64,000 bases of DNA from Candidatus Heritagella gallinarum (GTDB taxonomy: Bacteria; Bacillota; Clostridia; Oscillospirales; Acutalibacteraceae), in contig CAJFNK010000001.1 in NCBI GenBank assembly GCA_904394685.1, positions 1 through 64,000 of the forward strand, read 5' to 3'. Positions 1 to 64,000 of the stretch are shown here, one piece after another. Made by a program: the position numbers and the translations under genes. Position 1 is the first letter of the stretch. Every line of letters begins with the position of its first letter. The notes beneath the pieces were generated by a model, which saw nothing but the letters and a program-made list of their open reading frames with translations, had not been told where the DNA came from and did not search any database.

Positions 1-1081
<1,081 letters not shown>

Positions 1082-1158
1082 TTAGGAATAAATTAGTGCA
1101 CCGATCCAAAAAAAGACTGGCAGGTCCGCCCCGTCGAAAAGGCGTGGCAAACCACTAC

Positions 1159-1185
1159 AACCGGTTTTGATTCACAAAACAGGTT
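1159..1185 (-). promoter_or_regulatory. Imperfect inverted repeat upstream of nifJ
   Basis: Arms AACCGGTTTTG and CAAAACAGGTT pair with one mismatch around a 5-base centre. It lies about 95 bases upstream of the nifJ start, so it could be an operator or a leader hairpin. It resembles a Rex site only partially (TTTTGTGAATCAAAA), so no regulator is assigned. Confidence 0.4.
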
Positions 1186-1430
1186 GCGTCATCTAAATTC
1201 TATCATTTTTTGCTCTTTCTGTAAAGCAAAATCCGGATTTTCTCGAATTTTCTCCTCTGGTTTCCTTTTGATGATGAAAAGCGCAGGCAAAATCGGGGGG
1301 CAGAAGAAAAAACAGCGGTATTCCGGCAAAAACCGTGAATATAGGGCAGAAAGGGCGCTGCATATTTTACCATCGCTCTCCAGCGCCGCCGCACGCCGCC
1401 GCAGCCGTTCCCAGCGGGTTTTCCTGTGCG

Positions 1431-1460
1431 TTGACAGATGGGCGCCGGGTAGGGTACAAT
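1431..1460 (+). promoter_or_regulatory. SigA-type promoter of the CNNM/CorC gene
   Basis: TTGACA at 1431-1436 and TACAAT at 1455-1460 are separated by 18 bases. Transcription would start near 1467, about 35 bases ahead of the ATG at 1502. Confidence 0.8.
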
Positions 1461-1501
1461 AAAAACAAACTGATTTGTAAACGAAAGGGGAAAAAGAATT
1501 T

Positions 1502-2920
1502 ATGCCTCCCGAACCTGAAGGCAACTGTATGCTGTGGCTTTTAAGCCCGGCCACCCAACCGGCGGTTTCTGCCGACCTGCAAAGCGCATTGACGTCCATT
1601 TTCCTGCTGCTGGTGCTGATTTTGGTAAACGGCTTTTTCGCCGCTTCCGAAATCGCTGTCATTACATTAAATGACAGTAAAATCAAAAAGCTGGCCGACG
1701 AGGGGAACAAAAAAGCCAAAAAGCTGGTAAAACTCACCGAGAATTCCAGCCGCTTCCTGTCGACCATCCAGATCGGCGTCACGCTGTCCGGATTTTTGAC
1801 TTCGGCATCTGCTTCCCAGAGCTTTGCCGGGATGCTGGCAGATCAGCTCACGTTCCTGCCGTTTTCTCATTCGGCTATCGTCGGGGTTTCCACCGTCCTG
1901 ATCACCATTGTGCTTTCTTATTTTTCACTGGTGCTGGGCGAGCTGGTTCCCAAAAAGATCGCCATGCAGAAGGCAGAGCAGCTCTCGTTCCGTTTTGTGG
2001 GAATCCTTTCGGCTACGGCCAAGATTTTCAGCCCGTTCATCAGCTTCCTGAGCGTGTCCACCAATTTGGTGCTGCGTCTGCTGGGGATTGACCCCAACCA
2101 TTCGGAAGAAACCGTTACAGAGGAAGAAATCCTGATGATGGTGGATGTGGGCGAAGAAAAAGGCGTGATCGATGAAGGCGCACGGGAGATGATCTCCAAT
2201 ATCTTTGAGTTTGACGACCGTGCAGTGAGTGAGATCATGACGCATCGTACCGAAGTGGTGGCGGTAGAGGATACCATGACGATCGAGGAAGCAGTCCACT
2301 TGGCGGTAGAGGAAGGGTATTCCCGTATGCCGGTCTATCATGAACAGCTGGACACGATTCTTGGAATTTTCTATGTAAAAGATGTGCTCAAATATGTCAC
2401 AGGTACAGTTCCGCCCGACGCCAAAATGACGGATTATATGCGTCCGGCCTATTTTGTGCCCGAAAGCAAGAACTGTAGTGAGCTGTTGGAGGAGATGACC
2501 GCCCGGCATATCCAGATCGCTATCGTGGTGGATGAATATGGTGGGACCGAGGGCATCGTCACCATGGAGGATCTGCTGGAATCCATCGTGGGCAATATTC
2601 AGGATGAATACGATGACGAGGAAGAAGAAATCCACCGGGTGAGCGATAACGCTTTCACAGTAGACGGTGCAACCTCAATCGATGAAATCTCCGACCTTTT
2701 GCAGGTGCATCTGCCAGAGGGGGACTATGATACAATTGCCGGCTTGGTGGTAGAACTGCTGGGCAGGATTCCCAAAGAGGGAGAGCGTCCTTCTGTTACG
2801 CTGAAAAGCCTCACCTTTACCGTAGAAAAGGTAGAAGAGCGTAGGGTCAGCAAAATCCTGATTGTAAAAGATGTTTCCTACCAGGAGGACAAAGAGAAGG
2901 AGGAAGACGAGGAAGAATAA
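1502..2920 (+). CDS. CNNM/CorC-type hemolysin-family transporter (DUF21-CBS-CorC)
   Basis: An integral membrane protein of 472 residues with the usual architecture: an N-terminal DUF21/CNNM membrane domain (about 22-205, beginning ILVNGFFAASEIAVITL), two CBS domains (about 220-345, including the MTHRTEV motif and VVDEYGGTEGIVTMEDLLE), and a C-terminal CorC/HlyC domain (about 365-450). The tail is very acidic. Family members are implicated in Mg2+ or other divalent cation efflux; the name hemolysin is historical. It is monocistronic between a consensus promoter and a strong terminator. The start at 1502 follows a purine-rich GAAAGGGGAAAA; ATG 1529 is a possible alternative. Confidence 0.92.
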   Translation: MPPEPEGNCMLWLLSPATQPAVSADLQSALTSIFLLLVLILVNGFFAASEIAVITLNDSKIKKLADEGNKKAKKLVKLTENSSRFLSTIQIGVTLSGFLTSASASQSFAGMLADQLTFLPFSHSAIVGVSTVLITIVLSYFSLVLGELVPKKIAMQKAEQLSFRFVGILSATAKIFSPFISFLSVSTNLVLRLLGIDPNHSEETVTEEEILMMVDVGEEKGVIDEGAREMISNIFEFDDRAVSEIMTHRTEVVAVEDTMTIEEAVHLAVEEGYSRMPVYHEQLDTILGIFYVKDVLKYVTGTVPPDAKMTDYMRPAYFVPESKNCSELLEEMTARHIQIAIVVDEYGGTEGIVTMEDLLESIVGNIQDEYDDEEEEIHRVSDNAFTVDGATSIDEISDLLQVHLPEGDYDTIAGLVVELLGRIPKEGERPSVTLKSLTFTVEKVEERRVSKILIVKDVSYQEDKEKEEDEEE

Positions 2921-2930
2921 CCCTTTTTAT

Positions 2931-2977
2931 AAAGAAAATCCGCACTGCCATCTGTTTGGCGGTGCGGATTTTCTTTG
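2931..2977. terminator. Bidirectional rho-independent terminator
   Basis: Arms at 2931-2949 and 2958-2976 are complementary over 19 bases with one G:U pair and an 8-base loop. A-rich and T-rich ends (AAAGAAAA / TTTTCTTT) let it serve both the CNNM/CorC gene and the convergent lipoprotein gene. Confidence 0.9.
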
Positions 2978-2997
2978 TTATCACGCTTCTTGCTTCT

Positions 2998-3477
2998 TTA
3001 TTTTGATTCTATATAGCGCAGGTTGATACTTTCATCTTCAACACCGCTGCCAATCTGGACGTTGATCTTCTGGTCTTCGATTGGAGAGAAGTCTATGAGT
3101 TCCATATCATAGAGGACTTCAAACGAGGTATCGGAGATGGGTTTGACACGCTCAATTTCAGGGGGATCGTGGATCTCCTCTTTTTGCAAAACTCCTTCCG
3201 TTTTGCTGTAAGTATAAATCTCGGTACCCTCACCAGTGCCCAATGCAAAAGAAACCGTTCCGCTTTTGTCGTAGACATTTTCGGGGGTATCACAGGTGAA
3301 TGTAACTTTCCAGTATTTTTCGGTGTTTTCTTTGGAATAGAGGAAGTCTGTTTCGGCTTCCCAGTGGGTTCCTTTTGCCTCCCAGTGGGTAACGTCGTTG
3401 GGAATATCCGGAGTTTGCTGGCATCCAACGAGGAACAGGCAGACGGCTGATGCAAGCAGGCAGGTAAGCTTTTTCAT
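2998..3477 (-). CDS. Small predicted lipoprotein of unknown function
   Basis: The product is 159 residues with a type II signal peptide (MKKLTCLLASAVCLFLVGC, lipid-modified Cys19), so it should be anchored on the outer face of the membrane. The mature part is acidic and probably beta-rich, and starts with a short internal repeat (THWEAKG/THWEAET). No family is recognised. The ATG at 3477 is chosen because AAGGAGG lies just upstream and the signal peptide begins there; the open frame extends further upstream without support. It converges on the CNNM/CorC gene and shares its terminator. Confidence 0.75.
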   Translation of the reverse strand: MKKLTCLLASAVCLFLVGCQQTPDIPNDVTHWEAKGTHWEAETDFLYSKENTEKYWKVTFTCDTPENVYDKSGTVSFALGTGEGTEIYTYSKTEGVLQKEEIHDPPEIERVKPISDTSFEVLYDMELIDFSPIEDQKINVQIGSGVEDESINLRYIESK

Positions 3478-3920
3478 AACAAAGTATGCCTCCTTCTCAG
3501 GATAATAGTTGTTTTTAGAATAGATGTAAAGGAAAAGTAGAAAGTCCAAAGTTATTTTCTTAAAACAAAATTACATTTTCATTATAACATAATACCCACT
3601 ATTTATCAATAAGTGATCCTATTACAAAAATGATAATATTGTTGGTGTGAGTCTTTAAAGGGATAAACAAGTAAAAGAAGTATATGGCTTTTATTTGCGA
3701 TGATAAGAGATTTAGTTAATAATACAAGTTAAATAAATTGCAGCCTTTAAAATTAATAGTGCAAAAAATAAAAAATCAAAACAAAAATAGAGAATATAGA
3801 ATGATAGTAAACAAAAAATAAAAAACATTCAAAACTTATTTAAAAGGTATTGACATACTCGAAGAAATAAATTAATATATTTAATAAAGATAGTAAATAA
3901 ATGAAAAGGAGGGTACATGA
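3478..3920. other. Very AT-rich intergenic region upstream of the glycoside operon
   Basis: A gap of about 440 bases, far more AT-rich than the surrounding genes. It contains the lipoprotein leader at its left end and a near-consensus rightward promoter at 3850-3878. Poly-A/T runs in 3700-3840 suggest bent DNA or an UP element. I see no open frame with a ribosome site. Confidence 0.7.
3850..3878 (+). promoter_or_regulatory. Promoter of the kinase-GH4-ABC-methyltransferase operon
   Basis: TTGACA (3850-3855) and TAATAT (3873-3878) are spaced by exactly 17 bases, embedded in AT-rich DNA. It is the only strong promoter seen ahead of the seven-gene operon ending at 12769. Confidence 0.85.
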
Positions 3921-4979
3921 GTGGACAAAAACAGGCTGCAAAAGCTGATGCACTCCTCTGTTGATACCATCGTGACCGCCGGGTTTGATGGATATGTAGA
4001 CAGTATCCTTCGGGTGCGATGCCCCGGCGATGGTTTTTTTTCCACCCTCAGGGAGTTCGGCGAATATATCGCCGGAAAATCTCAGAAAAGCTGTTCTCTG
4101 GAACTGCACAGGGAAGCCCAAAAAATCGGAGGCAATATGCCGATTTTTTCACATGCACTTTCCCGGTTGGGCGTAACTGTCAATTGCGTGGGAGCAATGG
4201 GGTATCCCGAAGTGGTTCCCCTGTTCAAAGGGTTAGGAGAAAGCTGTCGGCTGTTTTCAGTTTCCAATCCCGGACACTGTCAGGCGCTGGAGTTTGATGA
4301 TGGCAAATTGATGCTGGCAGATAACGAGGATATTGAGCAGCTGGATTATGGCACCATGATTCACCGATGCGACAGGGAGCAGCTGGTTTCTCTGTTTGAA
4401 AAAAGCCAGATGATCGTTTTGCTCAATTGGAGCGAGATGAAGGGCAGCCTTTCCCTTTGGAGAGGATTGCAAAAGGAAATTTTCCCCCAGCTTACACCGC
4501 AAAAACGCAGCGCTTTTATCGACCTTTCCGATTGTTCCACCCGTTCCTCTCAGGAAATCCTCGAAGCGGTGGAACTGATCCGTTCTTTTGGCAGCTGCTT
4601 TGATCTTTCGGTGAGCTTTAACCGCAACGAAGCGGAGCGGGTGGCCGAAGTAGGTGAGCTGGTATATGATACGGTTGATGATCTGGCCATGCAGCTATAT
4701 GAGCTGCTGGGATGTAACCGGCTAATCATCCATCTGGTAGACGGCAGCTATTGCGTACATCAGGGTCATGTCCATGTACAGAGTAACCGCCACATCGAGC
4801 ATCCCGTGCTTTCAACCGGTGGAGGAGATAATTTTAACGCCGGTTTCGTATATGGGCTGCTGAGAGGTCTGGATTGTGATGAATGTATTGCTTTTGCACA
4901 TGGGGTTTCCGGATATTATGTTTCCCATGGGCATAGCCCCTATCCCGAAGAACTGCTGTCATGGATGACAGACGGCTAA
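3921..4979 (+). CDS. PfkB-family carbohydrate kinase
   Basis: A sugar or nucleoside kinase of 352 residues. The C-terminal PfkB signature is present as STGGGDNFNAGF, with Asp303 as the predicted catalytic base and the GGGD anion hole. The N-terminal GFDGYVDSI and the QKIGGNMPIFSHAL segment match the substrate-binding part. The GTG start at 3921 is preceded by GGAGGG at 8 bases; the overlapping ATG at 3917 runs into a stop. First gene of the operon, followed by a GH4 glycosidase, so it probably phosphorylates the sugar or aglycone freed in the cytosol. The actual substrate cannot be read from the sequence. Confidence 0.85.
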   Translation: MDKNRLQKLMHSSVDTIVTAGFDGYVDSILRVRCPGDGFFSTLREFGEYIAGKSQKSCSLELHREAQKIGGNMPIFSHALSRLGVTVNCVGAMGYPEVVPLFKGLGESCRLFSVSNPGHCQALEFDDGKLMLADNEDIEQLDYGTMIHRCDREQLVSLFEKSQMIVLLNWSEMKGSLSLWRGLQKEIFPQLTPQKRSAFIDLSDCSTRSSQEILEAVELIRSFGSCFDLSVSFNRNEAERVAEVGELVYDTVDDLAMQLYELLGCNRLIIHLVDGSYCVHQGHVHVQSNRHIEHPVLSTGGGDNFNAGFVYGLLRGLDCDECIAFAHGVSGYYVSHGHSPYPEELLSWMTDG

Positions 4980-5038
4980 TAAAACAGGTACTGATCGACA
5001 AGGATTTATAGATGAACTTTAGAAAGGAAGGACATACG

Positions 5039-6418
5039 ATGAAGTATTCCAAACTCAAAATTGCCATTATCGGCGCCGGCAGCGTAAACTTCTGCCCGCC
5101 CACTCTCTCCGATATCCTGCTGAGCGATATGCTCAATTCCCTTCCGCTGGAAGTTTGCCTGATGGATATCGATGAAAAGGCGCTGCGTGTCAGCTCCAAA
5201 TACGCTGGGGAAGCCCTCAAGGTTTCCGGCCGTGACGTGAAGATCTGGTCTACTCTGGAGCTGGACGATGCGGTTCGTGATGCAGATTTTGTCATCACCG
5301 CCATCGAGGTGGAGCGTGAGAACTACTGGTCGATGGACTTCCATATTCCGAGAAGATACGGCTTCCGTCAGGTATATGGCGAAAACGGCGGCCCTGGCGG
5401 TATGTTCCACACCCTGCGCAATCTGCCTCCCATGCTGCACATCGCTCATCGGATGGAAGAACTTTGCCCCAATGCCTGGCTGATTAACTACACCAACCCC
5501 GAAGCCAAGCTGGTGGAGGCTATCAATCGCCTGACCAAGATCCATGCAGTTGGCGTTTGCCATGGCTATGAGATGGGCATGTACCAGATGGCGCATATCC
5601 TGGGCATGAAGCGGGAAGAGATCGATGCAGTTGGTTATGGTCTGAACCATTTTGGCTGGTTCACTTCTGTTACCGAAAAGGCCACCGGAAAAGACCTGTA
5701 TCCGCTGCTTCGTGAAAAAGAAGCCGAATGTCACTGGCTGGCAGACTGGGACGGAATCGGCCTTTCCCGTATGATGTTCCGCACCTATGGCCTGTATCCG
5801 TACCCGGGAACCAACCACATCGGCGAATATATCGCATGGAGCGACGAGTTCCTGGCCAGCACCAAGATCCAGTATTTCTTCGATCCGGTTCGGGAGCATC
5901 CGTGGGAGACCAAAAAGACGCCCCGCTTTGTCTATGATTTCAGCTCCAACCCCACCGGTATCGATATCCACGATAAAAACCTTTCTAAGGACGATGAATA
6001 CGAGAAAATCTTCTCGCTCAAGGAGCCCAAGCTCACCCGTTCGGCTGAATATGGTATCCCGATCATCGAGGCAATCGTGTTCGACCTCAAGCGCTATATC
6101 CCCTCTTTGAATATGCCCAATAAGGGAACCATGCCGGGAATCATGGAGGACATGTGCGTAGAAGGTCCCTGTGTGATCGACGCCGAGGGCGTACATCCCC
6201 AGCCGGTAGAGGCACTGCCCACAGCAATTTCGGCCATGATCAATACCCAGGGAGCTATCCACCGCCTGGTGATTGAGGCTTATGCCGAGAAATCTAAGAA
6301 CAAGCTGCTGCAGGCAATGCTGCTGGATCCCACCATTTCCAACTATAACAATGCAGTTGCCCTGATTGATGAAATGTGCGAAAGACAGAAGGAGATCCTT
6401 CCTCCGATGGAGTGGTAA
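5039..6418 (+). CDS. GH4-family NAD+/Mn2+-dependent glycosidase
   Basis: A cytosolic glycosidase of 459 residues that would cleave a glycosidic bond by the redox/elimination mechanism unique to GH4. Visible features are the Rossmann motif IGAGS (11-15), ENGGPGGMFHTLRNLP (115-130), INYTNPEA (149-156), and the metal ligands Cys174 (CHG motif) and His204 (GLNHFGW). CHS is usual in alpha-glucosidases/galactosidases; CHG variants are, from memory, seen in the uronidase (LplD-like) clade, so an alpha-galacturonide or similar substrate is possible. The ATG at 5039 has GAAAGGAAGG upstream. It sits between a kinase and an LplA-type importer, as in uptake-hydrolysis operons. Confidence 0.88.
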   Translation: MKYSKLKIAIIGAGSVNFCPPTLSDILLSDMLNSLPLEVCLMDIDEKALRVSSKYAGEALKVSGRDVKIWSTLELDDAVRDADFVITAIEVERENYWSMDFHIPRRYGFRQVYGENGGPGGMFHTLRNLPPMLHIAHRMEELCPNAWLINYTNPEAKLVEAINRLTKIHAVGVCHGYEMGMYQMAHILGMKREEIDAVGYGLNHFGWFTSVTEKATGKDLYPLLREKEAECHWLADWDGIGLSRMMFRTYGLYPYPGTNHIGEYIAWSDEFLASTKIQYFFDPVREHPWETKKTPRFVYDFSSNPTGIDIHDKNLSKDDEYEKIFSLKEPKLTRSAEYGIPIIEAIVFDLKRYIPSLNMPNKGTMPGIMEDMCVEGPCVIDAEGVHPQPVEALPTAISAMINTQGAIHRLVIEAYAEKSKNKLLQAMLLDPTISNYNNAVALIDEMCERQKEILPPMEW

Positions 6419-6453
6419 ATAAATTAATTAATTTTTGAAAGGATGAAACCGCT

Positions 6454-8202
6454 ATGAAAAAGTTTTTAGCACTTCTTTTGGCATGCGGCATGATTCTCTC
6501 TTTCGCTGCGTGCGGACAATCCGGCGAGACCAGCTCTGACGACACCGATACTTCCAGTAAAAGCGATTACAATGGCCCTATGTCGCTGGAAGAAGTCAAA
6601 TCCCCCACCAAAGATCCCTATGAAAAATATGACCCTGCTATCACGGTAAGCGTGGTACATACTGCAAACGACGGTGCTTTCTGGTTCCCAGAGGGCGACT
6701 CGATTGAGCAGAACGTTTATACCCGCAGATATGAGGAAGAACTGGGCATCAAGTATGAGTTCAAATGGACCTGCCCCGGCTCTCAGAGCCCAGAAAAGGT
6801 CAACACGATGCTGACTAGCGGCGATCTGCCTGACTTTATGTCGGTTGACCGCACCACCTTTGAAAAAATGTATAAGGCCGGTATGCTGCAGGACATCACA
6901 GTTCCGCTGATCGAATATGCCAGTGAATATACCCGCCAGTATCTGACCGGCGACTATAAATACCTGCTGGATGCCGCTACCAAAGACGGCAAATATTATG
7001 GCATCACCAACGGTTTTGGCTATCAGGACGGCGGCGATATGATCTGGATTCGCAAGGACTGGATGGATAAGCTGAATCTGGAGAAGCCGGAAACAATGGA
7101 AGATCTAGAGGCTATCATGGAAGCCTTTAAGACTCAGGACCCCGATGGCAACGGTGCAGACGACACCTATGCTGTGGCGCTGAACGCTGCTACCCAGGCT
7201 GCTCATGAGTGGACTTTGAACAACTCGTTCTTTAATATGTTTAACTCCTATCCGAATACCTGGTATCAGAACAGCAAGGGTGAGATCGAAGATGGTATGT
7301 TTGGCGAGGAAAGCCGTGAACGCACCCGTGCCGCTCTGGAAAAGGCCGCTGAATACTATCAGAAGGGCTATTTCAACCAGGACTTTGCCACCATGGACTT
7401 TGATATGCGTAACCAGGACATCTATAACGGCAAATGCGGCATTGTGTTTGCGGATGTTTGGGGTGCATACTGGCCTTTGATCCTCCATCTGGACATTGAC
7501 CCCAATGCAGACTGGATTCCCGTACCGGTTGTTAGCGGTGAATATGGTGAAGCCAAGATTGCCCGTGATGCTGCACAGGTACAGAATATTCTGGTTGCCA
7601 CCAAGGATTGCAAGCATCCCGAAGCATTGGTCAAGATGACCAACCTCTATCACGACCTGAACAACAACCCCGAAACCATGGAATTTGAGGAGTACAATAC
7701 CAATTCCGCCGACAGTAACCAGATTTTCCTGGCTTACCCGCTGCCTATCTATAACCCCACCTTTAACTACGAGGGCTATCTCGCAATCAGCGCTGCACAG
7801 GAAGACGGCAAGACCGATGGCCTGTGCGAAGCCTACAAGCAGTTCTACGATCAGGCAATGGACTATGAGAAGAACGGAAACAGCAGCGGATGGTGTGCCT
7901 ATCGTTCCTATCTGGCGGGCGACACCTCTCTGGCAGTCGTTGACAATTATGTGCAGAACAAGCGGATTGTATTCAATGAGTATACCGCTGAAGACACTGA
8001 TTTCATGATTGAAAATGAGCCGACTGTGAAAAAGATGTATGACGAGATGGCAATCAATGTGATTACCGGCAAGGCAGATATTTCTGCATATGACGATTTC
8101 CTGAAGTCTTGGGATGAAATTTATGGCAACACCGCTACCGAAGAAGTGAACAAGTGGTTCCAGGATAACGGCGGTGTCAGCATCCAGAGCTCGCTGGGAT
8201 AA
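6454..8202 (+). CDS. Extracellular solute-binding lipoprotein of a sugar ABC importer (LplA/LipO-like)
   Basis: A lipoprotein of 582 residues with signal peptide and lipobox SFAAC (Cys20). The length and domain pattern fit the large LplA/YtcQ group of family 1 solute-binding proteins, which capture oligosaccharides or glycosides outside the cell. It has a low-complexity linker (about 21-42) after the lipid anchor. It is followed by a stem-loop and two permeases. As usual for this class, no ATPase is encoded in the operon, so a shared MsmX-like ATPase elsewhere is expected. Confidence 0.9.
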   Translation: MKKFLALLLACGMILSFAACGQSGETSSDDTDTSSKSDYNGPMSLEEVKSPTKDPYEKYDPAITVSVVHTANDGAFWFPEGDSIEQNVYTRRYEEELGIKYEFKWTCPGSQSPEKVNTMLTSGDLPDFMSVDRTTFEKMYKAGMLQDITVPLIEYASEYTRQYLTGDYKYLLDAATKDGKYYGITNGFGYQDGGDMIWIRKDWMDKLNLEKPETMEDLEAIMEAFKTQDPDGNGADDTYAVALNAATQAAHEWTLNNSFFNMFNSYPNTWYQNSKGEIEDGMFGEESRERTRAALEKAAEYYQKGYFNQDFATMDFDMRNQDIYNGKCGIVFADVWGAYWPLILHLDIDPNADWIPVPVVSGEYGEAKIARDAAQVQNILVATKDCKHPEALVKMTNLYHDLNNNPETMEFEEYNTNSADSNQIFLAYPLPIYNPTFNYEGYLAISAAQEDGKTDGLCEAYKQFYDQAMDYEKNGNSSGWCAYRSYLAGDTSLAVVDNYVQNKRIVFNEYTAEDTDFMIENEPTVKKMYDEMAINVITGKADISAYDDFLKSWDEIYGNTATEEVNKWFQDNGGVSIQSSLG

Positions 8203-8224
8203 TTGATTTAGTCAGGTAACAGCT

Positions 8225-8266
8225 GGTGCGGAGTTGGGAGGAAGCATTTCATTTCAGCTCCGCACC
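8225..8266 (+). promoter_or_regulatory. Intra-operon stem-loop between binding protein and permease
   Basis: Arms 8225-8236 and 8255-8266 pair over 12 bases (one G:U) around an 18-base loop. No T-tract follows, so it is more likely an mRNA-stabilising or partial-attenuation hairpin. Such hairpins keep binding-protein mRNA in excess over permease mRNA. Confidence 0.75.
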
Positions 8267-8290
8267 TGAATCTTAAAGGCGGTGAATGTA

Positions 8291-9196
8291 ATGAAAAAGG
8301 GATTATCTGCTTCATTTAAAAGGCAGATACCACTTTATCTGATGATGCTTCCTCCCTTTCTCCTCGTTCTGATATATTCCTATGGCCCAATGTTCGGTCT
8401 GGTCATGGCGTTTCAGGATTTTGAGCCCACGCTGGGTTTCTTTGGATCAGAATGGGTAGGGCTGGATAATTTTGAAAGATTAATGCAAATCCCCGATATC
8501 TGGGGCGTGGTACGCAACACCTTCTTTATTGCGACCATGAAAATCCTGATGGGGATGATTTGCGCTATTATCGTGGCGATCCTGCTCAATGAACTGGGCA
8601 ATAAGGTCTATAAACGCACAGTACAGACCATCATTTATGCCCCGTATTTCCTTTCCTGGGTAATTTTGGGCGGAATTTTCCGTGAATTTTTGGCTCGTGA
8701 CGGCCTGTTCAACCTGATTCTTTCTCAAGTAGGGATTCCTTCGGTCAACTATCTGGGAGAAGCTGCTGCATTCCCCTGGGTGATTATTATCACAGACCTC
8801 TGGCAGAACACTGGATTTAACGCCATTGTCTATCTGGCAGCGATTACCAATATCAATCCCACCCTCTATGAAGCGGCGGCGATTGACGGTGCCGGCCGGT
8901 TCAATCAGGTGATGAAGATCACCATCCCCGGCATCATGCCCTATATCATCCTGATGCTCATCCTCAACATGGGCTATGTCCTCAACGCTGGACTCGACCA
9001 GATCCTGATGCTGTATTCTCCAAGTGTATACAGTACCGGCGACGTAATCGATACCTGGGTGTATCGTGCAGGTCTAAAAGATAACCAGTATTCATTGGCG
9101 GCGGCGGTTGGCCTGCTGCGTTCGCTGGTGAGCTTCGTACTGGTATCCGCATCGTATCTGATTGCCAAAAAGAAGTTTGGCTATAACGTATTTTAA
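8291..9196 (+). CDS. ABC sugar transporter permease (LplB-like)
   Basis: An inner-membrane permease of 301 residues with about six transmembrane segments. The binding-protein-dependent transport (EAA) motif is visible as EAAAIDGAGRFNQVMKITIPGI in the cytoplasmic loop. The ATG at 8291 fits AAGGCGGTG about 6 bases upstream; a GTG at 8282 is possible. It pairs with the permease at 9213 and the lipoprotein at 6454 to form the importer. Confidence 0.92.
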   Translation: MKKGLSASFKRQIPLYLMMLPPFLLVLIYSYGPMFGLVMAFQDFEPTLGFFGSEWVGLDNFERLMQIPDIWGVVRNTFFIATMKILMGMICAIIVAILLNELGNKVYKRTVQTIIYAPYFLSWVILGGIFREFLARDGLFNLILSQVGIPSVNYLGEAAAFPWVIIITDLWQNTGFNAIVYLAAITNINPTLYEAAAIDGAGRFNQVMKITIPGIMPYIILMLILNMGYVLNAGLDQILMLYSPSVYSTGDVIDTWVYRAGLKDNQYSLAAAVGLLRSLVSFVLVSASYLIAKKKFGYNVF

Positions 9197-9212
9197 GGGA
9201 GGGAGAAAAAGA

Positions 9213-10094
9213 ATGGTAACAAAAACACCAGCCCGCAGGGCCTTTAATGTGGTGAACATCCTGTTCTTTGTTCTCTGCTCCGCCGTCTGTCTGGTTCCGA
9301 TTATCTATATCCTGTCCATGTCGCTCAGCTCCAGTACAGCTGTGAGCGCAGGCAAGGTAACACTGTTTCCGGTGGAGTTCACACTGAAATCATATGAATA
9401 TGTTTTGCAGAAAAAAGAATTCTGGAGCGCTTTTATAATTTCTATTGAGCGTGTGCTGCTCGGCGTAGGAATCAATATGCTAATGGTAATTTTGGCAGCG
9501 TTTCCTCTTTCCAAGCAGAAAAAGGATTTTTCCAGCCGCACCTTTTTTGTCTGGTTCTTTATGATAACCATGTTGTTTAGCGGCGGCATGATCCCCACTT
9601 TTATGATCGTCAAATATACATGGCTGCTCAATTCGATCTGGTCCCTAATTCTTCCCGGAGCAGTTCCTGTGTTCAATATGGTGCTGTTGATGAACTTTTT
9701 CAAGGCAGTGCCCAGAGAGCTGGAAGAAAGCGCCTTTATTGATGGTGCCGGATATTTCCGCATCCTGTTTAAGATCTACATTCCGATTTCGCTTCCTGCC
9801 ATCGCCACTTTGGTGGTGTTTACCATGGTGTCCCATTGGAACTCCTGGTTTGATGGCATGATCTATATGAGCGACGCCAGAAACTATCCTCTGCAAACCT
9901 ATTTGCAGTCAATCCTGGTATCGACTAATACCAAGCTTATGACGAAGGCGCAGGCCGAGCTGCTGCGGTTGATCTCAGACCGCACCCTGAAAGCAGCACA
10001 GGTGTTTATCGCCATGATCCCGATTCTGCTGGTATATCCGTTCCTGCAAAAATATTTTGTGGCAGGCATGACATTGGGGAGTGTCAAAGAATAA
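9213..10094 (+). CDS. ABC sugar transporter permease (LplC/YtcP-like)
   Basis: Second permease subunit, 293 residues, with multiple hydrophobic segments and the EAA loop ESAFIDGAGYFRILFKIYIP. The ATG at 9213 follows GGGAGG; the open frame extends upstream into the previous gene without support. The stop codon lies inside an 18-base tandem duplication (10077-10112). Confidence 0.92.
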   Translation: MVTKTPARRAFNVVNILFFVLCSAVCLVPIIYILSMSLSSSTAVSAGKVTLFPVEFTLKSYEYVLQKKEFWSAFIISIERVLLGVGINMLMVILAAFPLSKQKKDFSSRTFFVWFFMITMLFSGGMIPTFMIVKYTWLLNSIWSLILPGAVPVFNMVLLMNFFKAVPRELEESAFIDGAGYFRILFKIYIPISLPAIATLVVFTMVSHWNSWFDGMIYMSDARNYPLQTYLQSILVSTNTKLMTKAQAELLRLISDRTLKAAQVFIAMIPILLVYPFLQKYFVAGMTLGSVKE

Positions 10095-10112
10095 GGGAGT
10101 GTCAAAGAAAAA
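10077..10112 (+). repeat. 18-base tandem duplication across a stop codon
   Basis: The unit GGGAGTGTCAAAGAATAA at 10077-10094, which ends with the permease stop, is repeated at 10095-10112 with two changes at its end. The second copy is non-coding. It looks like a recent slippage duplication. Confidence 0.85.
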
Positions 10113-10186
10113 ATAGTCCGCTGTGTTTGGCGGCCGGAAGAACTGTATGAAACCGGAGGAGCTGTATTAAGAAAGAGAGGGATTGT

Positions 10187-11344
10187 GTGAAAAATCAGAT
10201 GGATTTCCGAGAGCACAATCGGGAGGTCAGAAAGCTCTGGGAGGATTTTTCCAAGGGAGTCCACCAGCGTGTCCCCATGATTACCGGTATTTCCGACCGA
10301 TTTTATGTGCTGAACCCCATAACCAACCCCAAAGACGTTTCCTTTTATGAATATTCCAACGACCCGGAGCTGATGTTTGAGATGCAGTGCCGGTTCAGTG
10401 AATACGCAAAGTTCAATATCGTGGGCGACCATGAAATGGGTATCCCGGAAAACGGCTGGACCGTAAATGTGGATTTTCAGAATTATTATGAAGCCGCATG
10501 GCTGGGCGCCGAGGTCTGCTACCCCGACCACGACGTCCCCTATGCAGTCCCCCTGTTGAACGACGACAACAAGGAAATATTGTTCCATAAGGGAATTCCC
10601 GATCCCTTTGGCGGGTTTATGGCCAGAGCGAAGGAATATTACGATTATTTTGTGGAACGCAGTAAAACCACGCAGATACTGGGACAAAAAATCAGCGACA
10701 TCGGGGCGTGGTTTACCACTACCGACGGCATGTTTACCGTTGCCTGCGAGCTGAGAGGTCCCGACAATCTGTGTATCGACATGTATGAAGACCCGGACTA
10801 TTACCACCAGCTGATGGAGTACCTGACAGAATGTACCATCACCCGCATGAAGGCATGGCGGAAATATATGGGCAAGCCGGAGATCGAAAAGTCGTTTGGA
10901 TTTGCCGATGACAGCATCCTCTTGATCTCTAACGATATGTATAAGGAGTTTGTGCTGCCTTATCACAAAAAACTGGCTTCTGCTTTGTCTACCATGGAGG
11001 AGCGTGGCGGCGTCCACCTTTGTGGGGATGCCACCCGGCACTTTAAGACCATCCGGGATGAACTGAACATCTATTCTTTTGACACCGGCTTCCCGGTCAA
11101 TCATCGGGAGCTGTGTCTGGAACTGGGGGATGAGGTCACCATTCAGGGCGGCCCCTGCGCCCAGCTGATCCACAGCGGCACCCCGGAACAGATCGAGGCA
11201 GAATCCAAGCGGATTCTGGAAGAAGTTAAGCCGGTTTCCCGAAAGTTTATTTTCCGGGACGGCAACGATATCCCGCCCTATACCCCCATGGAAAACATCA
11301 AGGCTCTGCGGGACGCTTGCCTGAAATATGGTTGGTATGAATAA
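10187..11344 (+). CDS. Uroporphyrinogen decarboxylase-fold (MtaA/CmuA-like) methyltransferase
   Basis: A UroD-superfamily protein of 385 residues, the fold of methylcobamide-dependent methyltransferases such as MtaA, MtbA and CmuA rather than of heme synthesis. The HxC zinc motif is present (VHLCGD, His277 and Cys279). The usual third ligand, in the motif GCDIPPxTPxENI, is Asn360 here (GNDIPPYTPMENI). The GTG start at 10187 follows GAAAGAGAGG. It sits directly upstream of an MttB-type methyltransferase, so it probably takes the methyl group from, or loads it on, a corrinoid protein. Acceptor and exact direction are unknown. Confidence 0.8.
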   Translation: MKNQMDFREHNREVRKLWEDFSKGVHQRVPMITGISDRFYVLNPITNPKDVSFYEYSNDPELMFEMQCRFSEYAKFNIVGDHEMGIPENGWTVNVDFQNYYEAAWLGAEVCYPDHDVPYAVPLLNDDNKEILFHKGIPDPFGGFMARAKEYYDYFVERSKTTQILGQKISDIGAWFTTTDGMFTVACELRGPDNLCIDMYEDPDYYHQLMEYLTECTITRMKAWRKYMGKPEIEKSFGFADDSILLISNDMYKEFVLPYHKKLASALSTMEERGGVHLCGDATRHFKTIRDELNIYSFDTGFPVNHRELCLELGDEVTIQGGPCAQLIHSGTPEQIEAESKRILEEVKPVSRKFIFRDGNDIPPYTPMENIKALRDACLKYGWYE

Positions 11345-11365
11345 GTATTTAATTGGAGGATTTAT

Positions 11366-12769
11366 ATGAGAAAGATTCAAACATCCCTCAAAGTTCTGTC
11401 TGACGACGAAATCTTGATGATCCACAACGCCTCGCTGAAGGTGTTGGCGAATATCGGCATGAAGGTTCCCAACGACGAAGTGCTGGGAATGTGCGCCGAC
11501 GTGGGCTGCCAGGTAGATATGAATACCAAGGTGGTAAAGTTCCCGGTCAAAGTGATGGAACAGTTCCTGGACAAAATGAAGCGGGAAAGCAAATATAAGA
11601 TTGCCGACGAAGCCCAGCAGCTCAGCGGCTGGATTTCCACACAGGTAACACTGGCGGATTATGGAACCAAGCAGCGCCGTTATGGCCTGCGAGACGACAA
11701 CCTCAAGATCATCAAGTTGGTGGAGCATCTAAAGAACATCCCGGTGTGTAATGCAGCGGTGGTTCCTTCCGACGTTCCCTATGACATTGCCGATGTGGTG
11801 AGTATTGTCGACATCCAGAAATATTCCACCAAGCCGGGCGGCACCTATATCCTGACCCCCACCGGCGCCAGGTATGTGGCACAGATCAACAAGGTGCTGG
11901 GTCTGCGTGACGGCTATCTGTTTGAAACGATCAGCCCCCTGACCTTTAAGCCTGACACGGTGGAAATGGCACTGGAATTTGCCAAAAACGGCGGCGGGCT
12001 GGGTATTGCGCCTATGGCTATGAGCTCTGCCACCGCTCCGGTCACCATCAGCGGTACGCTTACCGTTGAAACAGCCGAGGTGCTGGGAAGCAGCTTCCTC
12101 GTTCACATGATGACCGGCGAGTATCCCGGATTCTCTGCGTCCTGCCACTCCATCGACCCCAAAACCATGCTTTGCTCTTTTGGCTCTCCCAACCAGGCGC
12201 TGTTTGGCGTGGCAGCGGCACAGATGGCACGCTTCTATGGCATCAGCGGCGGCACCAACACCGGCCTGACAGACGCACTGGTACCAGACTTCCAGGGCGG
12301 CTTGGAAAAGGGCATCACCGCGGCGTTTAACAGCCTGAGTGGTTCTTGCAGCATTGGCTGCCAGGGCATTGTGGGCGCTGACCAGGGCTTTAGCTATGAG
12401 CAGCTGGTTATCGACAACGAATGGCTGGATTATTATAACTACATCACCCGTGGCTTTGAAGTCAGCGAGGAAACCATTGGATACGACGTTATCGAAGAAG
12501 TCGGAATTGCCGGCAACTTCTTGGGCGAAGAACACACCGTGGAACACCTGCGTGACAGCTATTGGGTATCCGATATCTTTAACCGTGACGACTGGAGCAA
12601 CTGGGTCGCCAAGGGACAAAAGGATATTTATGACCGTGCTCATGAGTTTGTGGAGCGTGTCACCGCCGGATATCGTGAGATGACGCCGGTGCTGGATGCT
12701 TCTCTGTGCGCTCAGCTGGACGACATCGTAAAAGAGGCTTATGCCGAAATGGAGAGCCGGAAGTCCTGA
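11366..12769 (+). CDS. MttB-superfamily corrinoid-dependent methyltransferase (non-pyrrolysine)
   Basis: A protein of 467 residues with the MttB fold. Family members move a methyl group from a quaternary or tertiary amine to the cobalt of a corrinoid protein (MtgB glycine betaine, MtpB proline betaine, MtcB carnitine). The frame is uninterrupted, with no in-frame TAG, so it belongs to the non-pyrrolysine majority rather than true trimethylamine MttB. The ATG at 11366 follows TTGGAGG. It is the last gene of the glycoside importer/GH4/kinase operon, an unusual partner for this family. A cognate corrinoid protein is not encoded in the window. Confidence 0.85.
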   Translation: MRKIQTSLKVLSDDEILMIHNASLKVLANIGMKVPNDEVLGMCADVGCQVDMNTKVVKFPVKVMEQFLDKMKRESKYKIADEAQQLSGWISTQVTLADYGTKQRRYGLRDDNLKIIKLVEHLKNIPVCNAAVVPSDVPYDIADVVSIVDIQKYSTKPGGTYILTPTGARYVAQINKVLGLRDGYLFETISPLTFKPDTVEMALEFAKNGGGLGIAPMAMSSATAPVTISGTLTVETAEVLGSSFLVHMMTGEYPGFSASCHSIDPKTMLCSFGSPNQALFGVAAAQMARFYGISGGTNTGLTDALVPDFQGGLEKGITAAFNSLSGSCSIGCQGIVGADQGFSYEQLVIDNEWLDYYNYITRGFEVSEETIGYDVIEEVGIAGNFLGEEHTVEHLRDSYWVSDIFNRDDWSNWVAKGQKDIYDRAHEFVERVTAGYREMTPVLDASLCAQLDDIVKEAYAEMESRKS

Positions 12770-12789
12770 CAGCAAAACCTGAAACAATC

Positions 12790-12835
12790 AAAAATCCGTT
12801 CCGATGCAGCAGACACTGCGCCGGGACGGATTTTT
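12790..12835. terminator. Terminator at the end of the glycoside-demethylation operon
   Basis: Arms 12790-12802 and 12823-12835 pair with one G:U; the stem extends inward through GCAG/CTGC and ends in a run of T. The A/T-flanked symmetry also serves the convergent nucleoside hydrolase gene. Confidence 0.85.
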
Positions 12836-12847
12836 TATGGTGTAATC

Positions 12848-13786
12848 TTAACGGGAAGCGTGGTCGTCCAGCCGGCGGAAAAGGTCGCCGAAAATCCGGT
12901 CACGGTTCACCTGATTGGCAACCCGGATCAGGTGGCGGGAATCGTCCCGGCTCCAGGTGGCCTGGTCGGTGAGAATGGGGCTGTGTACCAACTGGGTGCT
13001 TACCCCGCCGGGGCAGCAGAGCCATGCAATCACCGAGATATCCCAGATGACACGGGAATAGGCAAAATGGTCGTTGGAGCAGCCACGGTAGCGCATGGCG
13101 AGGAAATCCCCGATATCGCCACGCCCTTTTACAAAGGTGTCGATTTCGGGCAGGGTGGTGATGAGATGGTCTACCACGCCGCCACAGGGCAGCAACACCA
13201 TCGGTACGCCGCAGTCCAGCAGCACCCGTGCAGCGGGGATGTCTTGAATCAGGTTGAATTCCCGTACATTTGGCCAGTAGAGGGCATGGCCGCCCAGCCA
13301 TACGATCACAATTTTATCAATGATATCCGGCGCCAGCAGGACAGCTGAAGCCACGTTGGTGATGGCGCCGATGGCGGCCACATATAGCGGTTCCTCCGGG
13401 GTGGCCTTGCGGGCTTTTTCGATCAGGTCACGGGCGGCCGGGCTGTCCACTGGCGTTTCAGCGCCGGGAAGATACCGGTCGGAGCCTTTGAATACCCGCC
13501 CCTCTGGGGAAACGCCCATGCGGCTGAGGATGCGCAGCAGCTCCTCATAGCTTTTTTCCATGCCGTCGGCCGGACCGGAAGACATCTCGTTAAAGAAGGG
13601 GGCGGCATAAAACGCCTGTACCTCCAGTTTTTCGCTGGCCATCAGGGCATAGACCACGGCAAACTGGTCGTCGATCTCGTTAAAGGTGTCGGTGTCCAGC
13701 ACCATTTTGATTTTTCCGGTGGGGGGCGTCAGCATCCGGATGCGCTGTTCTTCTGAAAGAACGGGGAATTTTGTGTTCATTTCCAT
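12848..13786 (-). CDS. Inosine-uridine preferring nucleoside hydrolase family protein
   Basis: A protein of 312 residues with the Ca2+-binding signature DTDTFNEIDDQFA (Asp31, Asp33, Asp39, Asp40) that defines the IUNH fold, which hydrolyses N-glycosidic bonds of nucleosides to base and pentose. AAIGAITNVA and WLGG further on agree with the family. The ATG at 13786 follows AAAGGAG; ATG 13780 is also possible. It converges on the MttB-type gene. Substrate is not predictable, but an N-glycosidase beside a demethylation operon could act on an N-ribosylated or N-methylated compound. Confidence 0.88.
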   Translation of the reverse strand: MEMNTKFPVLSEEQRIRMLTPPTGKIKMVLDTDTFNEIDDQFAVVYALMASEKLEVQAFYAAPFFNEMSSGPADGMEKSYEELLRILSRMGVSPEGRVFKGSDRYLPGAETPVDSPAARDLIEKARKATPEEPLYVAAIGAITNVASAVLLAPDIIDKIVIVWLGGHALYWPNVREFNLIQDIPAARVLLDCGVPMVLLPCGGVVDHLITTLPEIDTFVKGRGDIGDFLAMRYRGCSNDHFAYSRVIWDISVIAWLCCPGGVSTQLVHSPILTDQATWSRDDSRHLIRVANQVNRDRIFGDLFRRLDDHASR

Positions 13787-13895
13787 ACAACTCCTTTCCA
13801 GGATAAAAAAGGTTGTTTGCTAATAAAGTTATATAAATAATTATAACGGATAGTAGCCCAAAAGAAAAGAGGGAATTTCTCATTCCAAACAAAAT

Positions 13896-13922
13896 CCCCG
13901 CCATGCAGCCTGCACAGCGGGG
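13896..13922 (-). terminator. Terminator of the Nudix hydrolase gene
   Basis: CCCCGC / GCGGGG arms (13896-13901, 13917-13922) directly follow the stop codon on the minus strand and lead into ATTTTGTTT. Confidence 0.8.
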
Positions 13923-13929
13923 AGGGAAA

Positions 13930-14475
13930 TTACAGCTTGCCGGCCTGCACCAGCGCAGCGGTTTTTAAAATGCCGATTTGGGTTTTTGCGTCGGGAATCT
14001 GGTTTTCCATCACCATCTCCACCGCCTTTTGAAGCGGGATGCGCTCTACTTCGATAAACTCGTCCTCATCCGGGGACTGTTCGCCCCAGCTTGCCACCCG
14101 GCAGGCCCAAAGGCGGATGATCTCGTTGGTGTAGCCGGGCGTGGGATAGAGGTTTCCAAGCGAAACATATTCGGTTCCGGTGGTACCGGTTTCTTCTTTC
14201 TGCTCCCGCTTCATGGCCTCAAAGGGATCTTCCCCTTTTTCCAGCTTTCCGGCGGGCAGCTCCAACACCACTTCGCCATAGGGATAGCGGAACTGGCGCA
14301 CCAGCAAAAGCTCGTTTTCGGGGGTCAGGGCGGCGATACACACTCCGCCGGGATGCTCCACCACCTCACGGTTTACCACAGCGCCGTTTTCCAGCTCAGC
14401 TTTATCCAGCCGCACCTGGATGATACGTCCATGAAAAAGATATTGTTGTTCCAGGGTCTTTTCTGTCAGCTTCAT
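13930..14475 (-). CDS. nudF: ADP-ribose pyrophosphatase-like Nudix hydrolase
   Basis: A protein of 181 residues. The Nudix box reads GKLEKGEDPFEAMKREQKEETG and the upstream ELPAG and downstream TPGYTNE are typical of ADP-ribose pyrophosphatases, which split ADP-ribose to AMP and ribose 5-phosphate. It lies between a nucleoside hydrolase and a UroD-type gene, all on the minus strand, but has its own terminator and is probably transcribed alone. The ATG at 14475 follows a GGGAGGGG-type ribosome site. Confidence 0.9.
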   Translation of the reverse strand: MKLTEKTLEQQYLFHGRIIQVRLDKAELENGAVVNREVVEHPGGVCIAALTPENELLLVRQFRYPYGEVVLELPAGKLEKGEDPFEAMKREQKEETGTTGTEYVSLGNLYPTPGYTNEIIRLWACRVASWGEQSPDEDEFIEVERIPLQKAVEMVMENQIPDAKTQIGILKTAALVQAGKL

Positions 14476-14557
14476 AGAAGCCCCTCCCTTATGATTGGTT
14501 ACCGTTATTATAGCACGCCGCCGCCGGGGAAAAAAGCCCTATCAGGCGATAATAAAG

Positions 14558-14590
14558 AACCGCCGTTTCTGAAAACAGAAAACGGCGGTT
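14558..14590 (-). terminator. Terminator of the RACE-UroD operon
   Basis: Arms 14558-14571 and 14576-14590 (AACCGCCGTTT / AAACGGCGGTT core, one bulge) lie 40 bases beyond the stop of the UroD-type gene. The T-run on the minus strand is only moderate. Confidence 0.65.
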
Positions 14591-14630
14591 GAAAATCAGA
14601 TAATAGGATTGTAAAATGGAAAAAGAAGAA

Positions 14631-15590
14631 TTAGTAAATAGCTTCTTCTTTCCAGATTTTTTCCATCATCTCATAACGCTCCAGCGGCATGCCGGTATAG
14701 GCACAGTTGGAAGTGGAGAAGATGAAGCCATAGTTTCCGTCCATGCCTTCCTTCAGGCAGCGGCGAACATCGTCGATTGCTTCCTGTTCGGTGCCGGTTT
14801 GCAGCAGGCCACAGTTGACGTTGCCGATGGTGCAGATGCGGTCGCCATATTTTTTCCGAACTTCGGTCAGGCTCATGTGACCCTGCGGGTCAATGGAGTG
14901 CAGGGCATCGGGACCGCAGGCCACGATCTGGTCGAGGATGGGGTTGATGTTGCCGTCGGTGTGCTTGATGGTGTAGTAACCCAGACGACGGTAGGTGTCG
15001 ATGCACTCCTTGAGGTGGGGCGCTACCAGCTCCTCAAACAGTTCGGGGGCAAAGAAGGGATTCACGTTAAAGGCATAGTCAGAACACAGTGCAAAGCCGT
15101 CGAGCAGGCCGGTGCCAGCGAGGGCAGATGCCTTTTTCTCCATGTTTTCCATCCAGCGGTTCTGCTGATCGTGCAGGCTGTCGGGGTCTTCATACATCTT
15201 GATGGACATTTCCATCATTTCATCGCCCGTGGGGATGCTCAGGGTGGTATCGCCGTGCATCATGATAAAATATTCGTCACCGGTTTTTTCCCGGATGATT
15301 TCCAACAGGCGGCGGGTGTCGTCCAGTTCGCCGGGATTGGGATGCACAAAGATGGCATCGTGCTCATAGCGCTGGGCAGTTTTGATGTAGATGTCTGCCA
15401 TATCCTGCAGGTGCAGTTCCCGCTCTTTGGCGCTCATCTGGTTCCACTGGGAATACTGGCGGTGGGAGGGGTGGACCCGTCCAAATGCTTCCATGGTGAG
15501 GAAGAACACCAGTTCAAACTGGGGGACATGGCCGGTGATCTTTTCCCGGCGAAGGGCCTTTTCAAATCTCTGCTTGTGTGTGTCTGCCAT
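14631..15590 (-). CDS. UroD-superfamily methyltransferase-like protein, HxD/Cys type
   Basis: A protein of 319 residues with the UroD/MtaA fold. Candidate metal ligands are His and Asp in IKHTDGN and a Cys in FSTSNCAYTGMPLERY, a different set from the paralogues at 10187 and 17766. The start MADTHKQRFEKAL at 15590 follows GGAAAGGA; upstream extension overlaps the previous gene and is unlikely. It lies 19 bases downstream of the corrinoid activator gene and is surely co-transcribed with it, which supports a role in cobamide-dependent methyl transfer. Substrate is unknown. Confidence 0.8.
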   Translation of the reverse strand: MADTHKQRFEKALRREKITGHVPQFELVFFLTMEAFGRVHPSHRQYSQWNQMSAKERELHLQDMADIYIKTAQRYEHDAIFVHPNPGELDDTRRLLEIIREKTGDEYFIMMHGDTTLSIPTGDEMMEMSIKMYEDPDSLHDQQNRWMENMEKKASALAGTGLLDGFALCSDYAFNVNPFFAPELFEELVAPHLKECIDTYRRLGYYTIKHTDGNINPILDQIVACGPDALHSIDPQGHMSLTEVRKKYGDRICTIGNVNCGLLQTGTEQEAIDDVRRCLKEGMDGNYGFIFSTSNCAYTGMPLERYEMMEKIWKEEAIY

Positions 15591-15609
15591 AGCTAACAGT
15601 CCTTTCCAT

Positions 15610-17133
15610 TCATTCAGTGCCAAAGCACATTTGTTCAATGTATTGTTCCATAAATACGGGACTGGTGGAAAGTTCAATGAGCGTTGCACGATCCCGTAAA
15701 TTTGTGGTCATCTCACGGTGCTGGGCGTCCAGCATCATCACAGCGCCGGAACCGGCAGCGTTGCCCAATACCTGTACTTTGTTTTCCAGTTCGGGGGGGA
15801 ACATCCCAATCACAGCGGCTGCGTGGGGGTCGATATAGCTGCCAAATCCACCGCAGATATAAAACACATCCACTTTGGAGGCTTCCTGCTCACACTCCTC
15901 CAGCATGGTGAGGATTCCGGCACAGATGGCGGCTTTTGCCAGCTGTACCTGACGGATATCCTGCTGGGTGAGGAACACTCCGCTGTCGCCGATCAGCACG
16001 CAGTCCTCGCCGGAGCCGTCCGGTGCATCCACCGGGTCGGTCAGGGCGCCGGTTTCGTCGATGCCGCCGGTTTCCACCAGCCGTGCTATCAGCGAGATCA
16101 GGCCGCTGCCGCAAAGCCCTTTTGCGGGGACGTCGCCGATGGTGTGCCAAACAAGGTTGCCGTTTTCATCCAGCGAAACCCGGTCGATTGCGCCGGGGGC
16201 GGCGGCCATGCCGTTGTGGATACAGGCGCCTTCCAAAGCCGGGCCGGCAGCGGTGGAGCAGGTGACAAGCTTGCCCTCGTGATAAAGCGCCATTTCCCCG
16301 TTGGTGCCAATATCCGCCAGCAGGGCAGTTTCTTCTTTTTCACACATCTGAGAAGCGGTAATAGCGCACACCATATCTGCTCCCACATAGGCGGAAACGC
16401 AGGGGGGCAGATAGAGCTGGGCGTTTTGGAATGCCGGGAACAGCTGAGCAGCCGGGGTGAATTCTCCAAACAGCGACTGCGGTGTAAAGGGGGAAACCGC
16501 AATCGAGGAGGGGTCAAGCCCCATGAGGAAGTGCAGCATGGTGGTGTTGCCGGTAATGGTGATCTGTTCCACCTGCTCCGGAGCTACCTCATCGCCCAAA
16601 ACCTGCATGAACATCTGCGAGAGCTGCTCTACCACAATTTTTTGCAGCTCCAAGTGGCGTTTTGCCCCAATGCGGGTGATCACATCCGCCCCATGAACAG
16701 ACTGGCCGTTCATCTGTCCGGCGCTCCTTACGATCTGTCCGTTGTGGCAGGCATAAACCGCAATGGTGGTGGTGCCGATATCCACGGCGATCCCCCAGCC
16801 GTTGGCGTTGGCTTGCCGCTGGGTGCCGGTGAGAAGGACTTCGTTATTCTTGCGGCTGGTTTCGGGTAAGTACACGGTACAGTCCCCTACCGCCGCCGCC
16901 GAGCAGGCCATGCGGATTCCCTCAGAAAGCTCCTGCTGGGTGAGCAGGCGGGTTTCTTCCGGCGTAATGGGAGAAAGCGCACCAACCGCTTTGATCTTGC
17001 ATTTTCCGCAGGTGTGGTGGCCGCCGCAGGGCATGGGCAGGCCATAGGGGGCGGTTACAGACGAAAGGGGAATTTCCCCGGAAAAGGGGATGCGCTCACA
17101 GCGTTCCCCGATATGAAGTTCAATAAATGGCAT
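15610..17133 (-). CDS. RACE-type reductive activator of corrinoid enzymes (2Fe-2S + ASKHA ATPase, DUF4445)
   Basis: A protein of 507 residues. The N-terminal plant-type [2Fe-2S] domain has Cys36, Cys42, Cys45 and Cys77 (CGGHHTCGKC and MAC). The rest is the actin-like ATPase/DUF4445 region, with VDIGTTTIAVYAC, LADIGTNGEMALY and CGSGLISL. Such proteins use ATP and an electron to return inactive Co(II) corrinoid to Co(I), as RamA/RACE do. The ATG at 17133 follows AGGAGGAG. First gene of a minus-strand pair with a UroD paralogue, divergent from a DUF2284 gene. No corrinoid protein is near. Confidence 0.92.
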   Translation of the reverse strand: MPFIELHIGERCERIPFSGEIPLSSVTAPYGLPMPCGGHHTCGKCKIKAVGALSPITPEETRLLTQQELSEGIRMACSAAAVGDCTVYLPETSRKNNEVLLTGTQRQANANGWGIAVDIGTTTIAVYACHNGQIVRSAGQMNGQSVHGADVITRIGAKRHLELQKIVVEQLSQMFMQVLGDEVAPEQVEQITITGNTTMLHFLMGLDPSSIAVSPFTPQSLFGEFTPAAQLFPAFQNAQLYLPPCVSAYVGADMVCAITASQMCEKEETALLADIGTNGEMALYHEGKLVTCSTAAGPALEGACIHNGMAAAPGAIDRVSLDENGNLVWHTIGDVPAKGLCGSGLISLIARLVETGGIDETGALTDPVDAPDGSGEDCVLIGDSGVFLTQQDIRQVQLAKAAICAGILTMLEECEQEASKVDVFYICGGFGSYIDPHAAAVIGMFPPELENKVQVLGNAAGSGAVMMLDAQHREMTTNLRDRATLIELSTSPVFMEQYIEQMCFGTE

Positions 17134-17227
17134 AACAGACTCCTCCTGTTCGCAGCGCCTGATTTTGGGATGCTGCTGAAAATTCAAATTCCATCCAAAG
17201 TATAACAAACAGAAAGGAGCGAATACA

Positions 17228-17764
17228 ATGGAATTTTATGAGGATTTTTGTAATTTGATGAGGGAAATCGGTTTTGACGAGGTTGGCATCATGGATGCTG
17301 CCAAAATCAAACTGCTGCCGGAAGTTCGAGCCATGTGTGCCGCCAACCGGTGCGGCGCTTATGGAAAGAAATGGTGTTGCCCGCCCGGATGCGGCACGCT
17401 GGAGGAATGTGAGGAACGAGTGAGGCGATTTGAAAAAGCCGTAGTGATGCTCACCGTCACCCATCTGGAGGATTCCTTTGATTTTGAGGGTATGCAAGAA
17501 GGAAGCCGCCATCATCGGGGGCTATTCCAAAAAGCGATGGAAACAGCCCGTGAGGGCGGCCAGGAAATCCTTCCACTGGGTTCCGGCGGATGCGGCGGGT
17601 GTGAAATCTGCACTTATCCCGACGCCCCCTGCCGTTTTCCCGAAAAGTTCACAGTTCCAATGGAAGCCTATGGCATTATGGTCAGTGATGTGTGCCGTGC
17701 CACCGGGCTGCACTATTGCGGCGGCAACAGCACCGTGACCTATGTTTCTGCGATCCTGTTCTGA
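17228..17764 (+). CDS. DUF2284 predicted metal-binding protein
   Basis: A protein of 178 residues rich in paired cysteines: RCGAYGKKWCCPPGCG, CGGCEICTYPDAPC and LHYCGGNSTVTYVSAILF, the pattern of DUF2284. It probably binds one or two Fe-S clusters. Its biochemical role is not established to my knowledge; the family is often found near corrinoid activators and UroD-type genes, as here. It is divergent from the RACE gene and ends 1 base before the stop of the convergent UroD-type gene. AAAGGAG precedes ATG 17228. Confidence 0.85.
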   Translation: MEFYEDFCNLMREIGFDEVGIMDAAKIKLLPEVRAMCAANRCGAYGKKWCCPPGCGTLEECEERVRRFEKAVVMLTVTHLEDSFDFEGMQEGSRHHRGLFQKAMETAREGGQEILPLGSGGCGGCEICTYPDAPCRFPEKFTVPMEAYGIMVSDVCRATGLHYCGGNSTVTYVSAILF

Positions 17765-17765
17765 C

Positions 17766-18851
17766 TTAGCCGATCAGCTTGTCGCCACGCCACTGACGGA
17801 CGGTGTTGACCATGGCCAGATAGCCCTCTACGGGTACATAGTCCGGGATGGAGTTGCCGGAAGCAAAGGCGATGCCGCCGTGTCCCTTGACTTTCTCCAG
17901 ACAGTCCAGAATATAGTCCCGGATGCCTTCGGGGGTTTCCCGGCAGAGAACGTCGGTGTCGATGCCGCCAAAGTTGCCGATACGGTCGCCATATTTATCG
18001 ACCCACACGCTGAAGTGGGCAATGCCGTCCTCGTTGGAGTGCTTGGCGTCGATGTTGGCCTTTTCGATAATGTCATCGAATACAGAGAACAGGTTGCCGC
18101 AGGAATGGAGCAGGAAGGGACGGCCGGTTTCGTGAACCAGGTCGGTGATGCGCCGGTATTGCGGCAGAATCAGATCGACGATATCCTCGGTGGGAAGCAG
18201 CGTCATGGTGTTAAAGCCCAGATCGTCGCCAAAGCGCAGCACACAATAGGCGTCGGAATATTCTTTCAGGAACCGCTGCCAGATTTTTGCGTGTACCTCG
18301 CCCATCTTGCGGAACAGGTCGGCATACAGTTCCTCGTCGTCGGAGCGCAGAAAGCACAGATCCATATACCCTACCAGATCCTGTACGCACTCAAACACGC
18401 CGTTGCCCACGCCGCCAATCGCCTTCATGCCTGCGGGGCAGGTTTCGGCCAGCATGCGGAATTTGGGGGCAAACCGCTGGAAATACAGCTCGGGCAGCTC
18501 ATCCCAGGGATACTTTTCAAAGTCTTCCCGTGTTTTGATGCAGCCCTCTTTGTGAGCGCCCAGAGCGCCGCCGCCGATCAGGATATCGGTGATACAAAAC
18601 TCCAGAGAGGCGGTATCATAGCCCATCTGTTTCCAGAAGTCCCAATACTGCTTCATGCCTTCCCGCTGGTCGTCCGGATTTTCAGAATCCATCAGGTCAT
18701 AGGGGCGATTGCCCGTGATCTCATAGATGGCGTTGGCTCCGATAATGTGTTCATAGAGCGGGATGCGGGGAACCCACTGGTTCCGGGCGGCGTTTACAAG
18801 ATTGCGGTAGTCAGGTTCAAACCCCTGATACTTGAGAATTTCCATATTCAT
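17766..18851 (-). CDS. UroD-superfamily methyltransferase-like protein, HxC/Asn type
   Basis: About 361 residues, third UroD-fold paralogue in the window. It has the HxC element (LLHSCGNLFSVFDDII), but the position of the third zinc ligand is Asn (FASGNSIPDYVPVEGY), as in the 10187 gene. Three ATGs follow the ribosome site AAGGAG (18854, 18851, 18845); 18851 is listed but 18845, giving MEILKYQGF, is equally possible. It is divergent from an AraC regulator that probably controls it. Role in methyl transfer is inferred from family and neighbours only. Confidence 0.8.
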   Translation of the reverse strand: MNMEILKYQGFEPDYRNLVNAARNQWVPRIPLYEHIIGANAIYEITGNRPYDLMDSENPDDQREGMKQYWDFWKQMGYDTASLEFCITDILIGGGALGAHKEGCIKTREDFEKYPWDELPELYFQRFAPKFRMLAETCPAGMKAIGGVGNGVFECVQDLVGYMDLCFLRSDDEELYADLFRKMGEVHAKIWQRFLKEYSDAYCVLRFGDDLGFNTMTLLPTEDIVDLILPQYRRITDLVHETGRPFLLHSCGNLFSVFDDIIEKANIDAKHSNEDGIAHFSVWVDKYGDRIGNFGGIDTDVLCRETPEGIRDYILDCLEKVKGHGGIAFASGNSIPDYVPVEGYLAMVNTVRQWRGDKLIG

Positions 18852-18972
18852 CATACTCCTTACCCCGTGCATTCTCAAAAGCACTGTTTACTTTTATTAT
18901 AAACCCCTGCGCCGGATTTTCTATGGAATTGCCTATTTGAAATCTGGACAAATCTATTTAGGAGGCTGCTCC

Positions 18973-19872
18973 ATGAATCAAACGCCCATCATAATGGAAA
19001 GCGTGACCGATACCGATCAGCTGCCCAATTACCCCATCGAATTCTATCGTTCGCAAAACTATCGGTATCTGGATACCGCATTTTTGCACTGGCATTTTTG
19101 CTGCGAGATGATTTTTCTCCACACCGGGGAACAAAGGGTCAAGATTGGCGGGGATTCCCTTACGCTTTCGGCGGGAGAAGCCATCTATATCCATCCCCGA
19201 CAGGTGCATGAATTTGTTAACACCAGCACCACTGGTACCGACCTCACCCTGTTAAAGTTTGATACCGCCCTTTTGCTCTCACAAAAATCCTTTGAGGCCG
19301 AGGAGCAATATCTGCGCCCGGTTTTGCCCGAAAGCGGCTATCGTTGCCTGATATTCTCCGACGGCACCCAAAAGGCGCAACCCTGGCTTGAGCTGCTGGC
19401 CAAAGAGGAGCGGGAGCGCAGCTTTGGGTTTGAAACCCGGATGCGGAATGTAATCTGTATGATGATTTCGGAGATGGTGCAGCAGGTGCCGGATTCCCCG
19501 GTGAACAGCCTGCGGCTTTCTACCCGGGAGCAGGAAACCTTCAATCAGGTGATGCAGTATCTCTGGGAGCATTTTGAGGAGGATGGGCTGATGGAGCGGG
19601 CGCTGGAAATGTGCAACCTGAGTTACAGCAATTTTGCCGCCAAGTTCAAGGGGATGTTTGGCAAAACCTTTACCGAGTGCCTCAACCAGGTTCGGATCTC
19701 TCATGCACGGCAAATGCTGATCAATTCCAGCGACCCGGTTTCGGTAGTGGCCGAAGCCTGCGGGTATCATGACCCCGGATATTTCAGCCGGATTTTCCGG
19801 AAAATCACCGGGCTGCCCCCACAGGAATACCGGGCGGAGGAGCAGAAGAGGCGGGACTTCATGGAACCATGA
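18973..19872 (+). CDS. AraC-family transcriptional regulator (cupin sensor)
   Basis: A protein of 299 residues. The N-terminal cupin-like domain (about 30-130, LHWHFCCEMIFLHTGEQ, IHPRQVHEFVN) senses a small molecule and the C-terminal 100 residues carry the double helix-turn-helix with the AraC signature (SVVAEACGYHDPGYFSRIFRKITGLPPQEYR). The ATG at 18973 has TTAGGAGG upstream. It is divergent from the UroD paralogue at 17766 and probably activates it. Confidence 0.9.
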   Translation: MNQTPIIMESVTDTDQLPNYPIEFYRSQNYRYLDTAFLHWHFCCEMIFLHTGEQRVKIGGDSLTLSAGEAIYIHPRQVHEFVNTSTTGTDLTLLKFDTALLLSQKSFEAEEQYLRPVLPESGYRCLIFSDGTQKAQPWLELLAKEERERSFGFETRMRNVICMMISEMVQQVPDSPVNSLRLSTREQETFNQVMQYLWEHFEEDGLMERALEMCNLSYSNFAAKFKGMFGKTFTECLNQVRISHARQMLINSSDPVSVVAEACGYHDPGYFSRIFRKITGLPPQEYRAEEQKRRDFMEP

Positions 19873-19895
19873 AGGGCCTGCCGCCTTCTTTTTTT
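19871..19895 (+). terminator. Probable terminator of the AraC gene
   Basis: A short GAAGG/CCTTC stem (19871-19875, 19884-19888) overlaps the stop codon and is followed by seven T. Confidence 0.6.
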
Positions 19896-19992
19896 GGGAA
19901 CCAAATTGCCTGTGTTCCAATACTATGGGTACAGGAGGGCCGCATGACCGGCTTTCTCCAAAGATTTGAAATCAGAGAGGAAGCGGTTGCCA

Positions 19993-20250
19993 ATGAAGAA
20001 AACCTGTTTGCTCAGCGGGCTGAGAGAAGGTGAAAGCGGCTGGGTATCCGGGCTGGAGCTGGCGGGGCCGATGCGGCGCCGGCTGCTGGATATCGGGCTG
20101 ACGCAGGGGACACGGGTGGAATGTTTGCTTCGCAGCCCGTTTGGAGACCCCGCCGCCTATGAGATTCGGGGGGCGGTGTTTGCCCTGCGGAAAGAGGACG
20201 CCTGCCGGGTTCGGCTGGAACGGAATACAGGAGGGGTGCTATGGGGATGA
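19993..20250 (+). CDS. feoA: Ferrous iron transport protein A (FeoA)
   Basis: An SH3-like FeoA of 85 residues; MRRRLLDIGLTQGTRVECLLRSPFGDPAAYEIRG is the family core. FeoA assists FeoB at the membrane. The start is not certain: ATG 19993 lies about 12 bases after AGAGAGG, and a TTG two codons upstream is possible. The end overlaps the feoB start by 10 bases, indicating translational coupling. Confidence 0.88.
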   Translation: MKKTCLLSGLREGESGWVSGLELAGPMRRRLLDIGLTQGTRVECLLRSPFGDPAAYEIRGAVFALRKEDACRVRLERNTGGVLWG

Positions 20251-22301
20251 CAGGCAGAGTGATCGCCCTGGCCGGGAATCCCAATGTGGGGAAAAGCACG
20301 GTGTTTAACCGGCTCACCGGCATGCGCCAGCACACCGGCAACTGGCCGGGCAAGACCGTGGCAACGGCGTGGGGAAGGTTTGTTTGGAGAGAGCAGCCGT
20401 ATCTGCTGGTAGACCTTCCCGGTACCTATTCCCTGTTGGCACATTCCGCCGAGGAAGAAGCGGCCAGGGACTTTTTGTGTTTTGGTCAGGCAGATGCCTG
20501 CGTGGTGGTGTGCGATGCCACCTGTCTGGAGAGAAGCCTGAATCTGGTGCTGCAAATCCGGGAGCTGATCCCAAAAGTGGTGGTGTGCCTGAACCTGATG
20601 GACGAAGCCCGGCGAAAGGGGATTCTCATCCACCGGGAAAAGCTGGAGCAGGAGCTGGGCGTTCCGGTGGTGCCGGTTACCGCCCGGAGCGGGCAGGGGA
20701 TTGAGGAGCTGCTGGACACGGTTGACGCTGTGTGCAAAACTGAGCAGGAGGATTTGCGTCCGGTGGAGTATCCCCAAGCAGTGGAGCGGGCGGCCGCTGT
20801 GGTGGAGCCGGTGTTGCAGGAAAAGGGCATCCGGGCGTCCAGGTGGGCGGCGCTGCGGATTTTAGAGGGGGATGAATCCCTGTGCCGGAGCATCCGGGAA
20901 CAGTGGGGCGTTGGGGGAATCCCGCTGGAACGCTCTTTGGTGCTGGCCAGAAGGGAGCTGGAAAAAGGCGGCATCAGGATGGAGGAGCTGCCCGACCGGA
21001 TGGTGTCGGCCATTGCCGAATCGTCCCGGCATATCTGGGAAAAATCGGTAGAGGGAAAGGGACTCTCCCAGCGTGACCTGAAGCTGGATAAGATTCTCAC
21101 CGGCAAATGGACGGGAATCCCCATCATGCTCCTGCTGCTGGCAGTAGTATTCTGGATTACCATCGAGGGGGCGAACATCCCCTCCCAGTGGCTTTCACAG
21201 GGGCTGTTCTGGCTGGGCGACCAGATGGATGCCGGGCTGCTGGGACTGGGCGCCCCGATATGGCTGCGGGAAGTGCTTGTCATGGGTATATGGCGGGTGC
21301 TGGCGTGGGTGGTATCGGTGATGCTGCCGCCCATGGCGATCTTTTTCCCGCTGTTCACGCTGCTGGAAGATTTGGGATACCTGCCCCGTATTGCTTTTAC
21401 GCTGGATCACTGCTTTCAAAAGGCCAAGGCATGCGGCAAGCAGGCGCTCACCATGTGTATGGGGTTTGGCTGCAACGCCGCCGGCGTAACGGGCTGCCGC
21501 ATCATCGATTCCCCACGGGAGCGGCTTATCGCCATGCTCACCAATAACTTTGTCCCCTGCAACGGGCGGTTCCCCACGCTGATTGCCCTGATCACCCTGT
21601 TTTTTGTGGGAACCTCTGGCGGGCTGGGGGAATCGGTACTCTCGGCACTGTTTTTAACCGGGGTGATTTTGCTGGGAATCCTGATGACGTTCTGGGTCTC
21701 CCGACTGCTCTCGGCAACGGTTCTAAAAGGGCAGCCCTCCTCGTTTACATTGGAGCTTCCGCCCTATCGCAGGCCGCAAATCGGGCAGGTGCTGGTGCGC
21801 TCGGTGCTGGACCGCACCCTGTTTGTACTGGGGCGTGCCGTCACAGTGGCGGCGCCCGCCGGGCTGGTGATCTGGCTGATGGCAAACCTCACCATAAACG
21901 GGCAGACGCTGCTGGCCATCTGCGCCGGGTTCCTAGACCCCTTTGGGCGGCTGCTGGGGATGGACGGCGTGATTTTGCTGGCGTTTATCCTGGGATTCCC
22001 CGCCAACGAGATCGTGATTCCCATTGTCATCATGGCCTATATGGCGCAGGGGCAGATCATGGAGCTGGAGCTGCCTGCACTGGGGCAGCTGTTCCGGGAG
22101 AACGGCTGGACGTGGGTCACGGCGCTGTGTACGATTCTCTTTTCACTGATGCACTGGCCCTGCTCTACCACTTGCCTCACCATTCACAAAGAGAGCGGGA
22201 GCTGGAAGTGGACGGCGCTGGCGGCAGTTATCCCCACGGCCTGCGGGGTGGTGGTGTGTTTTGCGGTGGCGAGCCTTGCCCGGATGTTGGGGCTGGGATG
22301 A
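20241..22301 (+). CDS. feoB: Ferrous iron transporter FeoB
   Basis: A GTP-gated Fe2+ importer of 686 residues. The N-terminal G domain shows G1 GNPNVGKST, G3 DLPGTY and G4 NLMD; the C-terminal two thirds are membrane-spanning with the conserved GFGCNAAGVTGCR and NNFVPCNGRFPTL (Gate and Cys motifs). The ATG at 20241 follows GGAGG inside feoA. As an anaerobe the host can use Fe2+ directly, which suits its many Fe-S enzymes (PFOR, ferredoxin, radical SAM, RACE). Confidence 0.95.
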   Translation: MGMTGRVIALAGNPNVGKSTVFNRLTGMRQHTGNWPGKTVATAWGRFVWREQPYLLVDLPGTYSLLAHSAEEEAARDFLCFGQADACVVVCDATCLERSLNLVLQIRELIPKVVVCLNLMDEARRKGILIHREKLEQELGVPVVPVTARSGQGIEELLDTVDAVCKTEQEDLRPVEYPQAVERAAAVVEPVLQEKGIRASRWAALRILEGDESLCRSIREQWGVGGIPLERSLVLARRELEKGGIRMEELPDRMVSAIAESSRHIWEKSVEGKGLSQRDLKLDKILTGKWTGIPIMLLLLAVVFWITIEGANIPSQWLSQGLFWLGDQMDAGLLGLGAPIWLREVLVMGIWRVLAWVVSVMLPPMAIFFPLFTLLEDLGYLPRIAFTLDHCFQKAKACGKQALTMCMGFGCNAAGVTGCRIIDSPRERLIAMLTNNFVPCNGRFPTLIALITLFFVGTSGGLGESVLSALFLTGVILLGILMTFWVSRLLSATVLKGQPSSFTLELPPYRRPQIGQVLVRSVLDRTLFVLGRAVTVAAPAGLVIWLMANLTINGQTLLAICAGFLDPFGRLLGMDGVILLAFILGFPANEIVIPIVIMAYMAQGQIMELELPALGQLFRENGWTWVTALCTILFSLMHWPCSTTCLTIHKESGSWKWTALAAVIPTACGVVVCFAVASLARMLGLG

Positions 22302-22458
22302 AAATTCTGAAAATCCGTCACAAAACTGTGGATTTCCCTCTAGCTTTTTTTCGTCGGAAGTGATAAAATAGGCGTAAACAGCAATCCTTGTTTTTGCCTA
22401 TGACAACAATGTTTTGCCATAGACCAAAACCCAAAAGAGGATTTGGAGGGATTTTATT

Positions 22459-22782
22459 ATGAAATTGATTTTCGCTATTGTGAGCAATGATGACAGCAGT
22501 GCGGTTTCTTCCGCTTTGACCAAAAACGGCTATTCTGTAACTAAGCTGGCCACCACCGGCGGCTTTTTGATGGCAGGAAACACCACCTTTATCTCCGGTG
22601 TGGAGGATGACCAGGTGGATAAGGTCATTGAGATCATCAGCAAGCAGAGCAGCCGCCGCACCCAGATCGTTCCCAGCACTTCCACCATGGATGTGGGAAT
22701 GTATTCTTCCTTCCCGGTAGAAGTTACCGTGGGCGGTTCCACCATCTTTGTGCTGAACGTGGATCGCTTCGAAAAGGTGTAA
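22459..22782 (+). CDS. darA: Cyclic-di-AMP receptor protein DarA (YaaQ/PstA, DUF970)
   Basis: A PII-like trimeric protein of 107 residues that binds c-di-AMP; family cores FAIVSNDDSSAVSSALTKNG, TTGGFLMAGNTTF and GGSTIFVLNVDRFEKV are intact. The ribosome site is TTTGGAGGG. It is followed after 1 base by holB, matching the conserved darA-holB-ricT order seen in Bacillus (there with yaaR between darA and holB). Confidence 0.92.
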   Translation: MKLIFAIVSNDDSSAVSSALTKNGYSVTKLATTGGFLMAGNTTFISGVEDDQVDKVIEIISKQSSRRTQIVPSTSTMDVGMYSSFPVEVTVGGSTIFVLNVDRFEKV

Positions 22783-22783
22783 G

Positions 22784-23782
22784 TTGCGGTTCCCAGGTTT
22801 TGCAGGCAATCAGGAGGTAAAGCAGCTCCTGTCCAAATTGTTTACGGAAGGCCGCCTTCCCCATGCGATTATTTTGCAGGGGGAGGACGGCCTTGGTAAG
22901 CATACGCTGGCAAAGCTGATTGCAGCGGCGGCGGTGTGTACCGGCGAGGGAGAGGCTCCCTGCGGGGGGTGTCCCGGCTGCATCAAGGCGGCTGCCGGCT
23001 CTCATCCCGATATCCACACGGCGCAGGGGTCGGGGGCGTCCCGTTCCTTCCATGTAGAGGAGATTCGGTTTATCCGTTCGGATGTTTATAAAAAGCCCCA
23101 CGAGGCTCGGCGCAGGGTCTATCTGCTGCTGGGCGCCCACACCATGTCGGTGCAGGCGCAAAATGCTTTGCTCAAGGTGTTGGAGGAGCCGCCTGAATAC
23201 GCCCTGTTTATTCTGACCTGTCCGTCGGCGTCGGCGCTGCTGCCCACTGTTTGTTCCCGTGCCCAGATTTTCACCCTTTCGCCCCCTTCACCAGAGGAGG
23301 CGGTGCAGGCCGCCCGGCAGGTGTGCCCCCAGGCAACGCCCAGCGAGATGGAAGAAGCCGCTGCCCGGTATGGCTGCAATGTAGGCAAGATGATCGCCGC
23401 CTTTACCGAAAAGACCCAAGGCGAGGCGGTGGAGATGGCGGTGGCGATTGCGTCGGCGGCGTGTTTGCCGCAGGAGCTTCCGCTGCTGGAGGCCACAGCT
23501 CCCATGCTCCGGGATCGTGCCATGGTGCGGGCAGTGATGGAACAGCTCACGCTGATTTTCCGGGATGCGTGCGCTGTGCGTGCGGGAAGCCCGATTTTGC
23601 TGGCCGGCGGCGGAGAATGTGAAAAGGCCGCACGGGTGTTGGCGGACAGGCTTACCCGGAACCGGCTGGTGCAGCTGCCTGCTTTGGCCGAAGAAACCCG
23701 GCGCAGGGTGGATCGAAACGCAAACACGCCTTTGCTCGTAACGGAATTTTGCGCCCGGCTGCGGATGCTGGCGGGAAAATGA
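22784..23782 (+). CDS. holB: DNA polymerase III delta-prime subunit
   Basis: A clamp-loader subunit of 332 residues. Walker A is GEDGLGKHT (33-41), and a zinc-binding module has Cys52, Cys60, Cys63, Cys66 (CGGCPGC); QNALLKVLEEPP is the AAA+ sensor-region hallmark. The TTG start at 22784 begins 1 base after the darA stop, so translation is probably coupled. The C-terminal half is the collar domain. Confidence 0.92.
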   Translation: MRFPGFAGNQEVKQLLSKLFTEGRLPHAIILQGEDGLGKHTLAKLIAAAAVCTGEGEAPCGGCPGCIKAAAGSHPDIHTAQGSGASRSFHVEEIRFIRSDVYKKPHEARRRVYLLLGAHTMSVQAQNALLKVLEEPPEYALFILTCPSASALLPTVCSRAQIFTLSPPSPEEAVQAARQVCPQATPSEMEEAAARYGCNVGKMIAAFTEKTQGEAVEMAVAIASAACLPQELPLLEATAPMLRDRAMVRAVMEQLTLIFRDACAVRAGSPILLAGGGECEKAARVLADRLTRNRLVQLPALAEETRRRVDRNANTPLLVTEFCARLRMLAGK

Positions 23783-23885
23783 TGATAAAATCCCTTGTAG
23801 ATAGAAAGAATAAAAGAATAAATGAAGAAATCAGGGCGGCTTCCCGGCAGGGAGGCCGCTGTCAAGATAGATTGGGAGGTCCTGA

Positions 23886-24755
23886 ATGGCCAACGTAATT
23901 GGAGTCCGATTTAAAAATGTAGGAAAGATGTATTATTTTGATCCCGGCGCTACCCAGCTCAAAAAGGGTGACCAGGTGATTGTGGAAACCGCCCGTGGCA
24001 TCGAGTGCGGCGAAGTCACCATGGAGAACCGGGAGATCGCCGACGAGGAGATCGTCCAGCCGCTGAAAAAGCTGATCCGTATTGCCACCCAGGACGATTT
24101 GACCAGAGTGGAAGAAAACCGCAAGCGGGAGAAGTCTGCTTTTGAGATCTGCTGCAAGAAAATCGCCGCCCACAAGCTGGAAATGAAGCTGGTGGATGTG
24201 GAATATACCTTTGACAACAGCAAGATCCTGTTTTATTTTACCGCCGACGGCCGGGTGGATTTCCGGGAGCTGGTAAAAGACCTGGCGGGCGTGTTCCGCA
24301 CCCGCATTGAGCTGCGCCAGATCGGCGTGCGGGATGAATCCAAAATGCTGGGAGGAATCGGCATTTGCGGCCGCCCCTTCTGCTGCTCCACCTTTTTGGG
24401 TGGGTTCCAGCCCGTTTCCATCAAGATGGCCAAAGAGCAGGGATTGTCGCTGAACCCGGTTAAAATTTCGGGTGCCTGCGGCCGTTTGATGTGCTGCCTG
24501 AAATATGAGCAGGAAGCCTATCAGGATTTGCTGCGTACCACTCCCAAGGTGAATGCGCTGGTGATGACCCCAGACGGCAAGGGAACGGTCATCGACCAGA
24601 ACATCCTGACCGGTATGCTCACCATCCAGATGGAAAAGACCCCGGAAGCAGCTCCCAAAACCTTCCATATGAAGGAAGTAAAGGTTTTGCGGGACGGCCG
24701 GATCCAGGTGAACAAAAAGGAACTGGAGCAGCTGCGCTCTCTGGAAAAGGATTGA
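23886..24755 (+). CDS. ricT: RicT/YaaT PSP1-domain protein
   Basis: A protein of 289 residues with the PSP1 fold. Conserved cysteines in ICGRPFCCSTFLGGF and CGRLMCCLKYEQEAY bind Fe-S clusters in the RicAFT complex, which in Bacillus controls RNase Y-dependent mRNA maturation. The ATG at 23886 follows TTGGGAGG. It lies in the darA-holB-ricT cluster. Whether RicA and RicF partners exist here cannot be seen. Confidence 0.92.
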   Translation: MANVIGVRFKNVGKMYYFDPGATQLKKGDQVIVETARGIECGEVTMENREIADEEIVQPLKKLIRIATQDDLTRVEENRKREKSAFEICCKKIAAHKLEMKLVDVEYTFDNSKILFYFTADGRVDFRELVKDLAGVFRTRIELRQIGVRDESKMLGGIGICGRPFCCSTFLGGFQPVSIKMAKEQGLSLNPVKISGACGRLMCCLKYEQEAYQDLLRTTPKVNALVMTPDGKGTVIDQNILTGMLTIQMEKTPEAAPKTFHMKEVKVLRDGRIQVNKKELEQLRSLEKD

Positions 24756-24782
24756 TTTTTGCAGCAAATTTTGCTGCAAAAA
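24756..24782 (+). terminator. Terminator after ricT
   Basis: A near-perfect palindrome (arms 24756-24768 and 24770-24782, GCAGCAAA/TTTGCTGC core) begins immediately after the ricT stop. T-rich on both sides, although no long T-tract follows. Confidence 0.6.
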
Positions 24783-24885
24783 TTGCGCTACTACGCAAAT
24801 TTAACGAAACTGTTTGCGCAACCGGAACAAGCTTTGACTTTTGGGCGAATTTCCGGTTGGCGGCATTGAGATTTTATAAAAGTTA

Positions 24886-24913
24886 TTGCATTTTTTCCGA
24901 AACTCATTATAAT
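24886..24913 (+). promoter_or_regulatory. Promoter of the ferredoxin gene
   Basis: TTGCAT (24886-24891) and a perfect TATAAT (24908-24913) are separated by 16 bases, about 30 bases upstream of the ferredoxin start. Confidence 0.8.
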
Positions 24914-24944
24914 AAAGGTATAATTATTTAGGAGGTGCTCACCA

Positions 24945-25115
24945 ATGGCATATGTTATTAACGATTCCTGCATTTCCTGTGGCGCTTGCGCTGCTGGCTG
25001 CCCCGTAGAGGCTATTTCCGAGGGCGACGGAAAGTACGAGATCAACGCTGACACCTGCATCGATTGCGGTGCTTGTGCAGATGCTTGCCCCGTAGGCGCT
25101 CCCGAGCAGGCTTAA
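24945..25115 (+). CDS. 2[4Fe-4S] clostridial-type ferredoxin
   Basis: A ferredoxin of 56 residues with two CxxCxxCxxxCP motifs: CISCGACAAGCPVEAI and CIDCGACADACPVGA. It carries low-potential electrons, for example from pyruvate:ferredoxin oxidoreductase. The ATG at 24945 follows TTAGGAGGTG. It has its own strong promoter and terminator and so is an independent unit inserted between ricT and trmN6. Confidence 0.97.
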   Translation: MAYVINDSCISCGACAAGCPVEAISEGDGKYEINADTCIDCGACADACPVGAPEQA

Positions 25116-25146
25116 TTGTCAGACTCAATAGTCGGACTCACAGTAG

Positions 25147-25186
25147 AAAAAAGCAGGGCATTACAAAACGATGCTCTGCTTTTTTT
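25147..25186 (+). terminator. Terminator of the ferredoxin gene
   Basis: Arms 25147-25161 and 25171-25185 (AAAGCAGGGCAT / ATGCTCTGCTTT, one G:U) followed by T. Confidence 0.92.
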
Positions 25187-25216
25187 CGTTATTGATAGAA
25201 AGGAAGAAGGGATTCC

Positions 25217-25999
25217 ATGAAACAGGGGAAATGGGAGCCGCTTTCCCCAGCGGTTTCGGTTCTCACCACCAGACAGCACACCTTTAATACCGATACCATT
25301 TTGCTGGCGTCTTTTTCTGCCCCAAAACGCCACGAACTTTGCGCCGATTTTGGAACCGGGTGCGGCACCATCCCCCTGTGGTGGGCGGCCAGGATGCGTC
25401 CCCGGCAGATTTGGGGTGTGGAGCTGCAAGAGCAGGCGGCAAGGCAGGCCGAAGAATCGGTGCGCCACAACGGGCTGGAATCCCTGATTCAAGTGGTTCG
25501 GGGCGATCTTCGCACGCTGCCAAAGGTGCCGGGGATGGAGGAGCTGCACCTGATCTCCTGCAACCCGCCCTATCAGGCGGCCGGAGCCGGGATCGTGAGC
25601 CGTGGCAGTCAGGAAAAGCTGGCACGGCATGAGCTTTCCTGCACGATGGAAGACGTGCTTCGGGCGGCGTTCCCCCGGCTGCGCTGGGGCGGCAGGCTGT
25701 GTGTTTGCCAGCGCCCGCAGCGTCTGGCCGACACCATCGCCCTGTTTCGGCAATATGGCCTGGAGCCCAAGCGGCTGCGGCTGGTGCAGCAGCGCCCCGA
25801 AAAAGCCCCGTTTCTGTTTTTGCTGGAGGGGCGCCGGGGCGGCAGGCCGGGGCTAACGGTGGAGCCGGTGCTGCTGATCGAAGGCCAGGACGGCGGGATT
25901 TCGGCAGAGATGGAAAGCATTTATGGCGACTATCGGGAATGTGCCGGAAGACAGCCGGAGGAGCCAGACCCCAAAGCGAAAGGAGTCGAAAACCAATGA
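25217..25999 (+). CDS. trmN6: tRNA1(Val) (adenine(37)-N6)-methyltransferase (YabB/TrmN6 family)
   Basis: A class I SAM-dependent methyltransferase of 260 residues. SAM-binding motif I is DFGTGCGT (44-51) and the catalytic N6-adenine motif is NPPY (116-119). It modifies A37 of tRNA in characterised relatives. The ATG at 25217 follows GAAAGGAAG. It overlaps rsmI by ATGA, the arrangement found in Bacillus. Confidence 0.9.
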   Translation: MKQGKWEPLSPAVSVLTTRQHTFNTDTILLASFSAPKRHELCADFGTGCGTIPLWWAARMRPRQIWGVELQEQAARQAEESVRHNGLESLIQVVRGDLRTLPKVPGMEELHLISCNPPYQAAGAGIVSRGSQEKLARHELSCTMEDVLRAAFPRLRWGGRLCVCQRPQRLADTIALFRQYGLEPKRLRLVQQRPEKAPFLFLLEGRRGGRPGLTVEPVLLIEGQDGGISAEMESIYGDYRECAGRQPEEPDPKAKGVENQ

Positions 26000-26835
26000 G
26001 TGGGATTTTGTATGTTGTGGGCACGCCGATCGGGAACCTGTCGGATTTTTCGCCACGGGCGCAGGAAACGCTGGCCGGGGTGGATTTTATCGCCGCCGAG
26101 GACACCCGTGTTACGCTGAAGCTTTTGAACCACTTTGGCATCAAAAAGCCGCTGGTGAGCTATTATGAGCACAACAAATACCAGCGGGGTGAAATGATCT
26201 GTGACCGAATCGAAGCGGGGGAGAACTGCGCTTTGGTTTCCGACGCCGGGATGCCGGCAATATCCGACCCCGGCGAGATGCTGGTGGCGCAGTGTGCCGA
26301 GCGTGGGATTCTGGTGCAGGTGGTGCCCGGCCCCAGCGCTGTGGTTTCGGCGTTGGCGGTGAGCGGCCTGCCTACGGGAAGGTTCACGTTTGAGGGCTTT
26401 CTCAGCACCTCGAAAAAAAGCCGCCGGGAGCATCTGGAGGAGGTGCGTTCCGAGCGGCGTACTATGGTATTTTATGAAGCGCCCCACAAGCTGCCCTCCA
26501 CGCTGGAGGACATGCTGGAAGCCTGGGGCGACCGGCGCATTGCGCTGGTGCGGGAAATCAGCAAGATTCACGAAGAAGTGCAGCGCACCACCCTGCGGCA
26601 GGCGGCGGCTTATTACCGGGAAAATACCCCCAAAGGGGAATTTGTGCTGGTGATTGAAGGGGCAAAGCCAGAGGAGCCCGCCGACGAGCTGACGCTGGAA
26701 CAGGCGGTTTTGCTGGCGGAAACTTTGATGGAGCAGGGCTGCCCCGCCTCGGAAGCGGCAAAGCAGGCGGCGCAGGCCTCGCCGTTTAAAAAAGGTGAAA
26801 TCTACCGGCTGCTGGTAGAGCGCAGACAGGGCTGA
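25996..26835 (+). CDS. rsmI: 16S rRNA (cytidine(1402)-2'-O)-methyltransferase
   Basis: A tetrapyrrole-methylase-fold enzyme of 279 residues that 2'-O-methylates C1402 in the ribosomal P site. Visible motifs are YVVGTPIGNLSDFS, AAEDTRVTLKLL, VSDAGMPAISDPG, VVPGPSAVVSALAVSG and FYEAPHKL. The true start is ATG 25996 overlapping the trmN6 stop; an in-frame extension to 25699 is read-through of trmN6 sequence. Its last 34 bases overlap the end of the convergent AraC gene. Confidence 0.95.
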   Translation: MSGILYVVGTPIGNLSDFSPRAQETLAGVDFIAAEDTRVTLKLLNHFGIKKPLVSYYEHNKYQRGEMICDRIEAGENCALVSDAGMPAISDPGEMLVAQCAERGILVQVVPGPSAVVSALAVSGLPTGRFTFEGFLSTSKKSRREHLEEVRSERRTMVFYEAPHKLPSTLEDMLEAWGDRRIALVREISKIHEEVQRTTLRQAAAYYRENTPKGEFVLVIEGAKPEEPADELTLEQAVLLAETLMEQGCPASEAAKQAAQASPFKKGEIYRLLVERRQG

Positions 26836-27704
26836 TTTTCCTCACAAGGGGTGCGATAGAAGCTGGGGGAATGGCCGGTGGTCTTTTTAAACATGCGGGA
26901 AAAATAGTTGTAGTCCCGGATGCCCACCTGCTCGGCGGCTTCAGTGAGCGGCACCCCGCTTCGGATGAGCGCTGCCGCACGGGAGCAGCGCAGCTCGTTG
27001 AGATAGGCGGTCACAGTCCGCCCGGTGTGGCGGCGGAAGATTCGGCAGAGATATGGCACCGAAAGCCCAAAGGTGCAGGCGATGACCGGCAGCGACACCT
27101 TTTCGGGGTGGGGATATTCTCCCGAAAGATATAAAAGCACATCCCGGACATGCTCCAGCGAGCCGGGCTCCCAGCTGCCGCTGTTTTTGGCAGAGGAGGG
27201 CTGCGGCGCAGTACGCAAAAGGCGCACCAGGATTTGAAACAGCAGCCCCTTGGCGGCCAGCTCCATCCCCGGCTTTTGGCCTTTCCATTCCTGCACAAGA
27301 GAAGAAAACAGCGATGTCAGCTCTGGGTCTTCCCGCAAAAACGGCGGAAGCTCCCGGAGCTTTTCTAATAACAGGGAAGAATAGCTCCGGTTTTGTGAAA
27401 AGCAGATTTCGCCTTCCAGCATGTCCAGATTGATTTGAATAATATAATGACGGGTGCCGTTGAGGAAATCCAGCCCACGATGGGGCAGATAGCTGTTGAC
27501 AAAGCCAATGTCGCCCGGATAGAGCCATTCCTGCTCGCCCCCGCAGCTGAGCAGCACGCCCCCGGTGATTACATAGTAAAATTCCAGCTCCTGGTGCCAG
27601 TGGAACTCGCAGCCCGGCCCGCCGGAATCATGCTCCCGTTCAAATACCAGCAGGGGGAGCTGGTTGGGAGGGAGCGGTACGTTTTCATAGCGAAAGGATT
27701 CCAT
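26802..27704 (-). CDS. AraC-family transcriptional regulator next to the sulfatase
   Basis: A protein of 300 residues. N-terminal cupin (about 15-110, FHWHQELEFYYVITGG, LYPGDIGFVNSYLPH) and C-terminal double helix-turn-helix (about 205-295, AAEQVGIRDYNYFSRMFKKTTGHSPSFYR). The ATG at 27704 is chosen for the AAGGAG site 6 bases upstream; the codon before it is a GTG. It is divergent from the sulfatase gene with 143 bases between starts and so is its likely regulator. The 3' end overlaps rsmI by 34 bases tail to tail. Confidence 0.9.
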   Translation of the reverse strand: MESFRYENVPLPPNQLPLLVFEREHDSGGPGCEFHWHQELEFYYVITGGVLLSCGGEQEWLYPGDIGFVNSYLPHRGLDFLNGTRHYIIQINLDMLEGEICFSQNRSYSSLLLEKLRELPPFLREDPELTSLFSSLVQEWKGQKPGMELAAKGLLFQILVRLLRTAPQPSSAKNSGSWEPGSLEHVRDVLLYLSGEYPHPEKVSLPVIACTFGLSVPYLCRIFRRHTGRTVTAYLNELRCSRAAALIRSGVPLTEAAEQVGIRDYNYFSRMFKKTTGHSPSFYRTPCEENQPCLRSTSSR

Positions 27705-27847
27705 CACGATCTCCTTGTATGGTTAAAATAATGCTAAATTTATATCATAATACCAGTTTTCGGACAGCGTGTAAAGCGCTACAATAGAGGTAATAAAAGA
27801 ACCCCGAACGGACGGATTTCCTGAGAAAAAGAAACGGAGTGTGTTTT

Positions 27848-29299
27848 ATGAGAATTCTGTTTGTGGATATCGACACCCTGCGTCCCGACCATATGGGCTG
27901 CTATGGCTATAACCGGGACACCACCCCCAACATCGACCGTGTTTGTGCTGAGGGCGTGCGCTTTGACAACTATTATTGTTCCGACGCCCCTTGCCTGCCT
28001 TCCCGTGCCGCACTGGTCAGCGGCATGTTTGGCATCCGCAACGGCGCTGTGGGACACGGCGGCACAGCGGCCGACCGCCGTCTGACCGGCGCTCCCCGTG
28101 ATTTTACGGATGTGATCGACGAGAACTGTTTCCACAATATCTTCCGCCGTGCCGGTATGCACACTGCCTCCATCAGCACCTTCCCGGAGCGCCATTCTTC
28201 CTGGTGGTTTAACGCCGGCTTTAACGAGTGCTATAACGTGGGCAACCGTGGCATCGAGTCGGGCGAGAAGGTGCTGCCCGTGGCGCTGGACTGGCTGAAC
28301 CGCAACGGCGAAAAGGATAACTGGTTCCTGCATGTGCATTTCTGGGACCCCCACACCCCCTATCGTGCTCCCGCTGAGTTTGGCAATCCCTTTGCCGATG
28401 AGCCGCTGGAAACCTGGATCACCCCAGAGGTGTTTGCAGAGCATCGCAAGCATGTTGGCCCCCATTCTGTCAACGAGCTGCAAATGTATAACTCTGATAA
28501 AGATGCAAGATTCCCCCGTGCGCTGGGAAAAGCGGAAACCATGGACGATCTCAAGGCTGTGATGGACGGCTATGACTGCGGCATCCGGTATGCAGACGAA
28601 CTGATTGGCCAGATTTTTGACAGCCTGCGGGCAAAGGGAATCTATGAGGATACCGCCATTATTATAACCGCCGACCATGGCGAAAACATGGGCGAGCTGG
28701 GCATCTATTCCGAACACGCCACCGCCGACCAGCCCACCTGCCGCATCCCCTTTATCATCAAATGGCCGGGCGGCCAGAAGGGCGCCACCGACCAGGGACT
28801 GCACTATAATCTGGATGCGCTGCCCACTATGGCAGACCTGCTGCATGTGGAGAAAAAGCCCAACTGGGACGGCGAGAGCTATGCCCGTTCGATTTTGGAA
28901 GGGGCAGACACCGGACGGGACAGCCTGGTGATTTCGCAGATGGCGCATGTGTGCCAGCGTTCCGCACGTTTTGGCGACTGGCTGTATATCCGCAGTATTC
29001 ACGACGGCTATCATCTGTTTGACGACGAGATGCTGTTCAACCTGAAGGACGACCCCTATGAGCAGCACGATGTGAAGGCCGAACATCCCGAACTCTGCGC
29101 CATGGGCGCCAAGATCATTCTGGACTGGCACGACGCCGAGATGAAGAAGTCCGACAGTCAGATCGACCCGATGTGGACAGTGATGAAGGAGGGCGGCCCC
29201 TATCATACCAGAGGCAACCTGCCCGCCTATCTTGAAAGACTGGAAGCAACCGGACGTGCCGAAGGCGCCCGCCGGCTGCGTGAAAAATACGGGGAGTAA
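27848..29299 (+). CDS. Type I sulfatase lacking a signal peptide
   Basis: A formylglycine-dependent sulfatase of 483 residues. The FGly site is Cys49 in CLPSR (49-53, C-x-P-S-R), inside APCLPSRAALVSG; metal-binding Asp residues are in VDIDTLRPDH, and TADHGENMGELG carries the second metal site. The protein starts directly with the sulfatase fold, so it should be cytosolic, unlike most gut sulfatases. Maturation by an anaerobic sulfatase-maturating enzyme is needed; none is in the window. GGAG lies 8 bases before ATG 27848. It is flanked by an AraC regulator and a sugar catabolic operon, so a small imported sulfated sugar is a plausible substrate. Confidence 0.92.
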   Translation: MRILFVDIDTLRPDHMGCYGYNRDTTPNIDRVCAEGVRFDNYYCSDAPCLPSRAALVSGMFGIRNGAVGHGGTAADRRLTGAPRDFTDVIDENCFHNIFRRAGMHTASISTFPERHSSWWFNAGFNECYNVGNRGIESGEKVLPVALDWLNRNGEKDNWFLHVHFWDPHTPYRAPAEFGNPFADEPLETWITPEVFAEHRKHVGPHSVNELQMYNSDKDARFPRALGKAETMDDLKAVMDGYDCGIRYADELIGQIFDSLRAKGIYEDTAIIITADHGENMGELGIYSEHATADQPTCRIPFIIKWPGGQKGATDQGLHYNLDALPTMADLLHVEKKPNWDGESYARSILEGADTGRDSLVISQMAHVCQRSARFGDWLYIRSIHDGYHLFDDEMLFNLKDDPYEQHDVKAEHPELCAMGAKIILDWHDAEMKKSDSQIDPMWTVMKEGGPYHTRGNLPAYLERLEATGRAEGARRLREKYGE

Positions 29300-29313
29300 T
29301 CATATAAAATGGG

Positions 29314-29347
29314 AAAGCCTGCTGTGAGCAATCACAGCAGGCTTTTT
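29314..29347 (+). terminator. Terminator of the sulfatase gene
   Basis: Arms 29314-29327 and 29332-29345 (AAAGCCTGCTGTGA and its complement) with a 4-base loop and a T-run. The same stem sequence recurs at 36088-36115. Confidence 0.93.
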
Positions 29348-29385
29348 TTGTCTGAAATCGTTTGAAATTTTGTTTTGAAATATAG

Positions 29386-29414
29386 TTGACAAACTGCAAT
29401 AAAAAACTTATAAT
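29386..29414 (+). promoter_or_regulatory. Consensus promoter of the reductase-aldolase-kinase-isomerase operon
   Basis: TTGACA at 29386-29391 and TATAAT at 29409-29414 with exactly 17 bases between: both hexamers are perfect. Such a strong promoter needs repression, which fits the dyad directly downstream. Confidence 0.95.
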
Positions 29415-29416
29415 CA

Positions 29417-29441
29417 AATCAGAAGTTTTAAAGTTCTGATT
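29417..29441 (+). promoter_or_regulatory. Candidate operator overlapping the transcription start
   Basis: Perfect inverted repeat AATCAGAA-N9-TTCTGATT, starting 3 bases after the -10 box and covering the expected start site near 29421. Position and symmetry fit a repressor operator. The regulator is not adjacent. Confidence 0.75.
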
Positions 29442-29467
29442 GTCAGGTATTAAAGGAGGCTTTTGGC

Positions 29468-30427
29468 ATGAATTACAAAACACTGGGCAAAAGTGACGTA
29501 CAGGTTTCCGAGCTGATTCTGGGCTGCTGGGCGATGGGCGGAGACTATTTTGGCCAGACCGAAGATAAAAACTCCCTCGAAGCGATCCACGCTTCTTTTG
29601 AACTGGGCGTCAATACATTGGACACCGCCGAGATCTATGGCGATGGCCGTTCCGAGCTGGTAGTTGGACAGGCGGCCAAAGAAATTGGACGGGATAAGCT
29701 GTGCATCATCTCCAAGGTGTTTAAGCCCAGCATGAAGCACGATCTGATGATTCAGGCCTGTGAGAACAGCATGAAGCGTCTGGGAACCGATTATCTGGAT
29801 GTGTATTTTCTCCATTACCCGGTTCCAAACGAGGAGGTTTCCATCGAGGAACGCATGAGCACCATGATGGAATTAAAGCGTTCCGGAAAAATCCGTGCAA
29901 TCGGCCTCTCCAATTTCTCTCTGGACGAAATGAAAGAAGCCATGAAATATGGCGATGTAGACGTGATCCAGCCCTGTTATAGCCTGCTGTGGCGCTATGA
30001 CGACCCGCTGCTGCAATTCAGCCTGGAAAACCAAATCGGCGTGATTCCATACAGCACTCTGGCGCAGGGCCTTTTGACCGGCAAATATCAAAAGGACGCC
30101 GTGTTCACCGACGGCCGTGCTCGTGCCGCCCTGTTCCAGCCCGAAAACTATAACCGCTGCCTGGAAGTCACCGAGGTGCTGGCACAGGTGAGTGCAAAGT
30201 ATCAGCGCACCCCCGCACAGGGCGCTATCCGCTGGCTGCTGCAAACACCCGGCATCACCGCCCCCATCGTGGGTGCCAAAAACGCCAAGCAGGCACAGGA
30301 AAACATCCTGGCCAGCGGTTGGGAATTCAGCCCCGAAGATTACCGCACCATCGACGAGGCAAGCCGCCGCTTTACCGACAGCCTGCCAAATTACACCCTG
30401 TTCTTTAACACTGAAATCGCACCGTAA
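29468..30427 (+). CDS. Aldo/keto reductase
   Basis: An NAD(P)H-dependent oxidoreductase of 319 residues with a TIM barrel. The catalytic tetrad is Asp52, Tyr57, Lys83 and His116 (DTAEIYG, SKVFKP, LHYP); the C-terminal IVGAKNAKQAQENI binds the cofactor phosphate. First gene of an operon with aldolase, kinase and isomerase, so it could reduce the aldehyde product of the aldolase step (for example a lactaldehyde) or act on the incoming sugar. TTAAAGGAGG precedes ATG 29468. Confidence 0.92.
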   Translation: MNYKTLGKSDVQVSELILGCWAMGGDYFGQTEDKNSLEAIHASFELGVNTLDTAEIYGDGRSELVVGQAAKEIGRDKLCIISKVFKPSMKHDLMIQACENSMKRLGTDYLDVYFLHYPVPNEEVSIEERMSTMMELKRSGKIRAIGLSNFSLDEMKEAMKYGDVDVIQPCYSLLWRYDDPLLQFSLENQIGVIPYSTLAQGLLTGKYQKDAVFTDGRARAALFQPENYNRCLEVTEVLAQVSAKYQRTPAQGAIRWLLQTPGITAPIVGAKNAKQAQENILASGWEFSPEDYRTIDEASRRFTDSLPNYTLFFNTEIAP

Positions 30428-30468
30428 CCCCCGCAAGATAAGGGCTTTTCATAAAGGAGTTGTTTTGT

Positions 30469-31323
30469 ATGCCACTTGCAAAAGTAAAAGATATCCTGTG
30501 CCATGCCACCGAAAACCACTATGGCGTGGCTGCTATCAATGTATTCAACTATGAAACCGTCAAATGGGCAGCCGAAGCTGCCAACCGGGAGCGCATCCCG
30601 CTGATTATCCAGCTCTGGCCGGGCTTCTCGGACTATATCGATTTGTCCTATGTGGCTAACTTTGCCTGTGGGCTTGCCGAAAAATCAGAGGTGCCCATCG
30701 CTGTACATCTCGACCACTCGGCCAGCTATGAAATTGCTGTGAGCGGAATCAAGGCAGGTTTCCCCTCGGTCATGGTGGACGGTTCTTCCTTGCCCTATGA
30801 AGAAAACGTCGCCCTCACTTCTGCTGTGGTGCGTACCGCCGGTATCTTTGGCGTGGACATCGAGGCAGAGCTGGGGCATGTGGGCTCCGGCGCCAAGCTG
30901 GACGACATCGTCAACTCCGACCACTATACCAAGGTGGAAGAAGCCGTCGATTTTGTAGAGCGCACCGGCTGCGGTTCTCTGGCAGTAGCCGTTGGCAACG
31001 CACACGGCGCATACATCCAGACCCCCAACCTTGATTTTGACCGGATTCGTGCGCTGCGCTCGGCACTCTCGGTGCCGCTGGTGCTGCACGGCTGCTCCGA
31101 TATCCCGCACGAGCAGTTGCAGGAAAGCGTCCGGCTCGGCATGAGCAAGTTCAATATCGCCACAGAATATTTCCGGGCATGCTATCAGGCCGTTGCCAAG
31201 GCTGCCGACCCGGAGCAGAAAAACGGCCAGATGATCACCCTGATGATGCAGGCACAGGAAGAAGCCATTGATTTTGTGCGGGGAAAGATGCGCCTGCTCA
31301 ACCCCAACAAGTTCTCGCTGTAA
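30469..31323 (+). CDS. Class II (zinc) fructose-bisphosphate aldolase-family enzyme
   Basis: An aldolase of 284 residues of the FbaA/GatY/KbaY type. The metal site is HLDH (His80, Asp82, His83) with further ligands in GNAHGAY and LHGCSD; the Asp of HLDH is the proton donor in the family. It should cleave a ketose phosphate to dihydroxyacetone phosphate and an aldehyde. In an operon with a fucose-type isomerase and a PfkB kinase it replaces the usual FucA/AraD-type aldolase. The ATG at 30469 has AAAGGAG 9 bases upstream. Confidence 0.9.
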   Translation: MPLAKVKDILCHATENHYGVAAINVFNYETVKWAAEAANRERIPLIIQLWPGFSDYIDLSYVANFACGLAEKSEVPIAVHLDHSASYEIAVSGIKAGFPSVMVDGSSLPYEENVALTSAVVRTAGIFGVDIEAELGHVGSGAKLDDIVNSDHYTKVEEAVDFVERTGCGSLAVAVGNAHGAYIQTPNLDFDRIRALRSALSVPLVLHGCSDIPHEQLQESVRLGMSKFNIATEYFRACYQAVAKAADPEQKNGQMITLMMQAQEEAIDFVRGKMRLLNPNKFSL

Positions 31324-31354
31324 TCGCAGCGTTTCAGAGGCGGAGGAGTTTTTT

Positions 31355-32317
31355 GTGAAGAATTATCAGATTGTGGGAATTGATAACCCCTGCGTCGATT
31401 TGGGCGTGAGCGTGGATGTGTTCCCCCGCCCCAACGAGGGCGAATTTGTCAACGAAACCAGCTGGCAGGGCGGCGGCAAAGTGGCCACCGGGATTGTGGC
31501 CAGCGCCCGCCTGGGCGCTAAATGCGCCATGATGGGGATGGTGGGCGACGACCCCTATGGCCAGTTCTGCATTGCCGATTTTAACCGCCACGGCATCGAC
31601 ACCTCCCGGATGCTTGTCCGCAAAGGGGAAACCACCTCGCTGAGCATTGTGATCAGCGACAAGGAAACCAAAGGACGGAGCATCCTGGGACGCCGTGGCT
31701 CGGCAACACCCTATCAGCCCGACGAGCTGGACACCGAGCTGCTGAAAGACACCGAATGGCTGTTTATCTCTACCTGTTCCCCCACCTGTGTCAAAGCGGC
31801 CGAAATCGCCCGTGAAGCCGGCGCCAAGGTTTTGATCGATGCCGACCATTATCAGCCGGAGCTGCTGGAGCATATCGGGCTGATCGATGTGTTTATCGCC
31901 TCTGAATTTGTCTATGAGGCGTTGTTTCAGGATCAGAACTATGAGGCCAACTGCGCCCACATCCGGGATATGGGGCCTTCGGTGGTGATCTTTACACTGG
32001 GCAGCCAGGGCTGCGTTGGCCTGGGGCCAGACGGCTTTTTCTCCGTCCCGGTCTATGACGTCCCGGTGGTGGACACCGTTGGCTGCGGCGATGTTTTCCA
32101 CGGCGCCTATCTGGCGGGGATTCTGGAAGGAAAAAGCCCGGTGGAATGTGCCCGCCTGGCAACAGCGGTTTCCTCTATCAAATGCACCCGCATCGGCGGG
32201 CGTGCCGGGATTCCCAACCGGGAAACAGTGGAAACTTTTATGAAAACCGGGGAGATTGACTATACCGAAATTGATGAACGGGTAGCGTTCTATGGAAGGG
32301 GTTTGCAATATGTATAA
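31355..32317 (+). CDS. PfkB-family sugar kinase
   Basis: A ribokinase-fold kinase of 320 residues. It has the N-terminal substrate motif GGGKVATGIVASARLG (39-54) and the second PfkB signature DTVGCGDVFHGAYLAG with catalytic Asp246. The GTG start at 31355 follows GGAGGAG; no internal ATG gives a complete fold. Its end overlaps the isomerase start by 8 bases. The logical reaction is phosphorylation of the ketose produced by the isomerase, giving the aldolase substrate; that is inference from order. Confidence 0.9.
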   Translation: MKNYQIVGIDNPCVDLGVSVDVFPRPNEGEFVNETSWQGGGKVATGIVASARLGAKCAMMGMVGDDPYGQFCIADFNRHGIDTSRMLVRKGETTSLSIVISDKETKGRSILGRRGSATPYQPDELDTELLKDTEWLFISTCSPTCVKAAEIAREAGAKVLIDADHYQPELLEHIGLIDVFIASEFVYEALFQDQNYEANCAHIRDMGPSVVIFTLGSQGCVGLGPDGFFSVPVYDVPVVDTVGCGDVFHGAYLAGILEGKSPVECARLATAVSSIKCTRIGGRAGIPNRETVETFMKTGEIDYTEIDERVAFYGRGLQYV

Positions 32318-33695
32318 GCAAAAAATCATTCTGGGCGTAGCGCCCACCAAGCGCAGCTTTTTGAGCATGGACGAAGCCAAGCGCCAAAAAGATAAATTTA
32401 TGGCGGTCATCCGCTCCATCCATCCCGACGTGGTGGAGATCGTGGACATCGACGATCTTTGCGAAAACGGGATTCTCTATCAGACCGATAAAATTCCGCA
32501 GGTTGTCGAGAAATTCCGCAACGCCAAGGTAGACGCCCTGTTTACCCCCCATTGTGACTTTGGCGAGGAGCAGTGCGCCGCCGGGGTTGCCGCCGCTCTC
32601 AAGGTTCCCACCCTGATGTGGGGCGCACGGGACGAACGCCCCAACACCGAAGAAAGCCGTGGACGTGATACCCAGTGCGGCATGTTTGCCTGCACCAAGG
32701 TGATGCAGCGTTTTGGCGTAACATACAGCTATATCTGGAACTGCGAAACAGAGAGTGAGGATTTCCGCCGTGGGTTCGATAAGTTTATCCGGGTGGTGTC
32801 GGTGGTCAAAAACGTAAAAGGACTGCGTATCGCCAAGTTTGGCGCACGCCCGGTTCCCTTTATGAGCGTGATGGCCAACGAGGCCGACCTGGCGACCCGC
32901 CTGGGCATCACGGTAGTTCCCATTTCGCCCACCGCTATCGCCGCCAGAGCCGACAAGCTGGCTTTGGAAAATGACCCCGCCTACACCTCTTATCTGGCAG
33001 ATATGAAGTCCCGTATTGACGTTTCTGCCATGAATCCCGAAAAGGTAGAGCGCTGCGCCGCTGTAAAGGTTGCCGCCCAGCAGCTTATGCTCGAAAACAA
33101 CTGCACCGCTGGCGCTATGGAATGTTGGAGCGCCACCCCAATTCTGGGTGTGCCGGTATGTATGGCGTTGGGAGAGATTGCCGATGAGGGATATCCCATC
33201 TCGTGTGAAACCGATATCAACGGCGCTGTCACCATGGCGATGCTGCGTGGCGTAACGCTGGGCAAAGAGGCCGAGTTCCTGGCCGATTTGACCATCCGCC
33301 ACCCCGAAAACGACAACGCCGAGCTGCTGTGGCACTGCGGGCCCTTCCCCTATTCGCTCAAAGACCCCAATTCCTGCGCCCGTCTGGTAGACGGCCAGGA
33401 GCGCTGGGAGCTGAAAAAGGGCGATCTGACTGTTTGCCGCTTTGACGATATTGACGGAAAATATTATCTCTTTGCCGGTGAGGGCTGCGCTGTGGACGGC
33501 CCCGAAACCACCGGCACCTATGTGTGGTTCCAGGTGGATAACTGGAAGCGCTGGGAAGAAAAGCTCATCTTTGGGCCGTATATTCACCATGTTGGCGGCG
33601 TATACGGCAGCTATAAAGATGTCCTGCGGGAGGCCGCCCGGTATCTGGGGCTGATCTTTGACGACGCCGACCAACAGGGAATCCACAGCCTGTAA
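32310..33695 (+). CDS. L-fucose/L-arabinose isomerase-family protein (COG2407 type)
   Basis: A sugar isomerase-fold protein of 461 residues, distinct from the canonical 597-residue FucI at 37343. Visible elements are FTPHCDFGEEQCAAGVAAALKVPTLMWGARDE, ISCETDINGAVTMAMLRG (Glu/Asp metal ligands) and IHHVGGVYG (C-terminal His). It should interconvert an aldose and a ketose with Mn2+. Start ATG 32310 lies inside the end of the kinase gene with GGAAGGGG upstream. Substrate is uncertain: a deoxy, pentose or sulfosugar aldose are all possible. Confidence 0.85.
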   Translation: MYKQKIILGVAPTKRSFLSMDEAKRQKDKFMAVIRSIHPDVVEIVDIDDLCENGILYQTDKIPQVVEKFRNAKVDALFTPHCDFGEEQCAAGVAAALKVPTLMWGARDERPNTEESRGRDTQCGMFACTKVMQRFGVTYSYIWNCETESEDFRRGFDKFIRVVSVVKNVKGLRIAKFGARPVPFMSVMANEADLATRLGITVVPISPTAIAARADKLALENDPAYTSYLADMKSRIDVSAMNPEKVERCAAVKVAAQQLMLENNCTAGAMECWSATPILGVPVCMALGEIADEGYPISCETDINGAVTMAMLRGVTLGKEAEFLADLTIRHPENDNAELLWHCGPFPYSLKDPNSCARLVDGQERWELKKGDLTVCRFDDIDGKYYLFAGEGCAVDGPETTGTYVWFQVDNWKRWEEKLIFGPYIHHVGGVYGSYKDVLREAARYLGLIFDDADQQGIHSL

Positions 33696-33730
33696 TCATA
33701 TCCTGTCCCAAAAAGCAGAACGAAAAAGAG

Positions 33731-33779
33731 AAGCGCTGCCTGTGTTGGCAGCCGCCGGCACAGGGCGACCAAAGCGCTT
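33731..33779 (+). promoter_or_regulatory. Nested stem-loop between isomerase and cupin genes
   Basis: Outer arms AAGCGCT/AGCGCTT (33731-33737, 33773-33779) enclose CCTGTG/CACAGG (33739-33744, 33759-33764). There is no T-tract, so an mRNA processing or stability element is more likely than a terminator. Confidence 0.55.
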
Positions 33780-33872
33780 GTCCGAAAAATTGGGGAGAAA
33801 AAGAAATGGGGCAAAATTTGGGCGGGATAGCCGCCCGGGGAATAACCACCCTGATGAGAAAGGAAGTTATCT

Positions 33873-34379
33873 ATGCGTGAAATCACACCCAAGCCTCTTT
33901 GTCATGAGGCGTTTCGCCGGTATGGGGATTTTCAGGATCTCCTGCATGTAAAAGAAGTAGAGGAAAGCCGGTCTGCCAACCCGGCCTCTACCAACTGTTT
34001 TGCACCCGACCTGCTCACCCTGAACCTGGACGGCCGCACCCCGGCCTCGGTTTCGGTGGCCAGTGTTACCGAGTGCGATCCGGTTGTCAATTTCCTCGAA
34101 TATCACCAGTACACCAGCGAGGGAATCCTCCCGCTGGATGGGGATATCGTAATCTATGTGGCGCCCTCTGGGCGGTCGTTTGATTCCACAAAGCTGGAAG
34201 CCTTCCGGGTTCCCAAAGGCACCTTTGTCACCCTGAAGCCCGGCACCGTTCATGGCCGCCAGTTTACCGATGGCTGCAAAGAGGCCAATGTCCTCATTGT
34301 GCTGCCCACCCGCACCTATGGCAATGATTTTCAGGCCACCCTTTTAGAAGGGGACGACTGCGTGAAAATCCTTCTCTAA
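33873..34379 (+). CDS. Cupin-like protein resembling ureidoglycolate lyase (AllA)
   Basis: A small protein of 168 residues. Its start (ITPKPLCHEAFRRYGDFQDLL) and core (EYHQYTSEGILPLDGDIVIYVAP then KGTFVTLKPGTVHGRQF) follow the layout of the AllA ureidoglycolate lyase family, a beta-barrel with one metal-site His in TVHGRQF. True allantoin catabolism genes are absent, and it closes a sugar operon, so a role as a sugar epimerase/isomerase or lyase is more likely than purine degradation. Family assignment is tentative. The ribosome site is GAAAGGAAG. Confidence 0.6.
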   Translation: MREITPKPLCHEAFRRYGDFQDLLHVKEVEESRSANPASTNCFAPDLLTLNLDGRTPASVSVASVTECDPVVNFLEYHQYTSEGILPLDGDIVIYVAPSGRSFDSTKLEAFRVPKGTFVTLKPGTVHGRQFTDGCKEANVLIVLPTRTYGNDFQATLLEGDDCVKILL

Positions 34380-34410
34380 CACTGCCTATCCGTTTTTTCC
34401 TTTTATAACT

Positions 34411-34446
34411 AAAAGAGCCGGGCTTTGCAAAAAGTCCGGCTCTTTT
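34411..34446 (+). terminator. Terminator of the sugar operon
   Basis: Arms 34411-34426 and 34431-34446 (AAAAGAGCCGG / CCGGCTCTTTT, one G:U) around GCAA. Confidence 0.92.
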
Positions 34447-34471
34447 GGTTTTTCGCTCGTTTGAAACCCTC

Positions 34472-34502
34472 TTGACGACCCTCCCCCCTTCCGGGCTATA
34501 AT
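34472..34502 (+). promoter_or_regulatory. Promoter of rsmE
   Basis: TTGACG (34472-34477) and TATAAT (34497-34502) are 19 bases apart, slightly wide, about 48 bases before the start codon. Confidence 0.65.
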
Positions 34503-34549
34503 AGGGATAACAAAAAGCTATTTCAACCTGTCAAAAAGGAAGTGCTGCT

Positions 34550-35272
34550 ATGCCCCGATTTTTTGTTCCGCCTTTTACCGGCGAAGAAACCGTTATCATC
34601 GGCGAGGACGGCCGCCATATTGCCCGCTCGTTGCGGATGAAACCCGGAGAGCCCCTGACGCTGTGCGATGGCGAAGGAACCGACTACCACTGTGAAATCA
34701 CCGGGTTTTCGGGGGACGAGGTGTGGGTTCGGGTGTTGGAGCGCCACGCCTCCCAAACCGAGCCCAGCGTGCGGGTCACCGTCTATCAGGGGCTGCCCAA
34801 GGGGGACAAGATGGACGCAATCGTTCAAAAGGCGGTGGAATTGGGCGCCGCCGAGATCGTCCCGGTAATGATGCGGCGGTGTGTTTCCCGGCCGGATGAA
34901 AAATCGGCATCCAAAAAGACCGCCCGCTGGCAAAAAATCTGTGACGAAGCCGCCAAGCAGAGCGGCCGGGGACGCCTTCCGGTGGTTTTGCCGCCGGTCA
35001 CGCTGGAGCAGGCCATTTCCCGCTCTGGGGATAGCCGGATGATTCTGTTCTATGAAGGCGGCGGCCAACCGCTGCCCGAAATCGTTTTGCCGGAGGACAA
35101 GGCGATTTCGATATTCATCGGCCCCGAAGGCGGCGTGGATGCTTCTGAGGTGCAGCTTTTGCAACAAGCAGGCGCCCAAACCGCCACGCTCGGCCCCCGT
35201 ATTCTCCGCACCGAAACCGCCCCGCTGGCAGCCCTTACCGCCATTATGCTGCTAACGGGGAACCTGAACTGA
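34550..35272 (+). CDS. rsmE: 16S rRNA (uracil(1498)-N3)-methyltransferase
   Basis: A SPOUT-fold methyltransferase of 240 residues that methylates N3 of U1498 in 16S rRNA. PUA-like N-terminus (about 1-70, MPRFFVPPFTGEETVIIGEDGRHIARSLRM) and the C-terminal knot motifs FIGPEGGVDASEV and LGPRILRTETAPLAAL. AAAGGAAG precedes ATG 34550. A housekeeping gene placed between two sugar transcription units. Confidence 0.95.
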   Translation: MPRFFVPPFTGEETVIIGEDGRHIARSLRMKPGEPLTLCDGEGTDYHCEITGFSGDEVWVRVLERHASQTEPSVRVTVYQGLPKGDKMDAIVQKAVELGAAEIVPVMMRRCVSRPDEKSASKKTARWQKICDEAAKQSGRGRLPVVLPPVTLEQAISRSGDSRMILFYEGGGQPLPEIVLPEDKAISIFIGPEGGVDASEVQLLQQAGAQTATLGPRILRTETAPLAALTAIMLLTGNLN

Positions 35273-35278
35273 CCCGGA

Positions 35279-35342
35279 AAGCAAGAAAGAACGAAAGCAA
35301 GCAAGAAAGAACGAAAGCAAGCAAGGAAGAGAGGAAGGACGC
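35279..35342 (+). repeat. Purine-rich 20-base tandem repeat
   Basis: The unit AAGAAAGAACGAAAGCAAGC occurs at 35283-35302 and again, identically, at 35303-35322, then decays into a GGAAGAGAGGAAGG tract that also supplies the ribosome site of the SDR gene. The coding strand has no T over this stretch. Confidence 0.9.
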
Positions 35343-35345
35343 TCT

Positions 35346-36077
35346 ATGAAAACCGCATTGATCACCGGCGCTTCCCGTGGAATCGGGGCTGCCGCCGCCT
35401 GCGCTCTTGCCCGTGACGGCTGGGCGGTGGTTGTGAACTATCGCAGCAGCCGGGAAAAGGCCGAAGCCCTTGCCGCACAAATCCGGCAACAGGGCGGCGT
35501 AGCGCTGGCTGTTTGCGCCGATATCGGCGACCCCGACCAGGTGGAATCCCTGTTTGAAACGGTAGAGAGCCAGTTGGGAACCGTGGGGGCGCTGGTCAAC
35601 AACGCCGGAATCGCCCAGCAAAAGCTGTTTACCGATATTACCCCAACCGAATGGGACGAGCTGTTTCGGGTGGACGTCAAAGGCGTGTTCCTCTGCTGCC
35701 GGCGTGCCCTTCCCGCCATGATCCGCCGTCAGGAGGGATGGATCGTCAACATTAGCTCCATGTGGGGGCAGGTGGGGGCTTCGTGCGAGGTGCATTATTC
35801 CGCCGCCAAAGCCGCTGTGATCGGGCTGACCAAAGCGCTGGCCAAGGAAACCGGCCCTTCGGGCATCCGGGTAAACTGCATTGCCCCCGGCGTGATTCAA
35901 ACCGAAATGAACGGGCATCTCTCTCCCGAAATGCTGGACGCCCTTCGGGAAGAAACCCCGCTGGAAATGCTGGGAACCCCTCAGGACGTTGCCGAGGCTG
36001 TCCGGTTCCTGTGTTCCCCAGAGGCTCGGTTTATCACCGGACAGGTTCTGGGCGTAAACGGCGGAATGGTGATCTAA
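35346..36077 (+). CDS. Short-chain dehydrogenase/reductase (FabG-like)
   Basis: A classical SDR of 243 residues. Cofactor motif TGASRGIG (7-14), NNAG (85-88), and catalytic Ser138, Tyr151 and Lys155 (YSAAK). The C-terminal FITGQVLGVNGGMVI is typical of 3-oxoacyl-ACP reductase-like SDRs. It is distant from fatty acid genes, follows rsmE without a visible promoter, and lies next to sugar genes, so it may be either a FabG paralogue or a sugar/alcohol dehydrogenase. The ribosome site is the purine repeat GGAAGG. Confidence 0.88.
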   Translation: MKTALITGASRGIGAAAACALARDGWAVVVNYRSSREKAEALAAQIRQQGGVALAVCADIGDPDQVESLFETVESQLGTVGALVNNAGIAQQKLFTDITPTEWDELFRVDVKGVFLCCRRALPAMIRRQEGWIVNISSMWGQVGASCEVHYSAAKAAVIGLTKALAKETGPSGIRVNCIAPGVIQTEMNGHLSPEMLDALREETPLEMLGTPQDVAEAVRFLCSPEARFITGQVLGVNGGMVI

Positions 36078-36087
36078 GAACAAGAAA

Positions 36088-36123
36088 AGCCTGCTGTGAT
36101 GGCTCACAGCAGGCTCATTTTTT
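36088..36123 (+). terminator. Terminator after the SDR gene
   Basis: Arms 36088-36099 and 36104-36115 (AGCCTGCTGTGA and its complement) with a TGGC loop and TTTTTT. The stem is the same as in the sulfatase terminator at 29314. Confidence 0.92.
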
Positions 36124-36213
36124 ATGAATGATTTATGCGGACGATCTCTAAAAATCCAGAGTTCTTATCTTGTCCTGCAAATAATCTGAGAAATTGCCGC
36201 AGGCAGATGCTGA

Positions 36214-37101
36214 TTATTCGGTTGGATTTGGAGTTTTAGAAGGAAAATGATGATTTCCGTTGCGGTATTTTCGTGGGGTAGTGCCTTTAAATTTTTTGAA
36301 TGAGCGGATAAAATAGCTGGAATCGCTATATCCACATTCCAGCGAGATTTCGGTAATTGGGAGATCGGTTGAAGCCAAAAGAAAACTGGCCTGTTCCGCA
36401 CGATAATAGTTTAGATAGTCAATGGGCGTGCGGTGCGTCATGGCCCGGAATAAACGGCAGAAATATTTGGGCGACATGCCCGCCGCACGGGAGAGATCTG
36501 CCAGTGTCAGGTCGCTGGCGTATTGCTTTTCAATCAGTTCCAATGACTTTTTCAGCTGCAAAATACGCTGGTCGCTGCCCCGCAGCCCGGATGGGCCGGC
36601 ATGCCAGGCGCCGCTTTGTAAAATCAGCCCAAAAAACTGATAGAAGTATCCAATGGCTGTCAGCTCATACCCCACGGCCTGCTGTTGTATGGTTTGAAAC
36701 AGAGCGTCAAACAGGCAATGAAACTCCGTCGCTGAGGCCGGAAAATATTCCTGAATCAACATACGGCGAGAGAGAAAATCCTCCAGTTGCTCCCGGCAGG
36801 CGGTTCGTCCTTCTATAAAGGTGTGCATGTCAAATACAATACATTCATATACACAGTCGTGCGGAACCCCGCCATGCAAAACCCCACCGTTGATAAAAAC
36901 CGTATCTCCTGCTTTAACCGTGAGTTCCCGGTGATCCAGAGTCAGAGAAAAGCTGCCCTCGATCACCCGCAGCAGTTCACATTCCATATGCCAGTGATAG
37001 GGCATGGCATAACGGAGGTGGTGGATATCGATGTGGTGAAATTCCACCGGGAAATCCCGTGTCCCACGTTGTCTTACCTCATTATAACTCCAATACTGCA
37101 T
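36214..37101 (-). CDS. AraC-family transcriptional regulator next to fucI
   Basis: A protein of 295 residues: N-terminal cupin (about 30-110, YHWHMECELLRVIEGSF, NGGVLHGGVPHD) and C-terminal double helix-turn-helix (about 185-285, DLTLADLSRAAGMSPKYFCRLFR and EISLECGYSDSSYFIRSFKKFKG). The ATG at 37101 follows GGAGGCAGCT. It is divergent from fucI with 241 bases between starts and so is the likely activator of L-fucose utilisation. Confidence 0.92.
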   Translation of the reverse strand: MQYWSYNEVRQRGTRDFPVEFHHIDIHHLRYAMPYHWHMECELLRVIEGSFSLTLDHRELTVKAGDTVFINGGVLHGGVPHDCVYECIVFDMHTFIEGRTACREQLEDFLSRRMLIQEYFPASATEFHCLFDALFQTIQQQAVGYELTAIGYFYQFFGLILQSGAWHAGPSGLRGSDQRILQLKKSLELIEKQYASDLTLADLSRAAGMSPKYFCRLFRAMTHRTPIDYLNYYRAEQASFLLASTDLPITEISLECGYSDSSYFIRSFKKFKGTTPRKYRNGNHHFPSKTPNPTE

Positions 37102-37342
37102 AGCTGCCTCCAGAAAAAAGTGAATATAATCCGGTTTTTTGCCATTATATCACAAGAAACTGGGCGGTAACAAGACGTATAATCAAAATAGATGAAAAGT
37201 GTAATGTTGCGAGGAAAAAAACAGGCCGTATCTTGCAAAACACGGCTTATGGGGAGTTATTTATAAAAAACAATCCGGCAGGCATAAAGCACTTAAACGG
37301 CTGTGCCTTCCCATCCGGAGCGACAGAAAGGAATGATTTCTA

Positions 37343-39136
37343 ATGGCAAAAAGCAGATTGATCGGTGAATATCCTGTGATTGGTATTCGCCCCACCATTG
37401 ACGGCCGCAGAGGCCCCCTGAAGGTGAGAGAATCTCTGGAAGAACAGACTATGAACATGGCAAAGGCAGCCGCAAAGCTGTTTGAGGAAAACCTTTGCTA
37501 CACCAACGGCGAGCCGGTAAAGGTAGTAATCGCCGATTCCACCATCGGCCGTGTGCCGGAGAGCGCTGCCTGCGCCGATAAGTTCCGCCGTGAGGGCGTG
37601 GACATCACCCTGACCGTTACCCCCTGCTGGTGCTATGGCGCTGAAACCATGGATATGGACCCCAAGACCATCAAGGCCGTGTGGGGCTTTAACGGCACCG
37701 AGCGCCCCGGCGCTGTGTATCTGGCATCTGTGCTGGCTTCCCATGCACAGAAGGGTCTGCCTGCTTTTGGCATCTATGGCCATGATGTGCAGAACGCCGA
37801 TGCTACCGGTATCCCCGAGGACGTAAAAGAAAAGCTGCTGCGCTTTGGCCGTGCCGCTGTTGCTGCCGCCACCATGCGTGGCAAGTCCTATTTGCAGATC
37901 GGTTCTATCTGCATGGGCATTGCCGGCTCGATCATCAGCCCCGAATTCTTTGAGGAATACCTGGGCATGCGGGTAGAGTCTGTGGACGAGGTGGAAATCA
38001 TCCGCCGCATGACCGAGGATATCTATGATAAGGACGAGTTTGAGAAGGCACTGGCCTGGACAAAGGCCAACTGCCCCGAAGGCTTTGACAAGAACCCTGA
38101 GTGGATGCAGAAGACCCCTGAGCAGAAGGAAAAGGACTGGGAGTTTGTGGTCAAGATGATGTGCATCATCAAAGACCTGTATAACGGCAACCCCAACCTG
38201 CCCGAAGGCTGCGAGGAAGAGCGCCTGGGACACAACGCTCTGGTGGGCGGCTTCCAGGGCCAGCGCCAGTGGACCGATTTCTATCCCAACTGCGACTTTG
38301 CAGAGTCCCTGCTGAACAGCTCCTTTGACTGGGAGGGCGCCCGTGAGCCGTATGTGCTGGGCACCGAAAACGATACCCTCAATGCCGTTTCCATGCTGTT
38401 TGGCAAGCTGCTGACCAACACCGCTCAGATCTTTGCCGATGTGCGTACCTATTGGAGCCCCGAAGCTGTGAAGGAAGCCACCGGCTATGAGCTGGAGGGA
38501 ATCGCAAAAGAGTCCCAGGGCTTTATCCATCTGATCAACTCCGGTGCTGCCTGTATCGATGCCTGCGGCGAGGTAAAGGACGCTCAGGGCAATGGCGTCA
38601 TCAAGCCCTTCTGGGAGATGACCGAAAACGACATGCAGGCATGCCTGAAGGCCACCACCTGGAACCCGGCTGACCGTGGCTATTTCCGTGGCGGCGGATA
38701 TTCTTCCCGTTTTGTGACCCGCAGCGAGATGCCGGTTACCATGATGCGTCTGAACTTGGTCAAGGGTCTTGGCCCGGTGATGCAGCTGGTTGAGGGCTGG
38801 ACCGTCAACCTGCCGGAGGAGGTTTCCGATACTCTGTGGAAGCGCACCGACTACACCTGGCCCTGCACTTGGTTTGCTCCCCGTCTCACCGGCGAGGGCG
38901 CCTTCAAGTCGGCCTATGATGTGATGAACAACTGGGGCGCTAACCATGGCGCCATTACCTATGGCCACATCGGCGCCGACCTGATTACCCTCTGCTCCAT
39001 CCTGCGGATTCCGGTTTGCATGCACAATGTGCCGGAGAGCGAAATCTTCCGTCCGTCTGTTTGGAACGCATTCGGCATGGACAAAGAAGGCCAGGATTAT
39101 CGTGCCTGCGCTGCCTTTGGCCCGATGTACAAATAA
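37343..39136 (+). CDS. fucI: L-fucose isomerase
   Basis: A Mn2+-dependent ketol isomerase of 597 residues converting L-fucose to L-fuculose (and D-arabinose to D-ribulose). Its length and sequence match canonical FucI: N-terminal [24 protein letters not shown], central [33 protein letters not shown], and the C-terminal [20 protein letters not shown]. No fuculokinase (FGGY) or fuculose-phosphate aldolase (AraD type) is next to it. The operon at 29.4-34.4 kb contains functionally analogous enzymes of other families. The ribosome site is AGAAAGGAA. Confidence 0.96.
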
Positions 39137-39148
39137 AATATAAAAATC

Positions 39149-39196
39149 AAAAGGGTTTTCCACTTTCTTTTCCAAGATTGTGGAAAACCTTTTTTA
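39149..39196 (+). terminator. Terminator of fucI
   Basis: GGTTTTCCAC and GTGGAAAACC arms (within 39149-39163 and 39180-39194) with a 16-base loop, followed by TTTTTT. Confidence 0.88.
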
Positions 39197-39341
39197 TTGA
39201 AAAAATTTTTTCTGACAACGCAAAGGCGTTTTTCAGAGGGTTTCTGCATAAACTGCAGGCATAGGGATTCCCTTTTTTCAAAAATTCTGGTATAGTAAAA
39301 CAGCAGAAAGATGTTGGAACTCTCAAAAAGGAGGCACTTGC

Positions 39342-39875
39342 ATGATTCACGGCAGTGCGGAGGAATTTCGCCTCTGCGTAAAAGACCTGCTGGATGCGCC
39401 CTGTGTGCAGTCCATGCAGCGGTTTACCCAGCATGGGGATGTTTCCACGCTGGAACATTGCCTGTTTGTTGCTTTTTTCAGTTATCTAATCTGCCACAAG
39501 TTCCGGTGGGATTTTCGTGCCGCCGCACGGGGCGGATTATTGCATGACCTTTTTTTATACGATTGGCATACCCCTCATTGCTGTGAAGGGCTTCATGGAT
39601 TTACCCATCCCCGAACCGCTTTGAAAAACGCCCAAAAGTATTTTGTCCTGACCCGACAGGAGGAAAATATCATCCTGAGCCACATGTGGCCGCTGACACT
39701 CCGGGCGCTTCCCCGCCACCGGGAGAGTATAGTGGTATGCTGTGCCGATAAGGTGTGTGCGCTGCTGGAAACCTTTGGCTATGTGCGCCGGCTGCGGCGG
39801 CGGGAATCCCTGCGCTGGATTCTTCTTTTGTGCCGTATGGCAGAATCACAGGCCGGGCTTTCCCGTGCAGCTTAA
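39342..39875 (+). CDS. HD-domain phosphohydrolase family protein
   Basis: A protein of 177 residues. The HD metal site is recognisable as STLEHCLFVAFFSYLIC (His39) and RGGLLHDLFLYDW (His68-Asp69), with later His in GFTHPRTAL and LSHMWPL. Proteins of this kind are often annotated as HD-family hydrolases acting on nucleotides or phosphates; the substrate is unknown. Preceded by AAAAAGGAGG, followed by a very strong terminator, so it is monocistronic. Confidence 0.82.
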   Translation: MIHGSAEEFRLCVKDLLDAPCVQSMQRFTQHGDVSTLEHCLFVAFFSYLICHKFRWDFRAAARGGLLHDLFLYDWHTPHCCEGLHGFTHPRTALKNAQKYFVLTRQEENIILSHMWPLTLRALPRHRESIVVCCADKVCALLETFGYVRRLRRRESLRWILLLCRMAESQAGLSRAA

Positions 39876-39882
39876 CAGATAG

Positions 39883-39925
39883 AGCACCCCCTGATGCAGA
39901 TTGGCTGCATCAGGGGGTGCTTTTG
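39883..39925. terminator. Strong terminator, 17-base perfect stem
   Basis: Arms 39883-39899 and 39905-39921 are perfectly complementary (AGCACCCCCTGATGCAG) around ATTGG, then TTTT. It ends the HD-domain gene and probably blocks read-through from the opposite glucan operon. Confidence 0.95.
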
Positions 39926-39927
39926 TC

Positions 39928-39960
39928 ATCCCCGCTGTTTTCGTGCGGGGATTTTGTTTT
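39928..39960. terminator. Second hairpin between HD-domain gene and glgP
   Basis: ATCCCCGC / GCGGGGAT (39928-39935, 39945-39952) followed on the plus strand by TTTTGTTTT. It is a back-up terminator, 18 bases beyond the glgP stop on the other strand. Confidence 0.75.
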
Positions 39961-39969
39961 GAAAAAGGA

Positions 39970-42303
39970 TTATACGCCCCAGATTTCTTCGGCGTATTGT
40001 TTGATTGTGCGGTCGCTGGAGAACTTGCCTGCATTGGCCACGTTAATCAGGCACTTTTTGGCAAACTCCTCACGCTGGGCATACTCCCGGTTGATGCGCA
40101 GACGGGCATCGCAATAGGGGATAAAGTCCAGCAGCAGGTAATAGTGGTCGGGCTTGTGCCAGCTGGCTCCCTCGGTCAGGGAATCATACAGCTCCTTGAA
40201 CATGCCGGTGCCGCCATCGGAGAAGGTTCCGTCCACCAGGGTTTCGACAACCCGGCGGATGCGGGGGTTCTCTTTCATAATCTTCTTGGGGCAGTAGCTG
40301 TCGGCAACCTGTGCCAGATCTTCTACCCGTGCGCCGAAGATATAGTTGTTTTCTTCGCCGGCCTGTTCTACGATCTCAATGTTAGCGCCGTCATAGGTTC
40401 CCAGTGTTACAGCACCGTTGAGCATGAACTTCATGTTGCTGGTGCCGCTGGCCTCGGTGCCGGCAGTGGAGATCTGCTCGGAAACATCGGCGGCGGGAAT
40501 CAGCTTCTCCGCATAGGAAACATTATAGTTGGAAACAAACAAAACCTGCATCTTGCGGTTGACGTTGGGGTCGTTGTTTACCAGGTTGGCGATTTCATTG
40601 ATATATTTGATAATTCCCTTGGCACGATAATAGCCCGGAGCCGCCTTTGCGCCAAACAGGAAGGTGGTGGGGGCAAAATCGGTGAGGGTGCCGTCTTTCA
40701 GGCCAAAATAGATGTCCAGAATCGAGAAGGCGTTGAGCAGCTGGCGCTTATATTCGTGCAGGCGCTTGATCTGTACGTCAAAGATAAAATCGGTGTTCAG
40801 GCCAAAGTTATCATGCTCATAGACATACCGTGCCAGCTCGTTTTTCTTTGCCTTTTTGATGTCCATAAACTGGCGCAGGGAGTTCACGTCGCCGGTATAG
40901 GGCATCAGCTTTTTCAGCTCATCCAGATCGGTGAGCCAGCCGTTGCCGATGCGGTCGCCGATAAAGGAAGAAAGCTCCGGGTTGCACAGGCCCAGCCAGC
41001 GGCGCTGGGTAATGCCGTTGGTCTTGTTGTTAAAGCGCTCCGGATACAGCTCATACCACTCTTTCAGAGCGTCCTCTTTCAGGATGCGGGTGTGGATTTC
41101 TGCCACGCCGTTGGTGGAATGGGAAGCATAGATCGCCATACGGGCCATGTGGATCAGGCCGCCGTCCAGAATGGCATAGCGGGACAGCTCTTTTTTCTCC
41201 ACGCCACGGGAAAGCAGCTCCCGCTTGAGGGCGTTGTTGAGCATCACCACATAGGGGAACACATGGGGGATTACCGAGCAGAACAGCTCCTGATTCCACT
41301 TTTCCAGTGCTTCTGCCATGATGGTGTGGTTGGTATAGGCAAACACACGAAGGGCGATGGAGAACGCCTCCTCAAAGCTCATCAGCTCCTCCTCCATCAG
41401 GATACGGAGCAGTTCGGGGATGGAAACCGTGGGATGGGTATCGTTCAGCTGTACTGCATAGGAATCGGCAAAATGGGAGAAATCATCGCCATAGCGCTCT
41501 TTATAGCGGCGGATGATGCACTGGAGCGAAGCGCTGGAGAAGAAGTACTGCTGCTTCAGGCGCAGGCGCTTGCCCTCGTCGGTATCATCGTTGGGATACA
41601 GGCAGGTGGAGATGGCGTTGGCCTCGTTCTCCAGACGGACAGCCTCGCTGTATTTCTGCTGGTTGAACAGGTCGAAATCAAAGCCCTTTACTGCTTCTGC
41701 CTGCCACAAGCGCAGGGTATTCACAGTTTTTCCGCCATAGCCGATCACCGGCATGTCATAGGGCACAGCCCACACGTCCTGGCCACGGAAATGCACCAGC
41801 TCTTTTTCTTCTTCCCGGCGGATGCTCCACGGGTCGCCGAAACGCTGCCAGTCGTCGGGATATTCCCGCTGGAAGCCGTTTTCGATGGTCTGGCGGAACA
41901 GGCCGTACTGATAGCGGATGCCAAAGCCGTCCAGCGGAATGTTCTGGGTAGCGGCGGAATCCAAAAAGCATGCTGCCAGACGTCCCAGACCGCCGTTGCC
42001 CAGAGCCGGGTCGTCGATCTCGTCAAAAAGTTCGGGAGAAAGCCCGTTCTGCTCCAGCAGCTCACGGGTCTCTTTGAGCAGACCCAGATTGAGCAGGTTG
42101 GAGTTGACCATGCGGCCAATCAGGAACTCTGCCGACAGATAGCAGGCCCGCTTGCCCTCAGGGTTGGTTTTCCAGTTTTCACGGGTACGGCGCAGCGCCG
42201 CACGGCTCACAGCCTGATAAACGGCTTTTGCGCCCGCCTCGGCGAGGGGCTTGTCGGTTTCTTCCTTCAGGGCGCTGAGAATCTCATTTTGAAATGTGGT
42301 CAT
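39970..42303 (-). CDS. glgP: Glycogen/starch/alpha-glucan phosphorylase
   Basis: A GT35 phosphorylase of 777 residues that releases glucose 1-phosphate from alpha-1,4-glucans. Sequence marks include RLAACFLDSAATQNIPLDGFGIRYQYGLF, QLNDTHPTVSIPELLRILMEEE and the PLP-lysine region ISTAGTEASGTSNMKFMLNGAVTLGTYDGAN. Start ATG 42303 overlaps the malQ stop (ATGA) and follows AAAGGAGGACAAAGA, so translation is coupled. With malQ it forms the cell's internal glucan/maltodextrin breakdown pair. Confidence 0.97.
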   Translation of the reverse strand: MTTFQNEILSALKEETDKPLAEAGAKAVYQAVSRAALRRTRENWKTNPEGKRACYLSAEFLIGRMVNSNLLNLGLLKETRELLEQNGLSPELFDEIDDPALGNGGLGRLAACFLDSAATQNIPLDGFGIRYQYGLFRQTIENGFQREYPDDWQRFGDPWSIRREEEKELVHFRGQDVWAVPYDMPVIGYGGKTVNTLRLWQAEAVKGFDFDLFNQQKYSEAVRLENEANAISTCLYPNDDTDEGKRLRLKQQYFFSSASLQCIIRRYKERYGDDFSHFADSYAVQLNDTHPTVSIPELLRILMEEELMSFEEAFSIALRVFAYTNHTIMAEALEKWNQELFCSVIPHVFPYVVMLNNALKRELLSRGVEKKELSRYAILDGGLIHMARMAIYASHSTNGVAEIHTRILKEDALKEWYELYPERFNNKTNGITQRRWLGLCNPELSSFIGDRIGNGWLTDLDELKKLMPYTGDVNSLRQFMDIKKAKKNELARYVYEHDNFGLNTDFIFDVQIKRLHEYKRQLLNAFSILDIYFGLKDGTLTDFAPTTFLFGAKAAPGYYRAKGIIKYINEIANLVNNDPNVNRKMQVLFVSNYNVSYAEKLIPAADVSEQISTAGTEASGTSNMKFMLNGAVTLGTYDGANIEIVEQAGEENNYIFGARVEDLAQVADSYCPKKIMKENPRIRRVVETLVDGTFSDGGTGMFKELYDSLTEGASWHKPDHYYLLLDFIPYCDARLRINREYAQREEFAKKCLINVANAGKFSSDRTIKQYAEEIWGV

Positions 42304-43787
42304 TCTTTGTCCTCCTTTTTGCAGCGGCAATACAGTTCTGCCAGGTCACGGATTTTCTTTGCGAGTTCCTCGCTGGCAGCGTCTTCCTTCATTCTCCAGA
42401 TCCAGTTGCCTCCCAGAGTAGAAGGGGTATTGATACGGGCTTCACTGCCCAGGTTCAAGAAGTCCTGCATGGGAATTACAGCCAGGTTGGCAACACTGCC
42501 ATAGGCGGCCCGGATAAAGGCCCAGGCGCCGTCTTTGTTCAGGCGCACGTTCAGGTATTTTTTCGCCATCTGGACGTCTTTGCGGTTGGCGCTCTTAAAC
42601 CAGCCGGCGGTGGTATCATTGTCGTGGGTACCGGTATATACCACGCAGTTCTTTTCGTAGTTATGGGGCAGATAATCGCTTTCCTCACGGGAGTCAAAAG
42701 CGAATTGCAGCACCTTCATGCCGGGATAGCCCGAAGCCTTCTGCATCTTGATAACGTCGGGGGTCAGGTAGCCCAGATCTTCGGCAATCAGGTTCATTTT
42801 GCCCAGCTGCTTCTTCACAGAACGGAAGAAATCAATGCCGGGGCCTTTGCGCCATTCGCCGTTGCGGGCGGTTGTGTCGCCATAGGGGATGGCATAGTAT
42901 CCGGCAAAGCCACGGAAGTGGTCGATTCGGGTCACATCAAACAGGCGGACATTGTGGCGCATGCGGCGCACCCACCAGGAATAATCATTTTCTTTCATAT
43001 CGTCCCAGCGATACAGGGGGTTGCCCCACAGCTGGCCATCGGCGGAGAAAGCATCGGGCGGGCAGCCGGCCACGTCGATGGGGCGGCAATCCTCATCCAG
43101 CAGGAACTCCTGCGTATCTGCCCAGGTGTCGGCGCTGTCCAGCGCTACATAGATGGGGATATCTCCGATAAAGCCCACGCCATTGTCGTTGGCGTATTTA
43201 CGCAGCTTTGCCCACTGGTCATAGAAGTGATACTGGATAAACACATAGAAATCAATGTCGTCTGCCAGTTCCTTGCGATAGCGCTCCATGGCCTCCGGGC
43301 GGCGCAGACGGATGTCCTCGTCCCATTCGATCCAGGCACGGTTTTCCATCTGGGCTTTTACGGCCATATACAGGGCATAGTCCTCAATCCACTGCTTGTT
43401 TTCCTCCCGGAACGCAGCGATTTCCGGATTTTCCCGGCCTCTCTCAAAGGCTTTGCGCAACACCAGGAACCGGGCGTTCCAAAGAGCCTCATAATCCACT
43501 GCTTCTGGATTCTCGCCCCAGGAATATTCCTCACATTCTTCTTTTGTGAGAAGCCCCTGCTGGCACAACATGTCCAGATCGATAAAATAAGGGTTCCCGG
43601 CAAAGGTCGAGAAGCTCTGATAGGGGCTGTCGCCATAACTGGTGGGGCCTACCGGCAATACCTGCCAATATTTTTGACCCGCTTCTTTCAGAAAGTCCAC
43701 AAATTCGTATGCGCTGCGTCCCAGCGTGCCGATCCCATAGGGGGACGGAAGACTGCTGATGGGCAGCAAAATTCCACTTGCCCGCAC
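42300..43787 (-). CDS. malQ: 4-alpha-glucanotransferase (amylomaltase)
   Basis: A GH77 disproportionating enzyme of 495 residues that lengthens short maltodextrins so that phosphorylase can act. Motifs include SGILLPISSLPSPYGIGTLG at the start, VTRIDHFRGFAGYYAIP (nucleophile region), LIAEDLGYLTPDV (acid/base) and YTGTHDNDTTAGW. The GTG start at 43787 is chosen because GGAGGA lies 7 bases before it and the family begins there; the longer open frame upstream is leader. First gene of malQ-glgP. Confidence 0.95.
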   Translation of the reverse strand: MRASGILLPISSLPSPYGIGTLGRSAYEFVDFLKEAGQKYWQVLPVGPTSYGDSPYQSFSTFAGNPYFIDLDMLCQQGLLTKEECEEYSWGENPEAVDYEALWNARFLVLRKAFERGRENPEIAAFREENKQWIEDYALYMAVKAQMENRAWIEWDEDIRLRRPEAMERYRKELADDIDFYVFIQYHFYDQWAKLRKYANDNGVGFIGDIPIYVALDSADTWADTQEFLLDEDCRPIDVAGCPPDAFSADGQLWGNPLYRWDDMKENDYSWWVRRMRHNVRLFDVTRIDHFRGFAGYYAIPYGDTTARNGEWRKGPGIDFFRSVKKQLGKMNLIAEDLGYLTPDVIKMQKASGYPGMKVLQFAFDSREESDYLPHNYEKNCVVYTGTHDNDTTAGWFKSANRKDVQMAKKYLNVRLNKDGAWAFIRAAYGSVANLAVIPMQDFLNLGSEARINTPSTLGGNWIWRMKEDAASEELAKKIRDLAELYCRCKKEDKE

Positions 43788-43826
43788 GATGAAATCCTCC
43801 TTCTGTCCTTTTGATTCTGGTATGTT

Positions 43827-43849
43827 TTTCCTGTCGGGCTGACAGGAAA
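43827..43849 (-). promoter_or_regulatory. Hairpin in the malQ leader
   Basis: Perfect TTTCCTGTC / GACAGGAAA arms around GGGCT, about 40 bases upstream of the malQ ribosome site. It is either an operator or an mRNA hairpin. Confidence 0.6.
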
Positions 43850-44167
43850 CCAGACGAGAGCCTGTTTGAAAAACGAACTGGTTTACTACCCGATTTTGGG
43901 TTGAGCGTTTAAGTTCAAATTTCGAAACATGCCCTGCTGTTAGTTCATTGCTTTTTATTATACCTGATTTTTGCAAGTTTTTAAACCCTTTTACTAAAAA
44001 AATATAGGTTTAAATCCAATAATTGTGTAAAATAGTTCATATGATTTTTTTGACTTTTTTTGTTTTGGGCTGCTTCGTTTCTTTTTTGCCCGGATTTCGA
44101 CAGCTGTTTTCTCTGTTTTCCCATATCGTCCAAAAATCCGGTGGGGAAAGGCTGTTACAAAAAATTC

Positions 44168-44196
44168 ATGACTTTTTTTTGTAAATCGCTTATAAT
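44168..44196 (+). promoter_or_regulatory. Promoter of the two-component system operon
   Basis: ATGACT (44168-44173) and a perfect TATAAT (44191-44196) spaced 17 bases. Confidence 0.7.
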
Positions 44197-44262
44197 AAAT
44201 CTGTATATTCTGAATAGTATTTACCGCCTTTGAGCGGTGATTCGTAAAGGAGGCAATTTGCC

Positions 44263-44952
44263 ATGTCCGTTGGAAAAATCCTGGTTGTGGATGATGACCA
44301 GAACATCTGCGAACTTCTGCGCCTGTATATCGAAAAAGAAAACTTTGAGGTGGCGGTAGCCAATGACGGCCGCCGTGCTCTGGAACTGTTCGACAGCTTT
44401 TCTCCCGATCTGATTCTTCTGGACATTATGCTGCCGGAGCTGGATGGATGGCAGGTGTGCCGTGAAATCCGCAAAAAGTCCCAGTGTCCCATCATTATGC
44501 TCACCGCCAAAGGCGAGGTTTTTGATAAGGTTCTGGGCCTGGAGCTGGGGGCAGACGACTATGTGGTCAAGCCCTTTGAAACCAAGGAAGTCGTGGCAAG
44601 AATCAAGGCCGTGCTGCGCCGTATGGGCAAAAATGGCGGCGAAGCGGTAAAAGAGGTCAAATATGACAAGCTCTCCATCAACCTCACCAACTATGAACTG
44701 AAAGTCAACGGCGTGCAGGTGGATACCCCGCCCAAGGAGATGGAACTGATTTATCATCTGGCCAGCAACCCCAACCGGGTGTTTACCCGTGACCAGCTGC
44801 TGGACGAGGTGTGGGGCTTTGATTATTACGGCGATTCCCGCACTGTAGACGTACATGTCAAGCGTCTTCGTGAAAAATTGGAGGGCGTTTCGGATAAATG
44901 GACGCTGAAAACCGTGTGGGGCGTCGGATATAAATTTGAAGTCAAAGAATAA
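44263..44952 (+). CDS. OmpR/PhoB-family response regulator
   Basis: A protein of 229 residues: receiver domain (1-120, acidic DDD at 10-12, phospho-acceptor Asp54 in LLDIMLPELDG, switch Thr in MLTAKGE, Lys in VVKPFE) and a winged-helix DNA-binding domain (about 130-227, TPPKEMELIYHLASNPNRVFTRDQLLDEVWG and TVDVHVKRLREKL). Preceded by AAAGGAGG. It heads an operon with a sensor kinase and an HtrA-type protease, the same gene set as the CssRS-HtrA protein-quality response of Bacillus, which supports a secretion or envelope stress role. Confidence 0.95.
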   Translation: MSVGKILVVDDDQNICELLRLYIEKENFEVAVANDGRRALELFDSFSPDLILLDIMLPELDGWQVCREIRKKSQCPIIMLTAKGEVFDKVLGLELGADDYVVKPFETKEVVARIKAVLRRMGKNGGEAVKEVKYDKLSINLTNYELKVNGVQVDTPPKEMELIYHLASNPNRVFTRDQLLDEVWGFDYYGDSRTVDVHVKRLREKLEGVSDKWTLKTVWGVGYKFEVKE

Positions 44953-45014
44953 TCAGTACTGTTCGACATATAGTACATCGCCGGGAATTCTTTCCGTTGT
45001 CTGGAGGTGGTAGG

Positions 45015-46640
45015 ATGAATACCGGCAAGCAGAAAACCCTTTTCAAAAAATACCTGCGAATCACGCTGGCGATTGTGCTTGCCAGCTTCCTGCTGCTGGG
45101 CATGGTGATGCTGGTGTTTGTTTCCCAATACTGGGAATCTGAAAAGCGGGATGTTCTCAAAAAGAACGCCGAATATGTGGCCCGGATGGCACAATCCGGC
45201 GCTACTTATAACGATGTGCTCAACCACTATGAACTCAACGCCAGCATGGAGATGATTATCCAGGGCTTTGCACAAAATGTAAACGCCGATATTTTCATCA
45301 CCAATGTGACCGGGGAGCGGGTGGTGGGAACCTATACCAACAGTAACCTGCAAACCGACCGCATTGTAGACCCTGCCATCATGCGTCAGGTGTTTAACGG
45401 CGGGTATCAGGGGCAGGGGACGCTTTCGGGCGTATACCGGGAGTCCTATTATATTGTAGGCGAACCCATTCTGGTGGATAACGCACGGGTGGGGGCGGTG
45501 TTTGTGGCTTCCAGCATCCAGTCGCTGAGCAGCTACCGCATGGAGGTGCTGCGAATGTTCCTGCTGGCTGCCATTGCCGCCTTTATGGTCACCTTCTGCG
45601 TGGTGTGGGTGTTCTCCTTCCAGCTGGTGAAACCCTTGCGGCAAATGTCTGCTGCCGCCAAGAGTTTTGGAGAGGGAGACTTCTCCATCCGGGTGCCGGT
45701 TACCAGCAACGACGAGATTGGGGAGCTGGCAACCGCCTTCAACAATATGGCGGCCTCTCTGGCCAGCGGCGAGAATATGAGGCGCAATTTTATCGCCAAT
45801 GTTTCTCATGAACTCAAAACCCCCATGACCACCATTGCCGGGTTTATCGACGGGATTCTCGACGGTACCATCCCGCCGGAACGGGAAGCCTATTATCTGC
45901 GTACTGTTTCGCAGGAAGTCAAGCGGCTTTCCCGGCTGGTACGCACCATGCTCGACCTTTCCCGTATCGACAGCGGCGAATTGCGGCTGCGTCCGGCACG
46001 CTTTGACCTGACCAATACCATCCTGGTGGCGATCCTTTCTTTTGAAAAGCCTATCGAAGAAAAGCGGCTGGAGATCCGGGGGCTGGAAGACTCCCAGAGC
46101 CTGTTTGTAGACGGCGACCCGGATATGATTCATCAGGTGGTGTATAACCTGTTTGAAAACGCTGTCAAGTTCACCAATCCGGGCGGATATATTCTGGTTC
46201 GGGTGGAGGATGCCCCTGACCGTACCACGGTTCGCATCCGTAACAGCGGCCACGGCATCGAACCCGATGAGATCCGTATGATCTTCGACAGGTTCTATAA
46301 AACCGACAAATCCCGCAGTCAGGACAAAAACGGCATGGGATTGGGGCTTTATATTGTAAAAACCATTGTCCACCTGCATGGCGGTGAAATTACCGTGAGC
46401 AGTATCGTGGATCAGTATACCGAATTTAGTTTCTGGATTCCCAAACAGCCGGAAGCCCTCAAGATAAAGGACAATAATTCCGGTGGTTCGAAAACCAGCC
46501 AGAAAAAAGAGTATGTTTCCCGGAAAAACCGCAAGGGAAATTCCCGCAAAAAGAACAGTGCAGCCGGGAAAAACGCTTCCTCCTATTCCCCCGCCCCGGA
46601 AGGGCGACCTTCAAAACCGGAAAGGAATGACAGTCCATGA
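45015..46640 (+). CDS. Sensor histidine kinase with a basic C-terminal tail
   Basis: A membrane kinase of 541 residues: TM1 (about 16-38), an extracellular sensor region (about 39-165), TM2 (about 178-200), HAMP, HisKA with phospho-acceptor His265 (NVSHELKTPMTT), and HATPase (DPDMIHQVVYNLFENAVKF, GMGLGLYIVK). After the ATPase domain comes a low-complexity tail of about 55 residues, rich in Lys, Arg, Ser and Asn, which the family normally lacks. Start ATG 45015 follows GGAGGTGG. The stop overlaps the HtrA start by ATGA. Confidence 0.94.
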   Translation: MNTGKQKTLFKKYLRITLAIVLASFLLLGMVMLVFVSQYWESEKRDVLKKNAEYVARMAQSGATYNDVLNHYELNASMEMIIQGFAQNVNADIFITNVTGERVVGTYTNSNLQTDRIVDPAIMRQVFNGGYQGQGTLSGVYRESYYIVGEPILVDNARVGAVFVASSIQSLSSYRMEVLRMFLLAAIAAFMVTFCVVWVFSFQLVKPLRQMSAAAKSFGEGDFSIRVPVTSNDEIGELATAFNNMAASLASGENMRRNFIANVSHELKTPMTTIAGFIDGILDGTIPPEREAYYLRTVSQEVKRLSRLVRTMLDLSRIDSGELRLRPARFDLTNTILVAILSFEKPIEEKRLEIRGLEDSQSLFVDGDPDMIHQVVYNLFENAVKFTNPGGYILVRVEDAPDRTTVRIRNSGHGIEPDEIRMIFDRFYKTDKSRSQDKNGMGLGLYIVKTIVHLHGGEITVSSIVDQYTEFSFWIPKQPEALKIKDNNSGGSKTSQKKEYVSRKNRKGNSRKKNSAAGKNASSYSPAPEGRPSKPERNDSP

Positions 46641-48682
46641 CAGATACGCCCCGCAATGACCCAAATACCCCAGAGGAAACTGAAAATAAAAATGATTTTC
46701 AGTTTCCTGAGGTTTCTTTTGAAGATATCCCATCCACTCCATCTGCTTCAGAGGAGGCAGGTTCCACGGAGAGCCGTCCGGCAGGGAGCAGTTCGACAGA
46801 AAGCTGTCCGACAGAAAACTGTCCCATAGAAGACAGCTCTGCTCAGCAGGACTCTGTTCAGGAGGAACATGTAGAGTGTGAGCCGCCGGTACAGCATCAT
46901 GATGTGGAGCCGGAAAATGAGCCGGAGGAATCTGAGATTTGGGAACAATCTTCTTCGGAAGAAACTTCTTTGGAAGAAACTTCTTCCGAAACGCCTTTTA
47001 CGAATCAGACTCCTATGGAGGATATTTACAGCGGCCGTCAAGAATCATTTTCAGCTGCTTCCCGGCCGGAAAGCTCATCCCAATCGGAAAACCCCTCCCA
47101 GACAGAGTCCCCGACACAGCCGCAGGAAACTCCGGCAGCTTCGGCAACACCGACCCAATCAGAAATGCCGCACCAGCCGGATAACGGGCAGCCGCCCTAT
47201 GGCGTCGGGCCTGATTCTTCTGCACCCTATGACCAGCCCTCTCAGGGGACAACGTATCACGGACAGCCTCCTTTTTCGCAGACAGGATGGAATCCGGGCT
47301 CGCAGCCGAGCTATCAGCCGGGTTATCAGCCAGGCTCGCAGCCGGGATGGCAGTCTGAGCCATCACAGGGATTCCCGCCTTATAACGGCGGGCAGCATCC
47401 CCCAACCTATTCTCCCATGGGCGGCGCTTGGGAAAACCCGCCGGTTCCCCAAAAGCAGAAAGCGGGACGCCAGCAGAAAGTCTATCTGATTCTGATTGCC
47501 ACACTTGCCATCGTGCTGACCGTTGGGTTTGTAGGCTATGGTATTTATGCTTCTCTCTATGGCGACCCGGGAATTACAAAACCACCGATAGAGGTTCCAA
47601 GCTCGTCTGAGCCAGAAGCGTCCGGTTCAGGTGACCCGGACGGCGATACGAGTTCTTCGCCTTCCCTCACCATCCCTGAGGAGGGCGGCACCATCAAAAT
47701 TATGGATATTCCCGATACAGAGCCTTTGTCGGCCACCGAAGTTTATGAACGGGTTTCCCCCTCGGTGGTTGGGGTGGTGTCCAAGTCAAAAGATGCCGAA
47801 GGAAATACTGGAACCGACGAAGGCAGCGGAATTATCGCCACTTCCAACGGCTATATCATCACCAACAGCCATGTGGTAAATAATTCCCGCAGCACCGAGG
47901 TGACGGTTGTCACCCAGTCCGGCGATGAATATCCCGGAAAAGTGGTGGGCTATGACCGCACGACCGACCTCGCTGTTATCAAAATTGATGCAGAGGGGCT
48001 TCCGCCTGCTGAGTTTGGCGACACCGACCAGATGAAAGTGGGAAATCAGGTGTATGCAATTGGCAATCCGGGTGGTCTGGAATTTGCCAGTTCTATGACA
48101 CAGGGAATTATCTCCGCCCTGAACCGCCAGCTTGGAAGCAACAGCGAAAACGGCATGACCTATATCCAGACGGACGCCGCCATTAACCCCGGTAATTCCG
48201 GCGGCGCACTGGTCAACTCCTATGGCCAGGTAATCGGCATCAACTCCAGCAAGCTGGTGGCCGAAGACTTTGAGGGCATGGGATTTGCCATCCCGGTGAG
48301 CCGGGCGGAAAAAATCCTGAACAGCCTGATGAACGTGGGCTATGTGGAAGGCCGTGTGCGTTTGGGAATTACCGGCCGTGATTTGACCGAGGAAGAATCC
48401 AAATTCTATGAAGTCCCCATGGGCTTTATGATTCTCGAAATTGGAGAGGACAGCAATGTAGGCGCTGCCGGCGGCAAGGCCTATGATATTATCTGTGCCG
48501 TTGAAGGCCAAGAGGTCACATCCCTTTCGGAAATTTCCACCATTCTGCTGGACTATGAGCCGGGGGATGAGATTACTATGACCCTGTATCGCCGTCCCGA
48601 AGGAACCGAAACCGAAGGGAAATATTTTGACATCACCTTTACCCTGCTGGAGGATAAAGGCGAAACCCAGTCCCTGAACTAA
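46637..48682 (+). CDS. Membrane-anchored HtrA/DegP serine protease with a long disordered N-terminus
   Basis: A protein of 681 residues. Residues 1-280 are low complexity: first strongly acidic (Glu/Ser, 1-140), then Pro/Gln/Gly/Tyr-rich with PGYQPGSQPGWQ repeats. A membrane anchor follows at about 283-305, then a Ser/Gly/Asp linker, a trypsin-like domain with catalytic His412 (TNSHVV), Asp444 (TTDLAVIKI) and Ser521 (NPGNSGGAL), and one PDZ domain (about 575-670). The acidic part should be cytoplasmic and the protease outside. It is translationally coupled (ATGA) to the sensor kinase. Confidence 0.94.
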   Translation: MTDTPRNDPNTPEETENKNDFQFPEVSFEDIPSTPSASEEAGSTESRPAGSSSTESCPTENCPIEDSSAQQDSVQEEHVECEPPVQHHDVEPENEPEESEIWEQSSSEETSLEETSSETPFTNQTPMEDIYSGRQESFSAASRPESSSQSENPSQTESPTQPQETPAASATPTQSEMPHQPDNGQPPYGVGPDSSAPYDQPSQGTTYHGQPPFSQTGWNPGSQPSYQPGYQPGSQPGWQSEPSQGFPPYNGGQHPPTYSPMGGAWENPPVPQKQKAGRQQKVYLILIATLAIVLTVGFVGYGIYASLYGDPGITKPPIEVPSSSEPEASGSGDPDGDTSSSPSLTIPEEGGTIKIMDIPDTEPLSATEVYERVSPSVVGVVSKSKDAEGNTGTDEGSGIIATSNGYIITNSHVVNNSRSTEVTVVTQSGDEYPGKVVGYDRTTDLAVIKIDAEGLPPAEFGDTDQMKVGNQVYAIGNPGGLEFASSMTQGIISALNRQLGSNSENGMTYIQTDAAINPGNSGGALVNSYGQVIGINSSKLVAEDFEGMGFAIPVSRAEKILNSLMNVGYVEGRVRLGITGRDLTEEESKFYEVPMGFMILEIGEDSNVGAAGGKAYDIICAVEGQEVTSLSEISTILLDYEPGDEITMTLYRRPEGTETEGKYFDITFTLLEDKGETQSLN

Positions 48683-48691
48683 TCAGCTGCG

Positions 48692-48730
48692 AAGGGTGCC
48701 GGGCGAAAGCCCGACGCCCTTTGTGTTTTA
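48692..48730 (+). terminator. Terminator of the two-component/HtrA operon
   Basis: Arms 48692-48704 and 48709-48721 pair around a GAAA tetraloop with one mismatch and one G:U, followed by TTGTGTTTT. Confidence 0.85.
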
Positions 48731-48780
48731 TCCGTAAGATTCACAAAATTGCAAACACTCATAACAGAAGGGAACCATTT

Positions 48781-49491
48781 ATGACGCATCATGTATTTAC
48801 ACCTCGATTTTCTGCCCGCTTTTTGGCCGCTCTTTTGAGTGCCGTATTGCTTGTCTCCCTCACCGCCTGCGGGGGAAGTGAAACAGGTTCTTCTGCGGCA
48901 AGCAGTTCTTCTCAGACAGACGCTCTTTCTTCCGAAGAATCCCTGCCCTCTGCCACCGAAGACCCCTCCCTGAAAGGAGAGGGAAGCGTGGGGCTGCTGG
49001 AATCGGTTGGCAGCAAAGAGAACGGGTTTGCCTTTTCGGGCGCTGCCTGGTTTTCGGATACCCAGTCGTATCTGAAAAAGCTGGCTGAAATCTGGCCGGA
49101 TGCCGCCAAAGGGGAACTGGAAACCGAATATCAGGACAGCGCCAGCGCCGTGTATGTGACTTCGGGCATGGCACAGTTTTCTGATTTTACGGTACCGGCT
49201 TGCTTCCGCATCACCGAAACCGGCGGAACGGTGTCGGCCTGCTCCTATGTTTTCCGCTTTGATAGCAACGACCAGGAGGGCTTTTTGACCGCCTTTTTGC
49301 AGGCACGGGACATGCTCACCGAAACCTTTGGCGGTGCAGACGAAGATATCCCCGCCTTTGACAGCAGCTTCCCCAACGGCGGAACCTGGTATGGAAGCGA
49401 TGGCAGCGGGCTGGGGATTTCTGATACCTCGGTTCCCGGAGAAAATTATCAGTTTGAGATTTCCCTTTCTGCCCCACAGGCCAAAGGGTAA
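48781..49491 (+). CDS. Predicted lipoprotein of unknown function
   Basis: A protein of 236 residues with a type II signal peptide (lipobox SLTAC, Cys30) and a Ser/Glu-rich linker (about 31-65). The mature domain (about 75-236) is acidic and Gly/Ser/Phe-rich; no family is recognised. The ATG at 48781 follows AGAAGGGAACC; the open frame upstream overlaps the terminator. It comes right after the HtrA terminator and 35 bases before the MTA/SAH nucleosidase gene, so it is probably the first gene of that unit. Confidence 0.75.
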   Translation: MTHHVFTPRFSARFLAALLSAVLLVSLTACGGSETGSSAASSSSQTDALSSEESLPSATEDPSLKGEGSVGLLESVGSKENGFAFSGAAWFSDTQSYLKKLAEIWPDAAKGELETEYQDSASAVYVTSGMAQFSDFTVPACFRITETGGTVSACSYVFRFDSNDQEGFLTAFLQARDMLTETFGGADEDIPAFDSSFPNGGTWYGSDGSGLGISDTSVPGENYQFEISLSAPQAKG

Positions 49492-49526
49492 ATCCCCATT
49501 ATTTTTGAGAAGGAGTTTGGAAAACC

Positions 49527-50231
49527 ATGATTGGAATTATTGGTGCAATGGAAATTGAAATCAGCGGGCTGCGTGCGGTGATGGAAAACCGCCAGTCCGA
49601 AACCATCAGCGGAATCCGTTTTGACTGGGGAAGCATCAGCGGGGTGCTGTGTACGCTGGCGGTGTGCGGCCCCGGTAAGGTAAACGCCGCCGTATGCGCC
49701 CAGACCATGGCCATGCGGTTCCATCCCCGGCTTATTATCAACTCTGGCGTGGCCGGTGGAATCGGGGAGGGAATCCAGATCAATGACGTGGTGATTGCTA
49801 CCGCTGTGGTGCAGCACGATATGGACACCTCTCCGATCGGCGACCCGGTGGGGCTGATTTCCGGAATCAATCTGGTGGAGATCCCCGCCGACAAAACGGC
49901 TTCCCGGATTCTGGAACAGCAGGCACAGGATATCTATGAGGGCGGCGTGTTCCGGGGCATTATTGCTACCGGTGACCAGTTTATCGCCAGCCATAGCCGG
50001 ATGCGTTCTATCTGCGAGCAGTTCCACGCCATGGCGTGTGAGATGGAAGGCGGCAGCATTGGGCAGGTGTGCTATATGAACCAGATCCCCTTTGCCATCC
50101 TGCGGGCGATTTCGGATAATGGAAACGACGACGCTGTATTGGATTATCCCAAATTTGCACGGCAGGCCGCCGACCGCTCGATTGCCCTGCTCACTGCCGC
50201 CCTGCCCCGCCTTTCGGAAACACTGGAATAA
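49527..50231 (+). CDS. mtnN: 5'-methylthioadenosine/S-adenosylhomocysteine nucleosidase
   Basis: A purine nucleoside phosphorylase-fold enzyme of 234 residues that cleaves MTA, SAH and 5'-deoxyadenosine to adenine and the thioribose or ribose. Conserved features are GIIGAMEIEI (Glu11), VNSG-like IINSGVAGGIG, the ATGDQFI segment, the substrate motif ACEMEGGSIGQVC and the catalytic Asp in AISDNGND. It would clear 5'-deoxyadenosine and SAH made by radical-SAM and methyltransferase enzymes in the genome. AGAAGGAG precedes ATG 49527. Confidence 0.95.
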   Translation: MIGIIGAMEIEISGLRAVMENRQSETISGIRFDWGSISGVLCTLAVCGPGKVNAAVCAQTMAMRFHPRLIINSGVAGGIGEGIQINDVVIATAVVQHDMDTSPIGDPVGLISGINLVEIPADKTASRILEQQAQDIYEGGVFRGIIATGDQFIASHSRMRSICEQFHAMACEMEGGSIGQVCYMNQIPFAILRAISDNGNDDAVLDYPKFARQAADRSIALLTAALPRLSETLE

Positions 50232-50245
50232 AAGGAGGCTCTGCC

Positions 50246-50818
50246 ATGAAGCTGTATGACATTTCCCGTGAACTGTTCTCTACCCCGGTATACCCCGGCG
50301 ACCCCTGCCCAAAATCCGAGCAGGTGCTGCGGATGGAGATGGGCGATCTGTGTAATCTTACAGCCTTTTATACCGGCAGTCATAGCGCTACCCATGTGGA
50401 TGCGCCTCTCCATTTTGTCGAGGGCGCACGTTCCATCGACCAGATGCCACTGGAGCTTTTTATGGGGCCTTGCCGGGTGGTAACCGCCCATGGAATCCTT
50501 ACCGGCAGCGATATTGACCTAATCCAGCCGCAAAATGGGGAGCGGATTCTTTTTCATGGGGGTGCGTTCCTCTCACAAAGCGCTGCTTTTGCCCTTGGAG
50601 AAGCAGGCGTGATTCTGCTCGGAACCGACCAGCAGTCCATTGGCCCGGCCGGGGACGAGCGGGCGCCCCATGTGGAGCTTCTTTCCCGTGAAATTGTCCT
50701 GCTCGAAGGGCTGAACCTCGACGACGTGCCCGACGGTGCTTATACTCTGTTCGCCCTTCCTCTCAAAGTCTGTGGGCTGGAGGCTTCTCCGGTTCGTGCC
50801 GTGCTGTTGGGGGAATAG
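50246..50818 (+). CDS. Cyclase-family (kynurenine formamidase-like) metal-dependent hydrolase
   Basis: A protein of 190 residues with the cyclase/KynB signature HSATHVDAPLHF (His46, His50, Asp52, His56), the Zn2+/Mn2+ site of arylformamidases and isatin hydrolases. No tryptophan degradation genes are nearby, so the natural substrate is unknown. It is 14 bases downstream of mtnN with AAAGGAGG and is co-transcribed. Confidence 0.85.
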   Translation: MKLYDISRELFSTPVYPGDPCPKSEQVLRMEMGDLCNLTAFYTGSHSATHVDAPLHFVEGARSIDQMPLELFMGPCRVVTAHGILTGSDIDLIQPQNGERILFHGGAFLSQSAAFALGEAGVILLGTDQQSIGPAGDERAPHVELLSREIVLLEGLNLDDVPDGAYTLFALPLKVCGLEASPVRAVLLGE

Positions 50819-50954
50819 CGCACAACCCCTGTCTTTTTCCCATAGATGAGGAAATAGACGGGGGATTTTTGCTTTCAAAAACGGGGTTTTTGGATGGAAA
50901 TCTGTCATTTTCCCGTGAAACCTGGCGATGCGTGGAAGGATTCACAAATTTCAC

Positions 50955-50983
50955 TTCCATTTCACGGCTGTTCATGGTATAAT
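50955..50983 (+). promoter_or_regulatory. Extended -10 promoter of secA
   Basis: TATAAT at 50978-50983 preceded by TGG (an extended -10, TGnTATAAT), with TTCCAT 17 bases upstream as a weak -35. Confidence 0.75.
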
Positions 50984-51040
50984 AGTCAAGGTTTAGCAGC
51001 ATTTTTTGCGGGCATTTGCCCTGCTGTCGATAAATCAATT

Positions 51041-51141
51041 GTACCGGTCTTAGACCGGTACTGCGCCGGGCTTTCCTCTCTCCTTCGGAAGTCCCGGCTG
51101 GATATTTTGGAGGGAAAAGTATACAAGCCGGTTTGGCCGGC
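51041..51141 (+). promoter_or_regulatory. Structured 5' leader of secA with three hairpins
   Basis: Hairpin 1 is a perfect 10-base palindrome with one central base (GTACCGGTCT, 51041-51050 / 51052-51061). Hairpin 2 pairs GCCGGG (51065-51070) with CCCGGC (51093-51098) and also TTTCC with GGAAG. Hairpin 3 pairs GCCGG with CCGGC (51127-51131, 51137-51141). A GGAGGGAAAA element at 51110-51119 lies between hairpins 2 and 3, about 40 bases from the ATG, while the sequence directly before the ATG (GGTAGTAGA) is a poor ribosome site. Confidence 0.55.
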
Positions 51142-51160
51142 AAGAAAGTGTGGTAGTAGA

Positions 51161-53902
51161 ATGAAGAATGTTTTAACCGCCCTGTTCGGCAACTACAGCA
51201 AGCGGGAGCTGAAACGAATCCAGCCCATTGTGGATGCCGTACTGGATTTGGAAGATCAATACAAGGCCATGAAGGACAGCGAGCTTCAGGCGCAGACGCA
51301 GGTTCTCAAAGACCGTCTGGCCGATGGGGAAACGCTGGATGATATCCTGCCCGACGCCTTTGCCGTCTGCCGGGAGGCCACCCGCCGTGTGCTGGGAACC
51401 CCTCACTTTGCGGTACAGATTACCGGTGGTATTGTCCTGCATCAGGGACGTATCGCTGAAATGAAGACCGGTGAAGGTAAAACCCAGACTGTGCTTCTGC
51501 CCGCCTATCTGAATGCTCTTACCGGCAAAGGCGTGCATGTGGTTACCGTCAATGATTATCTGGCCCGCCGTGACTCCGAATGGATGGGCAAGGTGTATCG
51601 CTGGCTGGGCCTCACCGTGGGTCTGATCTGCCATGACATGCCCAACGACGAGCGTAAAAAGGCTTATGCCGCCGATATCACCTATGGTACCAACAACGAA
51701 TTCGGCTTTGACTACCTGCGTGACAACATGGTGATCTATAAAGAGCGCAAGGTACAGCGTGGCCACTATTTTGCCGTGGTGGACGAGGTGGACTCCATCC
51801 TCATTGATGAAGCCAGAACCCCGCTGATTATTTCGGGTCAGGGAGATAAATCCACCGAGCTGTATACCATTGCCGACCACTTTGCCCGCAGCCTGAAAGT
51901 GACCCGTGTCCCCGACCTCAACGAGAAAGAGGACAACGACGAGCTGTATCAGGACTGCGATTATCTGGTAAACGAAAAAGCCAAGACTGCTACCCTCACC
52001 CCCAGAGGCGTGAAAAAGGCAGAGCAGTATTTTAACGTGGAAAACCTCACCGATGCTGAAAATATCACCCTCCAGCACCACATCAATCAGGCCATCCGTG
52101 CCCATGGCGTGATGCAGAAGGACATCGACTATGTGGTGAAGGACGACGAAGTCATCATCGTGGATGAATTTACCGGCCGTCTGATGTATGGCCGCCGCTA
52201 TAACGAGGGTCTGCATCAGGCAATTGAGGCCAAAGAAGGCGTAAAGGTTGCCCATGAAAGCAAGACGCTGGCCACCATCACCTTCCAGAACTTCTTCCGT
52301 CTGTATGAGAAACTCTCCGGCATGACCGGTACCGCTATGACCGAAGAAGAAGAATTCCGGGAGATCTACAAGCTGGACGTGGTGGAGATCCCCACCAACC
52401 GTCCCATGATCCGTCAGGATCTGCCCGATGTGGTGTATAAGACCGAGCAGGGCAAGTTCAGAGCGGTTATTAACGATATCGAGGAACACCACAAGAACGG
52501 CCAGCCCATTCTGGTGGGTACCATTTCCATCGAGAAATCCGAGCAGCTCAGCGCCCTCTTGAAACGCCGTGGCATCAAGCATCAGGTGCTGAACGCCAAA
52601 TATCACGACAAGGAAGCCGCCATCGTGGCACAGGCCGGCCAGAAAGGCGCTGTTACCATCGCCACCAACATGGCAGGCCGTGGTACGGATATCAAGCTGG
52701 GCGGTAACGCCGAATACATGGCCAAGGAGGAAATGCGCCGGATGCAGTTCAGCGAGGAGCTGATTGCCGAGGCAGACGCCTTCTCCGAAACCGATAACGA
52801 AGAAATCCTCGAAGCCCGCCGTGTGTTCAGCGAGCTGGAGGCCAAATATAAGGATCAGATCAAAAATGCCGCCGAAGAAGTCCGCAAGGCGGGCGGCTTG
52901 TATATCATTGGCACCGAGCGGCATGAATCCCGCCGTATCGACAACCAGCTGCGTGGACGTTCCGGCCGTCAGGGAGATCCCGGCATGAGCCGCTTCTACC
53001 TCTCTCTGGAGGACGACCTGATGCGCCTGTTCAGCGGCGAGCGCATCAACGCCATCATGGACCGCCTCAATGTGGATGAGGATACGCCGATTGAATCCAA
53101 GATGCTCTCCAACACCATCGAAGGCTCTCAGCGCAAGGTGGAAAGCCGCAACTTTGGTATCCGTAAGAACGTGCTGCAGTTTGACGATGTGATGAACCGC
53201 CAGCGTGAGATTATCTATGGCCAGCGTGACCAGGTGCTTAACGGTGAAAACATGCGGGAGCAGATCATCAAGATGATTGACGACGCCATCGAGCACAACG
53301 TTAACCGCTATCTGCCTGAGTCCAAGGTTCACGACAACTGGGATTTGCCCGCCCTGCGTGAGCACTATATGGGCTGGATGATTACACCGGAGGAATTCCA
53401 CTATACCGGCGAGGAGCTGGAAAATCTGGAACCGTCCTATCTGGTGGAAAAATTGCAGGAGCGTGCCCACAAGCTGTATGAAATCCGTGAAAAGCTGTTT
53501 GGCGAGCGCATTATGCGGGAGCTGGAACATGTGATCCTGCTGAAAAATGTAGACACCCTGTGGATGGATCACATCGACGCCATGGAAGAACTCAAGCGTG
53601 GCATCCACCTGCGTGCCTATGCCCAGCATGACCCGGTGGTAGAATACCGTCTGGAAGGCTTTGAGATGTTTGACGAGATGATCGCAACCATCCGTGAGAA
53701 TACCGCCCGTATGATTTTGACGGTGCAGATTCGCCGCCAGGAAGAGCCCAAGCGTGAAGAAGTGGCAAAGCCCACCGCCACCAGCGCTGACGGTACCGAT
53801 GTGAAGCGACCGGTTCAGAACAAGAAAAAGCCGGGCAGAAACGACCCCTGTCCCTGCGGCAGCGGTTTGAAATACAAAAAGTGCTGCGGTAAAAACGAAT
53901 AA
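51161..53902 (+). CDS. secA: Preprotein translocase ATPase SecA
   Basis: The motor of Sec-dependent export, 913 residues. Walker [25 protein letters not shown], the DEAD-like [20 protein letters not shown], preprotein cross-linking domain, [10 protein letters not shown] and [10 protein letters not shown], and a C-terminal zinc motif [20 protein letters not shown] that binds SecB or ribosomes in relatives. Start ATG 51161 gives the family N-terminus [18 protein letters not shown]; the open frame upstream is leader. The ribosome site is unusually weak. Confidence 0.97.
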
Positions 53903-53910
53903 GCAAACAG

Positions 53911-53940
53911 AAACGCCCCGGAAAATCCGGGGCGTTTTTT
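53911..53940 (+). terminator. Terminator of secA
   Basis: Arms AAACGCCCCGG / CCGGGGCGTTT (53911-53921, 53927-53937) and a T-run. Confidence 0.95.
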
Positions 53941-54001
53941 GATGCCATTTTTGAGAGGGAAACGCACCGCAGCGAGTCTGCGATGCGCCAACTCCTCAAA
54001 A

Positions 54002-54018
54002 CCGGCCTAACTGCCGGC
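54002..54018 (-). terminator. Weak terminator of the ABC exporter operon
   Basis: A CCGGC / GCCGG stem on the minus strand followed by TTTTG, 17 bases beyond the stop at 54035. Confidence 0.5.
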
Positions 54019-54034
54019 TGGTCTATATGGTGGC

Positions 54035-55834
54035 TCAGATCACCGATTCCCGAACTTTTTGGGGGTGGGTGTCGTACTGGGCCATATACAGCTTGTAATA
54101 ATATCCCTTTTTCGCCATCAGTTCCTCGTGGCTGCCGCTTTCCAGAATTTTGCCCTGCGCCACATACATAATACGGGTACAGCTCTTGATGGTGGAAAGC
54201 CGGTGGGCGATGATAAAGGAAGTACGTCCCTTCATCAGAGTGTTGATTCCCTCCTGCACCAGCTGCTCGGTGGCGGTGTCGATGGAGGAAGTCGCTTCGT
54301 CCAACACCAGGATTTTGGGGTCTGCCAGCAGCGTTCTGGCAAAGGCGATCAACTGTTTTTGTCCCTGAGAAAGCCCGCCGCCCCGCTCTTTGACTTCTGT
54401 CTGGAAGCCAAAGGTCATGGCGTTGATAAATTCGTCGGCGTGCAGCAACTTGGCCGCCTGCTCTACTTCTTCGTCGGTAGCGTCCAGCCGTCCATACCGG
54501 ATGTTGTCGGCAATGGTGCCGGAGAAAATAAAGCTGTCCTGCAACATAATGCCCATCTGGCTCCGCAAAGAATGGATCGTCACATCCATCACACTGTGGC
54601 CATCTACCAGCACCCGGCCGGAATCGATATTATAAAACCGGCTGATCAAGTTGACGATGGTAGTTTTACCGGCGCCGGTGGGGCCGACGATGGCGATACT
54701 CTCGCCGGGATTTGCTACAAAGGAAACATCGTTGAGAATGGTCTGCCCCGGCTCATAGCCAAAGGTGACATGCTCAAACTCCACCTTGCCGGTAATGGGC
54801 GGGAGAACCTCGGCGTCCGGTTTATCTTCAATAACGGCCGGCTCGTTGATGGTTTCCAGCACACGCTCCAGATAGGCGATGGCGTTGATAAAGGTGTTAT
54901 AGAGGTTGGCGAGGTTGATGATAGGTTGCCAGAACCGGGAGGAATAGGTTCCCATTGCCAGCAGCACGCCAAAGGAGGCCATGGGGTTGAACCAGTAGGC
55001 ACCGGCAATGTATACCAGCGAAAACACAATTTGGGAAACCATTTCGGTGGTGAACCACACGGTATTGGAAATGTACACAGCGCCCATCCAGGCGTTGCGG
55101 CGCTCGGTCATCACCCGGTCAAAAATCTTGAGGTTTTCTTCCTGACGGTCAAACGCCTGAGTCACCCGTGCGCCCTCAATGGATTCCTGTGCAAAGGCGT
55201 TGACGTTGGAGTTTTTGTTGGAAACCGCCTGCCAGGCCCGGCGCTGCCGGGGCTTGATCAAAAAGATGAAGAAAGCCACCACAGGGAGTCCCGCCACGGT
55301 AATGCCTGCCAGCGGCGGGCTAACCTGAAACATGAACACAATGATAAACACGATATTAATGATTTCAATAATGAAATTCAGAATACCGTTGGAAAGGGCG
55401 TCGGATACGCCGTTGACATAATGCACCACCCGGACGAGGATTTTTCCGTGCGGACGGTTGTCATAATAGGAGAAGGGGAGATCCTGCAAATGGTCAAACA
55501 GATCTTTTCGCAGGTCATACACAATATTCTGTCCTACCTTTGCCACAATCACGGTTCGCAGTGCATTAAAGCCGATGTTCACCAGAATGGTGACGGTCAG
55601 CAGGCCGCACAGCCGCATCAGGAGCTGGACATTTTTGTCCGGGATGGCAATATCCATTGCCTGCTGGATGAGCAGGGGGCCGGTAAGTCCAACCACGCTG
55701 CCCACAGCGCTCAGCGCCAGCGCCAGAATCATGCCCCACTTATAGCGGGCCACATACACCATGACCTTCTTGAGGTTTTCAAAATTAAATGGGCTTTCGA
55801 GTTCTTCGTCTACGTCAAAACGGTTACGAGCCAA
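54035..55834 (-). CDS. ABC exporter half-transporter, catalytically competent subunit
   Basis: A type IV (B-family) exporter of 599 residues: six-TM domain (about 30-330) and an ATPase domain with Walker A GPTGAGKTT, signature GGGLSQGQKQ, and Walker B ILVLDEATSSID with the catalytic Glu. The TTG start at 55834 overlaps the end of the upstream exporter gene by 11 bases and follows GAGGAGG. Together they form a heterodimer of the BmrCD/TM287-288 kind, probably exporting drugs, lipids or peptides; the cargo is not indicated. Confidence 0.93.
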   Translation of the reverse strand: MARNRFDVDEELESPFNFENLKKVMVYVARYKWGMILALALSAVGSVVGLTGPLLIQQAMDIAIPDKNVQLLMRLCGLLTVTILVNIGFNALRTVIVAKVGQNIVYDLRKDLFDHLQDLPFSYYDNRPHGKILVRVVHYVNGVSDALSNGILNFIIEIINIVFIIVFMFQVSPPLAGITVAGLPVVAFFIFLIKPRQRRAWQAVSNKNSNVNAFAQESIEGARVTQAFDRQEENLKIFDRVMTERRNAWMGAVYISNTVWFTTEMVSQIVFSLVYIAGAYWFNPMASFGVLLAMGTYSSRFWQPIINLANLYNTFINAIAYLERVLETINEPAVIEDKPDAEVLPPITGKVEFEHVTFGYEPGQTILNDVSFVANPGESIAIVGPTGAGKTTIVNLISRFYNIDSGRVLVDGHSVMDVTIHSLRSQMGIMLQDSFIFSGTIADNIRYGRLDATDEEVEQAAKLLHADEFINAMTFGFQTEVKERGGGLSQGQKQLIAFARTLLADPKILVLDEATSSIDTATEQLVQEGINTLMKGRTSFIIAHRLSTIKSCTRIMYVAQGKILESGSHEELMAKKGYYYKLYMAQYDTHPQKVRESVI

Positions 55835-57569
55835 GAGGGTCCACCTCCTCTACGCTGTTTTGCAGGGCCCAGATGCCGTAATAATAGCCATGTTGTGCCA
55901 AAAGCTCCTCATGGGTGCCCCGCTCGATGATTTTTCCTTCATCCAGAATGATAATTTCATCGGCATCCTGCACCGAACTCACCTTCTGGGCAATCATTAC
56001 CCGTGTACAGGGGAAGGGCAGGTTCCGCAGCTGATGCTGGATGTACTTTTCGGTTTCCATATCCACCGCACTGGTGGTGTCGTCCAATACCAGAATCGAG
56101 GGCTTCATGGCCAGCGCTCTTGCCAGCGAAATTCGCTGCCGCTGTCCGCCGGAGAGTCCCACGCCCCGCTCGCCGATCAGGGTATCGTAGCCGTCTTCCA
56201 TACGGTTGATAAAGCCGTCGGCGTCGGCTGCCTTGGCACAGGCACGAACCTCGTCGAAGGTCATTTCTGTGTTGCCATAGGCGATGTTGCCCTCTACGGT
56301 ATCCGAGAACAGGAACACATCCTGCATGGCCATCGAAACACTCCGGCGCAGCGTGGAAAGGGGGATTTCCCGCACGTCGATGCCGTCGATGGATACGCAG
56401 CCCTCGGTCACGTCGTAGAAGCGGTTGAGCAGGTTGATCAAAGAGGTTTTGCCGCTGCCGGTGGTACCCATAATACCCAGGGTTTTTCCGGCGGGGACAT
56501 GCAGGTTGATGTCTTGAAGCACCTGATTTTTCCCTAATTTGAGATTGACATTCTCAAATCTAATATCGCCTCTCAAACGGTGATCCGGTTCCTTGGCGGA
56601 AGCATGCTGTACAATGGTAGGCTGGGAATAGAAAATCTCGATAATCATGGAGCTGGAGGCGGAAAAACGCTGGATGTCGTTGATGATCATGGCCAGGTTC
56701 TTGAGGGGGGTTGCAAGAGCCCAGGTCAGGGAGGAGAACGCCAGCATTTCGCCAGCTGTCAATTCTCCATTCATCATAAACAGGCCGCCGGCCAGCAGGG
56801 TGATAATGGTGAGAAGCTGGGAAAGCAGGTCGATGACCGGGTTGAACTTGACGCCCACATAGGTGGTTTTCAGGTTGACATCCCGGAACTGGCGGTTTTT
56901 CTCGTCAAACTTTTCTTTCTCAAATTCTTCTCGTGCAAACGCTTTTACCACCCGGTTTCCGGCGATGTTTTCCTGGGCAACGGTGTTGAGGGAGGAGAGC
57001 CGTTCCCGCAGGTTGACATACATAGGATGGATGATCTTGGAAAATATCCGGGTAATAATCAGGATAAAGGGGGTGATGGCGGCCAGACACAGCGTCAGTT
57101 TCCAGTCCACCACTAGCAGGTAGATCAGCGTTACGACAAAAATCACAATCGAATCCACGCTGACATACGAAATCCATGCAAGACTGTGACGAATCATGTC
57201 AAGGTCGTTGGTCATACGGGTCATCAAATCGCCGGTGCGAATCCGGTTAAAAAATACATGGTCCTGATTCTGGATCACGTCGAACATCTTCCGGCGCACA
57301 TCATCGATCATCTGCTGGCTGTTTTTCTCCAGGCAGATCACCATGACATACCGCAATACCAAACGTACCAACTGCACCACCATCATAGCGCCCAGCAGGG
57401 GCAGCAGCAGAGTGGTGTTCTGAGGTGTAATCACCTCGTCGATCAGTTTTTGTGAAAGCATGGGGTTGATAATCAGCATAGAAGAAGTGACCGCTGACAA
57501 AATCATGCCAATCACAAACAGATGCCGCTTATTGCCCATATACTTCCATAGCCATTTGAGTCTAAACAT
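55824..57569 (-). CDS. ABC exporter half-transporter with a degenerate catalytic site
   Basis: A type IV exporter of 581 residues: six-TM domain (about 15-310), Walker A GTTGSGKTS, signature LSGGQRQR, and Walker B ILVLDDTTSAVD, in which Asp replaces the catalytic Glu. This is the hallmark of the non-hydrolysing site in heterodimeric exporters, and the partner at 54035 has the intact Glu. The ATG at 57569 (MFRLKWLWKYMGNK) follows AGGAGGAG. First gene of the pair. Confidence 0.93.
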   Translation of the reverse strand: MFRLKWLWKYMGNKRHLFVIGMILSAVTSSMLIINPMLSQKLIDEVITPQNTTLLLPLLGAMMVVQLVRLVLRYVMVICLEKNSQQMIDDVRRKMFDVIQNQDHVFFNRIRTGDLMTRMTNDLDMIRHSLAWISYVSVDSIVIFVVTLIYLLVVDWKLTLCLAAITPFILIITRIFSKIIHPMYVNLRERLSSLNTVAQENIAGNRVVKAFAREEFEKEKFDEKNRQFRDVNLKTTYVGVKFNPVIDLLSQLLTIITLLAGGLFMMNGELTAGEMLAFSSLTWALATPLKNLAMIINDIQRFSASSSMIIEIFYSQPTIVQHASAKEPDHRLRGDIRFENVNLKLGKNQVLQDINLHVPAGKTLGIMGTTGSGKTSLINLLNRFYDVTEGCVSIDGIDVREIPLSTLRRSVSMAMQDVFLFSDTVEGNIAYGNTEMTFDEVRACAKAADADGFINRMEDGYDTLIGERGVGLSGGQRQRISLARALAMKPSILVLDDTTSAVDMETEKYIQHQLRNLPFPCTRVMIAQKVSSVQDADEIIILDEGKIIERGTHEELLAQHGYYYGIWALQNSVEEVDPLGS

Positions 57570-57712
57570 ACAACTCCTCCTATATTGGCTGAAAGGATCA
57601 GTTTGCGGCTTTTTCCTCCCCCTTTTGAAAAAGCCATCCGAACTGTGATAACGGAAACAGTTCCCCACAGAATTTTATCCTTCGGAAGAACCATTCCGTT
57701 TTGAGCCACATC

Positions 57713-57741
57713 ATCATAGCACCATGGCAAATGAATCGCAA
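57713..57741 (-). promoter_or_regulatory. Promoter of the ABC exporter operon
   Basis: On the minus strand TTGCGA (57736-57741) and TATGAT (57713-57718) are 17 bases apart, about 145 bases upstream of the first exporter gene. Confidence 0.6.
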
Positions 57742-57880
57742 TAGGTTTTTTGAGAAAAATGGCTATTCTGAAAAATTCGTGACATACACAAAAAACAGGC
57801 ATCATCCAATGCTTTCTCTTGCTGTTCTGCATAACAAACCGATGAAAGCAACACCCGATTCCAAAAACGAAAAAGAGAAA

Positions 57881-57919
57881 CAAAAAGCCGCCAGTCCTGT
57901 GTTGCACAGAGCTGGCGGC
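57881..57919 (-). terminator. Terminator of the XRE-cupin gene
   Basis: GCCGCCAG / CTGGCGGC arms (57887-57894, 57912-57919) with an inner CCTGTG/CACAG stem, followed on the minus strand by TTTTTGTTT. Confidence 0.9.
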
Positions 57920-57982
57920 CTGATGGTTATTAAGAGATCTGTATGCGATAAAGAATCGTTTACGAGAGTTTTTCCGATGGGA

Positions 57983-58552
57983 TTAGTCCAAAGGATTGGG
58001 GGTGTTCACGGTAAGCAGTTTTGCAATCCGGGAAGTGCGGTTCATCCAGTTGTGCTCTTTCTTAGAATGGATATGGATGCTGTCGCCCGGATACAGGGTG
58101 TATTCACGGCCCTCCAGGAAGAAGGTCACAACACCTTCGAGCACATAGATAAATTCTTCTCCCTCGTGGCTGTACATCTCCGGAACAGTTTCCTCGCCGG
58201 AAAAAGGCAGCAGGGTGTAGAGGCGGGGCAGCATCTGGAAGCCTTCGCCGGGATGGCGCAGGTTGTTCTGATAAATCTGCTCGCTGATGCTGTCGAATCT
58301 CAGGTCAACCCCGTGGATGACCGGGTCGGCAGAAATCGGACGACTGTGTACTTCAAACAGATCCGAAAGAGGGGTTTCCAGCACACGGGAGATCTTTTCC
58401 AGAGAATCCAGCGCAATCGAAGAAAGGCCACGTTCAAACTGGGAAAGGAAACCTACGGACAGTCCGGTTTTTTCGCCCAACTGTTTAAGCGTCATTTTCT
58501 TTTCGGTACGGCGCTGCTTTACTTTTGCGCCAATGGCGGTGTTAACATTCAT
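57983..58552 (-). CDS. XRE-family regulator with C-terminal cupin domain
   Basis: A protein of 189 residues: helix-turn-helix (about 9-65, MTLKQLGEKTGLSVGFLSQFERGLSSIALDSLEKISRVL) and a cupin sensor (about 105-185, SHEGEEFIYVLEGVVTFFLEGREYTLYPGDSIHIHSKKEHNW). The ATG at 58552 follows AAAGGAAG. It is divergent from the hydroxyproline dehydratase operon and is its most likely regulator. A cupin sensor would bind a small carboxylate or amino acid such as hydroxyproline, which is inference. Confidence 0.92.
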   Translation of the reverse strand: MNVNTAIGAKVKQRRTEKKMTLKQLGEKTGLSVGFLSQFERGLSSIALDSLEKISRVLETPLSDLFEVHSRPISADPVIHGVDLRFDSISEQIYQNNLRHPGEGFQMLPRLYTLLPFSGEETVPEMYSHEGEEFIYVLEGVVTFFLEGREYTLYPGDSIHIHSKKEHNWMNRTSRIAKLLTVNTPNPLD

Positions 58553-58647
58553 CACATGTCTTCCTTTCAATTTTTAAATTTCTCCAAGTTACGGTGTTTG
58601 CGGTGTTGATTTGCGGTTTCTCAACATTTTTATCCTCGTATTCTATA

Positions 58648-58677
58648 ATAATACCGTGAAAATCCCCATGTTGTCAA
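58648..58677 (-). promoter_or_regulatory. Promoter of the XRE-cupin gene
   Basis: Minus strand TTGACA (58672-58677) and TATTAT (58648-58653), 18 bases apart. Confidence 0.75.
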
Positions 58678-58773
58678 GAAAGTTGTTATAAAAAGAAATT
58701 CACTTTTGTGAAAGATGGTTTTGAGATTTAGGTAGATGCGGATTTTGTGAAAATCGATTCCACTTTCTTGACA
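58672..58773. promoter_or_regulatory. Inverted 11-base repeats covering both -35 boxes
   Basis: TGTCAAGAAAG at 58672-58682 is repeated in inverted form as CTTTCTTGACA at 58763-58773. Each copy contains the -35 box of one divergent promoter, and a smaller dyad TTCAC-TTTT-GTGAA (58699-58712) lies between. The arrangement suggests one regulator acting symmetrically on both promoters. Confidence 0.6.
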
Positions 58774-58796
58774 TTAATGCAGACGTATTTTATAAT
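58768..58796 (+). promoter_or_regulatory. Consensus promoter of the hypE-hypD-proC operon
   Basis: TTGACA (58768-58773) and TATAAT (58791-58796), both perfect, with 17 bases between. Confidence 0.93.
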
Positions 58797-58907
58797 TGGG
58801 AAAGAATAGCCTGTTTTTTATGTTCCGATTCATTTGTATGAATTGTTACGTTTTTTTAAAATCATGCTTAAATAAATTTTGCGCTTGTCGAAGAAAGGGC
58901 TGTTGCC

Positions 58908-59813
58908 ATGCTGAACATATTTGATATTCAGCGGTATTCTATTCACGATGGAGATGGAATCCGCACCACCATTTTTTTCAAAGGCTGCCCTCTGCGGTGT
59001 GTGTGGTGCCATAACCCGGAGAGCCAGCGATGCGAACCGGAAATGTTGTGGAATCAGGAAAAATGTATCAGTTGTGGGGATTGTGTGGCAGTATGTCCTC
59101 AAAAAGCGGTGTCTATCCAGAATCACCTGCCTGTATTGGAACGCAGCCGATGTATTGCTTGTGGAGAATGTGTCGAGGAGTGTCTGGAAGGCGCACGGGC
59201 GGTGTCGGGCAGCTTAAAAATGGTTTGGGAGCTGCTGGATGCTGGAGAGCGTGACCAGATGTTCTATGAGGAATCCGGGGGCGGGGTAACGCTCTCTGGC
59301 GGCGAGGTGATGACAGCTAACCCATTTTCGGAAGTGATAGAGCTTTGCCGCAAATTTTGGGAAATGGGAATCAGCGTGTATATCGATACCAGCGGCTTTG
59401 CCCCCTGGGAGCGCTTTGAAAGCCTTTTGCCCTATGTGACGGCGTTTCTCTATGATATCAAGGCTATGGATACGGAGAAGCATCAAAAATGGATTGGGGT
59501 GGAGAACGCCCTGATTCTGGACAATCTGCGCCGCCTGAGCAAAGCGGGGGCGGATATCCGGCTGCGGCTCCCGCTGGTGGCGGGAATCAACGACAGCCGG
59601 GAGGATATACAGGCAGTTCTAGAGCTGCTGCGGGAAGGTATCCATGTCCGCCGGATTCACCTTTTGCCCTATCACAATACCGGGAAAGGAAAATATGCCC
59701 GTCTGGGCCGCTGCTATGAGGGGGAAGCGTTTGCCCCGCCTTCACAAGAGCGGCTGGAAGAGTTGGCGCAGATTCTCCGCCAGTCCGGTGTCCCGGTGGT
59801 GATTGGGGGATAA
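58908..59813 (+). CDS. hypE: Glycyl radical enzyme activating enzyme (radical SAM), for hydroxyproline dehydratase
   Basis: A radical-SAM activase of 301 residues. The SAM cluster motif is GCPLRCVWC (Cys27, Cys31, Cys34), followed by the ferredoxin-like insert of GRE activases with two 4Fe-4S motifs (CISCGDCVAVCP from Cys53 and CIACGECVEEC) and the SAM-binding GGGVTLSGGEV. It abstracts the glycine hydrogen of its partner using 5'-deoxyadenosyl radical. It is directly upstream of the glycyl radical enzyme at 60008; the name follows the partner's assignment. AAAGGG lies before ATG 58908. Confidence 0.93.
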   Translation: MLNIFDIQRYSIHDGDGIRTTIFFKGCPLRCVWCHNPESQRCEPEMLWNQEKCISCGDCVAVCPQKAVSIQNHLPVLERSRCIACGECVEECLEGARAVSGSLKMVWELLDAGERDQMFYEESGGGVTLSGGEVMTANPFSEVIELCRKFWEMGISVYIDTSGFAPWERFESLLPYVTAFLYDIKAMDTEKHQKWIGVENALILDNLRRLSKAGADIRLRLPLVAGINDSREDIQAVLELLREGIHVRRIHLLPYHNTGKGKYARLGRCYEGEAFAPPSQERLEELAQILRQSGVPVVIGG

Positions 59814-59838
59814 TTTCTGCATAGGACAGAAACCTTTC

Positions 59839-59861
59839 GGGCGCATACTATGCGCCCCTAC
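59839..59861 (+). repeat. REP-like palindromic repeat, forward copy upstream of hypD
   Basis: A 23-base element with GGGCGCATA/TATGCGCCC arms and a CTAC tail. An identical 23-base copy lies at 62462-62484 on the other side of hypD. Confidence 0.9.
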
Positions 59862-59896
59862 CCATAATGAAAACAACAAAGTTTTACCGGAATATT

Positions 59897-59920
59897 GTAG
59901 GGGCGGTTATCAACCGCCCG
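59897..59920 (-). repeat. REP-like palindromic repeat, inverted copy upstream of hypD
   Basis: Starts with GTAGGGGCGG and closes with CCGCCCG, the same architecture (GGGCG-stem-CGCCCCTAC) read on the minus strand. Together with the copy at 59839 it makes an inverted pair in the hypE-hypD gap. Confidence 0.85.
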
Positions 59921-60007
59921 TAAACCTTATGCAACAGAAAATCCTCAGAGCGTCTGCTAATACACGGATATATTTATCATTATTGATATGATTCAAGAAA
60001 GGAACGA

Positions 60008-62443
60008 ATGACCATGACAGGAGAAATGACAAAGACAGGAGAAACAGAAACCTCTGCCCAGCGAGCCAAAGAAGTCCACGGCATGAATGAACGCATCCGC
60101 CGCCTGCGGGAAGAAAGCCTGAACACCCAGCCCAGAATTTATATCGAGCGTGCGGTGCTAGAAACCGAAGCCTATGAAAAATATGAAGGCGCCGTGTCTG
60201 TGTCGGAGCTGCGTGCGTTGACGCTGCTCCACTACTTCTCCCACAAAAAAATCTCCATCCACCGGGGCGAGCTGATTGTGGGCGAAAAGGGCGACGGCCC
60301 GCAATCCTCGCCCACCTTCCCGGAGCTGTGCTGCCACACGCTGGAAGATATGAAGGTGATGAACGACCGGGAGTTGATTAACTTTACGGTCACAGAACAA
60401 GACTTAAAAATCCAGGAAGAAAAAATCATTCCGTTTTGGGAGAAACGCTCCATTCGCCGCCGCATCCTTAATAACATGACCGAAGAATGGAAGACAGCCT
60501 ATTCCTGCGGCATTTTCACCGAGTTTATGGAACAGCGGGGGCCGGGACATACAGTTGGCTCTGAAAAAATCTACTTAAAAGGCTTTCGGGAGTACCAGCA
60601 GGAAATCCATGCGGCTATGGAAAAGCTCGATGTGCTGCACGACCCTAACGCTCTGCGCCGCCGGGAACAGCTAAAGGCCATGGATACCGCCTGCGAAGCC
60701 GTCATCGTGTTGGGGCAGCGGTATGCCGCCCTTGCCCGTGAAATGGCGCAGGCCGAAACCGACCCACAGTGGAAAGCCGACCTTTTGAAGATCGCCGAAA
60801 ACTGCGAGGTAGTCCCCGCCCATAAACCCCAGACCTTCCATCAGGCGCTGCAAATGTACTGGTTTGTCCACCTTGCCGTGACCAGCGAGCTGAACCCTTG
60901 GGATTCTTATAGCCCCGGACGGCTCGACCAGCATGTTTACCCCTTCTACCGCCGGGACACCGAAGCCGGTATCCTCACCCGTGACGGCGCTCTGGAGCTG
61001 CTGGAGTGCTTGTGGGTCAAGTTTAACAATCAGCCCGCCCCGCCCAAGGTGGGCATTACCCTCAAGGAGAGCGGCACCTATACCGACTTTGCCAATATCA
61101 ACACCGGCGGCATCGCTCCCGATGGCTCCAACGGGGTCAACGAGGTGAGCTATCTGATTCTGGACTGCATGGACGACATGAAGCTGCTCCAGCCCAGCTC
61201 CAACGTACAGATCAGCCGCAAAACCCCGCAGAAGTTTTTGCTGCGTGCGTGTGAAATCAGTCGCAAAGGGTGGGGGCAACCCGCTTTCTATAACACCGAG
61301 GCCATTGTGCAGGAGCTTCTCGCCGCCGGGAAAAGTTTGGAAGACGCCCGCCGTGGCGGCACCAGCGGCTGTGTGGAAACAGGCGCTTTTGGAAACGAGG
61401 CGTATATCCTGACCGGGTATTTCAATCTCCCCAAGATTCTGGAACTCACTCTTTATAATGGTTATGACCATGTGGCGAAAAAGCAGCTTGGCCTCAAGCT
61501 CGGAAACGCTGAGGACTTCCACAGCTATGAAGAACTGCTCTCCGCTTTCCAAAAGCAGATCGACTACTTTTTGGATATTAAGGTAAAGGGAAGTAATATC
61601 ATTGAAAAAATATACGCTGAGTATATGCCGGTACCCTTCCTCTCGGTGATTACCAACGACTGTATCCAAAAAGGCATGGATTATAACGCAGGCGGCGCAC
61701 GGTATAATACCAGTTATATTCAGGGCGTTGGCATTGGTACCGTGACAGACTGCCTTTCTGCCATCCGGTATCAGGTGTTTGACAAACAGCGCTTTACGCT
61801 GCCGGAATTGACACAGGCCATGCTCCACGATTTTGAGGGACAGCCCAAAATACTCAGGCTGGTGCAGGAACACAGCCCCAAATACGGCAACGACGACGAT
61901 TATGCCGACAGCATTATGCAGTCGGTGTTCGAATATTATCAAAAGGCAGTTACCGGCCGACCCAATATGCGGGGCGGGATGTACCGGGTGAATATGCTGC
62001 CCACCACCTGCCATGTGTATTTTGGCGAGGTGATGCTGGCCAGCGCCAACGGCCGCCGGGCGCATAAGCCGGTGAGTGAGGGCATTTCCCCGGAAAAGGG
62101 GGCGGACGTCAACGGCCCCACAGCGGTGGTAAAGTCCTGTGCCAAGATGGACCATCTGAAAACAGGGGGTACGCTGCTCAACCAGAAGTTTACCCCGTCG
62201 GTGGTGGCAGGGGAGCAGGGCTTGCAGCAGATGGCCAACCTGATCCGTGCCTATTTTGCCATGGACGGGCATCATATCCAGTTCAATGTGATTGACCGCC
62301 AGACGCTGCTGGCCGCACAGGCCAACCCGGAGGAATATAAAGATTTGATTGTCCGGGTGGCGGGATATAGCGACCACTTCCGCAATTTGAGCCGTGCCTT
62401 GCAGGATGAGATTATCGCCCGTACCGAGCAGAGTTTTTCGTGA
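60008..62443 (+). CDS. hypD: Trans-4-hydroxy-L-proline dehydratase (glycyl radical enzyme)
   Basis: A glycyl radical enzyme of 811 residues. Catalytic Cys455 and Glu457 lie in GGTSGCVETGAFGNEAY, and the radical Gly786 in RVAGYSDHF. The GCVETG-FG-EAY context and the adjacent pyrroline-5-carboxylate reductase gene distinguish it from choline lyase, diol dehydratase and PFL, and point to HypD, which dehydrates trans-4-hydroxy-L-proline to pyrroline-5-carboxylate. It has a Thr/Gly/Glu-rich N-terminal extension of about 20 residues; ATG 60083 is an alternative start, but AAAGGAACGA supports 60008. Unrelated to the hydrogenase protein of the same symbol. Confidence 0.9.
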   Translation: MTMTGEMTKTGETETSAQRAKEVHGMNERIRRLREESLNTQPRIYIERAVLETEAYEKYEGAVSVSELRALTLLHYFSHKKISIHRGELIVGEKGDGPQSSPTFPELCCHTLEDMKVMNDRELINFTVTEQDLKIQEEKIIPFWEKRSIRRRILNNMTEEWKTAYSCGIFTEFMEQRGPGHTVGSEKIYLKGFREYQQEIHAAMEKLDVLHDPNALRRREQLKAMDTACEAVIVLGQRYAALAREMAQAETDPQWKADLLKIAENCEVVPAHKPQTFHQALQMYWFVHLAVTSELNPWDSYSPGRLDQHVYPFYRRDTEAGILTRDGALELLECLWVKFNNQPAPPKVGITLKESGTYTDFANINTGGIAPDGSNGVNEVSYLILDCMDDMKLLQPSSNVQISRKTPQKFLLRACEISRKGWGQPAFYNTEAIVQELLAAGKSLEDARRGGTSGCVETGAFGNEAYILTGYFNLPKILELTLYNGYDHVAKKQLGLKLGNAEDFHSYEELLSAFQKQIDYFLDIKVKGSNIIEKIYAEYMPVPFLSVITNDCIQKGMDYNAGGARYNTSYIQGVGIGTVTDCLSAIRYQVFDKQRFTLPELTQAMLHDFEGQPKILRLVQEHSPKYGNDDDYADSIMQSVFEYYQKAVTGRPNMRGGMYRVNMLPTTCHVYFGEVMLASANGRRAHKPVSEGISPEKGADVNGPTAVVKSCAKMDHLKTGGTLLNQKFTPSVVAGEQGLQQMANLIRAYFAMDGHHIQFNVIDRQTLLAAQANPEEYKDLIVRVAGYSDHFRNLSRALQDEIIARTEQSFS

Positions 62444-62461
62444 TAGAGCTATCTGAAAAGC

Positions 62462-62566
62462 GGGCGCATACTATGCGCCCCTACATATGCGGTTCCGGGT
62501 GGGCGCACACAAGTAAGCTCCTACACATGCGGCTCCGGACGGGCGCACACACAGGTGCGCCCCTAC
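62462..62566 (+). repeat. Cluster of three REP-like repeats between hypD and proC
   Basis: Three units in tandem: 62462-62484 (identical to 59839-59861), 62501-62524 (right arm degenerate) and 62541-62566 (GGGCGCAC / GTGCGCCC). They are joined by two related 16-base spacers, ATATGCGGTTCCGGGT and ACATGCGGCTCCGGAC. Confidence 0.9.
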
Positions 62567-62609
62567 TAAAATAATGAAATCATTTAACCATAGAAAGGAA
62601 GTTGTCATC

Positions 62610-63404
62610 ATGAAAATCGGATTTATCGGCTGCGGCAATATGGCCAGCGCCATGATGGGCGGCATCATCAAAAACCAGATTTGCCGTCCCGAAGAAATTA
62701 CCGTCCACGACCTGTTGCCCGCCGCTGTGGAGCGGGTGAAAACCACTTTTGGAGTATCGGCGGCAGAGAGCAACGCCGCTGTTCTGGCGCAGTCGGAGCT
62801 GGTGGTGCTGGCGGTAAAGCCCCAGTTCTATGAGGAAGTCATCCGGGAAATCGCTCCCGGCGTACAACAGGGGCAGGTCATCGTTACGATTGCCCCCGGC
62901 AAGACCCTTGCGTGGCTGGCAGAGGTTTTTGGCAAAGAGCTGCCAATCGTCCGCACCATGCCCAACACCCCGGCCATGGTGGGCGAGGGCATCACAGCGG
63001 TTTGCCCCAACGAGCAGGTAACGCCGCAAATGCTGGAAACGGTGCTAAAGGTGCTGGGCGGTTTTGGCAAGGCAGAGGTCATCCCGGAGCGCCTGATGGA
63101 CGCCGTGGTAGCGGTGAGCGGCAGTTCTCCGGCTTATATCTTTATGCTAATTGAAGCCATGGCAGACGCCGCCGTTGCCGAAGGGATGCCCCGGCAGCAG
63201 GCGTATACCTTTGCTTCTCAGGCGGTGCTGGGCAGCGCCAAAATGGTGCTGGAAACCGGCAAGCATCCGGGCGAGCTCAAGGACATGGTGTGTTCTCCCG
63301 CCGGTACTACCATTGAGGCGGTGCAGGTGCTGGAGGAAACCGGGTTCCGCAGCAGCGTGATGCAGGCCATGAGAACCTGTGCGAAAAAATCCCGGTCGAT
63401 GTAA
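62610..63404 (+). CDS. proC: Pyrroline-5-carboxylate reductase
   Basis: A reductase of 264 residues that converts P5C to L-proline with NAD(P)H. Rossmann motif IGFIGCGNMASAMMGG at the start, AVKPQ, MPNTPAMVGEG, and the C-terminal signature VSGSSPAYIFMLIEAMADAAVAEGM plus SPAGTTIEAVQVLEE. It follows hypD and takes its product, completing conversion of hydroxyproline to proline. ATG 62610 has AGAAAGGAAG upstream; the longer frame starts in the repeat cluster and is unlikely. Confidence 0.96.
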   Translation: MKIGFIGCGNMASAMMGGIIKNQICRPEEITVHDLLPAAVERVKTTFGVSAAESNAAVLAQSELVVLAVKPQFYEEVIREIAPGVQQGQVIVTIAPGKTLAWLAEVFGKELPIVRTMPNTPAMVGEGITAVCPNEQVTPQMLETVLKVLGGFGKAEVIPERLMDAVVAVSGSSPAYIFMLIEAMADAAVAEGMPRQQAYTFASQAVLGSAKMVLETGKHPGELKDMVCSPAGTTIEAVQVLEETGFRSSVMQAMRTCAKKSRSM

Positions 63405-63416
63405 AAGCAGAAAATC

Positions 63417-63463
63417 AAAACGGCAGAGCCTCTGTGAAATAGAGGCCCTGCCGTTTTTTATTT
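63417..63463. terminator. Bidirectional terminator proC / XRE repressor
   Basis: Arms 63417-63433 and 63441-63457 pair with one mismatch (AAAACGGCAG core) and are followed by TTTTTT. The right arm ends one base before the stop of the convergent gene. Confidence 0.92.
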
Positions 63464-63787
63464 TTCTCTGTTCTTTCGGTTGAAACGTAGGAACGCCTTG
63501 CCCTGTTCCAGATAGATTTCCCGCTGTTCGGGCAAAAGGCTGTGAAAAAGACAAAGCAGCTCATGGTCGCTGGAGCTGGCTGTTTGCTGGGAGGAATACC
63601 CCAGCAGATAATCGGTTGATACATGAAAGTAGTCGGCCAAACGCAGCAAAAGGGAAAAATCCGGCTCACGGACGCCCTGCACATAGCTGCTGACAGTGGA
63701 AGCGGCGATATTTAAATCGGCAGCCAGTTTTTTCTGGGTGATATCATTTTCTTCAATTAAATCCCGCAATCTTTGGTGAAACTCCAT
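63458..63787 (-). CDS. Small XRE-family transcriptional repressor
   Basis: A protein of 109 residues with a Cro/C1-type helix-turn-helix (about 5-60, DITQKKLAADLNIAASTVSSYVQGVREPDFSLLLRLADYFHVSTDYLLG) and a short helical C-terminus. The ATG at 63787 follows GGAGG, which is embedded in a hairpin. It is divergent from a gene cut by the right edge, with a large dyad between, so it probably represses that gene and itself. Confidence 0.88.
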   Translation of the reverse strand: MEFHQRLRDLIEENDITQKKLAADLNIAASTVSSYVQGVREPDFSLLLRLADYFHVSTDYLLGYSSQQTASSSDHELLCLFHSLLPEQREIYLEQGKAFLRFNRKNREK

Positions 63788-63796
63788 GCTATCAAC

Positions 63797-63824
63797 CTCC
63801 GTTACTTTTACTATTTTAACGGAG
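63797..63824 (-). promoter_or_regulatory. Hairpin that buries the ribosome site of the XRE gene
   Basis: On the minus strand CTCCGTTA pairs perfectly with TAACGGAG over 8 bases with a 12-base loop; the right arm contains the GGAG of the ribosome site. It could limit translation of the repressor or, as DNA, be an operator. Confidence 0.6.
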
Positions 63825-63839
63825 TGAGAGCGTTTTTAT

Positions 63840-63886
63840 TTATAATACACTAATTGAGTTTACAAAACTCGTTTAGAGTATTATAA
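63840..63886. promoter_or_regulatory. Large dyad operator with overlapping divergent promoters
   Basis: A 47-base imperfect palindrome centred on GAGTTT-ACA-AAACTC (63856-63870, perfect), with outer arms TTATAATAC / GTATTATAA. It contains a rightward promoter TTTACA (63859-63864)-N17-TATAAT (63882-63887). Confidence 0.7.
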
Positions 63887-63919
63887 TTGAATTACTAGAG
63901 ATGTCTGGAGGATATTTTT

Positions 63920-64000
63920 GTGCTTGAAGAATTAGATTTCATTTGTAGTACAGAGTATAATTGTACAAACAGAAAAATTGGTGTTGTTTTAATAGATATA
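63920..64000 (+). CDS. N-terminal fragment of an unknown protein, cut by the window edge
   Basis: A GTG start at 63920 follows TGGAGG by 8 bases and opens a frame of 27 codons to the edge, beginning MLEELDFICSTEYNCTNRK. It is AT-rich and downstream of the TTTACA-N17-TATAAT promoter. An earlier ATG at 63901 runs into a stop after eight codons. Too short to classify. Confidence 0.55.
   Translation, partial: MLEELDFICSTEYNCTNRKIGVVLIDI

Follow-up and report, generated by a model that had tools for sequence, protein, structure and literature searches.

The window analysed here is a 64,000-nucleotide stretch of contig CAJFNK010000001.1 from Candidatus Heritagella gallinarum. Between positions 3921 and 12769 it carries seven tightly spaced genes, all on the same strand, for a Khk/PfkB kinase, a GH4 glycosidase, a solute-binding protein, two ABC permeases, a UroD-fold protein and an MttB homologue, the last two belonging to families known from vitamin-B12 methyl transfer. 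Six of the seven were recognised by Pfam and the binding protein was recognised by its PDB relatives instead, in agreement with the gene content given in the initial annotation. Genes for a corrinoid protein, a methyl-corrinoid:folate methyltransferase or an ABC ATPase were not found within this set.

The seven genes are one real operon, as the initial annotation had proposed. They are co-directional and close, and a strong intrinsic terminator (hairpin plus U tract, + strand, about 12790 to 12836, fold energy z −4.6) follows the MttB gene, with none before the UroD-MttB pair. The kinase start at 3921 is preceded by AAGGAGG and by a sigma-70-like match, TTGACA-17-TAATAT (3850 to 3878, + strand), that agrees with 10 of 12 consensus positions, a consensus match rather than proof of a promoter. 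Of the single promoter and single terminator first proposed, the terminator was thus substantiated, just beyond position 12769 where the operon had been taken to end, while the promoter stands as a consensus match only. Transcription of UroD and MttB as a separate unit is disfavoured by the sequence of the preceding gap (10095 to 10186), in which no promoter match, no terminator and no unusual hairpin (fold z −0.07) were found. A strong hairpin was present in one of the three internal gaps folded, between the binding protein and the first permease (8225 to 8265, + strand, z −3.7, no U run). Downstream of the operon lies a nucleoside hydrolase gene (12851 to 13786).

Kinase, glycosidase and importer

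The first gene (3921 to 4979, + strand, GTG start) encodes a sugar kinase of the PfkB superfamily that was assigned to the Khk family (PF25270, 155 bits against a cut-off of 35; PfkB, 44 bits). No second copy was found by BLAST among the open reading frames of 2.03 of the 2.23 Mb of the genome. The next reading frame (5012 to 6418, + strand, likely start ATG 5039) encodes a GH4 glycosidase with both family domains (PF02056, 154 bits; PF11975, 150 bits), the NAD motif and the metal-binding Cys and His, the motifs GAGS, CHG and NHF all being present. In the alignment, the CHG of the metal site is as in the alpha-glucosidase 1OBB, whereas the phospho-type enzymes 1S6Y, 5C3M, 1U8X and 6DUX differ there (CN or CD). 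By this motif, the enzyme would fit non-phosphorylated sugars and import without phosphorylation. The best model score was obtained with an alpha-galactosidase model, yet under that model's cut-off, and the literature searched gave nothing usable on the substrate of this GH4.

The binding protein (6454 to 8202, + strand) is a lipoprotein of the carbohydrate type that had no Pfam hit, its profile matching family-1 binding proteins. The matches in the PDB were 5XS8, 5GUB and the alginate-binding AlgQ1/AlgQ2. The structure model was poor (pLDDT 57), and the sequence relatives were used instead for substrate hints; judging by these, the importer's binding protein is of the oligosaccharide type. 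The permeases follow at 8282 to 9196 (PF00528, 49 bits) and 9162 to 10094 (likely start ATG 9213; PF00528, 30 bits), both on the + strand. In combining ABC import with a GH4 that would act on a non-phosphorylated glycoside, the operon resembles sugar systems of the LplABCD and AglA types. Unlike the window operon, these systems have, to our knowledge, no methyltransferase genes belonging to them.

A distinct clade of MttB homologues

The last gene (11366 to 12769, + strand) encodes a member of the MttB superfamily (PF06253, COG5598; 207 bits against a PF06253 cut-off of 25). Its reading frame is free of TAG codons and codes for leucine (Leu301) where pyrrolysine would stand, which bears out its first description as a non-pyrrolysine homologue. 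With the trimethylamine methyltransferase model TIGR02369 it scored 283 bits, below the cut-off of 525, again with Leu301 instead of Pyl. The superfamily has thousands of members, most of them without pyrrolysine and most with no known substrate (PMC8604678), and the non-pyrrolysine enzymes characterised act on quaternary amines (PMC8604678, PMC12155760).

The window protein falls into a clade of ten (support 100/100) that is at most 35% identical to the other MttBs sampled. The clade comprises six sugar-linked members (97/96; the window, L029, L028, L040, L041 and L042) and four lone members, here called subclade B (100/98; L032, L033, L078 and L079). L029, a Bacillota MAG, was the sole relative from the contig scan, and the other eight came from whole-genome searches. 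Such proteins are rare; for example, 2 of the 398 family genomes sampled, our own among them, have one. No close relatives were found on plasmids, where the best among the matches listed reached about 25 to 29% identity, and no relatives were found among viral contigs.

Eighty-six positions are invariant in the clade, and 24 of these residues are shared by no more than 3 of the 30 outgroup MttBs. The 24 signature positions include Q93, C270-S271, N276-Q277 and G337-A-D-Q-G341 (D339-Q340-G341). At position 276, 29 of the 30 sampled MttBs outside the clade have the Glu of a GSPE motif, a criterion observed in the present alignment and not a published one, and all ten clade members have Asn. From docking, R309, H345 and F353 have been proposed as the residues by which MtgB contacts glycine betaine (PMC6855144). 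In a phmmer alignment, once a one-residue difference in chain numbering is corrected for, their counterparts in the window protein are Gly296, Gly331 and Asp339, so that none of the three is kept. Asp339 also aligns with Gly372 of MttB, which sits at the corrinoid rim (PMC9842639). The window protein is like the quaternary-amine demethylases MtgB, MtpB, MtcB and MtyB in superfamily and in lacking pyrrolysine, but differs from them in the absence of the three proposed MtgB substrate residues, of the near-invariant Glu and, throughout the clade, of an adjoining corrinoid-protein gene.

The nearest MttB outside the clade, L045 (35% identity), has 10 of the 24 signature residues, compared with 0 to 4 for the other outgroup members. 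Such sharing may be due to common ancestry (86/72 support) and not to independent matching. The operon of this MttB, as seen in L082 (331 to 13999), contains a polyol-type set of two Gfo/Idh genes, a Zn-ADH, a xylose-isomerase-like TIM barrel and Rbs-like sugar ABC genes.

The UroD-fold protein

The sixth gene (10187 to 11344, + strand) encodes a UroD-superfamily protein, which was supported both by profile (PF01208, 96 bits) and by fold, the AlphaFold model (pLDDT 92.9) having MtaA and HemE as its nearest folds. In the Foldseek search the best E-value was that of the thiol-methylating MtaA, while HemE structures fitted the model equally well or better by Z-score. The fold is common to MtaA, CdmB, MtvB, OdmB and VdmB, and the HxC motif of the zinc site is shared with MtaA. 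Unlike MtaA, all five orthologues have Asn360 in place of the third zinc ligand Cys, and the His-Cys-Cys site of the MtaA type is thus incomplete in the operon protein. CdmB is a UroD-family methyltransferase that works without zinc (PMC13222342).

The operon gene also differs from those of UroD-superfamily methyltransferases in lying among sugar genes with no adjoining corrinoid-protein gene. The type 1 mlp gene clusters are comparable in that they encode UroD-family proteins, are widespread in Firmicutes and have a substrate that is partly unproven, but they encode a corrinoid protein and an activase together (PMC10418091). MttB, ABC transporters and glycosidases are all unmentioned in the text of that paper (PMC10418091).

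Recurrence of the gene set

The gene order in L029 is identical to that of the window operon, with identities of 74% for the binding protein, 78% for the permeases, 78% for UroD and 77% for MttB, but of 47% for the kinase and 39% for GH4. The window GH4 is 38 to 40% identical to the other four GH4s, which are 61 to 71% identical among themselves, and because of this disparity the GH4 seems to have been swapped for another in the lineage of the window.

Elsewhere the set recurs in other orders. L040 has ROK, kinase, GH4, SIS, MttB, UroD, binding protein and two permeases; L041 has binding protein, two permeases, MttB, kinase, GH4, UroD and ROK; and L028 has MttB, ROK, GH4, a NagB-ROK fusion, PHP, GH127 and UroD with other importers, no Khk kinase being found at that locus. 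L042 has MttB, NagB, ROK, kinase and a different importer; GH4 and UroD were not found there, on a contig that ends about 1.3 kb past MttB. The ROK genes at L028, L040, L041 and L042 were Pfam-confirmed for the L041 gene and the L028 fusion. A gene set that is conserved while its order changes is the usual sign of a common pathway. The gene-order search that the initial annotation had suggested thus returned one identical order (L029) and three reordered sets (L040, L041 and L028), and its proviso that the two halves might adjoin in this strain only does not apply. Accidental adjacency of the two halves was ruled out, since the set recurs reordered in other genera.

Deaminase-type genes occur at three of the six sugar-linked loci, of the NagB type in L028 (fused to ROK) and L042 and of the SIS/NagB-II type in L040. 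The two types are unrelated families, both of the glucosamine-6-phosphate-deaminase type, and their presence points to an amino sugar phosphate. Away from the operon, our own genome has a NagB that is 45% identical to that of L028.

Around the four subclade B genes (L032, L033, L078 and L079), GH4 or UroD was not seen nearby. The L032 region (5408 to 10461) has its lone clade MttB near ethanolamine ammonia-lyase genes, with PHP and PIG-L also there, and the L033 region contains a KDG kinase and a KDPG aldolase.

Possible corrinoid partners

In the DNA fetched, a corrinoid-protein gene was found at none of the 10 clade loci, compared with 15 of 31 other MttBs with one within 1.5 kb. Besides MetH, our own genome encodes one stand-alone corrinoid protein, on contig C25, that is best matched by MtgC models. 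In E. limosum, one corrinoid protein serves several MttBs (PMC8604678).

Outside the operon, the window contains a RACo-like gene for the reductive activation of corrinoid proteins (15613 to 17208, − strand; PF14574, 239 bits; PF17651, 136 bits), the only copy found by BLAST among the open reading frames of 2.03 of 2.23 Mb. It is a possible partner of the operon in trans. The activase gene is overlapped by a second UroD-fold gene (14634 to 15689, − strand; PF01208, 77 bits), and the region from 14634 to 19869 further includes DUF2284, a third UroD and an AraC regulator. When 2.03 of 2.23 Mb were queried with the folate domain of MetH, MetH was the only folate methyltransferase found, in a weak test that missed DHPS too.

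Proposed pathway and alternatives

We hypothesize, with slightly less than even confidence, that the operon lets the cell import and degrade a methylated glycoside, possibly of an N-methyl amino sugar, from which the methyl group leaves via a shared corrinoid protein. The intact, non-phosphorylated glycoside would be taken in by the carbohydrate-type ABC importer and split by the NAD- and metal-dependent GH4, and the released sugar would be phosphorylated by the Khk-type kinase. The MttB homologue and the UroD-fold protein would then take part in removing the methyl group or groups from the sugar. The acceptor would be the C25 corrinoid protein, re-activated by the RACo-like protein of the window, and the demethylated sugar phosphate would enter glycolysis. 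We infer the substrate, the order of the enzymes, the corrinoid dependence and the methyl acceptor. The earlier suggestion of an imported compound that is methylated as well as glycosylated is supported, likewise by inference.

Because a deaminase-type gene adjoins MttB and sugar genes in related loci, we favour N-methylated amino sugars as the class of substrate. The more specific proposal, that the MttB clade and its UroD partner demethylate a methylated (N-methyl amino) sugar and not a free betaine, by way of a single corrinoid protein that also serves many UroD enzymes of the cell in trans, is somewhat doubtful. A precedent for a kinase with an MttB is the demethylation of phosphocholine by MthK/MthB of E. 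limosum (PMC12155760). In that MthK-MthB-MthC-MthA choline pathway a kinase gene is likewise linked to an MttB-family gene, and the substrate is phosphorylated ahead of demethylation, as proposed for the window operon (PMC12155760). It differs in having a choline kinase and its own corrinoid and folate proteins, and in having no glycosidase and no sugar importer.

Several points argue against the proposed pathway. Clade residues near the active site differ, and the reaction may differ too; the corrinoid dependence is assumed for loci that lack a corrinoid-protein gene; the deaminase genes are absent from the window operon itself; the window GH4, as divergent as it is, may cleave something else; the four subclade B loci have no GH4 or UroD nearby; and MetH was the one folate-binding methyltransferase found, by the weak test above.

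In the literature searched, no description was found of MttB or UroD with glycosidases, glycoside import, methylated sugars, N-methyl amino sugars or methyl-inositols, which upholds the initial view that no pathway of such composition had been described. The component families are known, while the combination and the MttB clade appear new. The recurrence of the reshuffled set in other genera suggests an undescribed pathway for methylated sugars. The association of the conserved clade with sugar import, GH4 and amino-sugar genes offers a definite class of substrates, other than quaternary amines, that assays can address and, if true, would connect the one-carbon metabolism of Clostridia with methylated sugars.

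It is unlikely that the substrate is instead an O-methylated sugar or polyol, such as an O-methyl-inositol galactoside or a methyl-hexose, with UroD as the O-demethylase and MttB as an accessory or second demethylase. The UroD superfamily does include the O-demethylases MtvB, OdmB, VdmB and MtoB (PMC13222342). Carbohydrate loci of this genome repeatedly include UroD genes, the MttB of L082 lies in a polyol-type set, and the sub-threshold alpha-galactosidase score of GH4 would also be consistent. Against this, we know of no MttB with O-demethylating activity, the literature searched gave no report of either family demethylating O-methyl sugars, and the amino-sugar deaminase genes would be left unexplained.

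Slightly less likely still is a glycosylated quaternary amine, one of the readings of the initial annotation, in which GH4 would free a betaine- or choline-like aglycone for demethylation by MttB and the kinase would handle the sugar. The known activities of non-pyrrolysine MttB-family enzymes (PMC8604678, PMC12155760) and the MtgC-like corrinoid protein are in its favour, but it leaves the NagB and SIS neighbours unexplained and the binding protein is of the oligosaccharide type. The betaine analogy is weakened further by the replacement of the MtgB contacts by Gly, Gly and Asp and of the Glu by Asn276, in a distinct clade. Since the sugar-linked homologues sit with glucosamine-6-phosphate-deaminase-type genes, a glycosylated betaine is no better a fit to them than a methylated amino sugar or polyol would be.

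It is improbable that UroD is the second methyltransferase, taking the methyl group off the corrinoid protein and handing it to a thiol or folate, with only MttB meeting the substrate; this would be compatible with the proposed sugar pathway and differs from it on the role of UroD. The Foldseek match to MtaA and, by the weak test above, the failure to find a folate methyltransferase of the MtgA/MtqA type are consistent with such a role, but the third zinc Cys of MtaA is absent from all five orthologues and HemE matches equally well or better by Z-score. Departure of the MttB clade and its UroD partner from corrinoid chemistry to another step of sugar metabolism is also improbable, for although corrinoid-protein genes are missing from the clade loci, Glu has become Asn276, the corrinoid-rim Gly372 (PMC9842639) has become Asp339 and the third zinc Cys of UroD has become Asn, the genome retains one MtgC-like corrinoid protein and an activase, E. 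limosum shares one such protein among several MttBs (PMC8604678) and zinc is dispensable in CdmB (PMC13222342).

Other UroD genes of the genome

Fifteen URO-D genes were counted in the 2.2 Mb genome, on contigs C1, C8, C19, C21, C24, C25, C65, C77 and C79. Neither this number, nor the activase and two UroD genes close downstream of the operon, nor the missing corrinoid-protein gene had been noted in the initial annotation. Several of the fifteen are in carbohydrate loci, with GH43, GH38, an NTP-transferase and an APH-type kinase on C8, after GH13 and GH127 on C79, and with a LacI-like gene and Gfo/Idh on C65. On C25 (L022, 206 to 7827), the MtgC-like corrinoid protein is accompanied by a PocR/AraC regulator, a UroD with a thioredoxin-like tail, a CobW GTPase and a radical SAM gene.
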